DNA of 64,000 nucleotides from Aureococcus anophagefferens (lineage: Eukaryota > Sar > Pelagophyceae > Pelagomonadales > Pelagomonadaceae). The position numbers and the translations under genes were made by a program. The notes beneath the pieces were generated by a model. The model was given only the letters and a program-made list of their open reading frames with translations. It searched no databases and was not told the origin of the DNA. Position 1 is the stretch's first letter; the number at the start of each line of letters is the position of its first letter. The DNA lies in NCBI RefSeq assembly GCF_000186865.1, contig NW_008705578.1, positions 435,591 to 499,590 on the forward strand, written 5' to 3'. Shown piece after piece: positions 1 to 64,000 of the stretch.

Positions 1-2547
1 CCGCGCGTCCTGCGCCTCCTCGAGTTCGATGAGCAGGCTCTTGAAGAGCGCGAGGCAGCGGAAGCTGTCAAGATGAAACGCCAAAGCCGGAAATAGCAGC
101 TTGGCGCGCATCTGCGTCGCGACGTTGAGCATGGAGAAGGACCGGCCGTTCTCGCCCACAGCGGCCGACTCGAGCTTCTTCAGGTGGCCGGGCACGAAGC
201 CGTCGAGCACGCCGCCGAGCTTGGGCGCGTTCTTCGCCGCCTCGTCGTAGAGGCGCTGCTTCAACGCGAGCTCGTAGGCCTTGGCGTGGTCCAGCGTGAT
301 GCGCGCGCGCGCGGACGCCGCGGCCTTGCCCGCGTCGCCCGCGAGCTCCGGCGGCGGCGCGCCGCCGCGCTTGACGAAGGCGGCGCGCGCCGCCAACCGT
401 TCCTGCTCCTCGCCGGCGGCGAGGCGCTCGAAGAAGGCCTTGGGCTCGAGGTCCTCGACGGCGGCGCCGTACTCGGCGACGAGCTTGCCGTAGAGCTGCT
501 TCGAGTCGGCCGGCGTCATGGCGAAGGCGATCTTCTCGTCGCCCAGGAGCTGGTCCGTCGTCAGCGCCGCGCAGGGGTGGAGCCGGTCGAGCTTCGCGTC
601 CGGGTCCAGCACGAGGTTCTGCACGTTGATGAAGCGGCCGCTGTGCTCGACGAGCTCGACGCGGTCCGAGGACTCGACGCCGTCGACGAGCGCGCAGTCG
701 TCGCGGACGCCCTGCCACCAGCCCTGGAGCTGGGCCGCGTTGCCGATGGTCGCCGACAGCGCCAGCGTCGGGCAGGTCACGGAGCGCACGAGGCGCTGGA
801 GCGCCGCGCCCTCGTCGCCGTCGAGCGCGTGGACCTCGTCGAAGACCGCGTAGTCGAAGTCGAAGCCGCCGTCGAGCTGGGCGTAGTCCCAGCGCTTCGA
901 CGTCGCCTCGTCGCCGACCTGGCCGCGGATCTTCACGAGGCTCGACTCGAGGGCCAACGGCGTGCCGACGACGATGCGCGACTTGTCCTCGGACGGCCGG
1001 TACGCCAATTGGTTCGTCGCGAGGGCCACCTGGGACGCGCCCGCCAACAACTTCTCGAACATGGCCGCGACCTGCCACACCAACGGCTCCGTGGGCACGA
1101 CGAAGAGCACGCGGTCGTTGGCGACGCACGTGTACGTCGAGATGACCGTCTTGCCCGACGACGTCGGCGCGCAGACGACCGCGGACTTGCCCGCGTCGAT
1201 GTGGCGCAGCACCTTCTTCTGCCACGCATCTAAGCGCCAGCTCTTGAGGAAGGGCGACAGCGGCGGCAGGCGGTTGTACATCTCCTCGAGCTGGAACGAC
1301 GCGAGCGCGCCGGCGAGCTCCTTCCGGACCTTCTTCGCCGCGCGCAGCTCCTTGCGGAACTCGTGGACGAGGGCCGCGCCGGGCGACTTGGGCGCCTCCT
1401 TCTTCTTCTTGTCCTCGCCCTTCTTGTCCTTGGCCTTCTTGTCGTCCTTCTTCTTCTTCTTGTCCTTCTCGTCGTCGTCGCCGTCGTCGGCCTCGGCGAG
1501 CGCCGCGTGGTAGAGCGGGTTCGCCTCGACGGCCCAGAGCACGTCGAGCGCCGCGGGCCGCGAGTCGTTGCCGAGCTCCGCGTCGAGGACCATGAGGAGC
1601 TGGCGGAGCTTGCCCAGCGCCGTCGCGCACTTGGTCGCCATGATCGTCGCGCCGAGCTGGTCCTTCTTCCGGCACGCCTTGGACGCGTTCTCGAGCTTCT
1701 CGAGGTCGGCCTTGACGTCCTTGTCCTCGGAGTCGCGCTTGTTCTTCTCGATCATCTCCTCCTTCTTGCTGAGCTTTTTTGGTTTCGCGTCCTTCTTCTT
1801 CTTCTTGTCCTCGCCGGCCGACTTGGCGGCCGCGGCCGCGTCGGCCTTGGCCTCGGCGACGCGCTCCTTCTCCTTGTCCCACATGATGCGGGGGTCGAAG
1901 GCCGTGTCCGGCGCGAGGTTGCGGAGCACGACGGGCATGCGCGACTTCGTCTCCTTGTAGCTCTCGCGCCGGTTCTTCCGGACCCAGATCGTCTCCTGCG
2001 GGTAGGACTGCCAGTAGACGTCGATGGTGCGGCTCGGCACGGCGGCGTTCTCCGCCGTCGGCTCCTCCTCCTTCTTCTCCTCCGGCGGCGGCGGCGGCGC
2101 GGCCGACGAGATGCTCCCGGAGAAGCCGCCGCCCGCGACCTGGCGGCCCTTGTAGCCGAGGCCGCCGCCGGGCGCCGCGCGGACGTCGCGCTGCGCCGGC
2201 CCGCTGGGCGGCGCCACGGGCGGCGCGCGCCGCGGGTCCATGGCCATGGCGCCGCCGCGCGCGGGCGCGGGCGCCGCGCCGCCGCCGTAGCGCGGGTCCA
2301 TGCTCTTGGCGCCGCCCGGCGCCGCCGCGCCGCCGCCGTAGCGCGGGTCCATGGACCGCGCGCCGCCGGGCGCCGGCGCGCCGCCGTCGCGGCCGCCGCG
2401 CATGGCCGCGCGGATGTCCTCGGCGCCGCCGCCGCCGCGCTGCGGCGCGCCGCCGCCGTAGCGCGGGTCCATCGACCGCGCGCCGCCGCCGCCGAAGCCG
2501 CCGCCGCCGCCGCGGTCGCCGAAGCCGCCGCCGCGGTCGCCGCCGAA

Positions 2548-2588
<41 letters not shown>

Positions 2589-2682
2589 GGCGCCAGGACG
2601 TGTCCTGGTCGGACCGGCTCGGCCCCTGGGACGACTCCTTCATGTCACGGGTGATCCCCGTCTCCTGGCCGAACTCATCCAT
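1..2682 (-). CDS. DDX60-like Ski2-type DExH RNA helicase, N-terminal 894 residues (3' end beyond window)
   Basis: An open frame runs leftward from the ATG at 2682 off the window edge without a stop. The first ~200 residues are Gly/Arg-rich with a 12-Gly run (about 2537-2590) and a repeated SMDPRYGGG motif. A Lys/Glu-rich charged stretch follows, then a helicase core: motif I APTSSGKT at about residues 505-512, motif II DEVH at 615-618, motif III LSATIGN at 642-648. The SSGKT, FDEVHAL and LALSATI wording matches the DDX60 branch of Ski2-like helicases, which in animals bind viral or structured RNA. That role is family knowledge and is not shown here. The second RecA lobe and C-terminus lie outside. 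The start follows from the first ATG of the conserved frame. It could instead be another Ski2-like helicase. Confidence 0.8.
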
Positions 2683-2901
2683 GCTGGTGGCGCCCGCCCG
2701 ACCGGAAACGAGGGCGCGACCTTGTCGAAGCCTGTGAGAGCGACGACCGGGAAGCGCCTCGTGACCGGACGAGACGAGCGAAGCTGTGTGTGCGGAAGGC
2801 GACGACAACACAGAGGCTGGCGCGACTTTGTAATCGCTGGATAAAGCAGGGCGCGATGCAAGACGGCGTCAACAAAACCTGAACATTTCGTTGAACGAGT
2901 G

Positions 2902-3957
2902 TTACCGCGGGCGATGTGGTCCGGGCGGGTGGATGTCGAGGTGGTTCACGGGCGGCAGCGACGGCGGCCAGTCGTCCCAGCCGAGGGGCTGCGCCACCCG
3001 CGGCCCGCGGCACGGCGGGAAGCCCGGCCGCGCCGGGCAGTCGACGTGGATGGGCTCGACGTAGTCCGACTGGTAGTTGCGGTGGGAGCAGGCCGCCTTG
3101 ACGTCGATCTTGTGGTCGCGGGGGTCGCCGTGCGCGCGGAGGTACTCCTGGACGCCCTCCTTCGGGTTGAAGTAGCCGCCGTTGTGCATCTCCGCGTTGC
3201 CGAAGCAGCACATGCCGCGGCGCATCTGCGCCTCCTTGTCGCGCCAGAAGCCCTGGCCCGCCGCGGCGAAGTTCCAGCGCCAGATCGTCGTGTTGAACAG
3301 CGCCTCCTCGACGACGTCGAGGTCGTAGAGCTCGCAGTGGGGGCGGTCGAGCTGCCAGGACCGCTTCCGCGTCTTCAGGCCGTGGAGCTGCGCGACGACG
3401 CTCCGCGCGGCCTGGCCGCCGCAGCACTGGCGGAGCACGTCCCAGTGGGCCATGTACTCGCGCACCATGAGGAACTGCTCGTCGCTCACGTCCGGGAAGA
3501 CCGCGCGGAAGTTCCGCCGGATCGACGCGAGGCCCAGTTCCACGAACTCGTCGTAGGCCTGGACGCCGCCGAGCGCGCCGCGCTCCGGGAACGGCAGCGC
3601 CGCGAGCTCGGCGGCCACGTCCTCCTGGCGCGACGACACGAAGTAGAGGGCCTCGGGCACGGGCGCGCCGTCGGGCGGCGCGCCGAGGTCGAAGACCTGG
3701 TGCGCCTTCCCGACGCGGACCTCGCCGGGATGCTCCGCGGCGAGCGCCGCGAAGCGCGGCCCGCTGATGCCCTTGGGCTCGAAGCCGCACGAGACCTTCT
3801 TCCGGTAGCCGCCGGGGCTGCCCAGGCCGTGGCTGAGGTGCGCGAGGACGCAGACGACCATGAAGTCGAAGGTCGACGCCGTCCGAGGCTGCCCGTACTG
3901 CATCAAGAGCTCGTACTCGCTCGCGTTGACCGTCTCCGGTCGCGCGAGGAGCACCAT
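2902..3957 (-). CDS. Putative P-loop sulfotransferase-like protein
   Basis: A 351-residue single-exon frame from the ATG at 3957; six more codons upstream are open, but the only start there would be TTG. Residues 23-30 (QPRTASTF) look like the 5'-phosphosulfate-binding loop of cytosolic/Golgi sulfotransferases (PRTGST-type). The rest is rich in Trp, His and Cys and has no clear membrane segment. If the loop is correctly read, the enzyme would move sulfate from PAPS to an unknown acceptor. I cannot find the second (3'-phosphate) motif with certainty, so the family call rests on one motif. It lies 219 bp downstream of the helicase gene on the same strand. It could be an algal protein of unrelated function. 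Confidence 0.6.
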   Translation of the reverse strand: MVLLARPETVNASEYELLMQYGQPRTASTFDFMVVCVLAHLSHGLGSPGGYRKKVSCGFEPKGISGPRFAALAAEHPGEVRVGKAHQVFDLGAPPDGAPVPEALYFVSSRQEDVAAELAALPFPERGALGGVQAYDEFVELGLASIRRNFRAVFPDVSDEQFLMVREYMAHWDVLRQCCGGQAARSVVAQLHGLKTRKRSWQLDRPHCELYDLDVVEEALFNTTIWRWNFAAAGQGFWRDKEAQMRRGMCCFGNAEMHNGGYFNPKEGVQEYLRAHGDPRDHKIDVKAACSHRNYQSDYVEPIHVDCPARPGFPPCRGPRVAQPLGWDDWPPSLPPVNHLDIHPPGPHRPR

Positions 3958-4105
3958 GGATGCGCGCGCGTGCAAAGCGGTGCTACTACTGAGGTGCTAC
4001 GAGCGAGCGGTGCGAGCTAGCTGCGGCGGTAATACTCGCAGCCCATAATCGCGGCGCCCGTCGCAGCTTCATCAACCGGCACCTCATGTGAAGCCAAAGG
4101 TTACC

Positions 4106-4672
4106 CTAACAGCAGAGCAGCATGGCGACGATGCCGCCGAGGACGACGGCCTTCCAGAGCGCGAGCCACCGGTCCGTGGCGTCGCGCTCGCCGCGGCTCC
4201 GCCACAGGATGCGGTGGAACTGGAGGCCGAAGAGCGACGGGAACGCGTCCTCCTCCGCGCGCGCGGCGGTGGAGAAGGGCAGCGGCGGCGCGTCGCGCGC
4301 CGTCGGGCTGCCCGTGCCGCGCCGCGGCGAGCCGCGGCCCGGCGAGTCGTAGCCGCCGGGCCGCCGCGCGGGCGACGGCGTCCGGCTCCGCGGCCGCGGG
4401 ACGGGCGACGCGGGCCGCCCGCGGAGCTTCTCGAGCTCGCCGTCGCGCTCGTCGGACGCGTAGAGCGGCGTCACCTCGTTGCGGTCCACGCGCGCGCTGC
4501 ACACGGGGCACCGGTTGTGGCCCGCGTCGAGCCAGCGGTAGAGGCACTGCCAGCAGTACAGGTGGCCGCAGGCCGTGACCACCGGTTCGATGGCGTGCGC
4601 CTCGAGGCAGACGGCGCAGCTGTAGCGGTTCGTCGACGCCGCGCCGCGCGGGCTCGCCTGGCGCGCGTCCAT
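4106..4672 (-). CDS. RNF5/RMA1-like membrane-anchored RING E3 ubiquitin ligase
   Basis: 188 residues. A complete C3HC4 RING occupies residues 19-58: C19-x2-C22, C35-x-H37, C40-x2-C43, C55-x2-C58. A Pro/Arg/Ser-rich linker follows, and the C-terminus ends in one hydrophobic segment (WKAVVLGGIVAMLLCC). An N-terminal RING with a C-terminal tail anchor is the layout of RNF5/RNF185 and plant RMA1, ER-anchored E3 ligases acting in ER-associated degradation. Length fits the family (about 180-240 residues). The gene is head-to-head with the unknown gene at 4807, with about 134 bp between the two ATGs. Confidence 0.85.
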   Translation of the reverse strand: MDARQASPRGAASTNRYSCAVCLEAHAIEPVVTACGHLYCWQCLYRWLDAGHNRCPVCSARVDRNEVTPLYASDERDGELEKLRGRPASPVPRPRSRTPSPARRPGGYDSPGRGSPRRGTGSPTARDAPPLPFSTAARAEEDAFPSLFGLQFHRILWRSRGERDATDRWLALWKAVVLGGIVAMLLCC

Positions 4673-4806
4673 CGGTGCGCGCCGGGCGCGGCGCCGACGT
4701 TCTTGCAGCGGTGGTTGCCGCGCACGATCGGCCTCGCCACAAGGTGTGGGCGCCAGTTGGCACGACCCGCGCCGGGACGCGCGCGCCGCACGAGGTCGAA
4801 TTTAAC
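4673..4806. promoter_or_regulatory. Probable shared bidirectional promoter region
   Basis: This 134-bp interval separates two divergent ATGs, the RING gene to the left and the unknown gene to the right. I see no clear TATA box. The right-hand frame stays open through most of it from an ATG at 4675, so part could be coding if that earlier start is used. Confidence 0.35.
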
Positions 4807-5610
4807 ATGGCGTCGCCCGTCGACATCCTCGGCACGAATGCGATGGACGCCAAGTTCGAGTTCAAGCAGGACAACCCGAAGCGCTGCCCGTCGGCGTCCT
4901 ACGACCGCTACGAAGGCTACAAGGCGGCGACGAGCCTGCGCGAGATGCTCGCCCTCGGCGGGACGCGCGCCGACTACAAGAACGACCGCGGCAAGGGCTA
5001 CATCAAGCTCGAGGGCGAGGCCGAGTTCCGGGCCGTCGCGGCGCCGAAGCGCAAGCCCGCGGCGCCGTCGGCGGACCCGCGGGGGCCGCGCGTCAAGAAG
5101 GTCAAGGGCGGGCCGAGCTCCGCGCCGTCCTTCAGCGCCGCGGGCGCGCCGCCGGCCGCGCCGCCGCCGCCGAAGCGCGCGGGCTTCGTCATCTACTGGA
5201 AGGTCGACTCGAAGATGATGTCGTGGGACGACGCGCGGACCTTCGCGGGCAAGACCGACGAGCAGCGGCGCGCGGCCCAGGACGAGACGGAGACGGCGGC
5301 GCGGCGCTACGACGGCATGGGCGTCGACTCGTCCACGGTCTACGCCGACCTCGACGCGGCCAACGGCGCCGCGCTCGCGCTCTGCCTCAAAAAGGTCGGC
5401 GACATGGCGACCGAGAACGCCGTCGTCAAGCCCTGCGAGGACATGATCATGCCCAGCGAGGGCACCATCGTCAACTCCTGCACGAAGAACGACGACGGCT
5501 GCGCGACCTACCGCACGGCCGTGCACCTCACCGTCGACGCGATCCAGACCGGCGCGGAGAACCTCTCGCGGACCTCCATCACCGTGAAGACCATATACCA
5601 GAGCTCCTAG
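4807..5610 (+). CDS. Unrecognised protein with central disordered linker
   Basis: 267 residues from ATG 4807; an in-frame ATG at 4675 exists, but its extension is Arg/Ala-rich and would abut the neighbour's start. Two ordered-looking parts flank an Ala/Pro/Lys linker (about residues 75-125). The N-terminal part contains FEFKQDNPKR and YIKLEG-like text. The C-terminal part (about 125-267) is rich in Thr/Val and has several Cys. There is no signal peptide and no membrane segment. I do not recognise the family and assign no function. Codon use matches the neighbours, so it looks like a real native gene. Confidence 0.7.
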   Translation: MASPVDILGTNAMDAKFEFKQDNPKRCPSASYDRYEGYKAATSLREMLALGGTRADYKNDRGKGYIKLEGEAEFRAVAAPKRKPAAPSADPRGPRVKKVKGGPSSAPSFSAAGAPPAAPPPPKRAGFVIYWKVDSKMMSWDDARTFAGKTDEQRRAAQDETETAARRYDGMGVDSSTVYADLDAANGAALALCLKKVGDMATENAVVKPCEDMIMPSEGTIVNSCTKNDDGCATYRTAVHLTVDAIQTGAENLSRTSITVKTIYQSS

Positions 5611-5996
5611 GCCGGCGGGTCCGGGCGGCCACCCGCGGCGGGAGCGCTCCCCGCCAAGTTAAGACGAAGAAGACCGACGAGTAGACCGGCGTCGACGCGG
5701 CGGCGCGCGCGCGCGCAAACGTAAGTGGAGTGAGCCGCTCTCTCGGTCGTCGTGGAGGATCATGTAGTCCTCGCCTCTCGTGCTCGCTGATAGTGTACTC
5801 CGCGTACTCCTGCCCTAGGGGCGAGGACTGACGCGTTGCAGCCTCGTAGGTCGTCGTCTCTAAAAGTGTCTCTAAACCGATATTGCCACAGAGGTGTTTC
5901 CGGCGACGAGCATTCAACGCTCGGCGAACCGCGTCCGGGCGCCCCCCCTCGCGCCCGCCCTCACCCCCGTCGCGCCGCCCGTGGTCGCCGGGCGCC
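5611..5996. other. Intergenic region with inverted repeat and strong splice donor
   Basis: 386 bp between the unknown gene and the kinase gene. It holds a perfect 10-bp inverted repeat (5766-5775 and 5820-5829, AGTCCTCGCC and its complement) and a consensus-like donor GTAAGT at 5719-5724. Candidate acceptors TTGCAG and CCACAG lie before the kinase ATG. A spliced 5' leader for the kinase gene is possible. No coding sequence is supported. Confidence 0.4.
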
Positions 5997-7646
5997 ATGG
6001 TGACGGTCTGGCAGGACAAGGACGACAAGTACTGGCGGCGCTGGCGGCGCCTCGGCCCCAACACGAACATCACCCACGTCGACCAGTGCGCCGACGACGA
6101 CGAGGCGTCGATCTGCGGAACTCTGACAAAACGATGGTGGTTCGGCTTCTGGCGGCGCGACGTCTACGCCCAGCTCTGCGGCGGGGAGCTGAGCTTCTTC
6201 GCGAGCGAGGAATCGGACGGCGTCCTCGACGCTTTGGAGCTCGCGCCGGCGTGCCGCGTGGAGATCGCCAGGGGTTCCGTCGTGCTGCTCCCCGACGGCC
6301 CGGCCACGAAACACTTCGCCGCGATCGTGCTCGGGTGCAAGTTCCCCGCGGACTGCGAGCTCTGGCGCGCGCTCCTCCGACGGGCGATCTCGCGCCGGGC
6401 CAAGAAGGAGACGATGGCGCGCGAGAAGAAGGGCGACCTGCGCGACTTCCTCGGCGCGCGCGAGGCGACGGCGCGGCGGGGGCCGGACGCGGCGCCCTTC
6501 GATCCCTGGAAGTGCTACGACCTCGTTCGGACCGCGGGCGCGGGCTCCTACGGCGTCGTCGTCGAAGCTTTGGACCGGGCGACGGGCCGCAAGGTCGCCA
6601 TCAAGAAGGTCATGCGCGCCTTCGAGGACCTGACGGAGTGCCGGCGCCTGGCCCGCGAGCTGCGCCTCCTCCACTCCCTGAGCCACCGCAACGTGCTCCC
6701 GGTCTACGACGCGTTCCGCCGGCCGGAGACCGACGACGTCTTCCTCGTGTCGCGGCTCTGCGACAGCGACCTCCACGCGATCATCTACGCGCGCGAGTCG
6801 CCCCTGTCGCCGCGCCACGCCCGCGTCATCGCCTACCAGCTCCTGGAGGCGCTGCGCCACGTCCACGCGGCGGGCGTGTTGCATCGGGACCTGAAGCCGT
6901 CGAACGTCCTCGTCGACGAGGACTGCGACGTCGTCTTGTGCGACTTCGGGCTCGCGCGCGCGCCGCCGCCGCGGGAGGCGCGGGTCCCGTTGCGGCGGCC
7001 CGCGTCGCCGGCGTCGGACGGCCACCTGCTCACGGAGTACGTGGTCACGCGCTGGTACCGAGCGCCGGAGCTGCTCCTCGCGAACGGGTCCTACGACGGC
7101 GCGGTCGACGTCTGGGCCGCGGGCTGTATATTGGCGGAGATGGTGCGCAAGCGGCCCCTCTTCCCGGGCAAGCACGTCGCGCACCAGGTCGAGCTCGTCG
7201 TCTCCGCGCTGCGGGCGCTCGAGCCGGCCGACTTCCCCGCGGCGTTCGAGGGTTTGACGAATTCGCGCGCGCGGAGCTTCGCGGAGCGCGTCCGCGCGGA
7301 CGCGTCGCGGCCGCCCACCTGGGCGTCGCGCGTGCCGGACCTCGACGACGCGGGCGTCGACGTGCTCGCGGCGCTGCTCCGCTTCGACGCGGGCGACCGC
7401 GCGACGGCGGCCCGCGCGCTCGACGCGCCCTACTTCGCCGCCGCGCGCGACTACTGCAAGATCCACCTCGCCCGGCCCGCCCTCGACCGCACGCCCCTCG
7501 ACGCGTCCATCGGCTCGAACGCCAGCTGCCTCTGCGAGGACGACGTCGACGTCGACCTCGGCGACGTCGAGGCCGCGGCGGACGTCGACGCGCTCAAGCG
7601 CATCCTCGTGGCGCGCGAGTTCAAGCGCACGGACCCCGCGTGGTGA
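5997..7646 (+). CDS. PH-domain MAP kinase (TEY class) fusion
   Basis: 549 residues from ATG 5997; the frame is open upstream to 5883, but that extension is Arg/Pro-rich. Residues about 35-135 resemble a pleckstrin-homology fold (GTLTKRWWFGFWRRD start, a later Trp in the final helix). The kinase domain runs from about residue 173: glycine loop GAGSYG near 180, VAIKK lysine, HRDLKPSN at 296, DFG at 316, then an activation segment with TEY at 346-348 followed by VVTRWYRAPE. TEY and the RWYRAPE text place it with MAP kinases (CMGC), activated by dual Thr/Tyr phosphorylation. A PH domain would bring it to phosphoinositide membranes; that is inference. The segment between DFG and TEY is long and Pro/Arg-rich. 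Confidence 0.85.
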   Translation: MVTVWQDKDDKYWRRWRRLGPNTNITHVDQCADDDEASICGTLTKRWWFGFWRRDVYAQLCGGELSFFASEESDGVLDALELAPACRVEIARGSVVLLPDGPATKHFAAIVLGCKFPADCELWRALLRRAISRRAKKETMAREKKGDLRDFLGAREATARRGPDAAPFDPWKCYDLVRTAGAGSYGVVVEALDRATGRKVAIKKVMRAFEDLTECRRLARELRLLHSLSHRNVLPVYDAFRRPETDDVFLVSRLCDSDLHAIIYARESPLSPRHARVIAYQLLEALRHVHAAGVLHRDLKPSNVLVDEDCDVVLCDFGLARAPPPREARVPLRRPASPASDGHLLTEYVVTRWYRAPELLLANGSYDGAVDVWAAGCILAEMVRKRPLFPGKHVAHQVELVVSALRALEPADFPAAFEGLTNSRARSFAERVRADASRPPTWASRVPDLDDAGVDVLAALLRFDAGDRATAARALDAPYFAAARDYCKIHLARPALDRTPLDASIGSNASCLCEDDVDVDLGDVEAAADVDALKRILVAREFKRTDPAW

Positions 7647-7782
7647 TGCGTATACTAGGATGCCAATCCTCGGACTGCGGACCTTGCTAACCCCGCCGAC
7701 CTTGCACAGCAACAAAGGGTCAACAACCACCGAAGCATTTGGCGATTTGCGAGGCTCCGTCGTCGCGCAACCCAAGCACATC

Positions 7783-8493
7783 ATGGCCGCCATCGTCGAC
7801 CACGCCGCGATCCAGGCGCAGAGCCTGCCCGACCTCGCCGCGCCGGAGAAGGGCACGCTGGCGTCGAAGCAGCCCTTCCTCACGCCGGACAAGACGACCT
7901 ACGCCGACGCCAAGGGCCTCGACGGCTCCTTCAAGCTGCCGGACGTGGGCTCGCTCAAGTTCGTCAAGGGCGACTACCCCCACCCTTCGAAGCCCGTCGC
8001 CGTCCTCTTCTGGGGCAAGTACGCCAAGGGCGACTACCGCACCATGGTCCACTTCTCCTACCTCATGCGCGCGCTGCCCGAGCTCCAGGTCCTCGGCGTG
8101 TCGTGCGACGCCGTCTTCGAGGACTGCGAGGCCATGCTCAAGAAGAACAACACGCCCATGCCGACGCAGTCCATCGACGAGCTCATCTTCGACATGTCCC
8201 TCGCCTTCGACGAGGGCAAGAAGGTCAAGGACGCCTTCGCCAAGGTCGGCAAGGCGCCCGCCCCCGGCTTCGCGTTCCTCTTCGACGGCGCCGGCACGCT
8301 GGTCTGGAAGGAGGTCTTCACGTCGTCCTGGAACCTCAAGCAGGGCCAGTTCGCCGAGCAGTGCGCCCTGCTCCTCGCCGGCAAGCCGCTCATCGACAAC
8401 GGCGCGAGGCCCGCGGAGAGCGACGACGAGGACGAGGAGGAGGCCGTCGTCGGCGACATCGACATCCCGGACCTCGACGCCGGCGACTACTAG
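7783..8493 (+). CDS. Thioredoxin-fold (redoxin-like) protein with acidic tail
   Basis: 236 residues from ATG 7783. The central part reads like a peroxiredoxin/TlpA-type fold: PVAVLFWGKYAKGDY strand and turn, ELQVLGVSCDAVFEDCEAML (strand, Cys, helix), and a later FAFLFDGAGTLVWKEVF hairpin. The usual CxxC is replaced by the sequence GKYAKG, so classical thioredoxin chemistry is unlikely. Cys residues in the VSCDAVFEDCE stretch could be redox-active. The C-terminus is acidic (SDDEDEEEAVVGDIDIPDL), typical of cytosolic binding proteins. No targeting peptide is seen. A fold-level call only. Confidence 0.65.
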   Translation: MAAIVDHAAIQAQSLPDLAAPEKGTLASKQPFLTPDKTTYADAKGLDGSFKLPDVGSLKFVKGDYPHPSKPVAVLFWGKYAKGDYRTMVHFSYLMRALPELQVLGVSCDAVFEDCEAMLKKNNTPMPTQSIDELIFDMSLAFDEGKKVKDAFAKVGKAPAPGFAFLFDGAGTLVWKEVFTSSWNLKQGQFAEQCALLLAGKPLIDNGARPAESDDEDEEEAVVGDIDIPDLDAGDY

Positions 8494-8537
8494 GCAACGC
8501 CTCGCCCGGCGACGTAAGGTGCCCCCGCCTTACGACT

Positions 8538-9821
8538 TCACACGGGGAAGACCGCGGCGATCTCGCGCTTCATCGTCGTCGGCGACGACGTCCCGACGGT
8601 GGCGACGCGGACGCCGCCCTTGTAGAGGAGGAACGTGGGCGTGGACGTGATGCCGTGCTTCGCCGCGAAGGACCGGTCCCGCGTCGCGTCGACGCGGAGG
8701 AAGTCGACCGTCGACGCCCGTTGGAGCCGCGCGTAGTGGGGCTCGAGGCGCCGGCAGGAGTTGCAGAACTTGGCCGTGACGAAGACGACGGCGTCGCCGA
8801 CGGGGTCGGCGTCGAGGTCGTCGACGTCCTCGACGTCCTCGTCCCAGGCGAACTCGTCCCGGAGCGCGTCGTCGATGGCCCCGAAGTCCACCAACGCCAC
8901 GGACGGCACGCAGACGTCGAGCGCGAGCCTTTTCCGCGTCTCGCCGTCGTTGGGCCACCCGAAGGCCTCCGCGTAGGCGTCGCCCCCCAACGGCCCGAGC
9001 TTGACCGCGGCGGCCGCGAGCAACGGGTTCAGCGAGAAGCCGCCGCCGCCGCGCCGCGCGAGCGGTCGGGGCGCGGCCTCCAACGCCAAAGGCAGCGCGG
9101 CCTCGACGGCCGCGGCGTCGAGGCGCAGCGGCGTCGGCGTCCGCGCGTCCGACCCGAGGCCCCAGTCGAGCGCCGTCCGCACGTCCGGGTCCAGGCACGA
9201 CGCGTACGACGCGCGGTTGCCCTCGTCGCCGGCGAAGTCGAGGACCACGCTCCCGGCAAAGGCGTCCTCCTGCCCTTCGAAATAGTCGTTCTCCTCGCCG
9301 TCGTCGTCCGCGGCGAGCGCGGCGGGGTGGCACGCCTCGGCCGCGCCCCGGTCCATCGCGTCGCTCACGCCGCCGCGGCGCGCGGTGACGACGCGCGGCG
9401 CGCTGCCCAGCGCCGCGAGGGCTTGTGTGGCGGCGAGCGCCGCGTCCGTCGAGCCGAGCACCGTGACGAGCGCGCCGCGGGGCGAGCCGCCGCCGGCGGC
9501 CGCGAGCCCGGCGGCGACGTCGAGCGCCGTGAGCACGTCCTTTGGTGCTACACAGCCGCTGGCGGCGGCGGCGAGCGTGACCGTCGCGCCGGGTTTCGCG
9601 CCGGCCGCGCAGAGCCCGAAGACGTCGTCGCCCGCCTCGTCCGTGCCGGCGACGGCGACGACGTCGTGGACGGCGCCGAGGTCGCCGCCGAAGGACTTGT
9701 AGAGCGAGCCGGACACGCGGCCGTAGGCGACGTCGGAGACGACGCACGTGCGCGGTGCCGAGAGCGACGCGCTGAGCGCCGCGCTGAGCGCGGCCAGCAG
9801 CTGCAAGAAGGATCGGCCCAT
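8538..9821 (-). CDS. Secreted/ER two-domain protein: Rossmann-like domain plus C-terminal thioredoxin
   Basis: 427 residues from ATG 9821, giving a clean signal peptide (MGRSFLQLLAALSAALSASLSA). The middle holds a Rossmann-like segment (ALVTVLGSTDAALAATQALAALG) resembling the nucleotide-binding turn of quinone/NAD(P)H reductases, though the Gly pattern is weak. The last ~110 residues are a thioredoxin domain: VVFVTAKFCNSCRRLEPHY with redox pair C-N-S-C, then the cis-Pro loop TSTPTFLLYKGG. CNSC is unlike the CGHC of protein disulfide isomerases. It probably works in the secretory pathway or plastid envelope space; partner unknown. It is convergent with the redoxin gene, 44 bp apart. Confidence 0.7.
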   Translation of the reverse strand: MGRSFLQLLAALSAALSASLSAPRTCVVSDVAYGRVSGSLYKSFGGDLGAVHDVVAVAGTDEAGDDVFGLCAAGAKPGATVTLAAAASGCVAPKDVLTALDVAAGLAAAGGGSPRGALVTVLGSTDAALAATQALAALGSAPRVVTARRGGVSDAMDRGAAEACHPAALAADDDGEENDYFEGQEDAFAGSVVLDFAGDEGNRASYASCLDPDVRTALDWGLGSDARTPTPLRLDAAAVEAALPLALEAAPRPLARRGGGGFSLNPLLAAAAVKLGPLGGDAYAEAFGWPNDGETRKRLALDVCVPSVALVDFGAIDDALRDEFAWDEDVEDVDDLDADPVGDAVVFVTAKFCNSCRRLEPHYARLQRASTVDFLRVDATRDRSFAAKHGITSTPTFLLYKGGVRVATVGTSSPTTMKREIAAVFPV

Positions 9822-9978
9822 TGCCCTGGTCCGGAAAGCCGCAGCCAACCTGGAATGGTGAAGTCATCATTGCAGATACGTCCAAGACGCAGCCCCATCA
9901 CTCGCGCCCACCATCGATCGTCGCGCATCACAGTCGACTTCCGAAAAGGCTTAGCAGACGAGCGGCGCCGCGGAGACC

Positions 9979-10443
9979 ATGAAGCTCTTCGCCTTCCAGC
10001 CCCCGTCCGGCCCGACGCACAACATCGACGTCCAGCTGAGCGACACGGCGCGCGGCCAGCGCCGCTTCCGACTTCGCGGGCGCGCGCCGCGACGCGGCCG
10101 ACGGCGCCGCGGCGGCGGCCGCGGCGCCGCCGCCGGCCCGCGCGCGCCCGGCGGACCGTATGCCGCGACGCCGCCGACGCCGGACGAGAACCGGCGCAAC
10201 CCTCGCAGATTAGTTCGACGAAGAAGAAGCTCGAGGCCGTGATGCCGCACACGAACGTCCTGAAGGTGCGCGCGCGCCGCGCGACACCGTCCCCGAACCC
10301 GACGCCGCGCGTCGTAGGCCGAGAAGCAGATCCTCATCTACAAGGGCAAGAAGATGGACGACGACTCCGCATCGCTCGAATCGTACGGCATGGCGCAGGA
10401 CCCGAGCCTCCGCAAGCAGTCCATCACCGTCACGGACCACTAG
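9979..10443 (+). CDS. Ubiquitin-like protein, three exons (join 9979..10047, 10209..10265, 10318..10443)
   Basis: Joining three exons gives 83 residues that align with ubiquitin along the whole fold: MKLFAFQ first strand, LSDT|ISSTKKKLEAV (ubiquitin SDTIENVKAKI), QILIYKGKKMDDD (ubiquitin LIFAGKQLEDG), SLESYGM, then a final strand SITVTDH. Intron 2 starts GTGCGC and ends GTAG. Intron 1 (10048..10208) starts GCGCGC and ends CGCAG; the SDT|IS match to ubiquitin fixes it, so it is a GC-AG intron. The chain lacks a C-terminal Gly-Gly, so it is not a conjugated modifier. It may be a ubiquitin-like domain protein or a splicing-associated Ubl. None of the three exons is recognisable without splicing. 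Confidence 0.75.
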
Positions 10444-10484
10444 AGAGGCCCGCGCCCCCCGCCACCGTAACGGGCCGTCTTTCG

Positions 10485-13400
10485 TTAGGCTTTGCCCTCG
10501 TAGGAGCGGATTTGGGGGGGCGCGTCGTCGCCGCCGGTGAAGACGCAGTTCAGGCTGCAGAAGTCGGCGTTTTCGGTTTGCGCGCGCGTCTCGTCGTCGC
10601 GCTCGAGCTCGAGCGCGAGGGACGCCTCCCAGGCGCGCCCCTCGACCGTTGGGATGGCGATGCGCGACGCGACGTCCTCCTCGTCGCTCACGGACACGAG
10701 GTCCGCCTTCCGCGACTTGGACCGCTTCTTCTTGCCGTCGCGCGCGCGTAGACCGCTTTTGCCCTTGGCTAGAATCGCGTCGTTCGCGTGGATGGCGAGC
10801 TCCTCGATGCGGGCGAAGTACTCGCTCTGCTGCTTGGACGTCTCGTCCTCGCAGTCGCTCCGGTAGAGCGCGTGGAGCAGGGCGCCGAAGCACCCCTTGC
10901 GCTTCTCCGCCTTCTCCTCGCCGACGTGGAGCGACCGGGGCAGCAGCGCGATCTGCGCGACGTCGCCCGGCGGGCGCGCGAAGAACTTGGTCGAGATGTC
11001 GTCGAGCAGCGCCGCCGCCGCGTCGAAGTCGGCGTTGTCGCAGGAGCAGAGGTAGTAGAGCATGGACGGCCGGTCCTCGACGGACACGAGGTCGTAGACG
11101 TGGCGCTTGATGGGGTCGGTGCTGCACTGCTCGACGTAGCGCTGGAGCTTGCACATGACCCCGAAGAAGGACGTGCGCTCCGTGTGGTGGAGCGTCGCGA
11201 CGAAGTCGATGATGCCCGGGAAGCTCCGGGACACCGAGTTCCAGTACATGGACCGGTGGTCCGCGCTGTAGACGGACGTGCAGCTCACGTCGGAGAGGAT
11301 CACGCGGCACTTCTTCGCGACGCGGGCCATGGCCGCCACGGCGTCGGCGTCGCGCCGGCTCGCGTCGACCCACGCGCGCCACGCGAGCGGGTGGAACGAG
11401 TTCGAGATCTCGCCGGCCGCCTCGAGCGCGGACTGCGTCTCCGAGTCGCGCCGCGGGCCCCGCGGGCTGAGGGCGAGGCTAGTGAGCGACCGCAGCATCT
11501 CCTCGGGGTGGAGCGCCGACGAGCCCACGGCCGCCAGCGACCGGCGCACCGTCGCGCCCATGGACGCGAGCGACCCGCGGAGCGTGTGCGCCTCGGGCTG
11601 CGCCTCCCGGAAGCGGCCCTCGTCCGCGAGCTGGACGAGCGCTACCTTGATCTCCTTCTCGGCGCCCCGCCGCGCGCCGCGCCGCACGCCCTCGCAGATC
11701 GCCGATTGCGAACAGGCCGCGAAGTGGACGACCTGGCCGAAGATGACCCACGTGAACCAGAACTGCGAGAACCGCGCGCGCTCCCTCAAAATGCCCGCGA
11801 GGAGCGCCAGCGCCACGAGCTGCAGGCCCATGGTCTCCAGGCGGTTCAGCCGCGGCTCGATGTAGGGCTCGTTGCGCAGGTGGTCCGCGTAGGTCTGGAA
11901 CACGGCCGCGAGCGCGATGGCGATCTGGAGCAGCGGGTCGTCGAACATGGTCGCCGCGAGGCAGATGACGACGGACAGGTAGATGCGCCGGATGCGCCAG
12001 CCGTGGTGCGGCGCGCGGAACGCCCCAAAGTTCCAGCCCAGCAGGTCCTGCACGTGGCTGTGGTGCACGCCGCCGTTCGCCTCGCACTCGTACTCGATGG
12101 ACCCCAGGAGGAGGTGGGGCAGGCCCAGCGTGAAGACGACCGTCGTCGACAGGCCCAGGATGATGAGGAACGCCGCGTTGGGCCCGTCGCAGGACTCGTC
12201 GGGCTGCTCCCGCAGGAACTTGGCGTCGTAGCCCTCGAACGCGTCGCAGCGGAACGACGCGAACGCGTTGAACGCGATCGTCGTCTGCTGCACGTCGATG
12301 AGCGCGAGGACCGACGCCGCGGCCCGCGTCGCGCGCGGGCCGTAGGGGCCGTCGTAGTAGTGCAGCGACGCGTAGACGCCGCAGGGCCGCAGCCGCCCCG
12401 CGCAGACGTCGCGGGCGACGTCGTAGACGATGGGCCCAAAGTTGACGACGAAGCCGACGACGACGACGCCGAACTGGGCGACGACGGACCGCGTGAACGT
12501 CCAGCCGATGACGCAGCTCGGCTTCAGGATGTCGATGTCGAAGAGCGCGACGTCGAGCAGGATCTCGTAGTAGCCGAGGTTCGCGGGCGCGTTCGCGTAG
12601 TTGAAGCGGCAGATGATCGCCAGGAGCTGGAGGAAGTAGGTCATGATGTCGAGCGACGGGAAGACCTCCAGGAGGTACTTGTTCCTACGACATGTGCGAC
12701 GTTTCGTCGCGCGCCCTCTCTCGAAAAACCGTCGCGGGACGCGGGCTCGCGCAGGAACACCCAGATGCCCAGGACGACGGAGAAGCCGAAGAGCACGTTG
12801 AGCCAGCGGCCCGCGAGCGACGCCGGGCACGCGAAGGGCCCGATGTCGCCGATCATGTAAAAGTCCGGGTCCTCGAGCGTCGCGCAGAGGCGCCCCTTGA
12901 AGCCGGAGGCGCAGACGAAGCCCTCCTCGGCGTCGTCGGCCTCGTAGAACGCCGTCGGGTACTTCGGGTCGCCCCAGTAGCCGTCGACGTTCCGCGGCGG
13001 CGCGCCGCCGCCGGGGCACGCGGCGCCCTCCGGGCACGCGTGGCAGGCCACGCCGGGCGCGCCCCACGTCGCCCCGCGGTCCCGGTAGTCGAAGTCGCGC
13101 ACGTCCTCGCCCACGGCGTGGACGCTGCTGTAGTAGCCCTCCATGCACTCGCACTCCGTCAGGTTCTTCCCTTCGTGCATCTCGGCGTCCTCGACGTCCG
13201 GGACGCGCGCGGACCCGTCCGGGCAGGACGCGCAGAACGCGTTGCCGAAGCCCTCGGCGTAGACGAACCTGTTCGCGCAGTGCGTGCAGACGTCGGCCGC
13301 GGCCGGGTCGCGCGCCGTGCCCGGCGCGCACGCCGCGCACGCCGCCGCGCCCCCGGGCGCGCTCTCCTCGCCCGCGGCGCAGTCGACGCAGGCGTAGGCG

Positions 13401-14836
13401 CTCTCGTTGAAGTAGCCGCCGTCGCAGGTCGGGTTCTGGTAGTCCGGGATCAACGCCGGGTCGTAGAACTCCGCGGGCCCGTTGCCGAGCGGGATCCAGC
13501 CCGCCGCCGGGTCCCAGTCGCCGACGGACACGACCACCTGCGTGCCGTTGCGCCGCCGCACGTTCTTCAGCGTGATGAAGGCCGTCGACGCGTTGCGGTC
13601 GCCCTGGTCGTCCAGCACGACGCGGCCCGACGCGCCGGCGAAGTCGACGAGCTCCGCGGCCGCGGACACCTTGGCGAACGGCGCCTTCGGCGTGTCCGCG
13701 GCCGCGGCCGCGTCGCAGGACGCGAGCGCGGCCACGGCCACGGCGTCGTAGGCGAAGGCGGCCTCGCCGTTGAGCGTCGCGCCGCGGTCGCCGAAGCCGC
13801 CGGCCGCGTTCGAGCCCGCGAGGAACAGGGACGGGTTTGCGGTGACGTTGAAGAACCGTTTGTCGTACGCGGCGACGTCCGCGTCGGCCATGGCGTCGCT
13901 CAGGGCGTCCCAGGGCTCGTAGGGATAGGGCGACTGGCCCTGGAGGTTCAGGGACAGGGCGCCGTAGGCCAGGTCGAAGTTCTCCAGGAAATACTGCGAC
14001 GCGTGCGTGAAGATCCACGCGTTGTACTCGCTGATCTTGCCCTCGACCTCGGCCTGCGTGAGCACGGAAAAGTTGGCCTCGTCGGTGCAGACCGAGATCC
14101 AGATCTTGGACGTCGTGCCGTCGAAGAGCTCGTCGACGGGCGTCGTCCCGGACGCGCCCAAGGCCTCCCAGTCGACGTAGCGGAGCTCGTAGTCGACGCC
14201 GTAGTCGACGAGCGCGTCGACGAGGGACGAGACGTAGTCCGCGAACCCCTGCTCCGCGATGATGCCCACCTTCTGCCAGTCGAAGAAGAGCACGCAGTCG
14301 GCGACGGCCCGCGTGGGCTCGACGCTCGACGTGACCGTCCGCACGAGCGTCGGGTAGTCCGAGCCGCTGAGCTTCGACGCGGTCGAGCCGCCGTGGGCGA
14401 CGAGGAGCTGGGAGTCGATGCCCGCGAGCACGCCGAGCATGGCGCTCTCGTCCGTCGTCGCGCCGCCGATGTTGAGGTCGATGGCGGGGCCGCCCTTGGT
14501 CGCCGCGTACGAGAGGAAGCTCCGCGCGTTCGCGACGCTCACCGTCGACGAGAAGCTGTCGATGAACACGAGGTCCATGGTCAGGTTGCAGGGCGTGTCG
14601 AAGGCGGCGACGACGCGCGGGTCCCGCGCGTTGAAGTCGTCGGCGGCGACGGCGATGGCCAGCGCCACGTCCCGCCACTTTCCCCACTCCCGCAGGCTGC
14701 CGTCGATGTTGGAGAACGGCATGTAGACGCCGGCCTTGATGACCGTCGTCGTCAGGTCCGACGTGTCCGGCAGCTTCACCTGGGCCCGCACGACGAGGGC
14801 CGCCGCGGCGAAGAGCAGCAGAACTGTGCGCCCCAT
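10485..14836 (-). CDS. Class-C-receptor-like multi-pass protein (ANF-receptor ectodomain, Cys-rich region, TM core), two exons
   Basis: Exon 1 is 14836..12753, exon 2 12684..10485; about 1427 residues. Exon 1 holds a signal peptide (MGRTVLLLFAAAALVVRA), a periplasmic-binding-type ligand domain (residues ~30-450, with IKAGVYMPFSN and the GGATTDES turn as in ANF/GABA-B receptors), then a Cys-rich region of ephrin/GCC2-type repeats. The first membrane segment ends exon 1 (WLNVLFGFSVVLGIWVFL). Exon 2 gives several more membrane segments and a ~600-residue cytoplasmic tail with Lys-rich and acidic patches. The intron (about 12752..12685) ends CGTAG; in-phase donors are GTTCCTGC, GCGCGAGC or GCCCGCG, so the exact 5' site is uncertain by up to 15 bases. 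It probably senses an extracellular small ligand. Confidence 0.8.
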
Positions 14837-15684
14837 CAGAGTGATGAACCACGCTCGAGGGCAGCTGAAGGCACAAAAATTGGTTTTCCTTCTGCGTTCT
14901 CGTGGCGTTTTCCTTCCTGCCGGGGATATTATTATTATTATTTTGTATTTAGCGTCGGGGAAGCCGCATGCACAAGAGCACACGCGGCCTATAGGTCCCG
15001 GACGGAAGAAGTTGAAGTAGGCGGGGCAGCTGCCCCCCAGCAGGGGCCGGAGGCCCACGGGGGGAGGATCAGCTTCCCCAGCGCCACACGTGGCGAAGCC
15101 CCGAAGGGCGAGAGATGGGGGGGGCCCCGAGGGGCAAGGGAGGGGGGAGGGGGAGGTGGCCGGGGCCGGGCTACCCGCCAGGAGCGCCCGACGGCCCCGG
15201 ACCGCCGCTAAGGGCCGTCAGAGCCGTCGGACGCGTCCGCAGCCCGGCAAGCCTGCCAGGCCGGCCACCAAAGCTTTGCGGCACACTCCGTGCGGAAACG
15301 CCGCAAGAACTTTGCGGCGCCAGACGCCACAGAAGAGTCGAAGTCTGCAACCAAGGCCGCGAACTCCGGAGTAAAATATGCGTCGCGCGCGCGCGCGTCT
15401 CGTCGCCCACACGGGCTAGGAGGGATAGGTACCGGAAAGCGGCACCCGTGGGGCAGCGACGTCGGCGGCGGCAAGGCCTCGCCTCGGAGGGGTCGGACGT
15501 CTCGCGGACGTCTCCCGAGGCGGACGCCCTCGAGCGCTCGAGGCGCCGTGCAAAACAGAGGCCGCCGCCGGCCGAGGTCAAGGCCGCGCCGACGCGAGCC
15601 CGAGTCGCCGCGCGAACCGAAAGGTCGAGACCGCGCCGGGGGGGAGGGACGCCCCGGGCCCCCGTCGTCGGCGACGGACGCGCA
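14837..15684. other. Divergent intergenic region, no supported gene
   Basis: 848 bp between the receptor and tyrosinase 1 start codons. It contains an ATT microsatellite (about 14928-14946), a G-rich purine stretch near 15115-15170 and two GCCGCAAAG-like words near 15275-15320. A frame in phase with tyrosinase opens at ATG 15115, but its product is Arg/Pro-rich and low in complexity, so I read it as non-coding 5' sequence. Confidence 0.5.
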
Positions 15685-17667
15685 ATGGCGTCGGCGGACC
15701 GCTTTCTCGCGCTCCAATCCATCAAGTTGAAAATATTGGCGTGCGTCGCCCTCGCGACGATCCTCGCGGGCGCCATGCGCGTCGCATGCGGCACCGAGTG
15801 CGCGCCCGGCGCCTTCTTCGTCGCCGAGTCCGGGGCCCCGGCGGGCGACATCGTCCTCGCGTCGAACGCGTACGAGCGGTCGAGCGGGCGACCCGTCGGC
15901 GACGGCCACTACGACTTCCTCGTCGCGGACGTGGCCCAGGTGACGCGCCACGAGCTCGCGTCGGGCCGCGCGGCCGTGTGGACCGTGACCCGCGGCGGCG
16001 ACGACGGCGGGGCCGTGGTCCTCGCGAGCGACGGCGAAATTGCCGCCTGGGAGACGCGGTACCCGACGTTCGGCGACTACGTCGTCCGCGCGGCCGTCGG
16101 CGGCGAATTGGCGGCGTCCGCCGAGGTCGCTGCGCGGCGCGTGCGCCGCGAGCTGCGCCAGCTCGACGCCGACGAGCGCGAGCGCTACCTCGCCGCGATC
16201 GAGGTCCTCACGACCGTCGACGACGACGAGGGCCTCCGGCGCTACGGCCCGGCCTACCGGTCCGTGGCCTGGTTCGTGCGGGAGCATCTGTACGGCGCCG
16301 CGGACCGGTCCTGCGACCACTGGCACGACGGCGCCGGCTTCGTGAACCACCACGTGGGCATCACGTGGCAGTTTGAGAACGCGCTCGCCGCCATCGACGC
16401 GACTTTGGCCGCGCACTACTGGGACTACACGATCGACGCGGCGGCGCTCATGAACCACTGGCCCCAGTCCGTTATCTTCCGCGACGCCTGGTTCGGCAGC
16501 GCGTCGCCGGGGAACGACGAGCACGTCGTCGACGCGGGGCGCTTCGCGTACGCGCGGGTACTCCAGGGGACGAACTACTCGGGCGTGACGAACCCCTACG
16601 GGCTCCTGCGGTCGCCCTGGAACACGAACAAGGTGCCGTTCCTCGGGCGGTCGGGCCACGTCGTCGGCCAGCAGGCCGGCGGCTACAAGTCGCTGCCGAA
16701 CTGCGCGGACTTTGCGGACACGCTATCGACGGCCGCGGCCGGCGGCGGCCTCGGCGAGATCCAGAGCGCGATCAACGGCTTCCTCCACGGGCCCGTGCAC
16801 ATCATGATCGGCGGGCTCTGGGGGTTGGATGATGATATTTGGGGGCCGCGGACGCGCGACGACGACCACGTCGACACCTTTGGGCGCACCGCGGACCTGT
16901 CCGCGGTGACGATGTTCCTCTTCGCCAAGTTCATGTGGCGCCAGGGCATCGTGCGCTGCCCGACGACCTGCGCCGCCGACGCGCCCCAGGAGTCCTGCCT
17001 CTGCCACTGCCCCGCGGCCGTGCGGGAGAGGGTCGCGCCGCCCGACGGGGCCGCGGCGGCCGTGCTCGCGGCCGCGGGCGCCGAGCGCCTGACGAACTAC
17101 CTCCCCCGGGACCCCGACGGCAATTTCCTCGAGACCATCCTGGACGGCCTCGACCACGAGACGCTGCTCGACGCGCTCTGCCGCGTGGGCTTCCCGGGCG
17201 AGATGTTCACGTCGGCCGCGCCGCAGGACCCGACGTTCTGGCCGCTCCACGGCAACGCGGAGCGGTTCCTCCAGTACGTGCGCCTGCTCATGGCCACGGG
17301 CGACGTCGCCATCGACGACTCCTGGGCCTACCACCACGTCAAGGCCGCGTCGGACACGCACGTCGTCTGCGACTGGGCGGGCGTCGACGAGCGCGACGCG
17401 GCGGCGATGCCGGCGTGCGGTGCGGCCATCTGCCCGGGCCACGGCGAGCTGGACCTGTTGCCCTTCGACGACCTGCTCCCGGGCAACGCCGCGCCGTCGA
17501 ACGCGGACTTTTTCGAGGCGACGCTCCCGGGCAAGGCGTCGCCGATGCCCTACGTCTACGACTCCCTCGCCTACTGGCCGGGCTGCGCCGGGGACAGCCT
17601 CGTCGACGCCGAGTCGCGGGCCGCGCGCGACGCCGCCGAGCGGCGGCGGCGGCTGCGTCCGCGCTAA
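15685..17667 (+). CDS. Tyrosinase-like type 3 copper protein, membrane-anchored (paralogue 1)
   Basis: 660 residues from ATG 15685. An N-terminal hydrophobic segment (LKILACVALATILAGAM) acts as signal anchor. Copper site A: His residues in CDHWHDGAGFVNHHVG, followed by the YWDYT landmark. Copper site B: HGPVHIMIGG (HxxxH) and DPTFWPLHGNAERF with the third His. All six ligands can be placed. The family oxidises phenols to quinones or carries oxygen. A Cys-rich insert (CLCHCPA) is shared with the paralogue at 39305. It ends 16 bp from the convergent PC-esterase gene. Substrate and whether it faces vacuole, cell surface or secretory lumen are unknown. Confidence 0.85.
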   Translation: MASADRFLALQSIKLKILACVALATILAGAMRVACGTECAPGAFFVAESGAPAGDIVLASNAYERSSGRPVGDGHYDFLVADVAQVTRHELASGRAAVWTVTRGGDDGGAVVLASDGEIAAWETRYPTFGDYVVRAAVGGELAASAEVAARRVRRELRQLDADERERYLAAIEVLTTVDDDEGLRRYGPAYRSVAWFVREHLYGAADRSCDHWHDGAGFVNHHVGITWQFENALAAIDATLAAHYWDYTIDAAALMNHWPQSVIFRDAWFGSASPGNDEHVVDAGRFAYARVLQGTNYSGVTNPYGLLRSPWNTNKVPFLGRSGHVVGQQAGGYKSLPNCADFADTLSTAAAGGGLGEIQSAINGFLHGPVHIMIGGLWGLDDDIWGPRTRDDDHVDTFGRTADLSAVTMFLFAKFMWRQGIVRCPTTCAADAPQESCLCHCPAAVRERVAPPDGAAAAVLAAAGAERLTNYLPRDPDGNFLETILDGLDHETLLDALCRVGFPGEMFTSAAPQDPTFWPLHGNAERFLQYVRLLMATGDVAIDDSWAYHHVKAASDTHVVCDWAGVDERDAAAMPACGAAICPGHGELDLLPFDDLLPGNAAPSNADFFEATLPGKASPMPYVYDSLAYWPGCAGDSLVDAESRAARDAAERRRRLRPR

Positions 17668-17683
17668 GACCCACGTCCTTATG

Positions 17684-18904
17684 TCACCGGTCCGTCGCGT
17701 TCCAGTTGCGCTTCGCCCGGGGGCAGTCGCGGGCCTCCGCGCCGTCGGGCGCGCGCCAGCCGAGGGTCTCGAGCAGCAGCGTGAGCTCCTCGTAGAGGAG
17801 GCCGTGGAAGTGGATCGCGTCGCCCGGGAGGTTGTTGTCGCATCGGCCGTCGCCCAGAGCGAAGGCGTCGACGAGGCCGACGTAGGGCACGGCGGCCTCG
17901 CCGCGCCGGTACAGGAAGCGGCGGAGCCGCCCGTTGAGCGCCTCCGACGCGTCGCGCGACCGGAGGCCCGCGACGCAGTCGTCGAGCGCGCCCGTGCCCC
18001 CGAGGCCCTCGCGCAGCCACCGCTCGCAGTCGCGCGCGGCGAAGGGCTTGCCGTGGGCCGCCGCCTCGTCGACGACGGTCTTGAAGTCGTTCTGGAACTG
18101 GGAGTCGCACTGCGAGTGCGTCGTCGTCGTCGCGACGCGCGCCTCCGGCGCCGCGGCCGAGTAGTTGGCGATGGCGTGCGCCAAATCCTGCTCGTAGGTG
18201 AGCCAGTCGGCGTAGGACGTCCACTGGTGCTTCGCGGGCGCGAAGGGCGTCGGCCACTGGAGCCAGAGCCCCGCGCCGAAGAAGACCGCGTCCGGCGGCC
18301 GCCGCCCGAAGAGCTTCCAGGCGACGCCCAACGGCGACGCGTCGCGCTCCAGCAGGGCCAGCGTGCGCCGCACGGCGTCCGGGTCCACGGCCGTGGACCC
18401 GGCGAAGAGCGCGACGACGTCCGGCTGCCGCCGCGCGCGGCGCTCGTCGCCCTCGGCCGCGGGCTCGCCATCCTCGAAGCGCGGGCCGCGGCCGTCGCCC
18501 CGGTGCCTGCGGTGCTCCGTGAGCCGGCCGGCGCAGGACGCGACGCAGTGCTTGCCCTGGTCCTCGCCCGTCTGCCGCACGTTCATCGCGAGGCACAGCG
18601 CGTGGAAGAGGTTGCGCATCGTCGAGTCGCCGACGAAGAGGAGCACGAAGGGCTCGGCCGCGACGGCGGCGGGCCGCGCGGGCGGCGCGCTGCGGCGGAA
18701 CCGCTTCTCGAAGGCGCAGAGGCCCTGGCGCATGAGGGGCATGCCCGCGAGCATCTCGCCCGTGACCTGGAACCGCGGCCGCCGGATGCGGTGCTCGTCC
18801 CAGTGCCGCTGCATGCGCAGGCCCTCCATCGCCGCCTGCTGCGCGACCTCCGCGACGAGCACGCCGCAGGCGACGGGCAGGGCCGCCGCAAAAATCGCGC
18901 GCAT
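17684..18904 (-). CDS. PC-esterase / TBL-like acyl-esterase domain protein
   Basis: 406 residues from ATG 18904. A short hydrophobic N-terminus (IFAAALPVACGVLVAEVA) may be a signal peptide or anchor. The GDS motif is at 92-95 (FVGDSTMRN), and near residue 370 there is GDAIHFHG, the DxxH motif that completes the Ser-Asp-His triad of the PC-esterase superfamily (plant TBL/ESK1 and animal CASD1 relatives). Those proteins add or remove acetyl groups on polysaccharides or sialic acid. Family placement is firm; substrate is not. It is head-to-head with the EF-hand gene with 117 bp between ATGs. Confidence 0.75.
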   Translation of the reverse strand: MRAIFAAALPVACGVLVAEVAQQAAMEGLRMQRHWDEHRIRRPRFQVTGEMLAGMPLMRQGLCAFEKRFRRSAPPARPAAVAAEPFVLLFVGDSTMRNLFHALCLAMNVRQTGEDQGKHCVASCAGRLTEHRRHRGDGRGPRFEDGEPAAEGDERRARRQPDVVALFAGSTAVDPDAVRRTLALLERDASPLGVAWKLFGRRPPDAVFFGAGLWLQWPTPFAPAKHQWTSYADWLTYEQDLAHAIANYSAAAPEARVATTTTHSQCDSQFQNDFKTVVDEAAAHGKPFAARDCERWLREGLGGTGALDDCVAGLRSRDASEALNGRLRRFLYRRGEAAVPYVGLVDAFALGDGRCDNNLPGDAIHFHGLLYEELTLLLETLGWRAPDGAEARDCPRAKRNWNATDR

Positions 18905-19021
18905 CGTACTATGACGCTGCCCTTTGCGTGAAGTTTGAACATGCCGACTTCACCCCGGAGGCTGCCCACCGGGCGCGAATCGATAATCGCGCGCTTCCCG
19001 GTGGGCTGCGAGAATCGAAAT

Positions 19022-19903
19022 ATGGCCACCTTCGCGGACGACGACGCGGCGCTCTGGATGGACGTGACCCAGCAGATGAAGGTCAAGGGCTTGACGTCGG
19101 TGTCGGCCTTCCGCGTCATGGACCGGGACCGCGGGGGCACGGTGAGCGGCGCCGAGCTCTTCGGCTGGGCGCGGACCGCGGGCATCGCGATGACGTCCGA
19201 CGACGCGCGGCGCCTCGTGCGGTCCATGAACGGCGGCCGCGGCGGCGGCGGGTTCACCTTCAAGACCTTCTCCCAGGTCGTCCGGCACTACCAGCAGCTC
19301 GCGAAACGGAAGACGCGCGGCAAGACGACGCGCCAGTCGACGTCGGCCGTGCGCCGGTCCGTCCAGGGCGAGTTCGGCGGCGTCCAGGGCTCGAACATGT
19401 CGGCCGTGGGCAAGTCCGTCTTCCTCAAGACCATGACGGCCAAGTACACCCTGCCGTCGCACGGCGAGCTGAGCGCGCTCTGGGCGTCGCAGGACGTGAA
19501 CGCGAACGGGCTGCTGTCGCTCGCGGAGATCGACCGCGTCGTCCAGCAGCGCTTCCCGGCCTACGACCACAAGCCCGCGCTCATGCGCGCCTACAAGTTC
19601 GCGGACGCGGACGGCAGCGGCCTCATCTCGAAGCGCGAGTTCTGCCTCCTGCTCCGGTCCCTCTTCTTCTTCAACGACCTCTGGCACAAGTTCGAGGTCA
19701 TCGACACGAGCGGGGACCGGCGCCTCGACCTCGGCGAGTTCGTCCGCGGCGCGGCGCTCATCGACCTCCACTTCGCGGAAGACGAGGCGCGCGCGGTCTT
19801 CGACGAGATCGACGAGAACGGCGGCGGCGTCATCCTCTTCAACGAGTTCTGCGCCTACGTCTGCCGCATGAAGGCCGAGGAGCTCGACCAGGCCCAGGTC
19901 TAG
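19022..19903 (+). CDS. EF-hand calcium-binding protein
   Basis: 293 residues from ATG 19022; an in-frame ATG at 18941 would add 27 residues. At least five EF-hand-like loops are visible: DRDRGGTVSGAE, DVNANGLLSLAE, DADGSGLISKRE (the best canonical loop), DTSGDRRLDLGE and DENGGGVILFNE. Several have Asp/Asn at positions 1, 3 and 5 and Glu at 12. There is no kinase or membrane domain, so it is a calcium sensor or buffer. The DLWHKFEVID segment resembles flagellar/calyphosin-like proteins, but I do not assign a subfamily. The small protein at 33527 has related wording around its last hand (FDEFCHYIFC versus FNEFCAYVCR). Confidence 0.85.
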   Translation: MATFADDDAALWMDVTQQMKVKGLTSVSAFRVMDRDRGGTVSGAELFGWARTAGIAMTSDDARRLVRSMNGGRGGGGFTFKTFSQVVRHYQQLAKRKTRGKTTRQSTSAVRRSVQGEFGGVQGSNMSAVGKSVFLKTMTAKYTLPSHGELSALWASQDVNANGLLSLAEIDRVVQQRFPAYDHKPALMRAYKFADADGSGLISKREFCLLLRSLFFFNDLWHKFEVIDTSGDRRLDLGEFVRGAALIDLHFAEDEARAVFDEIDENGGGVILFNEFCAYVCRMKAEELDQAQV

Positions 19904-20067
19904 GCGCGCGCGCGTGGCGGGGGGGGCGGGGGCGTGTAGTACGGCGTCCACGTCGACTTTCTTTGAATCTACCCAATCAGCGCCGCGGAACGCCGCAGCC
20001 CAACAAAAGCTCCGGGTCGAGCACGAAGGAGGGTAGAGCGCCGCGCGCCGCGCCCCCTCGCCAGACC

Positions 20068-20367
20068 ATGGATTTCGTGCTCGGGCTCTTCGGCATGAAC
20101 CGCTTGCGCGTGTTCGTCAAGCTGCCCGGCGCCGGGGAGGAGCGCCGCGCCCTGCAGGTCTCCGCGAGCGCGTCCTGGGAGGAATTCTCGGGGCTGGCCT
20201 GCGAGCGCCTGGGGATCGCCCGCTGCGCGCGCGTGCTGCTCGGCGACGGCGACGTGCTCCACGAGGTCGACGACCTCCAGGACGTGCGCTCGGACGACGT
20301 GCTGGTGGTCGTGCCCGCCGCGGGCGTCGCCGTCGACCGCGAGCGGGCGCGCGCCGCGGCCGCCGCG

Positions 20368-20409
<42 letters not shown>

Positions 20410-21180
20410 GCGGCGGAGCGCAAGGGCTCGGGCAAGCGCAAGCGCCCCACGCCGCCGGGCGTCCCGACCCTCGAGGCGATCCTCGACGAGGCGCCCGCCG
20501 CGCCGGGCTCCGCCGCCGCCGCGCGGCCGGACGACGAGGCCACGGCGAAGATCAAGGCGCGCATCAAGAAGATGCTGGACCGCGGCCTGCACCCGACGAC
20601 CCCCGAGGCCGAGGCCGCGACGTCCATGTCGCTCGCGCAGCGCCTGCTCGCGCGCCACAACCTCCGCCAGGCCGACGTGCTCGCCGGCGGCGGCGGCGAC
20701 GACGCGTCCGCGGGCGGCCTCGTGCGCGTGCGCCTCGCGCACCGCAAGACCGGCCAGGCCTGCAAGACGGCCCCGTACATGAGCTGCCTCGCGTGGGCCG
20801 CGGCGAAGACCTTCGACTGCCAGTGGTACCGGGAGTGCGCGTTCAGCAAGTGGCGCAAGCAGAGCGACTACGTCTTCTACGGGCTCCGGGCCAACGCGCA
20901 GCTCGCGGCCTTCGCCTTCAAGATGGCCTTCGACCGGACCCAGGCGCTGACGGCCGCCTACGTCCCCTCGCCCGACTACGACGCGGCGCTGGCCGCGGGC
21001 GCGACGCGGCTCAAGAGCGCCGCCGCGTACGCGCGCAACGCGCGCGCGTCCTACAGCACCGGCGTCGGCCGGGGCCTCCTCGACGCCGTCAACGCGGCGA
21101 AGGCGCGCGCGGAGGCGGAGGCCGCCGCGAAGCTGTCGCGCGCGCGCGCCGCCGCCGCGTCGGGCGAGGCCTACGACTCG

Positions 21181-21211
<31 letters not shown>

Positions 21212-21447
21212 CGCCCCCGCGGTCGACGTCGGAGCGCCTCGCGCGCCTCGAGCACGAGCAGCGGTCGACGCTCGCGCTCGTCGTCCGCACGGAGAAGGTC
21301 TGCGAGGCCGTGCTCGAGGAGCACGGCATCAAGGTGAGCTCGACGAAGCAGGCCTCTAAGGCCGAGACGAACGCGTCGGCCTACAGCAAGGGCCGCCAGG
21401 ACGGCAAGGCCATCGACCTCAACCAGCGGACGCTCGGCGGCGCGTGA
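20068..21447 (+). CDS. DUF2786/DUF7168-type protein with ubiquitin-like N-terminus
   Basis: 459 residues from ATG 20068. The first ~75 residues (LRVFVKLPGAGEERRALQV ... DDVLVVVPA) look like a ubiquitin-like or doublecortin-type beta-grasp. An Asp run (13 Asp) and a basic patch follow. The core (about 170-420) begins with KIKARIKKMLDRG...PEAEAA and AQRLLARHNL, the signature of DUF2786, and ends with YSKGRQDGKAIDLNQ, typical of the domain usually found C-terminal to it. DUF2786 is commonest in bacteria and phages and has no known function. A second Asp run interrupts the core, so the domain is expanded. Confidence 0.7.
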
Positions 21448-21851
21448 GCGCCCCGCTCGCGACGCGACGCGCGAGCTCCTCCGACGCGCTTCGAATCACC
21501 CCGCCCTTTTTTGCGCCGACCGCCAGCCCCTGCCTTTTTTTGTATACTCCACGTCGAATCTGGAGGCGTCCCGGGGGGAGCGCGAGGCGTCCAGGAGGCG
21601 TCCGGACGCGTCGCCCATCATCTGCATCGCAAAATCGGTTGGAACCCTCCATCCCGCCGTGTGGAACGGCGGCCTCGTCGACTGCGCGTCGCTCCTCGAC
21701 GCCTAGGGCTCGCGCGCGGAGCGCGGACATCGTCGACTGCGCGTCGCTCATCGACGCCCAGGGCTCGCGGGACATCGTCGACTGCGCGTCGCTCATCGAC
21801 GCCGAGGTGCTCGCGCGCCACGGGCACCGCCTGCTGCGCGCCGCACACGCG
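21448..21851 (+). repeat. Intergenic segment with three tandem copies of a ~40-bp unit
   Basis: 404 bp before the ATG at 21852. Copies start at 21675, 21730 and 21775 with the word TCGTCGACTGCGCGTCGCTC. Copies 2 and 3 would both encode DIVDCASLIDA in the frame of the downstream gene; copy 1 has TAG in the matching place. Copies 1 and 2 contain CCTAG|GGC or CCCAG|GGC, possible splice acceptors. The array may be a duplicated exon edge or 5' leader. Confidence 0.6.
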
Positions 21852-23576
21852 ATGGCCGACCGCCGGCGCCGCACGCTCGTCGTGCGCCACGAGCACCACC
21901 ACCACCATCACTTCGACAAGGAGAATGTGGACCCGAAGGCGACGCCCGCGGACAAGGCGCCGAAGCTCCCGGACCGGACGGTGCTGAAGACGACGCAGCT
22001 CGACGGCACGCCGCGGACGGCGTTCGCGGATCTGCGCGCGCCGCGGACGCTCGAACGGACGGTCATCGTCAACAAGCACCCGGTCCTCCCGGACGAGACC
22101 GTCGTCGTCGACCGCGCGGCGACCGCCGTCGCGGGGCGCGAGTCGTGCGCGTCGGAGTGGTCGCTCGGCCGCGCCCTATCCTTCGGGAGCGGCGAGCCCT
22201 ACTCGCAGCTGACGGACGTCGACGACGCCCCGGCGACGCCCCGCTGGTCGACGCACACGGGGGCGACCGACGAGCTCGACTTCCGCTCCGTCCAGTCGGG
22301 CGCGACGGACGAGCTCGACTACCGGCCGCGGAGCGAGCTCGTCGCCACGCCGGCGTCGTCCGCGAAGCCGGTCGCGTCTCCCGGCTCGTCGACGGCGCTC
22401 GAGGATGGGCCGGCCGCGTCGCCCGGCGCGGCGGCGAGCGGCGACGCGTTCGACCTCTCGCGGGCCCTGCGCGACCGGCTGAAGCTCGACTCCCCTGGCT
22501 CGTCGACGGCGCTGGAGGAGGGCGCGGCCGAATCCCCGGGCTCGTCGACGGCGCTGAGCGGCGGCGGCAAGCGATCCCCCGGCTCGTCGACGGCCCTGAG
22601 CGGCGACGACGCCCCTGTAAAGCCGGACTCCCCCGGCTCGTCGACGGCGCCGAGCGGCGGCGATGAGCGATCTCCGGCCGACGACGAGCACGCGCGGGAC
22701 CTGTCGCGGGCCCTGGGCGAGCGGCTCCGGCTCGACAGCGACGTCGACTCGCCGGCGACGACGAGCGGCGCGTCGATCACGTCGCCCGAGGCCGCGGCGG
22801 CGCCGCGCCCCGCGCCGCGGCACCGGGCCCGGGCCCGGGCGCCGCCCCTCGACCTCGCGCGCGACGGCGACGAGGCGGCGTCGCCGCGCGGCGAGAAGCG
22901 GTCCCTGCGCGACGCGCTCGCGGCGCTGGAGCGGTCCTCGGGCGGCGGCGGCGCCGTGAGCGCGGCGCCCTGGAACCGCGAGGCCGTCGCCGCCGCCGTC
23001 GCGGAGCTCGCCGCGGACGACGGCGGCGACGAGGAGGCCGCGGGCACGCTCGTGCTCGCCGCGTCCGCGGCGCAGGCCGACGAGTGGGACCGCGCGCTCC
23101 GCGACGCGCTCGGCCCCGGCGCGGTGCTCAGGCACGGCGCGTCCGCGGCAGCGCTGCGGCGCGCGACGCCCGCGCACCTGGGCCGGGCGCGCGTCGTCGT
23201 CGCGACCTACGCGCACGCGGCGCGCGCCGACGCGTCCTTCGCGCGCGCCGTCGGGTCCTGGATGAGCCGGAGCCCGATCGAGCCCGCGAGCGCGCTCCAC
23301 GCCGTCGCCTGGACGCGCCTCGTCGCCGACGACGCGCACCTCCTCCTCTCGGCGACGACGAAGCGCGCCGCGTGCGTCGCGCGGCTCCGCGCCGCGCACA
23401 CGTGGGCCGTGCTCGCGCCGGCGAAGCTCGACGCGCTGCCGAAGAAGGCCGCGGCCCTGCGCCAGCTCGCGGCGCTCGTGGGGCACCCGCCGGGCGAGGG
23501 CGCGGCGACGCTCCTCGCGCGGCGCACCGTCCGCCTCGACGACGCGTTCCTCAACGACAGCTGGTTCCGCTACTAG
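21852..23576 (+). CDS. Repeat-rich protein ending in a degenerate SNF2-like ATPase lobe
   Basis: 574 residues from ATG 21852; the same frame is open back to 21444 without another ATG, so an upstream exon is possible. A six-His run and a KENVDP motif are near the start. Residues ~175-310 carry six imperfect copies of SPGSSTAL. The C-terminal ~220 residues follow the order of an SNF2 first lobe: TLVLAASAAQADEWDRAL (motif Ia-like), RVVVATYAHA, and WTRLVADDAHLL in place of the DEAH box. No Walker A is visible and the second lobe is absent, so it should not be an active remodeller. It could be a decayed paralogue or a protein-binding module. Confidence 0.6.
   Translation: MADRRRRTLVVRHEHHHHHHFDKENVDPKATPADKAPKLPDRTVLKTTQLDGTPRTAFADLRAPRTLERTVIVNKHPVLPDETVVVDRAATAVAGRESCASEWSLGRALSFGSGEPYSQLTDVDDAPATPRWSTHTGATDELDFRSVQSGATDELDYRPRSELVATPASSAKPVASPGSSTALEDGPAASPGAAASGDAFDLSRALRDRLKLDSPGSSTALEEGAAESPGSSTALSGGGKRSPGSSTALSGDDAPVKPDSPGSSTAPSGGDERSPADDEHARDLSRALGERLRLDSDVDSPATTSGASITSPEAAAAPRPAPRHRARARAPPLDLARDGDEAASPRGEKRSLRDALAALERSSGGGGAVSAAPWNREAVAAAVAELAADDGGDEEAAGTLVLAASAAQADEWDRALRDALGPGAVLRHGASAAALRRATPAHLGRARVVVATYAHAARADASFARAVGSWMSRSPIEPASALHAVAWTRLVADDAHLLLSATTKRAACVARLRAAHTWAVLAPAKLDALPKKAAALRQLAALVGHPPGEGAATLLARRTVRLDDAFLNDSWFRY
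22378..22660 (+). repeat. Coding tandem repeats (SPGSSTAL units)
   Basis: About six copies of a CCCGGCTCGTCGACGGC core sit in one frame with spacers of differing length, encoding SPGSSTALE/PSGG variants. The copies differ by a few bases and stay in frame, which indicates selection on the protein. Ser/Thr-Pro content suggests a phosphorylated linker. Confidence 0.75.
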
Positions 23577-23671
23577 TAAGGGCGGCGGGAAGCTCCCGGG
23601 CCCGGGGGGCTCGCGCTCGCGCTCGGTCCGGGCTCGAGCCTCCGTCGGACGACGTCGTTTACGTAGGCCGC

Positions 23672-24358
23672 TCACTCCCGGGGCGTCTGGAACTCGACCT
23701 CCTCGGGGAGGCTCTCGAGGAGGGGTAGGATGCGCTTCCAGTCGCGGTTCGGGAACGCGGAGAGCTTCATGCCGTCCTCGAAGGGCAGCGCCCAGCCGTT
23801 TTTCAGGTGCTTGACGGACCAGGCGCCGCCCTTGTAGCCCGCGCCCTTGCCGTCCGGGTCCGCGATCACGCGGAGGCCCACGGGCGAGAGGAGCATGTTG
23901 AGCGCCTGAAACGCGCGGAACGTCTTGAAGCCGCCCGTGTCGACGGTCAGGTCGCCCTTGGAGCTCACGCTCATGACCTCGGACCCGAAGGCCTGCACCG
24001 TCAGGATCCGCACGTTGTCCGGCGACATGGTCCACTTGTACGTGAACCGCGTCCCGCCCTGCGACGCCGACTTGCGCTCGCCGCCGCGGTCGCCGCCGCC
24101 GCGCCCGCGGCCGCCGCGGCCGCCGCGGCCGCCGTCGCGACGGCCCTTGCCGCCGCCGCCGCCGCCGCGCCCGCCGTCGCGCCGGCCGTTGTTGTCGCGC
24201 CGGCGGGCGCCGTCGCGGCCGCCGCGGTGCTGGCGCTTCTGGCCGCCGTCGTCGCCGCCCTCGCGCCGCCGCTTCTGGCCGCCGCCGTCGCCGCCGCCGC
24301 CTTCCTTCTTCTCGGACTTCTCCGTCGCGCCGCGACCGGTGCTCAGCGGCTTGTCCAT
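23672..24358 (-). CDS. RGG-rich basic protein with conserved-looking C-terminal domain
   Basis: 228 residues from ATG 24358. Residues ~15-95 are low-complexity Gly/Arg/Asp repeats (GRRDGGRGG type), a typical RNA-binding RGG region. The remaining ~130 residues read like one folded domain: TRFTYKWTMSPDNVRILTV, VDTGGFKTFRAFQALNMLL, then a Trp-containing end. No known domain is recognised. A nucleic-acid role is inferred from the RGG part only. It lies 253 bp downstream of the MYB gene on the same strand. Confidence 0.65.
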   Translation of the reverse strand: MDKPLSTGRGATEKSEKKEGGGGDGGGQKRRREGGDDGGQKRQHRGGRDGARRRDNNGRRDGGRGGGGGGKGRRDGGRGGRGGRGRGGGDRGGERKSASQGGTRFTYKWTMSPDNVRILTVQAFGSEVMSVSSKGDLTVDTGGFKTFRAFQALNMLLSPVGLRVIADPDGKGAGYKGGAWSVKHLKNGWALPFEDGMKLSAFPNRDWKRILPLLESLPEEVEFQTPRE

Positions 24359-24611
24359 CGCCCTGCTGTGTCGCGCGAGCTGCTCGCCGGCGCCGCGGAG
24401 CTGCCGCTCGAGATGGTGATCTCGAAGGCGGCGGCCGGGGGTCGGGCGTCGTCGCACGCCGCCCGCCGCTGGCCCGGAGCCGTGATCCCTGCGTCGGTAC
24501 GTGTACTTAGGAGAGGCGTCATTCCTTTTCGGGGGCTTGGTTCCCGGGCGAGCGCGGCGGGGGCGAGGTTCGGCGGCCGCGACGAGGCGGCGCGGCGGCG
24601 GCGAGCGGCGG

Positions 24612-26290
24612 CTAGGCGGCCTCGGAGAGCCAGATGGAGCGGAACGTGTCGACGGACGGGAGCTTGACGTCGGCCTGGCCGAAGAGCGAGAGGAGCGTCT
24701 GGGCGTGGCGCGTCTGGTCGTCCGGGCCGGGCCTAGGAGGGACGCGTTCGGGGTTTCGCGCGGGACCGCGCGGGACGCGTCGACCGCGCCAAAAAAAGAC
24801 GAGGGACGCGGGCTCCGCGCGGCATGGCGGGGAGGCGGAGGTCCGGGCCGAGGACGAGCGGGAAGATGCGCGGCGGGAGCGCGTCCCGCGGCATCGCCGG
24901 GGGGAGCGCGACGACGGGCGCGCGGCGCGGCGCCGCGGGCGCGGGCGCGGAGGAGGCGAGGAGGTGGAGCGGGCTCGGGTGGCCCTCGAGGGCGACGCGG
25001 CGGCGCTTGAGGCCCGGCGACGCGCCGAAGTCCGGCGCGCGGCGCGTGTGGCCGCGCGAGCCGGACGACGCGACGGACTCGGAGTCGGCGCGCGGCCGCG
25101 GGCCCCGCGGGGATCCGAAGGCGGCGCCGAAGTCCACGGGCGACGGCGGCGGCGGCGTCACGCGCGGCGGCTCGATCTCCGCGTAGAAGCGCTCGGAGAG
25201 CGCCTGGAGGACCTCGCGCGACGACGTCGCGGCGGGCGCCTCGGGCGTCCACGCGGCCTTGTCGCCGGTCCAGGGCGCCTCGTCGGCGGCCTTGTCGCCC
25301 GTCCAGGAGGGCGACTCGTGGGGCGTCGCGCGGTTCCAGGACGGCGAGTCGCCCGGCGGCGACATCAGGCCGTCCGGCGGCGTCAGGCCGTCCGAGAATC
25401 CGCCCGCCGACGGCGGGCGCGCGGGCGCCGCGGCCGCGGCGCCGAAGAGCGCGCCCGCCGGGCGCGGCGCGGCGGGCGCCGCGCTCGGGCGGCGCCGGCC
25501 GCTCCGGCTCCGCGGCGCCTTGACGGCCGTCGCGGGCGCCGAGGCCGCGAAGCCCGTCGATTCCGCCGACGCGGACCGGCCGCGCGCGGCCGTCGCGGCG
25601 CGCGAGTAGGCCGGCGGGACGCGCGCCGCGGCGATGGCCGGGCCGGGCACGGCGACGCGCACGCGCGGCGGCGCCCGCGTCGGGGCGCCCCGCCGCGCGT
25701 CCTTGCGCATGCTCGAGTACCTGGAGGCGTCGTCTCGCGGCGCGCCCCCGGCTCCGCGGGGGGGTCGAGGGCGCGTTTCGGGCGCCGGGCGCGCGCCAGA
25801 AGTTCTTGACGGCGTTGTCCGTGCGGCCCGGCAACCTGCGGCGGGCGGCGCGCGATTCGCGATTCCGCCCGTCGCGCTTCCGCCGAGGCGTTCGCGACGC
25901 CGCGCGCGCGACTTCTTGGCGATCTCGGCCCACTTGTTGCCCATGTCGCGCTGCGCGTCGCGGATGATCTCTGCGACGGGGTCGGCGCTCGCTCCCGCGC
26001 CCCCGGGGCTCGAAGCACTCACGTTCCTCCGCGGCCGTCCACGGGCCCGAGCGGATGTCCGGGTCGAGCGAGCTGACCCACCGCGCGCGCACCTGCTTGC
26101 CCGTCCGCGCACAACCCGGCCCCGTCACGCCGGAGGCGTTCAGCTCCTCGGCGACCTGGGCCCAGGCCTTCTTGCCGAGCCGCGCCACGGCCCGGTTCAC
26201 CTCGTCGTCCTCCTCGACGCTCCACTCCTGGCGGCCGCCGGCGGCGCTGCTCTCGGGCTTCGATGCGCGGCCGCTGCGGCGCGTCGACAT
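24612..26290 (-). CDS. R2R3-MYB transcription factor, five exons
   Basis: Exons on the minus strand: 26290..26023, 25970..25913, 25835..25797, 25720..24821, 24732..24612, giving 461 residues. Joined, they restore two MYB repeats: EWSVEEDDEVNRAVARLG...QVRARWVSSLD and GPWTAAEE|QIIRDAQRDMGNKWAEIAKK|LPGRTDNAVKNFW|YSSMRK. Introns 1 and 2 have GT donors (GTGAGTGC, GTCGCGCG). Introns 3 and 4 must start GC (GCGCGCGC, GCGCGGAG) to keep phase; intron 3 is pinned by the conserved NFW-xSSMRK ending of repeat 3. Exon 4 is Pro/Ala/Ser-rich with four W(N/T)(R/G)D-type units. Exon 5 encodes an amphipathic tail (QTLLSLFGQADVKLP). Nuclear DNA-binding regulator; targets unknown. Confidence 0.85.
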
Positions 26291-26450
26291 GCTGACGGTG
26301 TCGTTGATGGGCGTGCGTGAGGGTGTGATGCGACCGCGGCGACGGGCGAGTGATCGGTTGAGTTGTGATCACGGAAGCAAAATCGTCAAAACGCTCGCTC
26401 AAAATTGCCACAAGCGCGCGCGCGGAAGCGCCCCGGGGAAGAACCCAAAA

Positions 26451-27643
26451 TTAGGGCGACGCCTCCGTGGGGAGGTCGCGGAGCCGTCGTCGCTCGCGCT
26501 CCGCGGAGCGGACGGCCGCGCGGCGCTTGACCTCCGTGTAGGACACGACGCCGGCGAGCGCGACGACGATGCCGACGCCGTTGCGCGCGTTCGTGCGGAT
26601 GCCGAAGAAGATCATGGAGCCGACGATGGTGAGGATGGTCTTGAGGTGCGTGAGCACCTGGTAGGTCAGCGGCGACGTGCGGCCCAGCACGTAATAGTTC
26701 GTCACGTTCGCGCCGAGCGCGAGCACGCACGACGCGAAGATGTGGCCCTTGAGGTCGTCGTTCCAGTCGACGCTCCGGAGCTCGTCGACGCCGTCGAAGA
26801 GGGGGCAGAGGAGGAGCGCGCCGAGGGCGATGAGGGGCGCCGTGTGGTAGAGGAGCTGGTTGCTGTCGCAGCCCAGCGCGCGCTGGCACGACGACGTGTA
26901 CATCTGGCAGAGGACCGTGCAGACGACGGCGACGGCCGCGTAGGCCGTGCCCGTCGCGTTGGCCTCGTAGTCGTGGACCTGGGCGACGCCGAGCCCCGCG
27001 ACGAGGGGCAATAAACTCAACACCACCGCCGGCGGCTGGACCGCGCCCTCGACGACCCACGACAGGAAGAGCGTGAGCGGGATGCACGCCTGGGCAGCAG
27101 CAAAAGGGTGATTCAACGTCGCTTCAACGTGAGTGTTCCGCGCGCGCGCGTTTCGAAAACAGCACCCACGCTTCGAGACCGTTCCGAGAGATGATCGCTC
27201 GTCCAAAAATCAGCCGAAACGAGCGGAAAACGGCCGAGATCGGAGCCTTTGAAGTTGGGAATTTCGCTCTCTTTTGCTGCCCTGATGCACGCGATCTTGG
27301 ACAGCTGGTAGAAGGACACGCTGTTGTGCTTGAGGTTCAGGTTCATGAAGCCCACGGAGCTCAGCGTGCCCAGGGCCACGGGCGCGACGGCCGCGGGCCG
27401 CGCGGCCTTGTAGCGGAAGACGCGGCAGCAGAGCATCGCGCGCGTGCCCACGGCCGTGAACGCAAAGTGGCAGAAGCTGAGGAAGACGAGGTGGTCGAAG
27501 TCGTGCGCGAGCTGCATGTACTTGTTCATGAGCACGACGCCGACGACGCAGCCGATGTTGCCCGCGCTGCCGATCAAGACGGGCAACGCCAGCGACGCGT
27601 CGACGCCGCAGCTGCGAGGGAGCTTGAGCATGCGGTTCTTCAT
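26451..27643 (-). CDS. Nucleotide-sugar transporter (SLC35E3/URGT-like), two exons
   Basis: Exons 27643..27293 and 27089..26451 give 329 residues with about ten hydrophobic segments (an in-frame ATG at 27631 is also possible). Landmarks of the SLC35E3/plant UDP-rhamnose/galactose transporter group: GFMNLNLKHNSVSFYQLSKI, then IPLTLFLSW, QLLYHTAPLIALG and YQVLTHLKTILTIVGSMIFFG. It would exchange a nucleotide sugar for nucleoside monophosphate across the Golgi or ER membrane. The intron lies exactly inside the conserved YQLSKI|ACIPLT helix and is the introner described separately. Splicing at GC-AG restores the helix without gain or loss of a residue. Confidence 0.85.
27090..27283. mobile_element. 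Introner-like element forming the transporter intron
   Basis: 194 bp flanked by perfect 9-bp direct copies GATGCACGC (27081-27089 and 27284-27292). Its ends are inverted repeats: CTGGGCAGCAGCAAAAG on the left and the complement of AGGGCAGCAAAAG on the right (the left end has one extra GCA). On the coding strand the element end supplies the CCCAG acceptor, and the target-site copy supplies the GCGTGC donor. No coding capacity: a non-autonomous DNA-transposon-like intron. Confidence 0.85.
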
Positions 27644-27853
27644 GCGCGGGGAGCCCTAGGATCGAGAGCGACGCGCCGCGCGCTGCCGCATTGGGGTCGC
27701 GCGGTGCCGACGCCGCCGGCGCAGGGCAGCCCTAGGATCCGCGATGCATCATCAGAGCTCACCGACAGCCATTTCAGTGAGTTCGAGATCTTCAACTGGT
27801 TCAAGCAACTCTTCGACAAATGTTATGTACAAAGCGCTATGTGCAGGGTATGT

Positions 27854-29353
27854 TCAGACGGCCGCGTCGAGGGCCCGCTTGATGGCGTCCGTGATCTTGC
27901 GGCACTCGTCCTCGGTGACGATGAAGGGCGGCGCGAGGATGAGGACGTTGCAGAGGCCCGGGACCGTGCTCCCGTTGCGGCCGACGACGACGCCCATCTC
28001 CGCGCACGCGTTGACGACGGCGGCCGACCGGTCCTCCTCGATGGGCTGCCGCGTGTAGACGTCCGTGACGAGCTCGACGCCGATGAGGAGGCCCATGCCC
28101 CGCACCTCCCCCACGAGCGGGTGGCCGTCGAGCGCGGCTTCGAGCGAGCCCTTGAGGAAGTCGCCGACGTCGCGCGCGCGGTCCACGAGGCCCTCGCGCT
28201 CGATGATCTCGATGTTCTTCAGCCCGACGGCGCAGGCCACGGGGTGGCCGCCGTAGGTGTTCATGGACCGGAAGTGCGCGAGGCGGCTCGGCAGCGTCGA
28301 CTTGCCGGACGCGCCGAACGGGTCGTCGTGGAAGCGGTCGAAGACGTCGGACGTGACGGCGCAGGCGCCCAGCGGGCAGTAGCCGGAGGTCAGGCCCTTG
28401 GCCAGCGTGATGATGTCCGGCGTCGCGCCGTAGTGCTGGTGGCCGAACATCGCGCCCGTCCGCCCGAAGCCCGACACGACCTCGTCCAGGATCAGCAGCA
28501 CGCCGTACTTGTCGCAGATGCGCCGCACGTCCCGCAGGTAGGTCTCGTGGGGCACGAGCACGCCCCCGCCGGACATGACGGGCTCCATCACGAAGGCCGC
28601 GACGGTCTGCTCGCCCTCCATGACGATCGTCTCCTCGAGCTGGCGGCAGACCTCCGCGCCGTGCTGCTCGACGGTCACGCCCGCGGGCCGCCGGTAGGCG
28701 TAGGGCGGCGGCACGTGCAAGTAGCCCGGCGGCTGGGGCCCGAAGCCGATCTTGCGCTCCGCCTGGCCCGTCGCGGCCATCGCGCCCGCTGTGTTGCCGT
28801 GGTACGCGCGGTGCCGCGCGATGATCGTGTGGCGCAGGGGCCCGCTCGGGTCCCGCTCGACGTTCGCCGCGTGGTACTGGCGCGCGATCTTGAAGGCCGC
28901 CTCGTTGGCCTCCGAGCCGGACGCCGTAAAGTAGACGTGCGCGTCGTAGCGGAGCAGCTCGGAGATCTTCGCCGCGAGCTCGATCTGCGGCGCGGACCCG
29001 TGGAGCGGGCTCAGGAACGGCAGCGCCGTCATGGCCTCGTAGGCCGCGCGGGCCACCTCCTCGCGGCCGTAGCCGATGTTCACGCACCAGAGGCCGCCCA
29101 TCGCGTCGAGCAGCTCCGTGCCGTCCATGCGCGTGAGCGTGGACCCGGCGGCCCTGGCCACGGGCACGGGCGGCGCGGCCTCGGCGACGCTCCAGGGCCG
29201 CTGCTGCGTCATGGGGTGCCAGACGTGCTTGCCCTGCTTCTCCTGCAGGGCCTCGACGTCGGCGCCGACCCAGGGCTCGAGCGCCGCCGCGGCCGTGCTC
29301 TTGAGGCGTCTCGGGAGCCGCGCCGAGGCGCGCAGCCCCAGCGCGGCGGCCAT
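27854..29353 (-). CDS. Class III PLP-dependent aminotransferase, mitochondrial
   Basis: 499 residues from ATG 29353. The first ~22 residues are basic and Ala-rich (GLRASARLPRRLKSTAA), a mitochondrial-type presequence. The class III pattern is complete: LDAMGGLWCVNIGYG, YFTASGSEANEAAFKIAR, HRAYHGNT, the Asp/Val pair in LLILDEVVSGFGRTG, and Schiff-base lysine K319 in TLAKGLTSGY. The WHPMTQQ start and general wording suit the omega-aminotransferase/AGXT2 branch, which moves amino groups from beta-alanine, taurine or dimethylarginine to pyruvate or glyoxylate. Exact substrates cannot be read. Confidence 0.9.
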   Translation of the reverse strand: MAAALGLRASARLPRRLKSTAAAALEPWVGADVEALQEKQGKHVWHPMTQQRPWSVAEAAPPVPVARAAGSTLTRMDGTELLDAMGGLWCVNIGYGREEVARAAYEAMTALPFLSPLHGSAPQIELAAKISELLRYDAHVYFTASGSEANEAAFKIARQYHAANVERDPSGPLRHTIIARHRAYHGNTAGAMAATGQAERKIGFGPQPPGYLHVPPPYAYRRPAGVTVEQHGAEVCRQLEETIVMEGEQTVAAFVMEPVMSGGGVLVPHETYLRDVRRICDKYGVLLILDEVVSGFGRTGAMFGHQHYGATPDIITLAKGLTSGYCPLGACAVTSDVFDRFHDDPFGASGKSTLPSRLAHFRSMNTYGGHPVACAVGLKNIEIIEREGLVDRARDVGDFLKGSLEAALDGHPLVGEVRGMGLLIGVELVTDVYTRQPIEEDRSAAVVNACAEMGVVVGRNGSTVPGLCNVLILAPPFIVTEDECRKITDAIKRALDAAV

Positions 29354-29845
29354 TGCGATTGTTGGTATTTGGCGGTGTTAGGGGACCGTGGAACGGATCC
29401 AACGTTAAAACGCCGCGGCTGTGGTCGAATTCTTCCGTCGTGTCGTGATCGATGTGGCCGCGTTTTGCCACAAACTTTTGAAAATGACAGCCTTGCCGTC
29501 AACATGCATTCAATTAGGCTAAAAAAACCGCTGCCGAGCGGTCGCCGCTGCGACCGCGCCGTCCATACGACGGTCCAATCCTGCCGTCGGAGGACGCTGT
29601 GCTTCACCTCATCAAGCACCGTTCCGTTGCGGCGGCCCGCGGCGTCCACGTGACCGTGACGGGCCAGCCCTCCCGCCCAATGGCGTGGACGCTCGCCGCG
29701 GTCTACGCGCACGAGTCTCGACCCTCGAAAGGCGGACGGCGCTCGACGCTGCCGCTGCCCAGGAACTCGCGTACGAACCGATTTATACAGGCGTGCGACG
29801 GGCGAGGGGGGCTAGGTGCAAAGGCGGAGAGGCCGGGGGCCGCGG
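29354..29845. other. Intergenic region, 492 bp, with possible small-RNA end
   Basis: Lies between the start of the aminotransferase gene and the stop of the sigma-factor gene. It is less GC-rich than flanking genes around 29390-29520. Apart from the minus-strand hairpin plus T-run at 29521-29541 I see no gene, tRNA or repeat. Confidence 0.45.
29521..29541 (-). terminator. Hairpin followed by T7 on the minus strand
   Basis: Read on the minus strand, CCGCT-CGGC-AGCGG forms a 5-bp stem and is followed directly by seven T. Such a T-run can end RNA polymerase III transcripts. No promoter or RNA fold upstream is recognised, so it may be chance. Confidence 0.25.
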
Positions 29846-31225
29846 TCACCGGGGCCTCAGGAAGTTGGAGGGCCGCACGAAGACCTCGTCGTCCGGCGCG
29901 TCGTCCCAGCGCACGACGAGCCAGCCGCCCTTCTTCACCTCCGCGACGACGGCCCGCCGGCCGCTGTGGCGCGCGACGACGGTCTCGCCGACGTCGACGT
30001 CGGAGCAGCGGCAGGCGCGGGGCGTCGCCGGGTCGGCGTCCTCGCGGGCCCGGCGGCCGCCCGCGTAGAGCTCGTCGTAGTGGGGCGCGAGCCGCCGCGA
30101 CCGGTGCGGCTGGCGGAGCTTCGCGAACGCTGACTTCTCGATCTGCCGGATGCGCTCGCGCGTCAGGTCGAAGCGCACGGCGATCTCCGCCAACGTCTCG
30201 GGCCTCCGGCCGTCGAGGCCGAAGTGGCGGTTGAGCACGTCCTCCTCGCGGTCCTCGAGGTCGTCGTCGAGCATGCGCCGCACCTCGTCTTTGAGCAGCG
30301 ACTCGGCCGCGTCGCGCTCCGGGTGCTGCGTCGCGTCGTGGAGCAGGTCCGCGAGCTGGGCGCCGCTGGCGTAGGACGCGCCGCGCCGGCCGTTGCCCGG
30401 CGCCGCGCCCCGCCGGCTGCCCAAATTCTCCGCGTCGACGTCCGTCGACACCGTGCCCCGCGCCGCGCGCCGGAGCCGCCGGAGCTTGTCCGCGTCGAGC
30501 GACATCTCGCGCGCGATCTCGTCGTCCGTGGCGTCGCGGCCGGTTTGCTTCTCCAGCGCCACCTTGTGCTTCTTCATGCGCCGCAGCTTCTCGTGCACGT
30601 GCGTCGGGAGCCGGATCGTCCGCGACTGGTGCGCGACGGCGTGCGCGACGGCCTGGCGGATCCACCAGACCGCGTAGGTCGAGAAGCGGAACCCCTTGGA
30701 CGGGTCGAAGCGGTCGCAGGCCTTGGCGAGGCCGAAGTTGCCCTCCTGGCACAGGTCCGTGAACGCGAGGCCGCAGTCGCCGTAGCGCTTCGCGACCGAG
30801 AGCACGAGCCGCAAATTCCGCTGGATGAGCTCCTCGCGGCAGGCCTTCATGTGGCCCATGCGGGTCCGCAGGGCGCCGTAGTTCGCGTAGCCCGTCGCGT
30901 TCGCCCACTCGCCGCCGGACGGCTCGCGGCCGAGCGCCGCTTTCAGCTCGCTCCGCTTCGCGCGCAGCGCCACGAGGGCCTGCACCTCCGTCGCGAGGGC
31001 CACCTCCTCGTCCAGGGACAGCAGGGGCTCGGCGGCGCGCTCGGGCAGGTAGACGCGCTCCTGCTCGCGCGTCGCCAGGCCCCGCAGGGCCGTCGCTCGT
31101 CGCAACTGTTCTGCGCGTGCGTGGGCGGGCGTCGAAACGCGATGCGGCGCCACGGGCGCCGTGCGGGGCGACAGGAAGGCCCAGGCGCCGCTGCAGAGCA
31201 GCAGGGCGTGGCTAAATCGAGCCAT
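29846..31225 (-). CDS. Plastid-targeted sigma-70-type RNA polymerase factor with SH3-like C-terminal tail
   Basis: 459 residues from ATG 31225. The leader (MARFSHALLLCSGAWA|FLSPRTAP) is a signal peptide whose cleavage site is followed by Phe, the ASAFAP-type signal for entering secondary red plastids, then a basic Ser/Pro/Arg transit stretch. Sigma regions follow in order: 2.1-2.4 (NLRLVLSVAKRY, GLAFTDLCQEGNFGLAKA, FRFSTYAVWWIRQA), region 3, and region 4 (TLAEIAVRFDLTRERIRQIE). So it should direct the plastid-encoded polymerase to promoters. After region 4 there are ~70 extra residues (VDVGETVVARHSGRRAVVAEV ... WLVVRWDD) resembling a Tudor/SH3-like barrel, unusual for sigma factors. Confidence 0.9.
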   Translation of the reverse strand: MARFSHALLLCSGAWAFLSPRTAPVAPHRVSTPAHARAEQLRRATALRGLATREQERVYLPERAAEPLLSLDEEVALATEVQALVALRAKRSELKAALGREPSGGEWANATGYANYGALRTRMGHMKACREELIQRNLRLVLSVAKRYGDCGLAFTDLCQEGNFGLAKACDRFDPSKGFRFSTYAVWWIRQAVAHAVAHQSRTIRLPTHVHEKLRRMKKHKVALEKQTGRDATDDEIAREMSLDADKLRRLRRAARGTVSTDVDAENLGSRRGAAPGNGRRGASYASGAQLADLLHDATQHPERDAAESLLKDEVRRMLDDDLEDREEDVLNRHFGLDGRRPETLAEIAVRFDLTRERIRQIEKSAFAKLRQPHRSRRLAPHYDELYAGGRRAREDADPATPRACRCSDVDVGETVVARHSGRRAVVAEVKKGGWLVVRWDDAPDDEVFVRPSNFLRPR

Positions 31226-31372
31226 CGGTGGCGTTCTTTCGCCCGGTCGTCGTGACGCGGCCGTCGTCGAGCTCGAGTCCGCCACGCTGGCAGTCGCGAT
31301 TCAGTTTTGCGATCATCACAAGGTGAAGCTCGTTTAGCCGGGGGTAAACGTTAACCGCGCCGCAAAAATCCC

Positions 31373-33380
31373 TCAGTCCCAGAGCGGGAGGCCGTACCAG
31401 TCCTCGGGGCGGAGGTAGTGGTGGCGGAGCTCGAGCGCCGCGATGGCCGCGTTGTCCTCGTCGTCGAGCTCGAAGTGGAAGATGGAGAGGTTCTCGCGCA
31501 TCTCGCGCTCCTTGATCGTCATGGGCATCGTGCAGACGCCGCGCTGGTACGTCCAGCGCAGGCAGATCTGCGCCGGCGAGACGCCGTGCTTCGCCGCGAT
31601 GCCCAGGATCGTCGCGTCGCCCAGCGGCCAGACCTCCGTCTCGCCCTTGAACTCGCCGTAGCCCAAGGGCGAGTACGCCTGGAACTGGATCCCCGACCGC
31701 CGGCAGTGGTCCACGAGATTCCGCTGCTGGAGGAACGGGTGGCTCTCGCACTGGACGACCGCCGGCGCCTCGTTGACGCAGCAGAGCTCGTGGAGGAGCA
31801 TGACGTTGAAGTTCGCGACGCCGACGTGGTCGCAGAGGCCCGCGTCGCGGCACGCGAGCATCGCCGCGTACGTGTCGTGGATCGAGATGCCCCGGGCGAG
31901 GTGCGGCGGCCACCGGCCCGTCTTCGCCCAGTGCGTCTCGTCCCAGAGCTTGCCCGTCTGCTTCGAGCACAGGTCCGGCTCGTACTCCGCCGCGAACCCG
32001 CGCCCCGTGGCCGCGTCCTCGGCGATCATGGGCACGTGCACGAAGGCCGTGGGCCAGTGCATGAGGAAGAGGTCGACCTTGTCCACGCCGAGGTCCAAAA
32101 GGCTCTTCTCCAGCGCGGGCCGGACCTGCGCGGCGGGGTCCTTCCCTTCGAGGAAACGCGCGCTCCCGTCGGAACCGCGCGCGCGCCGGACGCCGGGCTT
32201 TGACGTGCTCCGGCGCGTGGTAGGGGTTGTTCAGCTTCGTCGTAAGCCAGATGTCCTCCTTCTTCGCGATCAGGCCCTCCGCCTCGGCCTCCGCCAACGC
32301 GTCGCCGATCTCGGCCTCGTTGAGGTAGTTCGACGCGCCGTCGACCTACCACCGGGTTCGGCGCCAAGACGCATGGGCGGACGCGGCCGTCGCGACCATG
32401 GTGCCGCCGCTGCCGAGCCACGTCTTCACGGTCTGCTTCATCGTCCCCGGCTCCGCGCGCTGCGTGAACCGCGTGCCCGTGAAGGTGCCGAGGCCCAACA
32501 CGGGCATCTCCTTGTTCCCCTCCTTGTGGGAGTGGAGGCGCGTCGTCGGGCAGGGCGGCAGCTTCTCGCCGCCGGAGAAGGGCGCCGCGGTCATGAGCGT
32601 CCGCCGGCCGGTCCGCGCGCTCCGGTCGTAGCCGGGCGCCATCGCGTTGTTGAAGGGCGCCGCGACGAAGCCGCCGTCGATGGGCAGCGCCGCGCCGGAG
32701 ACGAGGCGCGCGCCGTCGCCGAGGAGGTAGCAGACCGCGTCGACGACGTCGTCGGGCGCCGCGAACTCCCCCAAAGGGATCCGCGACTTCATCGGCGCGG
32801 CCTTGGCCTCGTCGCCCCATTCGCGCGCGGCCATCTCCGTGAGCGTCACGGTGGGGTTCACGGAGTTGGCGCGGATGCCGAAGGGGCCCAGCTCGAGCGC
32901 GAGCTGGCGCGTGAGCGCGTCGAGCGCGGCCTTTGACGCGCAGTAGGCCGCGTGCTCGTCGAGCGCGACGAACGCGGCCTGCGAGCTCACGTTGACGATG
33001 GCGCCGCGCACGTCGCGCGCGATCATGGACTTCGCGCAGTGCTGCGCGGCGATGAGCGCGGCCCGCGCGTTGACGGCGAACGTCGCGTCCCAGTCGTCGG
33101 CGCTCGCGTCGAGGATCGGCGCGTTCCGCGCGACGCCCGCGTTGTTCACGAGCAGGTCGACGTCGCCGGCCTCGCGTTCCAGCGCGGCCCGGAGGCCCGC
33201 GGCGTCGGACGCGTCGGCGACGACGGGCGTCACGGATCCCTGGAGCTCGGCGAGGCCCCGCTCGTCGCGGCCCAGGGCGACGACGTGGGCGCCGAGCTCG
33301 AGCAGGCGCGCGGCGCAGGCCTGGCCGATGCCCTTGCTCGCGCCGGTGACGAGCACGCGCTTGCCCGCGAAGGAGAGCAT
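31373..33380 (-). CDS. Bifunctional short-chain dehydrogenase-aldo/keto reductase fusion, three exons
   Basis: Exons 33380..32397, 32345..32205, 32125..31373 give 625 residues. Residues 1-245 are a short-chain dehydrogenase close to L-xylulose/carbonyl reductases: TGASKGIG at 12-19, NNAGVA, YCASK active site, NPTVTLTEMA. A ~45-residue linker leads without a stop into an aldo/keto reductase: MPVLGLGTF, then exon 2 DGASNYLNEAEIG and LTTKL, then exon 3 LMHWP. All four AKR catalytic residues (Asp, Tyr, Lys, His) are present. Introns are GTCGCGAC...GGTAG (32396..32346) and GTCAAAGC...CGCAG (32204..32126). A start at 33395 would be GTG, so ATG 33380 is chosen. Likely NADPH-dependent sugar or carbonyl interconversion. 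Confidence 0.85.
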
Positions 33381-33526
33381 CGCGGTGACGAGCACGCGCG
33401 CAGCTCGCCGGCTTCTTGATCAATGAGCTGTGGCTTTTTAGCGAATCATCGATGTGTGAGGCTAAAGGTGCTCTGAAATCCGCGGCAGCCCCAGCGCCCC
33501 GTCGCGGCTACCCGACGCAACCAAAC

Positions 33527-34102
33527 ATGGGCGCCGGCGCGTTGGCCGGCTTCACCATCGACTTCCAGGTCAAGGCGACGAACGTGAACAACTTCCTCGG
33601 CGCCAACTGGTTCGACATCTGGAAGCTCATCGACACGGAGGACAAGGGCTTCGTCAAGACCGAGGTCGTGCGGGACTTCATCGCGGCCAACGCGGGCAAG
33701 TTCACGAGCCCCGAGTTCCCCACGGGCTTCTTCGCGCCCATCCTCGGCGCCGACGGGAAGATCAAGCACAAGGTCTACCTCCGCGCCTTCCTCCACACGA
33801 CGCTCCGCGACGGCGGCCACCAGAACACGAACGTCTACGACTACGAGTTCCGGCGGCTCTGCCGCTACCTCTTCCTCATGAACGAGCTCAGCGTGCTCTG
33901 CGGCGAGACGGAGGCCGAGGAGAAGACGCTCAACAAGGCCGACTTCGTGTCCTCCACGCGCGCGGTCTTCGCGGACATCGACGACGCGACGCTCGACCGC
34001 GCCTTCGCGAACATCGACGACCTGGGGGGCAACAAGTGGAAGAACGACCTCATCTGCTTCGACGAGTTCTGCCACTACATCTTCTGCGTCATGGACGCCT
34101 AG
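33527..34102 (+). CDS. Small EF-hand-like protein
   Basis: 191 residues from ATG 33527. Helix-loop-helix text is visible at IWKLIDTEDKGFVKTEVVRDF and IDDLGGNKWKNDLICFDEFCHYIF, matching degenerate EF-hands with Asp, Asp and final Glu. A third, weaker hand may lie around the EKTLNKADF segment. The start MGAGALAG has Gly at position 2, but residue 6 is Leu, so N-myristoylation is doubtful. The last hand resembles that of the EF-hand protein at 19022, suggesting distant relation. Probably a calcium-binding regulator; no partner is visible. Confidence 0.7.
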   Translation: MGAGALAGFTIDFQVKATNVNNFLGANWFDIWKLIDTEDKGFVKTEVVRDFIAANAGKFTSPEFPTGFFAPILGADGKIKHKVYLRAFLHTTLRDGGHQNTNVYDYEFRRLCRYLFLMNELSVLCGETEAEEKTLNKADFVSSTRAVFADIDDATLDRAFANIDDLGGNKWKNDLICFDEFCHYIFCVMDA

Positions 34103-34457
34103 GGACCCGGCGCGGCGGGCGGTGGGCTCCGCGGGGCGCGCCCTGGGTCCGGCGTCCGCCTTAAGCTACATTCATGTGACCTTGGCTCGGGTTTCCGGGT
34201 TGGTTTGGGGCTCGAGAAATAGGGCCACGGACGTTCGTGAACTACGTTGTCGCACCGGCGACACCATGTTGAAGCGATGGTGCACCACTACTTGCACTCC
34301 CTGGCGCGGGTTCCCGCGAACGCTGGCGCCCTCGGCCGTCGGGCTCGTCTCGTAGCCGAGCCAGCGCCGACGGCCGTCGCGCTCGTCTCGTAGCCGAGCC
34401 AGCGCCGACGGCCGTCGCGCTCGTCTCGTAGCCGAGCCAGCGTCGACGGCCGCCGCC
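34103..34457 (+). repeat. Intergenic region with 38-bp tandem repeat abutting the helicase start
   Basis: 355 bp. Copies of a 38-bp unit beginning GGCCGTCG start at 34334, 34372 and 34410, with a partial fourth at 34448 that runs into the ATG at 34458. Copies differ by one to three bases. Each contains CTCGTAGCCGAG, an imperfect palindrome. The array would sit in the 5' leader or core promoter. The rest of the interval shows no gene. Confidence 0.8.
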
Positions 34458-37313
34458 ATGTGTGCGCGGTATGATTGCCGGAGCGCCGCTGGTGTGTCGG
34501 AGGCGCTCCAGGCGACGGCAGCACAGTACGTGAGCGCCGCTCGGGCCGGGGCGTTCGTTCTCAATAATATATTGGTCCAGCGCGTGAACCACCGTTTGAG
34601 TTCGAGTGTTCCAGGACTCTCGCTCGAAAGGCTCTCGATGGTCTCGCGAACATTGCGCGACATCATAACGAAACCGCGGTTCCGACCGTTCGCGAAAGCG
34701 CTGGCTCGAGCGCAGCGGATCGCGCAGAACCGCGCGCTCGAGGACGAGAACCTTCGCGACGAGTACGAGCGGCGCGGCGTCTGGACGTCGGACGACCGCC
34801 CGGCGCTCGAGCCGCTCAACGCGGTCTGCGAGGCCTTCATGGCCGGCAAAGACCCGGAGCAGCGCTGGCCCGCGCCCGACGCCGGCTTCTGGCCGGCGCT
34901 CCCCCCGGCGGTGCCCCGCGCGACGGGCCCGACGGCGGTCCTGGCGCGCATTCCGCTCGCCGACTACGAGGCGGCGGGCGTCGTCGAGGCGCACGCCGTC
35001 GCGTCCAAGCTTCTGCCCGACGTTCTCGGCACGACGCCGGAGGCCGAGCCCTGGGTCGCGGCCGCGGCCTTCGTCCTCTGCGCCGGCGGCGAGAGCCCCG
35101 TGCAGACGCTCGCGGCGCTCGCCGCCGTCGAGCACGCGCTCGGCGACTCGCGCGCCGCGTCCACGGTCGCGTCCATGGTCGCGCGCGAGTTCGGCGCCAA
35201 GCTGCTCGCGAAGCTCGTCGAGGGCCAGTGGGACCGCGCGATCTTCCACCGCCACGCGGTCTGGCGCGGGGTCCTGGTGCAAAACATCGGGCGGGCGCTC
35301 GACTGGATGAGGCTCGTCGGCGACCAGTTCCGGCGGCCGCGGCCCGCCGCGCCGGACGCGCCGCGCGCGCTCACGGCCGAGCAGGAGGCCTACGCCGCGG
35401 AGCCCCTGGATCCGGCGAACAACGACGTGATCCTCGTGAAGGCCTACGCCGGCACGGGAAAGTCGCACTCGACGCTGGAATTCGTCGCGCGGCGGCACGG
35501 CCCGGAGTCGCCCGTCCTCGTCGCCTACTTCAACGCGGCGATGGCCGCCGAGATGCGTCTGAAATTGACCGCGACGATCCCCGGCGGCGCCTGGGAGTGC
35601 GCGACGCTCGACGCGCTCGTCCAGCGCGAGTTCCTCCGCCAGGTCCCGAGCCTCGCGGCGCGCAAGTTCCACGACGCCTCCAAGTCCGGCCCGGCCATCA
35701 CGAGCCAGGCGGTGCGGCGGTGCGTGGGAATCAGCGACGGCGCGTATTTCAGCGGAACCATCGCGACGCATACGAAGCGCGTCCTCGCGATTTGGGTGAA
35801 CTCCGACAAACGGCACTTCGGGGACGCCATCATCCCCTACAGCGTCATTAAGTGGTGGCACGCGCGCAGCAAGGCCATGCCGCCCTTCCTCGAGCTCGCG
35901 CAGAAGCTCTGGCGCGGAATCTTGTCGCTCGCGGAGTCGAACGACGACCTGAAGCTTTCTTTCGGCGAGGTCGCCAAGTGCTTCGCGCTCCGCCCCTACG
36001 TCGACGAGCCGGACGTCCAGTGGATGCTCGCGGGCCGCGGCGACTGCGTCCTCCGGCGGCTTTCGCCCTTCGAGGGCGCGCGGGGCTACGCCTACGTCGT
36101 CATCGACGAGGCCCAGGATCTGAACCCGCCCCACTTCGAGCTTTTCGTCTCGGCGCCGCGCCGCAACGGCGACCGCGTCGCGCACGCCATCGTCGGCGAC
36201 CCGTACCAGTCGCTCTACGCGTGGCGCGGCGCGAGGAACGCGCTCAAGTCGGCGGCGCCCCTGGCGACGACGACGGTCTCGCTGACGAAGTCCTTCCGAT
36301 TCGGCCCCGCGGTCGCCTGCCTCGCGACGGCGGTGCTGCAGGAGTGCGAGGCGCGCCCCGAGGGCAGCCCCAAGCCCCCGCCGCTCGAAGGCGTCGGGCC
36401 GGACAGCCGGCTCCACATGCGCAACGACATCGCGTGCCACGACTACACGCAGAGCCCGCTCGCCGTGCTCGCGCGGTCGAACAAGTCCGTGATGGAGGAG
36501 GCCAACGCCTACGCGCTCCGCGCCGGCGACGACGCGGCGCCGTTCCTCTTCCTCCGCGGCCAGAACCTCGGAAAGCAGCGGATGATCGTCAACGTGCTCG
36601 TCGGCCTGCGCGACGACGAAGCGGCGGTGGCGACCTTCGGCGAGGACCGGGGCTCCTGGGAGCATTTCCTGCGGCTCCACGCGGAGGAGGCGCTCGAAGA
36701 CGCGGAGCTCGTCAAGGCCATCGAGCTCGTCAAATCGAACCAGCAGGCCGTCGCGATCATCGACCGCGTCCAGGCCGCGTCGGTCGCCGTCGCCGAGGAC
36801 GCCCGCGTCGTCCTCGGGACGGTCCACTCCTTCAAGGGCTTGGAGGGCACCGCCGTGCGCCTCCTCGACGACATCGTCCCGTCGTGCACCGAGCGCATGG
36901 TCCCGCGGGGCCTCTCGAATCCGGACCTGTGTCTCATCTACACGGCGCTGACGCGCGCGCGCGACGAGCTGTACCTCAACAAGGGGCTGCGGAAGTTGTG
37001 GTTGACGCGGCGGCCCCCGCGGCCCGTGCTCCGCCTCGCGCCGCCGCCGCCCGCGCCCGCTCCGGACGACGACGACGACGAGCCTCTACCCGAGCTGCCG
37101 GGCTGGTGCGGCCTCTGTGGCAACGATGTGCCCCTCGACGGTCTCGTGATTCGAGGCTTCCGCGCCGCGCCGAGCCACACGACGACGGCCCTCGTCTGCG
37201 AGGCCTGCTCGAAGTGCCACGATTTGCAGCTGCCGCTCCGCCTCCAGCGGCAGCCCGCCTTCGAATTCATCGCGGGCTGGAAGATCCCCGTGCCGGACGT
37301 CGACGAGTCCTGA
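34458..37313 (+). CDS. FBH1: FBH1-type UvrD/Rep-family DNA helicase with F-box-like N-terminus and zinc ribbon
   Basis: 951 residues, single exon. An F-box-like segment is near residues 35-75 (LVQRVNHRLSSSVPGLSLERLSMVSRTLR). Superfamily 1 helicase motifs follow in order: motif I KAYAGTGKS at 328-336, motif II VIDEAQDLNP, motif III GDPYQSLYAWRGA, motif V VLGTVHSFKGLEG, motif VI IYTALTRARDEL. The GTGKT-like loop, DEAQD and SFKGLEG text match FBH1 (FBXO18), a 3'-5' helicase that strips Rad51 and is part of an SCF ligase. The C-terminus has a CxxC...CxxC zinc-ribbon-like pair (WCGLCG, CEACSKC). It could also be a generic UvrD-like helicase if the F-box call is wrong. Confidence 0.85.
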   Translation: MCARYDCRSAAGVSEALQATAAQYVSAARAGAFVLNNILVQRVNHRLSSSVPGLSLERLSMVSRTLRDIITKPRFRPFAKALARAQRIAQNRALEDENLRDEYERRGVWTSDDRPALEPLNAVCEAFMAGKDPEQRWPAPDAGFWPALPPAVPRATGPTAVLARIPLADYEAAGVVEAHAVASKLLPDVLGTTPEAEPWVAAAAFVLCAGGESPVQTLAALAAVEHALGDSRAASTVASMVAREFGAKLLAKLVEGQWDRAIFHRHAVWRGVLVQNIGRALDWMRLVGDQFRRPRPAAPDAPRALTAEQEAYAAEPLDPANNDVILVKAYAGTGKSHSTLEFVARRHGPESPVLVAYFNAAMAAEMRLKLTATIPGGAWECATLDALVQREFLRQVPSLAARKFHDASKSGPAITSQAVRRCVGISDGAYFSGTIATHTKRVLAIWVNSDKRHFGDAIIPYSVIKWWHARSKAMPPFLELAQKLWRGILSLAESNDDLKLSFGEVAKCFALRPYVDEPDVQWMLAGRGDCVLRRLSPFEGARGYAYVVIDEAQDLNPPHFELFVSAPRRNGDRVAHAIVGDPYQSLYAWRGARNALKSAAPLATTTVSLTKSFRFGPAVACLATAVLQECEARPEGSPKPPPLEGVGPDSRLHMRNDIACHDYTQSPLAVLARSNKSVMEEANAYALRAGDDAAPFLFLRGQNLGKQRMIVNVLVGLRDDEAAVATFGEDRGSWEHFLRLHAEEALEDAELVKAIELVKSNQQAVAIIDRVQAASVAVAEDARVVLGTVHSFKGLEGTAVRLLDDIVPSCTERMVPRGLSNPDLCLIYTALTRARDELYLNKGLRKLWLTRRPPRPVLRLAPPPPAPAPDDDDDEPLPELPGWCGLCGNDVPLDGLVIRGFRAAPSHTTTALVCEACSKCHDLQLPLRLQRQPAFEFIAGWKIPVPDVDES

Positions 37314-37432
37314 GCTGGACTCGATCGAGGCCCCCCCTGTTGTAAAATCTGTGTTCTCTCAGCTTCGTCTTCGGCAGGGCGAGTCCCTGGGAGGATCGCC
37401 AGGCGGACACGCCCGCGCCTTACGAACGCCGC

Positions 37433-38227
37433 TCACGCGTCCGCGCGCGCCGCCCGCATGGCCCTGGCGTGCCACTCGAGCTGCTCGAGCATCCGGTCCG
37501 CGCTCTTGGCCGCGGCCGTGTCGGCCGCGAGCATGCCCGTGGTCTCGTCGAAGGTGCCCGGCCGGAAGGCCCCCGGCAGCTGGAACGTCGCGGACACGGG
37601 CAGGCAGCCGAGCTCGCTCAGGTACGCGCGGAGCGCGACGCCGCAGCGCGCGCCGCCCCACATGCCCGCGGAGTACGTGGCGATGCCGCTGGGCTTCCGC
37701 GCGTACACGGACGACCCGAAGTAGTTCATGAGGTTCACGAGGCCCGGCGAGATCGTGTGGTTCATCTCCGGGCTGGCGACGACGATGGCGTCGGCCGACC
37801 GCAGCAGCGCCGCGGTCGCCTCGAGCGCCGGCGGCGCGACCTCGTCGTCCCTGTAGTGGAAGTAGGCCTTCTCCATCAGCCGCATGAAGAAGCCGTCCTG
37901 GCTCGTCCGCGGGTCGAGCACGGTCACGGCGTGGCCGCCGCGCTCCTCGAGCTTCGCCTCGAGGTAGGCTCCGACCTTGCCGCCGATGCGCTTGGCGCGC
38001 GTGCTGCCCAGGATCAGGACCGTGTTCAGCGGCGCGTCGCCGGCGCTGAAGCTGCGCCGAGCCGCGAGACCACGCAGCGGTGGCGCGTTGCCGGCGCTGA
38101 AAATGGGTCGAGTTGCGAGAGCACGCAGCGGTGGCGCGTCGCCGGCGCTGAAGCTGCGCCGAGCCGCGAGACCACGCAGCGGCGGCGCGTTGCCGGCGCT
38201 GAAGATGGGTCGAAAAGCTCGAGCCAT
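37433..38227 (-). CDS. NADPH-dependent FMN reductase-like flavoprotein with repeated leader
   Basis: 264 residues from ATG 38227. The catalytic part starts about residue 70: NTVLILGSTRAKRIGGKV (phosphate-binding loop of the flavodoxin-like fold), then IVVASPEMNHTISPGLVNLMNYF, the flavin-ring loop of NADPH:FMN/quinone reductases, and SAGMWGGARCG. The first ~68 residues consist of four 17-residue units of the type R(P/S)(I/F)FSAG(N/D)APPLRGLA, basic and Ser/Ala-rich, like an organelle-targeting peptide duplicated twice. Likely an organellar quinone or flavin reductase. Confidence 0.8.
   Translation of the reverse strand: MARAFRPIFSAGNAPPLRGLAARRSFSAGDAPPLRALATRPIFSAGNAPPLRGLAARRSFSAGDAPLNTVLILGSTRAKRIGGKVGAYLEAKLEERGGHAVTVLDPRTSQDGFFMRLMEKAYFHYRDDEVAPPALEATAALLRSADAIVVASPEMNHTISPGLVNLMNYFGSSVYARKPSGIATYSAGMWGGARCGVALRAYLSELGCLPVSATFQLPGAFRPGTFDETTGMLAADTAAAKSADRMLEQLEWHARAMRAARADA
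38031..38227 (-). repeat. 51-bp tandem repeat encoding the leader peptide
   Basis: Units start at 38031, 38082, 38133 and 38184, exactly 51 bp (17 codons) apart. Copies 1 and 3 are almost identical, and copies 2 and 4 are almost identical, an A-B-A-B pattern that implies a 102-bp duplication of an already doubled unit. The frame is kept throughout. Confidence 0.9.
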
Positions 38228-38415
38228 TGCTTCTAGATTTCGAGCTCCGAAGCCGATGTTTGACCTCAACCGATGTTCAACATAGATTGCGGAATCGAGA
38301 ACGATGGTGACTCGTGGCCCTGACCAGACACGTAAAGTCCCACGGCTCCTCGAAGGGGCGTTATAGACTGGTGCGATCGGGGGGGGGGGCGGCGGCGGGA
38401 TGGACACACGGACGG

Positions 38416-39198
38416 CTACTTCTTCGCCATGGCGAACTCGACGAACTCGTCGAGGAGGATGGGCCAGGAGGACTCGTCGGCGTCCCAGCCGAGGAAGTCC
38501 GGCGCCGGGCCGACGTTGAGGGAGAAGTCGAGGAAGGAGCACCACTGGTCGCGGTTGATTTTGAAGTCCTCGGGCTTCGTCTCGAGGAACTCGAGGAAGG
38601 TCTTCGTGTGCTTGGACCGGTCCTCGATGCAGATGGGCAGCAGGGCCAGCGCCGTGTCGCGCTCGAGGAACTTCTTCGTGCCCTCGCGGTTGAACTCGAA
38701 GCAGAACTTGAAGAACGGCCGGAAGTCCGAGTTCTCGAGGAACGCCGGGTCGAGCGTGGACCAGCCCGCCTTGAGCGTCTCGAGGGTCACGGGCTTGTCG
38801 CAGGTCGGCAGGCTCGGCTCGCTGCCGAGCTTGGCCCACTCCTCCTCGGACACGCAGCCCGGCTTCTCGGCGCCGAGGCGCCAGCAGAGCACGAGGAGCT
38901 TCGTGTCGCTGCTCGCGTCGATGCCCAGGTCCTCGCCGAGCTTGCCGAGGCCCTCGAAGGTCACGTAGCCCTCGTCGGGGTCCGCGTAGGTCGCGAAGGC
39001 CAGCGCCGTGCCCCCGGCCTTCTTCTTCGACCCGCGCGGACTGCTCGCCTTTTTCGAGCTCGCGCTCGTCGCCGCCTTCGACTTCTTCGACGCGGCGCCG
39101 CTCGCCTTGCTCGTGGACTTGCGCTTCGGCGCCTGCGCGGGAAAAAATGGGTGGGCGCGGCGAATTTCGTGCACGCGAGAGGAGGCACGACGCACCAT
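38416..39198 (-). CDS. DCUN1-like cullin neddylation co-factor, probably two exons
   Basis: Preferred model: the ATG at 39198..39196 is followed at once by a 63-nt intron (GTGCGTCG...CCCGCGCAG, 39195..39133), then exon 39132..38416; 239 residues. The intron has a good T-rich tract. It is a multiple of three and stop-free, so retention would add 21 residues in frame. The N-terminus is Lys/Ser-rich (nuclear-signal-like). The core matches the potentiating-neddylation domain: YVTFEGLGKLGEDLGID, INRDQWCSFLDFSLNV, SSWPILLDEFVEFA. DCN1 proteins bind acetylated UBC12 and cullins to speed NEDD8 transfer to cullin-RING ligases. Confidence 0.85.
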   Translation of the reverse strand: MVRRASSRVHEIRRAHPFFPAQAPKRKSTSKASGAASKKSKAATSASSKKASSPRGSKKKAGGTALAFATYADPDEGYVTFEGLGKLGEDLGIDASSDTKLLVLCWRLGAEKPGCVSEEEWAKLGSEPSLPTCDKPVTLETLKAGWSTLDPAFLENSDFRPFFKFCFEFNREGTKKFLERDTALALLPICIEDRSKHTKTFLEFLETKPEDFKINRDQWCSFLDFSLNVGPAPDFLGWDADESSWPILLDEFVEFAMAKK

Positions 39199-39304
39199 GC
39201 TGCTCTCCCGCTCAAAATGAGATGTGGGTCCGGCACCATTGGGGAAACATCTGATGACCCTGGCCAAAGGTGCCGCTGATAATCGAGCACGCAGCCCCGC
39301 CACG

Positions 39305-41251
39305 ATGGGCGCCGCGTCGGAGGAGCGCAGCTCGCTCATGTCGCGACCGGACGAAGCGGAAGCCGCCGAGCCGGCGCGGCGCGTCGCGGCGCTGGCCTTG
39401 GCGGTAGGACTCTCCGTCGCCGCCGTCGCCGGGGCCGGCGGCGTGCGGCGCCTCATCGCGGGGGACGCCTTCGCCGAGACGCCTCTCCGGTTCCGCGTCG
39501 CGAACCCGGAATACGGCGACGCGGCGCCGGCGTCGCTGGCGCTCTACCCCTTCGCCCACGTCGGCGAGCCGCACCGCGCGTCCCGCCTGACCGCGGAGGA
39601 CGCCGTCGGGGGCGCGACGTACGCGTGGACCGTGCGCCTGGACGGCGCGCTGGTCGCGTCCGGCGCCGGCGCGACCTTCGCCTTCAACTTCACGGCGCCG
39701 GGCCGGCGCTACGCCGTCGCGCTCGCGGAGTCGCCGAGCGGGCGGACCGCGGAGGACGACGTGCACTGCAAGTACGTGCGACGGGAGATCCGCGCGCTGA
39801 CGGACCGGGAGCGGTCGGCCTACTTCGACGCCTTCGAGGTCGTCGCGAAGCTGCCCCTGGAGGAGGGCCGCGCCAGGTACGGCGAACACTTCGTGAACCT
39901 CCACAGCACGACGATCAAGCACGTGCACGGCACCGGGTGCAGCCCCTTCCACGGGGGCCTGAGCTTCCTCACGGCCCACACGGCCTTCACCTACGAGGTC
40001 GACCGCGCCATGCAGCTCGTGGACCCGGGCGTCCTCACGCCCTACTGGGACTTTACGCTCGACGCGGAGTTCCTCGGCGCGAACTGGACGGAGTCGCAGC
40101 TCTTCCAGCTCGACTGGTTCGGGCCGCTCATGCCCAAGAACGCGCAGCGGACCCTCGAGGGGCGCTTCGCGAACGTGTCCGTGCCCAGCGACTGCGACTT
40201 CGACGTCCACAACGCCTACTGCCGCGTGACCGACGAGCGGAACGAGGACCCGAGCGCGCTCGTCACGCGCGCGCACGAGCTCTGCGGCCTGAAAACGGAC
40301 GTCGCGTTGCCGGGCTGCTCCGAGTTCTCCCAGTGCCTGACGACGACGTCCCTCACGGACCTGCACACGTGCGCGGAGGACGTCATGCACGGCAACATGC
40401 ACACGGTGATCGGCGGCTTCTTCGGCTGCCCCTACGCGCTCGGCGACCTCGTGGCGAACCACCCGTCCTGGGAGGAGATGCTCACGGGCATCGGCACGCG
40501 GGCCATCAACATCTGGCAGCACGTCTACGGCGCCAAGGCGATGAAGTGCCCCCTGAAGTGCGACGCGGCCGAGGACTCGTGGGAGACGTGCCACTGCTCC
40601 TGCCCGGCCCTGTCGCCGAAGCCGGGGCCCAACGGCACCGTCGAGGCGGCGACGCTCGGCGTCGACGCGTCGAAGCGCTTCTTCAACGAGACGGGCATCA
40701 TCTACTTCGCCGACCCGTCGGACTGCTCGTCGTTCGCGTCGCCCTACGTCTACAAGAAGTACTTCGACGTCCAGACCAAGGCCGACGGCTCCTGCGACTA
40801 CTCCATCAAGGGCCTGAACAACGACGACAACAAGGAGTTCCTCCACTTCCTCGCGTTCTTCTCGTGCTCGCCGGGCAAGTTCGGCGCCATGTCCACCGCG
40901 GCGTCGGCCAACGACCCCCTCTTCTGGCCCATCCACCCGCTCTTCGACCGGCTCCTGGCCTACATGCGCCTCTCGGGGGACCTCGACCTCGCCTGGCCCG
41001 ACGCGACGTGCCGCGGCCACTCCCTCGACGACACGCTGCCCTTCTCCGGCTTCCGCGACGCCGACAACGCGACGGACCTCTACACGAACCGGGACCTGCT
41101 GGACGTCTTCGACCCGGCGTCCGCGGAGCTGAACTACGTCTTCGCCGACTTCTCCTGGGACCACTGCGACGCGGCCATCGCCGACGCCGCGACCTTCGCG
41201 TTCCAGGACTCCTCGGCGCGCACGGGCGGCGGCGGCCACGCGCGGAGGTAA
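39305..41251 (+). CDS. Tyrosinase-like type 3 copper protein, membrane-anchored (paralogue 2)
   Basis: 648 residues from ATG 39305 (the frame is open upstream to 39224). One N-terminal membrane segment (RVAALALAVGLSVAAVAGAGGV). Copper site A: KHVHG, then FHGGLSFLTAH with PYWDFT downstream. Copper site B: MHGNMHTVIGG (HxxxH) and NDPLFWPIHPLFDRLL. It shares the TTC/CHCSCPA Cys-rich insert and overall order with the paralogue at 15685, but the two are well diverged and 22 kb apart. Expected to oxidise phenols or catechols, or to bind oxygen. It ends 18 bp from the convergent small gene. The ATG lies close to the divergent DCUN1 start (39198). Confidence 0.85.
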   Translation: MGAASEERSSLMSRPDEAEAAEPARRVAALALAVGLSVAAVAGAGGVRRLIAGDAFAETPLRFRVANPEYGDAAPASLALYPFAHVGEPHRASRLTAEDAVGGATYAWTVRLDGALVASGAGATFAFNFTAPGRRYAVALAESPSGRTAEDDVHCKYVRREIRALTDRERSAYFDAFEVVAKLPLEEGRARYGEHFVNLHSTTIKHVHGTGCSPFHGGLSFLTAHTAFTYEVDRAMQLVDPGVLTPYWDFTLDAEFLGANWTESQLFQLDWFGPLMPKNAQRTLEGRFANVSVPSDCDFDVHNAYCRVTDERNEDPSALVTRAHELCGLKTDVALPGCSEFSQCLTTTSLTDLHTCAEDVMHGNMHTVIGGFFGCPYALGDLVANHPSWEEMLTGIGTRAINIWQHVYGAKAMKCPLKCDAAEDSWETCHCSCPALSPKPGPNGTVEAATLGVDASKRFFNETGIIYFADPSDCSSFASPYVYKKYFDVQTKADGSCDYSIKGLNNDDNKEFLHFLAFFSCSPGKFGAMSTAASANDPLFWPIHPLFDRLLAYMRLSGDLDLAWPDATCRGHSLDDTLPFSGFRDADNATDLYTNRDLLDVFDPASAELNYVFADFSWDHCDAAIADAATFAFQDSSARTGGGGHARR

Positions 41252-41269
41252 CGCGTCGTCGGATCTTAC

Positions 41270-41683
41270 TCATCGCGCGCTCTCGAGGCGGAGCCGCCAG
41301 CGCGCCGCGCCGACCTTGCGCGCGCGCCGCACGCCGCACTCCCAGTCGTGGAGGAACGTCTGGAGCAGAGCAGTGATGTCGCCGTTCGGCTCGTCGTCGA
41401 GCGCGAGGATGACCTCCCGCTCGTCGGCGCCGCGCGAGATCGTCCATCTCGTCGGCAGGCCGACGGCCGCGAGGATCGGCGCGTTCGCGAACAGCGAGCG
41501 GATGTCGTCGACGATCTGTTCGTAGTAGGGGCCCTCGTCGAGGTCGACGAAGCCCTTGATGATCGCGCCCTTTTTGGGAGACGGTTTGCGCGGGTGCGGG
41601 CTGGGGAGGTCGAGGTCGAAGAGGGCGTGCTCGCGGCGGTAGAAGTGGCTGTTGCGGAGCATCGTAAAGGGCTGGTCGAGCAT
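41270..41683 (-). CDS. Small unrecognised protein
   Basis: 137 residues from ATG 41683. Readable features are KGFVDLDEGPYYEQIVDDIRSLF, an aromatic/acidic stretch, and EREVILALDDEPNGDITALLQTFLHDWECG, probably helical, with a basic C-terminus. There are no membrane segments and no known motif. It is convergent with tyrosinase 2 and divergent from the 5S rRNA gene. I assign no function. Amino-acid composition is balanced rather than Arg/Ala-dominated, which favours a real gene over a shadow frame. Confidence 0.6.
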   Translation of the reverse strand: MLDQPFTMLRNSHFYRREHALFDLDLPSPHPRKPSPKKGAIIKGFVDLDEGPYYEQIVDDIRSLFANAPILAAVGLPTRWTISRGADEREVILALDDEPNGDITALLQTFLHDWECGVRRARKVGAARWRLRLESAR

Positions 41684-41775
41684 GGTAGACGGGGCTGGCG
41701 GCTGGCTGCTGGAGCGCGCTGGGCAGCACCGGTCTTTGATTGCGTTGGTTCGCGACGATGCGTTAGGTTCTCTGC

Positions 41776-41820
41776 GGGCAGCCTCATGCTTCCTGACAAT
41801 CCGGGAATGAGAGGCTGCCC
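41776..41820. repeat. Inverted repeat (hairpin) upstream of the 5S gene
   Basis: GGGCAGCCTCAT at 41776-41787 and its near-complement ATGAGAGGCTGCCC at 41807-41820 (two extra bases) could form a 12-bp stem with a 19-base loop. It lies between divergent transcripts. It may be a remnant of a small inverted-repeat element. Confidence 0.5.
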
Positions 41821-41851
41821 GATCCGAACCGCTTGTGCTTGTTTGCTGTGT

Positions 41852-41858
41852 TTATAAA
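41852..41858 (+). promoter_or_regulatory. TATA-like box of the 5S rRNA gene
   Basis: The word TTATAAA lies about 29 bp before the mature 5' end of 5S rRNA in otherwise GC-rich DNA. A TATA-like box near -28 is used by RNA polymerase III at 5S genes in several eukaryotes. Confidence 0.6.
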
Positions 41859-41880
41859 CAGTTTTGCCTGTGAACGTAAC

Positions 41881-41998
41881 ACGAGCGACCATATCATTCG
41901 GAGAGCACCGCTTCCCGTCAGCTCAGCGAAGTTAAGCCGGATCGAGCTTGGTTAGTACTACGGTGGGTGACCACGTTGGAATCCCGAGTGTTGCTCGT
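41881..41998 (+). rRNA. 5S ribosomal RNA
   Basis: About 118 nt. The 5' end ACGAGCGAC pairs with the 3' end GTTGCTCGT as helix I. Internal landmarks are AGCGAAGTTAAGC, GGTTAGTACTACGGTGGGTGACC and GGAATCCCGAGTG, matching the eukaryotic 5S consensus in order and spacing, including the internal control region bound by TFIIIA. It is a single copy in this window, flanked by protein genes and not linked to other rRNA genes here. Confidence 0.95.
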
Positions 41999-42015
41999 TT
42001 TTTTTTTTTTTTTTT
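41998..42015 (+). terminator. RNA polymerase III T-run terminator
   Basis: Eighteen T in a row directly follow the 5S 3' end. Four to six T suffice for RNA polymerase III, so this is a strong terminator. Its length may vary between strains. Confidence 0.9.
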
Positions 42016-42238
42016 CCCCTTTCGGCCCCTATTTGCGACGATTCGGCGTATTTAACCGTGGCACAGGGAGATTGGCAATCACGCTTCCAGATGCGAGAGG
42101 TCGCCGGCGCATGGTCAACGGCGCGCTTAAACCTTGAAGATTGGAAGGTCGGCTCCCCAGATATATCATAGATCATGCCCAGACGAGATTGAGTGGTTTC
42201 CAGCGTCGAGAGAGGCTGCCCTTCGACGTTCTGCAGCC

Positions 42239-45200
42239 ATGATGCGCGGCGTCGTCCTCGCGAGCCTCCTGGCCGCGGCCCGCGGCGCGGCGTCGTGGAA
42301 CGAGTCCTACGTCGACGGGCTGCTCCACGCCGGCGCCGTGGCGAAGGTCGAGGGGCTGCTGCCGGCGTCGTCGTTCCGGCTCGACGCGCTCGTCGCCGCG
42401 CTGGGCGACGCGGCCTGGGCCGAGCCCCTGGTGCACCTGAGCTCGGAGCGCGGGGCGCAGGCGGCGCTCGGGTCCTACGCCGACGTCGCCGCCGCCGTCG
42501 CCGCGGGCGACGCGAGCGCCGTGCTGCGCCTCGAGAAGCTCGCGGCGCCCGGCGCCGCGGTCGCCGCGGCCCTCGGCGGCGACGGCCTCGGGTGGGCCCT
42601 GGACCGCGGCGACAGCGTGCACGTCTACTGGAGCGGGCCCGGCGGCGCGGCGCTCAGGAACCACACGGACCCGTCGGAGATCCTCGTCGTGCAGCTCTCG
42701 GGGACCAAGGCGTGGCTCGTCTGCGCGGAGCCGCCGCGGAGCCCCTTCGAAGACGCCGAGGCGAAGCTCGACCGGTGCGCGTCCTACGACGACGTCGAGA
42801 TGGCCGGCCGCGCCTGCGAGACGCTCACGCTCGGGCCCGGCGACGCGCTCGCGATCCCGCCGCGGACCGTGCACTCGGCGCGCGCGGTGGGCGGCGAGTC
42901 CGTGCACCTCACGCTCCAGCGCGCCGGCGCGCGGCCGGCCTGCGGCGACGTCGACGAGGAGGCGGGCTACGGCGCCGCCCTGCGCGCCGCCGGCGCCCGG
43001 GACGCGCTCGTCGCCATGGCGGACGCCGGCGTGTTCCCGCCGGACGTCGCGCTCGAGGACGCGGACGCCGCGGCGCGCAGCGACGGCCTCGCCGAATTCG
43101 CCATCGGCGACGACGACGTCGCCGACGCCTGGCGCCGCGCCGCGCGGGCCCAGGGCTGGGCGGGGCTCGACGCGCTCGCGGCGCCCGCGACGCTCACCGT
43201 CGGCGCGGGCGACGCGCTCGAGGCCGCCGTCGTGTCCCTGGCGACGCGGCGCGCGCCCGCCGGCGGCTGCGCGGGCCTCCGCGCGGTCTTCGGCGCCTTC
43301 GCCGCGTTCGACGACGAGGCGGCCTGCGCCGCGGCCGCCGCGTTCGCGGCCGCGCTCGACGGCGCGGGCGCCGTCTCCGTCGCCGCGGACCGCGACGGGT
43401 CCCCGCGCGTCGCCGTCGAGCGCGGCGCGCTGGCCGACGTCGCCGTCGACGGCGCGTCCCGCGGCGCCGCCGCCGACGACTTCTTCGCCGCCGTGGCGGC
43501 GGCGGCGCCCGCGGCGAGCGGGCCGCTCGCGAAGCTGCGCGCGTGCGCGGCCAGGGCCGCGACGGCGCTGTCCGCGACGTTCGCCGTCGACGACGGCTCC
43601 GTCGAGGTCGGCCTGGCGGCGCCGCGGGGCGCCCTGCCCCAGGTGCTCGACTGCGTCGCCGAGTCGGGCGTCGTCGACGCGTCGCGCGACGGCGCGACGG
43701 GCCTCCGCGTGACGCTCGCCGCGTCCGGCGCGGTCACCGGCGCGGCGACGGTGACCTCCGCCGCGGGCGGCGACGTCGCGCTCGCGCGGCGCCGCGCGCT
43801 CCAGACGACGACCTGGCGCGTGGGCAACGCCTGCGCCGTCGGCACCTACGGCAGCGGCTACGAGTGCGCGAGCTGCAACGAGGAGTGCGACGTGCAGCAC
43901 TGGTCCGGCGCGTACTACGAGTACTCCTGCGACAGCGGCTGCACGAGCTGCGCGTCGTGCCCGGAGTGCGAGCCGGGCACCTACCAGCCCTACACGGCCC
44001 AGACCTACTGCTACAGCTGCCCGACGGGCACGTACGCGCCGTCGAACGGGCTGACGGCGTGCACGGTCTGCGAGGTCGGCAAGTACGCCATGGCCGCCGG
44101 GAGCTGCGCCTGCACGCTCTGCGAGCCGGGCACCTACGCCCCGGCCACGGAGACGGTGCTCTGCACGGAGTGCGAGGCCGGCCGCTACCAGTCGGCCTTC
44201 GGGGCCACGACGTGCTACGACTGCCCCGAGGGCTTCTTCTGCCCGACGCAGGCCGACGGCGCCACGGCGTGCCCCGCGGGCAAGTACTCGGGCGCGAACG
44301 CCGAGGACTGCATCTCGTGCCCGGACGGCTACTACAGCGACGCGGACTGCGACGGCGACGACGCGGACGCGTGCTCGGGCGGCATCACGTCGTGCGAGCC
44401 CTGCGCCGCGGGGACCTACCCGTCGACGTCCAACGCCTACTGCATCTCCTGCGACGCCGGCACCTACTCGCCGGGCGGCCAGGAGACCTGCACGGAGTGC
44501 CCCGCGGGCGCGTACTGCGGCACGGGCTCCTCGAGCTACACGATCTGCGAGGCGGGCAAGTACGCCATCTCCGGGAGCTCGTCCTGCTCCTCCTGCGCCG
44601 CGGGCCGCTTCCTCGCGGACGACGGCGCGACGCTCGAGGCCCACGACACGGGCAACGACTGCGTCGTCTGCGACGCGGGCCGCTACAGCGCGTCGTCGGC
44701 GTCCGGGTCGTGCGCCGCGTGCGCGGAGGGCACCTTCCTATGGGACGAGACGCTCCTGGACGAGCTGCTCCACGACAACGCCAACGATTGCTCGTCGTGC
44801 CCCGAGGGCACCTACAGCGGCGCCGGCGCGTCGTCGTGCGCGGCCTGCGACGCGGGCACGTTCGCGGCGGGCGAGGGCAACAGCGCGTGCGAGGTCTGCG
44901 CCGCGGGGTCCTACGTCGTCGAGGCCCAGCAGGGCGCCTGCCTGCCCTGCGCGGCGGGCAAGTACAACGACGACGCCGGCACCGACGCGTCGAACCACGA
45001 CGAGAGCGCCGACTGCCTGAGCTGCGACGCGGGCAAGTTCAGCGAGGACGCCGGGTCGACGGCGTGCGACGACTGCGCCGCTGGCACCTTCGCGAGCGGC
45101 GTGGGCAACAGCGACTGCAACGTGTGCTACGCGGGCACCTACAGCCTCGGCGCCGCGGCGACGTGCGCGCACTGCCCGGCGCAGACGTCCCTCGCGGACG

Positions 45201-48200
45201 AGGGCACCGCGGCGTCCGCGCACGACTCCGAGGACGACTGCCTGGGCTGCGGCGAAGGCCTCTGGTGCGCCAGCGGCGGCTGCCACGAGTGCACGGACTG
45301 CGAGCTCTGCACGAACGAGAACCACGAGCCCACGTTCGCCGTCGGCGACGCGACGCTGGACTTGGGCGCCGTCGACGAGAACGGCGGCTTCGCCATCATC
45401 GGCGAGCTGGGCGCGTCGGACATCGAGAACGACTACCTGGACTACGTGATCACGGCCGGCGACGACGCGGGCCTCTTCAGCGCCGCGAACAACATCCTCT
45501 ACGTCGTCGCCGACGCCGGTCTGGATTTCGAGACGGCGACGAGCTACACGCTGACCATCGAGGCGACGGAGGCGTACACGACGGAGCAGTACTCCGCGAC
45601 CTGACGGTGCTCGTGACCGTCAACGACGTCAACGACATCGCCATGACGGCCGCGTCGCCGTCGACGCTCTCGGTGGTCGGCGGCGAGGCCGTCGTCATCA
45701 CGGGCGCGAACCTCGGGCCCTACGGCGACGCCGCGGGCGTCGACGTGACCATGACCTACGGCAACGGCGCCGACGGCGCGACCTACTACGCCTACGGCTG
45801 CTCCGTGACGACGCCGGGCACGGAGATCACGTGCTCCACGGACGAGGGCGTCGGCGCGCTCCACTCCTGGACCGTGACCATCGCGGCGCCCGGCGCGACG
45901 ACGTGGACGGCGACGGGCGCGTTCACGACGTCCTACGCGGGGCCGACGCTGGCCTCCGTGACGACGACCGCGGACCTCGCGACGGCCGGCGGCGAGGCCG
46001 TCGCGCTCGGCGGCTCCGAGTTCGGCCCGCGGTGCGACGGCTACTGCGGAGAAGGAGAGAAGCCCTGCGGCGGCGCGTGCGTCGAAACGTCCGCGACCTG
46101 CGCGAGCGCGCCGGCCGACGACGCGCTCTGCGGGGCGTGGCTCGCGGACACGGTCCGCGTGTTCTACGCCGCGGACGCCGACGACCTGGGCTCGTCCTGG
46201 GCCTGCGCGTCCGTCGACGTGTCGTCGTCGGACGGGGGCGAGCTCACGTGCGTGACGGGCGCGGGCTACGGCACCGCGGGCTACTGGGTCGTGCTCGTCG
46301 GGTCGCCGGGCGCGAACGCGGCGTACACGTACCGAACGGAGGACTTGCACGACGCCACCGTGTCCTACGCGGCGCCGAGCATCTCGGGCATCGCGACGGC
46401 CGACGGCACGGCCATCACCATGCTGCCCACGATCGGCGGCACGACCATGGTCGTCGCGGGCGCGAACTTCGGCGCCGCCGACGACCTCGCGTCCGTGTCC
46501 GTCGACATGCACGCGAACCAGGGCGACGGCGACGGATGGGTCGACCTCGAGGACTGCGCCATCACCGTGGACCACACGGAGATCACGTGCGTCCTCCCGG
46601 AGCGCGGCGGCGTCGACTATCACTGGCGCGCGACGCGCGCGGGCCTGACGAGCGACGCTTCTACCGTGCTCACGAAATACGCCCCGCCGACGGTCACGGG
46701 CGTGAGCGGCGCGCTCACGATTTCGTCGACGGCGGGCGGCGCGACGATCTACGTCCACGGCGACAACTTTGGCTTGACGTGGATGGAGTCGTCGTTCACC
46801 TACGGCCCTTTGCCCGACGCGGACCTCTACTCGGGCACCTGCTCCGTCACGGTGAAGCACGAGCGCGCGGCCTGCACGACGGGCCCGGGCACGGGCTCCG
46901 GCCACGCGCTCAAGTTCACGCTCTGGGGCCAGGAGTCCGTCGTCTTCGACGCGGGCGTCGGCTACGGCACGCCGTACATCACCTTCTACGAGAACTTCTA
47001 CTCGAGCGACCCGGACCGCGACGGCTTCCTCACGGCGGGCGGCGAGAAGATCGTCGTGCACGGCGGCAACTTCGGCGCCGACGACTCCAAGATCGACGCG
47101 GTCACGTTCGGGCCCAGCGGCTACGAGTACCAGACCTGCGACGTCGACGGCGCCTACGGCGCGCCGGGCTGCGGCTGCGTCGTCGCGTTGGACCACGAGG
47201 CGCTGGAGTGCAACACGACGGCGGCCGTGGGCATGAACCACCAGTGGAAGGTCATCATCGACGGCCAGCACTCGACGACGCCGTCGACGAAGACGCAGCC
47301 GCCGTCCGTTGACGCGATCGTGATCGTCGGCAACGAGAGCGTCGCGGCCGTCGCGGCCGTCGGCGGCGGCGAGGTCGTGCGGATTCTGGGTGCGAACTTT
47401 GGCGCGGAGCAGGACAAGGTCGAGGGCGTCAGTTACGGGCCGAGCGGCGCGGAGTACGCCGCGCGCAACTGCACGCTCCTCGGCGACGGCGCGCTCGAGT
47501 GCCTGACGTCGCCGGGCATCGGCGAGGAGCTTTCCTTCACGGTGGTCGTCGCGGACCAAGCGTCCGAGCCCGGCGGCGTGTTGAGCTACGCGGCGCCGGA
47601 GATCTTCGCCATCGCGCCCGCGGCCGCGGAGACGGCCGGCGGCGCGCTCCTCGTCATCAACGGCACCAACCTCGGCCTGGACTACTACATGTCGTATTTA
47701 GAGGTGCTCGTCGACGGCGCCGTCGTCGCCCTCGACGGCGCGGAGCTCACGCGCGCGACGCCGGGGAGCTCGGGCTACACGTACGCGTGCGGCGACGGCC
47801 TCGAGTGCGTCGCGCTCGTCGCGCCGCCCATGGGCGACGCCGTCCACACGTGCGCGGTTTCCGTGCGCGTGGGCTCGACGGAGCACCCGTCCATCGTGCT
47901 GTCGAGCGGCGAGGTGAGCTACGAGTACGACGGCCCCGTCATCACGTCGCTGTCGACGGCGGACGGCGACACGTTCGGCACGGTCAAGTGCGAGATTCTC
48001 GGCCACAACTTCGGGGCCAGCGCGAACCTGGGGAGCGTCTACGTCAACGGCGCGAAGATCCCCGCGGCGCAGATCAGCGAGTACGGCCACAATCGCATCG
48101 TCCTGCTCTACCTCGGGGGCGTCACGGGCGTGCTCTACGTGGAGCTCGGCGCCAAGGCGTCCGACGAGATGAGCTTCGAGATCCGCTCGCCGCGCCTGGT

Positions 48201-51200
48201 CACGGAGGACTCCCGCTTCAAGCCGGACGCCGACGGCTACCGCACGACGGGCACGACGGCCGACGGCGACCAGCGGTTCGTCACCGTCGCGGGCTACCAC
48301 TTCTCGGGCTCGATGGAGGTCTGGGTCGGGGCCGAGGAGGTGCTCGACGGCAACGGCGACCAGCGCTTCGGCGTCCAGGCCGAGATCGTCGGCGACCTGG
48401 AGGAGGTCGACGACGTCCTGACGACGCTCGACATCGACGACACGTGCCGGAGCCTCACGTTCAAGGTGCCCGAATCCGCGGGCGCGCGCGAGATCATCAC
48501 CGTCTTCTCCGGCGGCTACCCGTCCTACGTCGGCAACACGTCCGCCGACGCGCTCTACATCAACTACCTGCCGCCGTCCATCGACAGCGTCTCCGCGACG
48601 CTCGTCGGCACCGCGGGCGGCGACGAGCTCGCGCTCGCGGGCGACAACTTCGGCCCCGCCGAGGACGCCGTGAGCCTCGGCGGCGTCGCGTGCGCCGTCG
48701 TCTCCTGGAGCCACACGACCGTTGTGGTGACGGCGCCGCCGGGCGAGGGCGCGGGGCTGTCGCTGGTCGTCGAAGCCGCGGACCAGGCCGCGTCCGTCGG
48801 CGTCGGCTACAACCCGCCGGTCGTCGCCTCCGTGGACCCGCCGAGCCTCAGCCTCACGAACGCGGGCGGGCTGATCACGATCACGGGCTCCGACTTCGGG
48901 CTCGACCCCGTCGTCTCCCTGCCGCTCGACGCGGACCGCGCCGTCGCGACGTCCGTGGTCAGCCACGACCACTCGACCATCGTGCTGAGCGTCGGCGCGG
49001 GCCAGGGCCGCAACGACCTCACGATCGACGTCGCCGGCCAGGTCGCCATCGAACCCTACGCCTACGCGGCGCCCGTCGTCGCGTCGTCGTCGCCCGACGA
49101 GGCCGCGACCGAGGGCGGCGTCGCCATGACGATCGCGGGGTCGCACCTCGGCGTCGGCAGCGACTACGTCGTGTCCTTTCAGATCGACGGCGCGACGCTC
49201 TTCTCGACGGCGGACGGGAGCCTCGTCGTGTCGTCCTACGCGACGGACGCCATCGAGCTCCTGTCGCCCGAGGGCGAGGCGTCGGGCCCGATGACCGTCG
49301 TCGTCGCGGCGTGCGGATCCGTCGACGACCCGGACAGCTGCGTCGCCAGCGGCGAGGCCGTGACCTTCACGTTCTCGCCGCCGAAGATCTACTACGTCGC
49401 CGTCGAGGCCTTCGACGGGTCCCTCCTGCGCCCCTTCGCGGGCTGCTACGTGCCCGAGGGCGAGACCGAGGAGGTCTGCGTCGACGCGTCCTGCGACCGG
49501 ACGGCGGCCTGCAAGGGCGCGACGCTCGACGGCTGCGACCTCCGCACGCGGGGCGGCGCGGAGGTCGTGCTCTACGGCGCCAACTTCGGGCTGTCGCTCC
49601 CGACGATCGTCTTCGACGGCGCGCCCGTGGACGCGGAGCTCGTGTCGCACGACGCGGGCCACTCGACGCACGCGCTCGTCAAGTTCGTGCTCCCCGCCGG
49701 GAGCGGCAGGGACCTCGACGTCGTCGTCGAGGCCGGCGGCACGGCGAGCGCGGCGGCGGCCTTCGCCTACGACCCGCCGTGCGTCACGTCCGTGTACCCG
49801 AACGCGCCCGACGCGTCCGGGTCCGTGCTCAACATCAACGGCCACAACTTCGGCGAGACCGACGACGCCGCGGGCAACGTCTCCATCGTCATCGGCGGCC
49901 TCGAGTGCGGGCCCGTCGTCGTCGGCGCGACGACGCTCCCCGCGTGGCAGACCGACGGCGGCAACGCGTACCTCTACTGCGCGACGCCGCGGCTCACCGT
50001 CGGCGTCAAGGACGTCAACATCACGGCCGCGGGCCAGTCCGTCTACTACGCCGAGTCGGAGGCGATGATCTCCTTCTCCTGCGCGAACGACCACTACGGC
50101 CAGGTCGCGGACCAGGTCTACGTCGAGGCCGACGGGTCGTGCCACGAGGAGTGCGTCGAGGACGACGCGCGGGCCTGCGCCGTCGTCCACCTGCCCGACG
50201 GCAACGTGAAGAACTGCACCGTGCTGACGCGCGAGGACGAGTACTGCCTCGAGTGCCCGCTCGGGTCCATGTGCGACGCGTGGACGACCGTCTACCCCAT
50301 CGAGCCCTACGCCGAGTCCGGCTACTACCGCCTGGACCTGGGCGACGCGGGGGAGTACGACGTCTCCTGCGACGCCTTCCGCGAGCACCGGCCCTTCTAC
50401 TGCTACGACTTCTCGCCGTGCTCGCCCGCGGACGCGTGCGTCGGCGCGAACGAGTGCGCCGAGGGCTACACGCAGACGAAGTGCTCGAAGTGCTGCGACG
50501 TCTCGCGGAGCCGCAACGCCGACGGCTCGAAGAATCCGGAGTGCTGGAACGACGCGAAGACGGAGGAGATGCTCTACTACCGGGCCTACGGCGAGTGCGT
50601 CGAGTGCCCGACGTCGCAGGCCTGGCTCATCGCGCTCCTCGTCGTCGGCGCCGCGGGCGCGGGCGGCCTGGCGTACCTGCTGAAGAAGCGCCGGGTCGAG
50701 ATCGCCGTGCTGGCCATCGGCGTGGACTACCTGCAGGTGCTGAGCGTCTTCGCGGGCACGGAGATCGCGTGGCCGCGGGTGCTCCGCGACTTCTACCGGA
50801 ACCTGGCGGTGATCAACCTCGATTTCTTGGACATCTTCCCGCCGGAGTGCTCGCTCGCCATGAGCTACGAGCAGTCCTGGCTCGCCGTCGAGTTCGCGCC
50901 GCTGATCCTGGCGGCGGCGTGCTACCTCGTCTTCCTCGTCGTCTACACGTACCAGGTCTGCGCGAACGCGCACAACCGCCGCGAGATGAAGAAGAAGCTC
51001 GCGCGCCTGCGGGGCCAGCTCACGTCGGCCCTGCTGTACGGGTTCTACTTCGTCTACCTCTACATCGCGGAGAACACGCTCGACGTGCTCAACTGCGCGC
51101 GCGTGGAGAACCCCGACGGCGCGCGCACGGAGGAGGAGTACCTCATGAGCGACCCGTCCGAGCTCTGCTGGACCGAGGGCGAGACGCAGGCGCGGCTCTA

Positions 51201-52467
51201 CCCCGTGGCCATCGGGTTCATCTTCGTCTACATCTTCGGCTACCCCCTGCTGCTCTTCTGGCTCCTCAAGTCGAAGGAGACGCGGAGCCTCATCTACGAC
51301 GACCAGCTGCTGCGCTACATGCACAAGGGCGGCCACGAGGAGGGCCTGAGCCCCTACCTCGCGACCGTCGCGAAGACGCGCGCGAAGCTGGGGCTGCTCT
51401 ACTACCGCTTCAAGCCCGACATGCCCTACTGGATCGTCGTCGTCGTGCTCCGGAAGATGTGCCTCGCGATCACGACGATCATGTTCCACTCGTCGGCGTC
51501 GTTCCAGCTCGCGACGCTGCTGCTCATCCTCTTCTCCTCGCTCGTGCTCCAGATGCGGCACCTGCCCTACTCGTCGCCCGCGCTCGGCACGGACGTGCTC
51601 CGCCTCGAGGACGAGCGGCTGAAGCGCCTCGAGGAGGAGGAGAAGGCGAGCCCGAACTACAAGGACCAGGCCGCGCGCAAGGCGCGGACGAAGATCATCA
51701 ACTTCGACGGCTACAAGGCCCACCCCAAGGTGACGAACGTCTCCGCGAAGTTCGTCTTCGAGTACAACACGGTCGAGGGCCTGCTCCTGTCCTGCTCCGT
51801 GCTCATCTGCCTCTTCGGCGTCATGCTCGACTCGGACTACCTCGAGGACGGCAAGCACAAGTCCGTCCGCGAGGCCATCACGATCCTCACGCTCTTCATC
51901 ATCTCCGTCTCGCTCGCCTACTTCGGCGCGGTCATCTGGCACGAGATCGTCTCCGAGCTCTTCCCGTTCCTCAAGTGCACGCCCTGCCTCGAGAACCGGG
52001 TCCAGGTCAAGGAGCGCGCGTCGACCTTCGACAAGAACATCGAGCTCGCCGAGGGCAACTTCAACCGGCGCGCGGCGCGGCCCGAGAAGGTGCAGGACGC
52101 GGACCTCATGTCCGTCGAGGAGCAGCTCCAGATGAAGGCGCTCCTCGCGAAGATGCAGGACGAGAACCGCGCGCTCAAGAAGGACCTCGCCGCGGCGTCC
52201 AAGGACGACGCCAAGACCGCGACGAAGGTCGTCAAGAAGAAGAAGGGCTTCGCCAACGTCTTCTCGTCGTCGAGCAAGACCGTCGCGCACCGCGGCTCCG
52301 CGGCCATGGACGGCGCGTCGGGCTTCTCCAAGGACGCGTCGGAGCAGATCGCGACGCCCACGGCGGCGAGCAACCCCATGATGTTCAAGAAGCCCTCGGC
52401 GACGACGCCCAAGCCGCCGAAGCCCGCGCCGGCGTCGCCCAAGCCGCCGCCGGCGCCCACGCCCTAG
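42239..52467 (+). CDS. Giant receptor: JmjC-like cupin, Cys-rich repeats, cadherin-like, TIG repeats, multi-pass membrane region (one frameshift)
   Basis: About 3,400 residues from ATG 42239, with one frame change near 45600. Signal peptide, then a JmjC/cupin-like domain with HTD at 142-144 and H212 as iron ligands. About thirteen Cys-rich GCC2/TNFR-like units follow (43850-45310), then one cadherin-like repeat ending TVNDVND, then about a dozen IPT/TIG repeats (45650-50070; GGxxVxIxGxNFG pattern). A short Cys-rich linker leads to about eight membrane segments (50620-51950), a coiled-coil (EEQLQMKALLAKMQDENRALKKDL) and a Pro-rich tail. At 45600 the frame stops at TGA just after QYSAT; reading back one base continues LTVLVTVND. 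No intron fits. So either a one-base assembly deletion or a disrupted gene. Likely surface sensor or adhesion protein. Confidence 0.8.
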
Positions 52468-52542
52468 CGACGCGCGCCGCCGCCCCCCGCCCCGACCGGC
52501 CGCGCTCCTTCCCCTCCGTTCCCGCCTACCGGAGCGCGCGTC

Positions 52543-53181
52543 TTACGAGTCGTCGCCCCGCGAGTCCCGCCGCTTCCGGGGGCCGTCGTCGCCCGCGGCG
52601 GGCCGCTTGCGCCGCTGCGCGTCGAAGCGCGCGTCGCGCTCGCGGTCCTTGCGCTTCTTGTCCGCCTTCATGAGCGCCTTGTAGGCGTCGGGCGCCATGT
52701 ACTCGCGCAGGAGGAAGAAGAAGACGCCGCCCGCGGTCCGCTTCCGCGACCCGTCGGCGGTCTTCATGCCGCCGCCGCGCTGCGTCGCGATGACGCGCTT
52801 CGTCAGGCGCTTCGCCTTCTTGGCGCCGACGGCGACGACGGCCGCGCGCAGGAGCTCCATGTTCCGCTCGCCGAGCGCGTTCCGCGCGTTCCGCGTCGCG
52901 TGGAAGTCGCGCTTGGAGAGCCGGTCGTCGGCGGCGGCCGGCCCGCGCGCGGCGCCGAGGGCGCCGTCGAGCTTGCGGGGCGCGCTCGGCGCCGGCGCCT
53001 CGTCGAGCATCTCGCGCTCCTCGCCGTCCTCGATGTCCTCGCCGGTCTCCATGCGCGCGATGGCGCCGATGATGTAGTCGATGTCGTCCTCGGTGGCCTC
53101 CGGCGCGATGGCGATGTCTTCGCTGATGTCGCCGAGGCCCTCGACGCCGAGCGACGTGTAGTTCTCTGTGGGCCCGGCCAT
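52543..53181 (-). CDS. PHAX RNA-binding-domain protein
   Basis: 212 residues from ATG 53181. After an acidic N-terminus the core reads RNMELLRAAVVAVGAKKAKRL and then GSRKRTAGGVFFFLLREYM, matching the (S)RRRTPGGVFLxLL signature of the PHAX RNA-binding domain, which binds m7G-capped U snRNA for nuclear export. The C-terminus is strongly basic and acidic alternating (KKRKDRERDARFD). It is shorter than animal PHAX (about 390) and lacks clear CBC-binding text, so it may be a minimal version. It is divergent from the oxygenase at 53362. Confidence 0.75.
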   Translation of the reverse strand: MAGPTENYTSLGVEGLGDISEDIAIAPEATEDDIDYIIGAIARMETGEDIEDGEEREMLDEAPAPSAPRKLDGALGAARGPAAADDRLSKRDFHATRNARNALGERNMELLRAAVVAVGAKKAKRLTKRVIATQRGGGMKTADGSRKRTAGGVFFFLLREYMAPDAYKALMKADKKRKDRERDARFDAQRRKRPAAGDDGPRKRRDSRGDDS

Positions 53182-53361
53182 GCTCTCTCTTTTAAAAACT
53201 TCACTTGCAGAGAGATGTCGCAGCCTGTGTCAAAAATCGAGAGGAATGGCCTAATCAATGGGCATGGCGCCAGGGCATGGGCCCATCAATCAATCCAGTC
53301 AAGTACGCAGCGCTAAAATGTTCGCGCAGCGCTAGCATGCGCCGTCCCTAGCCTTTGAACG

Positions 53362-54162
53362 ATGTCGCGCACGCCGCTCCCCGTCTGCGCCTTCGACGGC
53401 GCCTGCGATGCCGAAACGGCACGCGTGCTCGCCCGCGACGCGGAGCTGCTCGCCGCCAAGCGCCGCGGCGCCACCTACTGGCGCGCCATCGATGGCGAAC
53501 CCAGCTGCGGCCTCGAGCGCTTGGCGCTCGAGCTCGCGCGATTCCACGTCGAGGCGCTCTCGCTACAAGACGTCGCCGGCGTCGAGTGGTGGGTGCAGAC
53601 GCGCGGCTGCGACGGCTCCGACGGCGGCGGGTCGATCCTGTTCCACTACGACAAGGACGAGGTCGCCTACGAGCGGCTCGGCGTCATGCGCTGCCCGGCG
53701 CTGAGCACGGCGACGTACCTCCGCGCCGACGCCGGGTCCGCGCCGCTCGCGATCTTCGACCCGCAGTTCGCCGCGCTGGCGACGCCGACCGTCGGCAAGC
53801 ACGTCGCCTTCGACGGCGCGGCGCTCCACGGCGTGCCCGCGGAGCTCGGCGCGCTGTTCCACGACGAGGTGTCCCTGGGCGGGCGGCGCGTGTCGCTCCT
53901 GGCGAACCTCTGGGACCGCGAGCCCGTCGGGGCCCACGCGGCGGACGGGTCGCTCGAGCTGAGCGACGCGCGCGCGGCGCCGCTGCTGACCCGCGCGCCC
54001 GCGGCCTTCGACGACGGCGGCGGGAAGCGCCGGCTCCGCCTCTCCAACGACGTCTACCGCGACGCGACGCCGCCGCTGCCGCTCGCGGGGCGCGGCGACC
54101 GCGACCGCGCGGCGCGGCAGAAGCGCGGCGCCCGGGAGGGGTTGCTCGTGTTTCGCATGTAA
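53362..54162 (+). CDS. 2-oxoglutarate/Fe(II)-dependent oxygenase-like protein
   Basis: 266 residues from ATG 53362. The double-stranded beta-helix landmarks are in order: EWWVQ, SILFHYDKDE with HxD at H95 and D97, distal H156 in GAALHGVP, then R176 in RRVSLLANLW for the 2-oxoglutarate carboxylate. No signal peptide. Similar small algal oxygenases are often annotated as prolyl-hydroxylase-like, but the substrate cannot be read. The last ~70 residues are basic and probably disordered. It is convergent with the sulfatase gene (14 bp apart). Confidence 0.75.
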   Translation: MSRTPLPVCAFDGACDAETARVLARDAELLAAKRRGATYWRAIDGEPSCGLERLALELARFHVEALSLQDVAGVEWWVQTRGCDGSDGGGSILFHYDKDEVAYERLGVMRCPALSTATYLRADAGSAPLAIFDPQFAALATPTVGKHVAFDGAALHGVPAELGALFHDEVSLGGRRVSLLANLWDREPVGAHAADGSLELSDARAAPLLTRAPAAFDDGGGKRRLRLSNDVYRDATPPLPLAGRGDRDRAARQKRGAREGLLVFRM

Positions 54163-54176
54163 TTGGTGTGTCGCAT

Positions 54177-56213
54177 TTAATTCAGGCCCGCGCACGCGAC
54201 GCCGCCCCGGCAGGTCCACAGCTCCTCGAGCCTCGCCTTCTTCGCCGCGAGCTCGCCGGCCGAGAGCGCGCCGTACGCGTTCGTGAGCTGGTAGGGGTCG
54301 GCCTCCAAATCGTAGTACTCGCCCTCGGATTCCGGCGTGCCCGCCGCGCAGGCCTTGGGTTCGTGGAGCTCGTCGAAGCACTCGAAGACGCAGAAGACGG
54401 ACTCGTTGCCCGGCTGCAGGTGCCGCAGGCAGTGGTACGTGTTGTCCCACTCGTCGACGCGCCAGACGTCGCCGAGGCGCTCGAGCACGCCGGGCACGCC
54501 CGTGCCGAGCTTCCAGGGCTTGATGAACGCGCCGACCTTGTAGTAGTGGAGGTCCGCGTCGGCGTGGTACGTGTGCCGCTTGGCCAGCCGCGACCCCGCG
54601 ACGGCCGCCACGACGCCGCACGCGAGCCCCGCGACGCCGACGAAGGCCATCAGCGCGTCCGCGCGGCGCGCGGGCGGCGGCGTCCGCCGCGGCGCGGGCG
54701 GCCCGGTCTCCGCGTCCGACGGCGACCGCTGCACGCGCGCGGGCGACCCGTCGTCGCCGGCGTTGATGGGGCTCACGGCGGCGAGCGCCTCCTCCTCCGA
54801 CGTCTTGCGGCTCGACGCGTAGTCGCCGCCGCCGGGCGCGGTCCGCGCGCGGCGCCGGACCGTCGCGTGGACGGCCACGGCGGCCAGGGCGACGAGGAAC
54901 GACGCGCCGCAGGCGACGACGACGACGAGCAGCCCCGTGCGGAAGCGCGTGTTCGCGTCGTCGCCCTCGCCCCAGTACTCGAGGAGCAGGTCGTCGCGCC
55001 ACGGGCCGTCGCGGTCCGCGTCGCCGCGCGCCGCGGGCAGCAGGCTCCGGCCGTCGTAGGCGCCGGCCGGCGGCGGCGACCCGTGGATCATGTCGTAGAG
55101 CGTCGGCAGGAAGTCGACGAAGCCGCCGCCGTGGGCCAGGACGACGCCCTCCTGGACGCCGGGGCCCGCGAGGACGAAGGGCACGCGCGTGTCGAACTCG
55201 TAGAGCTGCCGCTTGTCGTAGTTGAGGCCGAACTCGCCGAGGTGCCAGCCGTGGTCCGACGTGAAGATCGTGTAGGTCGCGTCCGCCTCGCCGCGGGCCG
55301 CGACCGCGGCGAGCGTCGCGTTCATGGCCTCGTCGACGGACAGGAGGCACTCGAGGCGCCGCCGGTACGTGCGGTCGATGTAGTCGGCCACGGGCGCCTT
55401 CAGGAAGCCCTGGCGGCGCACGATGGCGTGCTTGTCGGCCGCGGACGCGTTCCAGGCCGGCGTCCGCGGCCGCGACGCGCCGTCGAGCGCGCCGAAGTGG
55501 TCGGGCCGCGGCTCGAAGGGGTCGTGGGACGCGGGCGTCCCCAGGATCGCGAACCAGGGCGCCGCCGCGGCCTCGAGGAAGTTCACGGCCCGGCGCGCGA
55601 CCAGGTCCGTCAGGTAGTCCTCCGGCGCCGTGCCGTGCGCCTCGCGGACGCCGTTGACGCTCAAATCGTAGTCGTAGAAGACGCTGTTCCCCAGGAGCCC
55701 GTGCCAGTCGTCCCAGCCCGGGGGCACGTGGCCCGGCCCGCCCATCTTGCCGTTGCCGTACATGTTGAGGTACTTGCCCGCGTAGAACGTCGCGTAGCCC
55801 GCGGCGGATGCGACCGTCGCGACGGAGTCGGTCTCGCCGTCGGCCTGCCAGCCCTTGGAGTTGCAGCCCGTGTCCACGGAGTTGGCCACGAAGCCCGTGT
55901 TGTGGCTGAACTTGCCCGTGAGGAACTGGGCCCGGCTCGGGCAGCAGACGGGCGTGTTCACGAAGACGCGGTCCCAGGTCGTGCCCGCGGCGCGCAGGCG
56001 GCTGTAGGTCGGCACGAGGTCCAGGGCCTCGAGGTCCTCCATGCTCGCGACGTCGACGTCGTCCGTGAGGAAGACGAGCACGTTGTGGCCCGTCGCCGCC
56101 GACGCGAGCCCGGGCAGGAGCGCGGCGAGAAGCATCCCGGGGCTGGCCAGGCCCGCCGCCGCCGACGCGAGCCCGGGCAGGAGCGCGGCGAGAAGCATCC
56201 CGGGGCTGGCCAT
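54177..56213 (-). CDS. Secreted sulfatase (GNS/SULF-like) with duplicated signal peptide and internal membrane hairpin
   Basis: 678 residues from ATG 56213 (an in-frame ATG at 56249 lies inside the MITE-like element). Two tandem signal-peptide units (ASPGMLLAALLPGLASA) precede HNVLVFLTDDVD, the metal site. The formylglycine motif is CCPSRAQFLTGK. Other sulfatase marks: TIFTSDHGWHLGEFG, DLEADPYQLTN at the end. Closest in wording to N-acetylglucosamine-6-sulfatases, which remove sulfate from glycans. Unusually, two hydrophobic segments (TGLLVVVVACGASFLVALAAVAV and LMAFVGVAGLACGVVAAVAG) with a ~100-residue Pro/Ser loop sit between LEYWGEG and NTYHCLR, where relatives have a short loop. Confidence 0.85.
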   Translation of the reverse strand: MASPGMLLAALLPGLASAAAGLASPGMLLAALLPGLASAATGHNVLVFLTDDVDVASMEDLEALDLVPTYSRLRAAGTTWDRVFVNTPVCCPSRAQFLTGKFSHNTGFVANSVDTGCNSKGWQADGETDSVATVASAAGYATFYAGKYLNMYGNGKMGGPGHVPPGWDDWHGLLGNSVFYDYDLSVNGVREAHGTAPEDYLTDLVARRAVNFLEAAAAPWFAILGTPASHDPFEPRPDHFGALDGASRPRTPAWNASAADKHAIVRRQGFLKAPVADYIDRTYRRRLECLLSVDEAMNATLAAVAARGEADATYTIFTSDHGWHLGEFGLNYDKRQLYEFDTRVPFVLAGPGVQEGVVLAHGGGFVDFLPTLYDMIHGSPPPAGAYDGRSLLPAARGDADRDGPWRDDLLLEYWGEGDDANTRFRTGLLVVVVACGASFLVALAAVAVHATVRRRARTAPGGGDYASSRKTSEEEALAAVSPINAGDDGSPARVQRSPSDAETGPPAPRRTPPPARRADALMAFVGVAGLACGVVAAVAGSRLAKRHTYHADADLHYYKVGAFIKPWKLGTGVPGVLERLGDVWRVDEWDNTYHCLRHLQPGNESVFCVFECFDELHEPKACAAGTPESEGEYYDLEADPYQLTNAYGALSAGELAAKKARLEELWTCRGGVACAGLN
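56101..56212 (-). repeat. 63-bp duplication of the sulfatase signal-peptide code
   Basis: The 49-bp word GACGCGAGCC...GGCTGGCCA occurs at 56101-56149 and again at 56164-56212, a 63-bp period (21 codons), apparently identical. Near-identity means a recent event. Confidence 0.9.
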
Positions 56214-56242
56214 TCCTTCGACGTCCAGAGGAGGATGTTGAA

Positions 56243-56352
56243 CTGGCATGAGTAGACCATGCCGCTCCCTTACCCCCGCCTGAGGTCATAGCTTCCCCCG
56301 GCGGGGCACAGGAGATCTCTCCGCAGGGGAGGGGCATGGTCTACTCAGGTCA
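56243..56352. mobile_element. MITE-like inverted-repeat element with 10-bp direct flanks
   Basis: 110 bp between direct copies of GGATGTTGAA (56233-56242 and 56353-56362). Inside are inverted ends: TGAGTAGACCATGCCGCTCCC on the left (from 56249) and the complement of TGAGTAGACCATGCCCCTCCC on the right (to 56347). The centre has no coding capacity. It lies in the 170-bp gap between the sulfatase start and the dehydrogenase stop. Confidence 0.75.
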
Positions 56353-56384
56353 GGATGTTGAAGTGGATACGAGCTTACCTTGAC

Positions 56385-57590
56385 TCACGTCCGCGGCCGC
56401 GGCAGCCCCGTCGCCGCGTCGACGTTCGTGAGCTCGCCGTTCGCGAAGCCGCGGATGTTGTCGGCGCACATGTCGACGACGCGCTGCCGCGCCTCGAGGC
56501 GCTGCCAGCCGATGTGGGGCGTCAGGATGATGTTGTCGAGGCCCCAGAGCGGCGACGCGTCCGGGAGCGGCGGCGGCGGCGCGGAGCCCTCGCCGAAGAC
56601 GTCGAGCGCGGCGCCGGCGATGGCCTTGGCCCGCAGCGCGTCGGCGAGCGCGGCCTGGTCGACGATGGCGCCGCGCGCCGTGTTGACGAGGTACGCCGAC
56701 GGCTTCATCTTGGCGATCTCTCGCGCGCCGACGAGGCCCGTCGTGCGCGCGTTCAGCGGGCAGTGCACGGACACGAAGTCCGATCGCGCCAGCAGGTCGT
56801 CGAGCGTGACGACGTCGACGCCGTCGTCGCGGGGCCCGAGCGGCGCCGCGGGGTCGCTCGCGACGACGCGGAGGCCCAGCGCCGTCGCCATCGCGGCGAC
56901 CCGGAGCCCGATGGTGCCCAGCCCGCCCACCAGGCCGATGGTCTTGCCCGTGAGCTCGAAGTGGGGCAGCGCGCCGAGGTGGCACTGCGCCATGTAGGAC
57001 CGGTCGCCCGTCGCGAGCGCGGCGCTCTGCGGCCACAGCGAGCACGCCAGGGCCATGACGAAGGTCACGGCCATGTGGGCCATGGCCTCCGTCGCGTAGG
57101 TCGGCACGTTGCAGACGGCGATGCCGCGCGCGTGGCAGGCCGCGAGGTCGACGTTGTTGTAGCCCGTGCCCGCCTCGCAGACGAGCCTGACCGAGGCCGG
57201 GAGCGCGGCGATCAGCGGCGCGTCGAGGGGCATCTCCTTGTTGAGGATGACGTCCGCGCCCGCGGCGCGCGCCGCGACCTCCTCCGGCGCGCTGATCTCG
57301 TAGCGTTCCACATCCGCGGCGGCCTCGAGCCTCGCGAGATCGATGCGGCCGTCGTAGTCGAGGCGCGCGGCGTTGAGCATGACGCAGCGCAGGCGCGGCG
57401 CGGTCGAGAGCGGTCGTGTTGTTGCGAAACATGCCCGCGCAGGAGCGACGGCGCGGCGCAAAAATGGAAGAGCCATGCTCGCAAAGCCAAGATCTAGCGG
57501 TCGTGTTGCGAAACATGCTGGCCGCGCCGACAGCGAGGACAGCGGTCGCCGCGCAGGAGCGACGGCGCGGCGCAAAAATGGAAGAGCCAT
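56385..57590 (-). CDS. D-isomer-specific 2-hydroxyacid dehydrogenase (hydroxypyruvate reductase-like)
   Basis: 401 residues from ATG 57590. The catalytic part starts near residue 70: EAGTGYNNVDL, the NAD-binding loop GLVGGLGTIG, Arg in LVNTARGAIVD, Glu in DVFGEG and His in LTPHIGW, the Arg-Glu-His set of the family. It reduces 2-keto acids such as hydroxypyruvate or glyoxylate with NAD(P)H, a photorespiratory step in algae; the exact substrate is inference. The first ~65 residues contain the sequence MALPFLRRAVAPAR twice, each with an ATG (57590 and 57476). Both copies are basic, Ala/Leu/Ser-rich targeting peptides. Two start sites could give two leaders. Confidence 0.85.
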   Translation of the reverse strand: MALPFLRRAVAPARRPLSSLSARPACFATRPLDLGFASMALPFLRRAVAPARACFATTRPLSTAPRLRCVMLNAARLDYDGRIDLARLEAAADVERYEISAPEEVAARAAGADVILNKEMPLDAPLIAALPASVRLVCEAGTGYNNVDLAACHARGIAVCNVPTYATEAMAHMAVTFVMALACSLWPQSAALATGDRSYMAQCHLGALPHFELTGKTIGLVGGLGTIGLRVAAMATALGLRVVASDPAAPLGPRDDGVDVVTLDDLLARSDFVSVHCPLNARTTGLVGAREIAKMKPSAYLVNTARGAIVDQAALADALRAKAIAGAALDVFGEGSAPPPPLPDASPLWGLDNIILTPHIGWQRLEARQRVVDMCADNIRGFANGELTNVDAATGLPRPRT

Positions 57591-57620
57591 GCTCCCAACT
57601 GGGCAAAGCCAAGATCTACT
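57421..57620 (-). repeat. Tandem duplication spanning the leader of the dehydrogenase
   Basis: Copy 1 begins at 57421 and copy 2 at 57505 with GTTGCGAAACATG. Copy 2 carries an extra ~30 bp. Both contain AAAAATGGAAGAGCCATGCTC and end near GCAAAGCCAAGATCTA. The second copy extends into the 5' leader. Confidence 0.85.
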
Positions 57621-57783
57621 TTTGGCTGATGTTGCACAGCCTCATCTCGATATACATGTAACTCCCCAGCTCCTCCGCCAAGCCGCCGCCGCGGAACTGC
57701 GCGTCGTGTCGGAACTGAGGCGCGGGTCGGGCTGGGCCCGCGGCGCCGCATACGACGACCGGTCCATCGACCCCCAAAAAACG

Positions 57784-60312
57784 ATGCTGCGCCGCGCCGC
57801 GCTCCTCGTCGCGCTCTGCGCCCGCGCCACCAAAAGCGACGAGGCCGTGCCGCGCGAGCTCCGGCCGAAGCACGTCGACGCCCGCGAGCTCGCGGGGAAC
57901 CCCTACTACGTCGAGGACCCCGTCTTCACGAACCGGACGACGTTCCTGGTCATGAACACCTACATCTGGAACCTGTGCTCGAAGGAGCGGAACCCGAATC
58001 CCGAGGAGTTCTGCTACGGCGCGTACGACCTCTACACGGAGACGCTCAAGTACGACCACCTCGTCGTCATTCCCGACGTCGGCAGCGACATCGCCGCCTT
58101 CACCTTCGGCATCCCCGCCATGTTCGCGGCGGACCCGGAGTCCGTCACGGTCATGTGGCTCATGATCTACACGCCGGTCATGTTCCTGCTGACGCCGCTG
58201 CTGCAGGCGGGCGTCGCGACGATCCTGATCTCGGGCAGCGACCACGCGCACCCGACGGTGGCGACCTTCGGGGCCCACCCCGCGTCGTCGGCCTACGGGC
58301 TCGCGGAGCCCTGGTGGCCCGCCAAGTACGGCGACTACCCGCGGCTCTACAAGCTCGTGCCCGACGACTACCAGGGCGCGTACGAGGCCGCGCGCGAGTT
58401 CTGCCGGCTGACGAACGCCGAGGACCGCATCCACGAGATCATGCTCATCGCCATCGACCAGCTGCGGCGCGACGGCTTCCAGGACGGCGTCGCCGCGCTC
58501 TGCGGCGACCGCGGCCACGTCGTCGTCGCGGAGTTCTCCGACTTCGACGCGCTCACGGCGTACCAGGGCACCTACGACGCCATGGCGTCCTACTTCACGG
58601 CCTACCCGGGCATCTCCATCGTCCTGACGGGCGACGTGAACAACGTGCGGGCCGTCTACGACGCCGCGGCGGACTACCGGTCCGGCGGCAACGCGGAGAT
58701 CATCGTCGCGGCGTCGTCGTACATGAAGGGCCAGTACGACTACGACGAGTTCCCCAACATCTACGCCGTGACGAACGCCCAGGTCGTCGACGAGGACCGG
58801 GGCGTCCACTTCACGACGCAGCGGCTCCTGGACATCGTCGACGCGGGCGAGGCCGTCGAGCTCGCGCTCGAGAAGCGCGTGCTCACGACGGCGATCCAGA
58901 TCGAGGTCTTCGACATGGGCGCGTTCATCGTGCGCCAGCTCCTGCCGGTGTACGCCAAGGAGACGGCGCCGAGCTCGCCCGTGGACGTGCGCATCAACCT
59001 GCGGCGCGTCCGCATCACGGAGGTGACGCCGACGGACGCGTCGTTCTTCGAGATCACGGGCATCGTCGAGGTCGAGTGGGACGAGCCGCGCCTCGCCTGG
59101 GACGACTACCTCTTCAACGAGACGTTGTCCTACCCGCGGGCGTCCATCTGGACGCCGGCGATCTACATCGACAACAACTACTTCACGCGGGATTTGACGG
59201 ACCTGCCGGTCGAGGTGTCGAGCAGCGGCCGCGCGCGCATGAAGTCGCAGATCCGGACGCAGCTCCTCTGCGACTCGGACCTCATCATGCTGCCCTTCGA
59301 CGTGCACAAGTGCGAGATCACCTTCGAGAGCACGCGCCAGCGCGTCTTCGAGGCCATGGCGCACGGCGACTTCCTCGTCGCCGACGTCGACGACAACTAC
59401 GAGATCGAGTACCACGCGACGACGACGGAGGTCGAGGGCGGCTTCATGAACGAGCGCCACTCCGTCGTGCGCTTCAAGTTCGTCTTCTCGCACCGGCCCT
59501 TCGGCCACTACATCCGCCTCATCTTCCCCGCGGCGCTCCTGAACATGGTCGGCTTCCTCGCGTTCTGGGTCGACGGCGCGACGGACTCGCTGGAGCTGGG
59601 CATCACGACGCTCCTGTGCACGCTGGCCCTGCGCCAGACCATCGAGTTCCCGGACACGACGTACCCGACGTGGCTCGAGGGCTTCATGTTCATCAACATC
59701 CTCTTCCAGTTCATCTGCGTCGTCCTCAGCGTGTCCGAGTACTCCGAGGGCCGCCAGGACCTGCTCCAGGAGTACATCGTCAAGCGCATGACGGGCTACT
59801 CGAAGCTCGCGAACCAGCTCGGCGGGGCGGTGACGCCGACGTTCATGCGGACGCCGCGGACGCCCGGGCGGAGGACGCCGCGGATGACGCCGCGCGACCA
59901 GAACGGCAACGGCAAGGTCCACGCCCTCGGCGGCGCGCCGCCGGGGCCGGACATCCCCGAGCTGCCCTCCGTCGACGCGCACGCGGCGAAGCGGACGCCG
60001 CGCCAGGACGCGTACGCGCCCCACGACGCCGGCGCGGGCCACGGCCGCGGCCAGGGCCACGGCCACGGCGCGGGCCACCACGACCACGGGCCCAACGGCG
60101 GCAAGCGCCGCGACTCGCTCATGGGCAAGATCAACCCCTTCGCCAGCCTCCAGCGCCTCAGCAACCCGAAGAAGTACGGCGAGGAGACGACGCCCGCGGC
60201 GGACCTCATCGGCCGCTGGATCGTCTGCCCGATCTACTTCGTCGTCATGATGGTCTACTGCGTCGACCGCGGCAGCGGCGTCAAGCCCTGGTTCCCCGAG
60301 CGGAGCGAGTAG
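57784..60312 (+). CDS. Cys-loop pentameric ligand-gated ion channel fused to a periplasmic-binding-protein-like domain
   Basis: 842 residues from ATG 57784. Signal peptide (LRRAALLVALCARAT), then a type-1 periplasmic-binding-like domain (about 60-390: LVVIPDVGSDIAAF, MLIAIDQLRRDGFQDG, ISIVLTGDVNNVRAVYDAA). The pLGIC extracellular domain follows (about 405-570), with a true Cys-loop: C496 and C510, 13 residues between, containing LPFDVHKC. M1 is near 576-596, M2 near 603-622 (LELGITTLLCTLALRQTIEF), M3 near 630-653, M4 near 811-827. The M3-M4 loop (~150 residues) has a His/Gly-rich stretch (HGRGQGHGHGAGHHDHG) that may bind metal. M2 lacks the Pro-Ala/Gly pattern of anion channels; ion choice is open. 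Confidence 0.9.
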   Translation: MLRRAALLVALCARATKSDEAVPRELRPKHVDARELAGNPYYVEDPVFTNRTTFLVMNTYIWNLCSKERNPNPEEFCYGAYDLYTETLKYDHLVVIPDVGSDIAAFTFGIPAMFAADPESVTVMWLMIYTPVMFLLTPLLQAGVATILISGSDHAHPTVATFGAHPASSAYGLAEPWWPAKYGDYPRLYKLVPDDYQGAYEAAREFCRLTNAEDRIHEIMLIAIDQLRRDGFQDGVAALCGDRGHVVVAEFSDFDALTAYQGTYDAMASYFTAYPGISIVLTGDVNNVRAVYDAAADYRSGGNAEIIVAASSYMKGQYDYDEFPNIYAVTNAQVVDEDRGVHFTTQRLLDIVDAGEAVELALEKRVLTTAIQIEVFDMGAFIVRQLLPVYAKETAPSSPVDVRINLRRVRITEVTPTDASFFEITGIVEVEWDEPRLAWDDYLFNETLSYPRASIWTPAIYIDNNYFTRDLTDLPVEVSSSGRARMKSQIRTQLLCDSDLIMLPFDVHKCEITFESTRQRVFEAMAHGDFLVADVDDNYEIEYHATTTEVEGGFMNERHSVVRFKFVFSHRPFGHYIRLIFPAALLNMVGFLAFWVDGATDSLELGITTLLCTLALRQTIEFPDTTYPTWLEGFMFINILFQFICVVLSVSEYSEGRQDLLQEYIVKRMTGYSKLANQLGGAVTPTFMRTPRTPGRRTPRMTPRDQNGNGKVHALGGAPPGPDIPELPSVDAHAAKRTPRQDAYAPHDAGAGHGRGQGHGHGAGHHDHGPNGGKRRDSLMGKINPFASLQRLSNPKKYGEETTPAADLIGRWIVCPIYFVVMMVYCVDRGSGVKPWFPERSE

Positions 60313-60440
60313 GCGCGAAGCTTATGAACATTGTCATGCCAGTAGGAGGCGACAAGGCAGAGGGGATGCATGCCCGGGGCCGGGCGCCTCGCGGACCGCG
60401 CCGCCCTCGCCACCCCCACGACCAACCTCCGCTGCGACGC

Positions 60441-62388
60441 TTAGTCGGCGGCCTCGCGCCGCCGGCTAGGTCGGTTCGCCGGCCCGACTCGGAGGGGATA
60501 CATACATATGGGATGCTCTGGACGCGGTCGGGGGTATGCCTCGACCGCGGAGCTGGAGGAGCAGGGCGGAGGCCTGGTGGCGGTGTAGAAGCGCAACACC
60601 GTCGTGGACACGCTGGTAAACACGACGAATGTGAGCAGGAGGAAGGTGCCAAACGATGTGCTCCGAATCGATTTTGCATTGTCGGCCGTCGCGCACATCA
60701 CGGCGAGCTCGCCAAACAAAAAGATCAGTAGCGAGAAGACAATAGGGAGGACCGTCATCGCGAGCAGCTTGTCGAAGAAATTGAAAGGGCGCAGACAGGC
60801 GATTGGGAGAATCTGGACGACGTTGAATTCCAAGAACGACGTCCACGCGATGAGCGCCTCGAAGGCCTTGGGAAACGACACCATGGGGAGCGTCCACGGA
60901 AGCGCGTCCTGAATTTGGTACACGCCGAGAATAATCTTGAACTTCGTGTGGAGCGAGCGCCTCGTTTCAGCCCACGTAGATTCTTTCTCTTCTTCGTCGG
61001 TCGCTGCATCATCGGACATGGTGGCGCCGCGTCGCTCCGTCTCGGGAGCGTCGTCTTCATCGTCTCCAAGTACTTTATCGTGGACGTTTTCAAGTACTTT
61101 ATCGACTTTATCGGTGATCGCATCGGTGACCCGGCCCTCGACATGGCCTCCAACCCCACGTTTTGCCATCGCGGTAGCATGAAGCAGTGCCTCTCGTTTT
61201 TTTCCAGACCGGCACGCCGCAACGATTATTGCCAGCACCAGGGCGACGAGACACACGCCGCTCACAATCGTCACCGGATCCAACGAAGTGCCTTTGCATT
61301 CGACGCAGCGGTCCTTTAACGCGTCGTGGTGGTAGTCGTTCTTGCATACGCGACACGCGACGCCCTTGTGGCCTTCGGCGCAAGCACCATCCTTGCACGC
61401 TCCGGAGTACTGGCACTTGTAGACGTCGTCGGAGTAACTGGACGCGCGCCACCAGCCGTCCTCGATGGGCACCGCGGTCAGCGTGTTGGACGTCGCGTTC
61501 TCGCAGTCCATGCCGCGTTCGCAGCTCAGACAGCACTGGTCGAAGCACTTGGTGCTGTCGCTCGCGCAGCTCGCGGCGAGCGCGGTCGAGTTGTCGCACG
61601 GGACGGATCCGCCGTCATCGAGCTCGACGGCGAACGGCGAGAAGTAGTAGTCCTCGAGGCACGAGTAGCAGCCCGTGGCGCCTTCGGCCAGCGTCGTTGA
61701 GAACGGGGGACACTGCCGACAGCAGGAACGGTATCACGGTGGCTCCAGTCTCGCTCTCATAGGCGGGCCCAACGGAGGCGATCGTCGCGGAGTCGCTGAC
61801 ATCGGAGAACATGTCGTCCACGAAGACTGTCTCGAGGGCCTCCTGAAGCTTGAGATTCGCGGCTTCGTTCGCGTTGAGCGCCGCGGCGTCGACTCCGTGG
61901 AGCACGAGTCACTTCGAGGCTCGCGCCAGACTTCACTTTTGCTAGCGAGCGTCGAAGCCGGCGACCGTTCGACCGTTCAAGTAGCTGCGGCCGCTGAACG
62001 TGAGGTACAGCGTCGACGGGAGGCAGGCCGTCGGACGCGACGTCGTCGGCCGCGGCGTCGTCGGCCGCGGCGTCGGCGACGCCGTCGTCGACGCGTCGTG
62101 CGCGTAGACAATCATGGAGCTGTCGCTCACGAGCACGAGCTCGTCGATGCCGTCGCCGTCGACGTCGCCGAACGCGACCTTGCCGCCGTACTCGCCGGCG
62201 GCCTTTGTTGTCAGCCCGCTGAGCAGCGTCGACGAGCTCGAGGCGAGCACTTTCCAGTTGCCCCAGCAGTACGGCGCCTTTTCGAGAACGCAGAACGCGC
62301 CGCCGGCGGCCGCCGCCGCGCCCCACAACAGCGAGGCGATGAAGAGCGCTGCCACTGTGCGCAGGGCCCCGAAGTAGAGCGCTGCCAT
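60441..62388 (-). CDS. FG-GAP/Cys-rich multi-pass receptor-like protein, three predicted exons, short C-terminus
   Basis: Model: 62388..61959, 61892..61774, 61712..60441; 606 residues. Exon 1: signal peptide (LRTVAALFIASLLWGAAAAA), one FG-GAP/VCBS unit (VAFGDVDGDGIDELVLVSD), and a PTPRPTTPRPTT linker. Exon 3 starts in a Cys-rich receptor region (CPPFSTTLAEGATGCYSC, DGWWRASSYSDDVYKC, CAEGHKGVACRVCK), then membrane segments with YQIQDALPWTLPMVSFPKAFEAL. After TVLRFYT the sequence turns into Arg/Pro text and stops, where relatives continue with more membrane segments, so it looks truncated. Intron 1 would be GC-AG and intron 2 GT-AG; both are inferred from frame continuity. GC content around 60600-61700 is visibly lower than in neighbours. 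Confidence 0.55.
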
Positions 62389-62683
62389 GCTGCGCTGCAA
62401 GCCAGATGGATGCAAACTGGAGTTCCGTGTTCGGACAGCCATTGTTCAGGAACGGAATGCTCAAAAAGCGTGCAGTTTGTGCTTACCCCGGGTGCAGTCA
62501 CGAACGGCCCCGTCAGGCCCAAGACGTCTCAGTTCCGGCGGCCGATCGCGAAGCGGCGGCCGCTCGCGGGCCGGGCCCAAATTGCAGCGGCGGTCCCCTA
62601 GGTTGCCTAACGCGCTAGTAAACTCGAGGCGTGCGGTCTCCGGATCGACGCCGCTCGGGCTCGGCGCAAAAATTATGGCGACG

Positions 62684-63751
62684 TCAGCACAGGTCCATGG
62701 CGTCCTTCCGCGGCGGCGGGTAGCGGCTCCGGGAGACGATGTCCGTGATGGCCTCGACGGCCTGGGCGCGCTGGTCCGGCGCCCCGGCGATGAGGATGCC
62801 GGCGATGTCGGACGACCGGTCGCCGCCGTCGTCGACGCGGACGCGCGCGCCGGAGTTGCGCTCGATGCCCTGGATCGTCGCGCCGCGCTTCCCGATGACG
62901 CGGCCCACGGCCTGCCGCGGCACGACCAGGCGCTCCGCGTCGTCGCCGACGGGCGTCGTCAGCGCCCCGGGCGCCGCGGCGGCCGCGACCTCGGACACGA
63001 GCGCGAGGCACGTCCCGTCGCGCGCCCCGAAGAGCGCGAGCGCCTGCGCGGTCCGCGGGCCGGGCGCGACGTCCGCCGTCGGCGCCGCCGGCGCGCGCGT
63101 CCGCGGCGGCGGCGCGGCCGCGGCGGCCGCCGGCGGCGCGCGCGCGCGCGCGCGCGTCGCGAGCGCGAAGTCCGGCGCGGTTCCGTCGTGGAACGCGCGC
63201 ATGCGGAGGAGCGCGTCCGGGTCCGGCGCGAAGGACGGGTCGAACATGAAGGGCACGCGGTGGTAGTCGAGCCAGCGGCCGTCGTAGCCCCGGTCGCGGA
63301 CGTGGTCCAGGAAGCGGTCGTTGGACACGACGAACGACCCGTGGACGTCCGCGTGCTGAATCAAAAAGTGGTCGTCGCGGCCGCCCGGCGTCGCGAAGAG
63401 CAGCGACGCCCGCTGCAGCTCGGCGACCTCGGGGTGGTCGTCGATCCAGCCCCGCGGGGCGAAGATCTTGAAGCCCACGCCCGCGGTCGCCCAGTACTCG
63501 ACGGCGAGCTGGAGGCCCCGGAGCTCCGCGGCGCGGATCGCCGACGCGTCCGTCTCGTAGGACGGCACGTTGCCCAGCGCCACGTTCATGCCGTCGATGA
63601 CGACGTGGACGCCGGGCGGGGACGCCGCCGCCCGCTCGACCTCCATGGACCGCAGCACGTGGTCCCGCGTCTCTTCGAAGGTCGGCACGCTCATGTGGCT
63701 CGCGTCGCGGTACGTCGGCTCGGCGACGGCCGTCGACGCGCCGGCGCCCAT
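62684..63751 (-). CDS. NYN (Zc3h12a-like) ribonuclease with C-terminal KH domain, predicted N-myristoylated
   Basis: 355 residues from ATG 63751. The start MGAGAST has Gly2 and Ser6, fitting the N-myristoylation rule. Residues ~45-190 are a PIN-like NYN nuclease: VVIDGMNVALG, a long helical part, DDHFLIQHAD, SFVVSNDRFLDH with catalytic acidic residues, and RVPFMFD, as in MCPIP1/Regnase and N4BP1/KHNYN. An Ala/Pro linker follows, then a KH domain (RLVVPRQAVGRVIGKRGATIQGIERNSGARVRV) with a GKRG loop for single-stranded RNA. In animal KHNYN the KH-like part precedes NYN; here the order is reversed. Probably an RNA-degrading enzyme at a membrane. Confidence 0.85.
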   Translation of the reverse strand: MGAGASTAVAEPTYRDASHMSVPTFEETRDHVLRSMEVERAAASPPGVHVVIDGMNVALGNVPSYETDASAIRAAELRGLQLAVEYWATAGVGFKIFAPRGWIDDHPEVAELQRASLLFATPGGRDDHFLIQHADVHGSFVVSNDRFLDHVRDRGYDGRWLDYHRVPFMFDPSFAPDPDALLRMRAFHDGTAPDFALATRARARAPPAAAAAAPPPRTRAPAAPTADVAPGPRTAQALALFGARDGTCLALVSEVAAAAAPGALTTPVGDDAERLVVPRQAVGRVIGKRGATIQGIERNSGARVRVDDGGDRSSDIAGILIAGAPDQRAQAVEAITDIVSRSRYPPPRKDAMDLC

Positions 63752-64000
63752 GTGCGCGTCAGCGCGGCGTCTCGGGCGCGGGCGCGCGAGCCCTCGGAGA
63801 CGCGCTGCGGGCGCCGGCGCGGCCTGCGCGCCGCGCCGCGCGTGGCGGCCCGAGCGGAGTTGTGGCGCAGTGCATCATTTGGATTGTTGCACGCAACGTC
63901 GTCCCGGCCAACAACGCGAGCAATGGTGTGTGCATTGCCCCTCGGGGCTGCCAACCCGACGAGGCCGTCGAAGCGCACGGTGCGGTAGAGCCCGCACACC
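63752..64000. other. Upstream region of the NYN-KH gene, no gene supported
   Basis: 249 bp to the window edge. A minus-strand frame with an ATG at 63999 starts plausibly (GLYRTVRFDGLVGL) but becomes Arg-rich and overlaps the nuclease start. It could be the edge of another gene or an upstream exon. I see no repeat or RNA gene. Confidence 0.3.

Follow-up and report, generated by a model that had tools for sequence, protein, structure and literature searches.

Does a eukaryotic alga encode a pentameric ligand-gated ion channel (pLGIC) with a type-1 periplasmic-binding-protein (PBP-I) head and, if so, where did such a protein come from and what might it do? The question is raised by one open reading frame of Aureococcus anophagefferens, located in a stretch of 64,000 nucleotides (the window) that is part of contig C18 in a genome set of 49 Mb and 86 contigs. 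A first-pass annotation had read this frame as an uninterrupted fusion of a PBP-like head, an extracellular channel domain and four membrane segments (Table 1).

The reading frame and its channel part

The frame comprises 842 codons from ATG to TAG without an internal stop, in agreement with that reading. The encoded protein is 97% identical to an NCBI gene model of A. anophagefferens (P0002) and 77% identical, over its full length, to an ENA protein encoded on a 2973-base contig (P0003). As a paralogue on another contig also spans residues 75–834 of the window protein at 33% identity, the frame is not a chance one. Aureococcus was the source of the named-organism matches in three protein database searches, in each of which the approximately 8000 candidates sharing most words were scored. 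The start of the protein is common to P0002, P0003 and P0009, and its first residues (MLRRAALLVALCARATKSD) form a predicted, probable secretion signal. P0002 skips a 26-residue segment of the head over which the window frame is open and to which P0003 and P0004 have equivalents, so that a wrongly predicted intron in this gene model is likely.

A bacterial contaminant was rejected, since the gene lies on an 800-kb contig with other genes alongside and three other contigs carry paralogues of it. Neighboring minus-strand genes (window 54180–57590 and 62687–63751) encode a 2-hydroxyacid dehydrogenase (E 6.7e-49), a sulfatase (E 1e-36) and a protein with KH and NYN-ribonuclease domains; the domain matches of these neighbors within the window revealed no link with the channel. 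A direct repeat of 50 bases (98% identical, window 57435–57484 and 57549–57598) lies a short way upstream of the gene, in the 5′ part of the adjacent minus-strand frame.

Table 1. Window coordinates of the fusion gene and of the features assigned to its product
Feature	Position	Strand	Basis
PBP-pLGIC fusion protein (P0001), 842 aa	57784..60312	+	open frame; 97% and 77% identical records
Hydrophobic N-terminal segment, probable secretion signal	57784..57840	+	read from sequence
Type-1 periplasmic-binding-protein-like domain, residues 41-395	57904..58968	+	AF2, Foldseek, VIA, profile match
pLGIC extracellular (ligand-binding) domain, residues 396-575	58969..59508	+	PF02931; glycine receptor alpha-2
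Cys-loop CDSDLIMLPFDVHKC, C496-x13-C510	59269..59313	+	sequence; alignments A2, A6
M1	59512..59574	+	hydrophobic peak; glycine-receptor alignment
M2, pore helix	59578..59646	+	glycine-receptor alignment
M3	59668..59739	+	hydrophobic peak
M3-M4 loop, predicted cytoplasmic, low complexity	59740..60195	+	location between M3 and M4
His-rich stretch in M3-M4 loop	60022..60087	+	sequence
M4	60196..60273	+	hydrophobic peak from residue 809

Within the channel part we identified the ligand-binding domain family Neur_chan_LBD (PF02931; residues 382–520, E 1.9e-18, 67.1 bits against a Pfam cut-off of 26). Glycine receptors lead the sequence matches in the PDB (E 1.2e-13 for alpha-2; residues 398–647), followed by GLIC. 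The Cys-loop noted in the first-pass annotation is exact, with 13 residues between C496 and C510 around a P-F-D motif, and the cysteine pair is invariant in alignments A2 (7 rows) and A6 (9 rows). Among 34 GTDB pLGIC loci, fetched with GLIC/ELIC-like patterns, none has a C-x13-C pair. The four membrane segments were recovered in part by hydrophobicity: 19-mers scoring above 1.4 occur at residues 579 (M1), 633 (M3) and 809 (M4), as well as at 93 and 132 in the head, and M2 was placed by alignment, with the match to the four-helix family PF02932 staying below threshold (10.6 bits, cut-off 28.1).

Numbered via the glycine-receptor alignment, D601, E604 and L611 of M2 occupy positions −1′, 2′ and 9′. 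D601 is invariant in A2 and A6, and all eight PBP-bearing rows of the tree described below have an aspartate at −1′. Of the 12 headless algal rows, three of which gave no reading at this motif, seven have PAR or PGR before M2; L016 has a glutamate at −1′ and L017 has SAR. Aspartate at −1′ favors cations in pLGICs and, as the PBP channels have it where anion channels have Pro-Ala-Arg, the pore is predicted to be probably cation-selective. The rows of a second subfamily of PBP-headed channels have Asp-Arg before M2 rather than the anion-type PAR, although NCBI records of this subfamily (P0010 and P0016) are named 'GABA-A receptor'. In the PDB alignment, the loop-B residues FGYT of the glycine receptor lie opposite a gap in the window protein and the loop-C aromatic is unmatched, so that the canonical agonist pocket looks degenerate and is unlikely to be used in the way known from animals.

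P0003, P0004 and P0007 retain the His-rich stretch of the M3–M4 loop, a loop predicted to be cytoplasmic, whereas the paralogue on contig C2 lacks it. The metal switch that had been suggested for this stretch was rejected, as composition is its sole support. The M3–M4 loop of another pLGIC of the genome (L009:4982-6751, contig C11) contains an EF-hand_1 match (E 1.3e-5, just below the curated cut-off), and similar segments were recognized by eye in L016, L019, L023 and L025, L009 being the one that was scanned. These EF-hand-like segments suggest that the channels bearing them may be under calcium control from inside.

The N-terminal head

A Pfam scan of the N-terminal part of the window protein gave no match up to E 10, and a four-sequence head profile searched against the PDB retrieved PBPs only at E 0.53–0.72, no better than unrelated proteins; the sequence statistics of the window protein itself therefore do not show a PBP. 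The PBP-like head of the first-pass annotation is instead supported by a fold model and by paralogues. The best AF2 model of the head (pLDDT 53.8, pTM 0.50, with pLDDT below 50 at 126 of the 355 residues; 36–43 for the remaining four models) predicts a two-lobed alpha/beta fold, which both Foldseek and VIA matched to PBP-I folds. The closest folds were sugar-type PBPs according to Foldseek and also amino-acid-type PBPs according to VIA, whose matches include the heads of mGlu receptors; the Foldseek superpositions are loose (TM-scores 0.28–0.48, rmsd 8–12 Å). As the AF2 alignment included recognizably PBP-like paralogues, this result is not independent of the paralogue link. Structure prediction, put forward in the first-pass annotation as a check, thus gave a PBP-I-like head at moderate confidence, whereas a full-length model from seven close relatives alone reached a pLDDT of 30; Foldseek matched the latter to pLGICs at TM-scores of at most 0.20, which we do not take as evidence of fold.

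The paralogue link is given by a profile of the window head, which matched the paralogue heads at E 7.7e-4 across 278 columns (hhalign probabilities of 9% and 25%); no link between the window head and that of L010 emerged from single-sequence phmmer. All three paralogue heads that were scanned have Peripla_BP_4 matches, the best at E 7.3e-6 and 26.1 bits against a curated cut-off of 35.1, which none of the scanned proteins reached. Whole-protein Pfam scans of the paralogues on contigs C17 (L010) and C2 (L020) gave no PBP match. Eight database relatives of the C17 channel, several of them fragments, were scanned as well, and a PBP match was present in P0010 (E 0.12), P0011 (2.8e-4), P0013 (4.6e-4) and P0014 (0.14) and absent in P0012, P0015, P0016 and P0017. 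Elsewhere in the genome three Peripla_BP_6 matches were observed (C4:1400116-1400787, C33:203290-204165 and C13:613020-613928), two of them above the cut-off.

The head is 94% identical in P0003 and 63% in P0004, and its best-conserved stretches, AREFCR.T and CGDRGH, are common to the C2 paralogue. The heads of the second subfamily (L010, L012 and L013) keep the motifs AND and GFD, which align with ribose-binding protein at positions that we take to be ligand contacts of the sugar-binding PBP. Sugar sensing is plausible for these heads on account of the retained motifs. In the window head these positions read TGD and AAS; with the loss of Asn-Asp and Gly-Phe-Asp, both retained by its paralogues, this head may bind something else, or nothing.

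Paralogues and descent of the fusion

The genome contains at least five PBP-pLGIC loci in two subfamilies, as judged from a tblastn search (E ≤ 1e-3) with four head queries and a 75-residue fragment of the L012 head over the window plus 20 stretches, each 9 kb long, in which a more diverged or more distant head would escape. The genome has 26 places with an LBD match, all of which were covered but for one on C41 and one where C11 begins, and L026 was partly masked. Head and channel lie in one open frame in L020 and L010, and the L013 frame contains the head and the extracellular domain. A stretch of about 60 codons, 52–79% identical, occurs after the channel in L010 as well as in L009, L013, L014, L021, L022, L023 and L040, in some of them several times, and is probably a dispersed repeat.

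We analyzed the descent of the channel part in a tree of 40 rows, a check likewise named in the first-pass annotation. The eight PBP-bearing rows form one side of a branch (98/89) and belong to a group of 19 rows (99/98) that also takes in other algal rows and a glycine receptor and is separate from the prokaryotes; two algal rows that lack the cysteine pair (L027 and L028) group with the prokaryotes. The long headless algal rows L016 and L018 adjoin the PBP rows at an open fork (89/77). When L016, L017, L018, L027, L028 and L062 were omitted, the eight PBP rows still grouped together (100/99), in a tree whose depth is unsure as it is unrooted and the program flagged long branches that converge on the second subfamily. 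Constraining the window subfamily with the 18 prokaryotes was rejected (p-AU 0.005), in a test picked after the first tree had been seen.

In 13 of the 34 prokaryotic loci more than 300 residues precede the channel, and none of these 13 has a PBP match in Pfam at E ≤ 0.1; some contain weak traces of PPC. Sampled genomes, 385 and 398 in number, gave an LBD match in 5 and 7, and an open frame of more than 570 aa in none. Viral contigs searched with the C17 protein yielded no confirmed match, and a plasmid collection contained no match to the C17 protein, the window protein or a bacterial long-headed channel. From the tree placement and the absence of the Cys-loop in the 34 prokaryotic loci we infer a eukaryotic origin: in a comparison that included no bacterial PBP fusion, the fusion was probably made or fixed within a eukaryotic line, ahead of the split between the two subfamilies.

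Proposed function and comparison with known receptors

We consider it reasonably likely that the protein is a subunit of a pentameric Cys-loop channel gated by a solute, with a type-1 periplasmic-binding (Venus-flytrap) domain as its head. Computation backs the single polypeptide, the pLGIC domain with its Cys-loop, the PBP-I-like head and the family of at least five loci. The architecture first annotated, an algal Cys-loop channel and a PBP-I-like domain in one polypeptide, is well supported, with the ligand, for which that annotation suggested a nutrient or amino acid, and the mechanism offered as a proposal. The channel would sit at the surface or in an endomembrane, where the head would close on a small solute that binds between its lobes. 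This closure would be passed through the linker to the extracellular β-sandwich, and the transmitted motion would open the pore or set its sensitivity, by which a dissolved chemical cue could become a membrane depolarization or a cation (perhaps calcium) signal in the alga. The head would be the likelier sensor, given the degenerate look of the channel's own canonical pocket. The broader idea, that a family of Cys-loop cation channels gated by sugars or solutes, and sensing them primarily through a PBP-I head, evolved in stramenopile algae separately from the bacterial fusions, is advanced tentatively, as possible rather than probable.

A PBP-I head need not be a sensor, and could serve assembly, trafficking or contacts in wall or adhesion while the extracellular domain or protons gate the channel. 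The loss from the window head of the binding motifs kept by its paralogues would fit such a role, as would the presence of both a pore and an extracellular domain, but the degenerate pocket and the conservation of the head, in P0003 and P0004 and in the stretches common to the C2 paralogue, make it rather unlikely. Uptake of a complete bacterial fusion by horizontal transfer appears improbable: although alphaproteobacterial PBP-I fusions are on record (PMC549065), the window channel has the Cys-loop that is missing from all 34 prokaryotic loci, and its PBP-bearing rows group with algal and animal rows and resist being placed with the prokaryotes, in trees that hold no PBP-bearing prokaryotic channel. 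Hardly credible, finally, is an artefact of gene model or assembly in which two adjacent genes are read as one. Long spurious frames are common in a GC-rich genome such as this, but P0002, P0003 and P0004 each unite head and channel, L010 and L020 have both in one frame, and L013 has the head in frame with the extracellular domain; given this recurrence of the fusion, the artefact was set aside.

The solute-gated channel that we favor suggests that a brown-tide alga may derive an electrical signal directly from a dissolved chemical, by PBP-headed channels of the neurotransmitter-receptor type. If so, two designs of neurotransmitter receptors, the flytrap sensor and the pentameric pore, are united in one protein, and a photosynthetic plankton cell reads its chemical surroundings electrically. 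Such a protein would be a candidate sensor of dissolved nutrients in a bloom-forming alga and a test bed for the control of pLGICs by accessory heads, and would make the role of pLGICs in unicellular algae testable.

The ionotropic and metabotropic glutamate receptors resemble the window protein in having a PBP-I-type extracellular head, on another pore or transmembrane module. Animal glycine receptors, the best sequence match in the PDB, share the Cys-loop with the window protein but have the anion-type PAR before M2, and are not known to carry a PBP head. Among the papers listed in a search of the open-licence PMC literature, none reports a eukaryotic PBP-pLGIC. A survey of protist Cys-loop receptors lists Aureococcus with all three pLGIC types (Jaiteh et al., 2016; PMC4795631) and contains neither 'periplasmic' nor 'N-terminal domain' as a term, the head thus seemingly being undescribed there, and pLGICs without the cysteines are reported from diatoms and from none of the brown algae analyzed (PMC11085791). 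Extra N-terminal domains are taken as a prokaryotic specialty in structural work on pLGICs, in which partial characterization has been reached for a single one, the jelly-roll head of DeCLIC (PMC12664993), and were not observed in any eukaryotic homologue according to PMC9897478. DeCLIC and its kin likewise combine a pLGIC with a large extra N-terminal domain (PMC9897478; PMC12664993); the DeCLIC head consists of two jelly-roll lobes, whereas alternating strands and helices are predicted, at low to moderate confidence, for the window head. Among the closest known designs is that of the bacterial PBP-I-fused pLGICs of Magnetospirillum and Bradyrhizobium, of which the first-pass annotation was aware and for which chemoreception was predicted (Tasneem et al.; PMC549065). 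Compared by description, these share with the window protein the order of PBP-I domain, extracellular β-domain and four transmembrane helices; the window protein differs in being eukaryotic, in having the Cys-loop cysteines along with a long M3–M4 loop and in belonging to a multi-gene family. With the design known from bacteria, what is new is its occurrence in a eukaryotic Cys-loop family, contrary to the statement on eukaryotes in PMC9897478.
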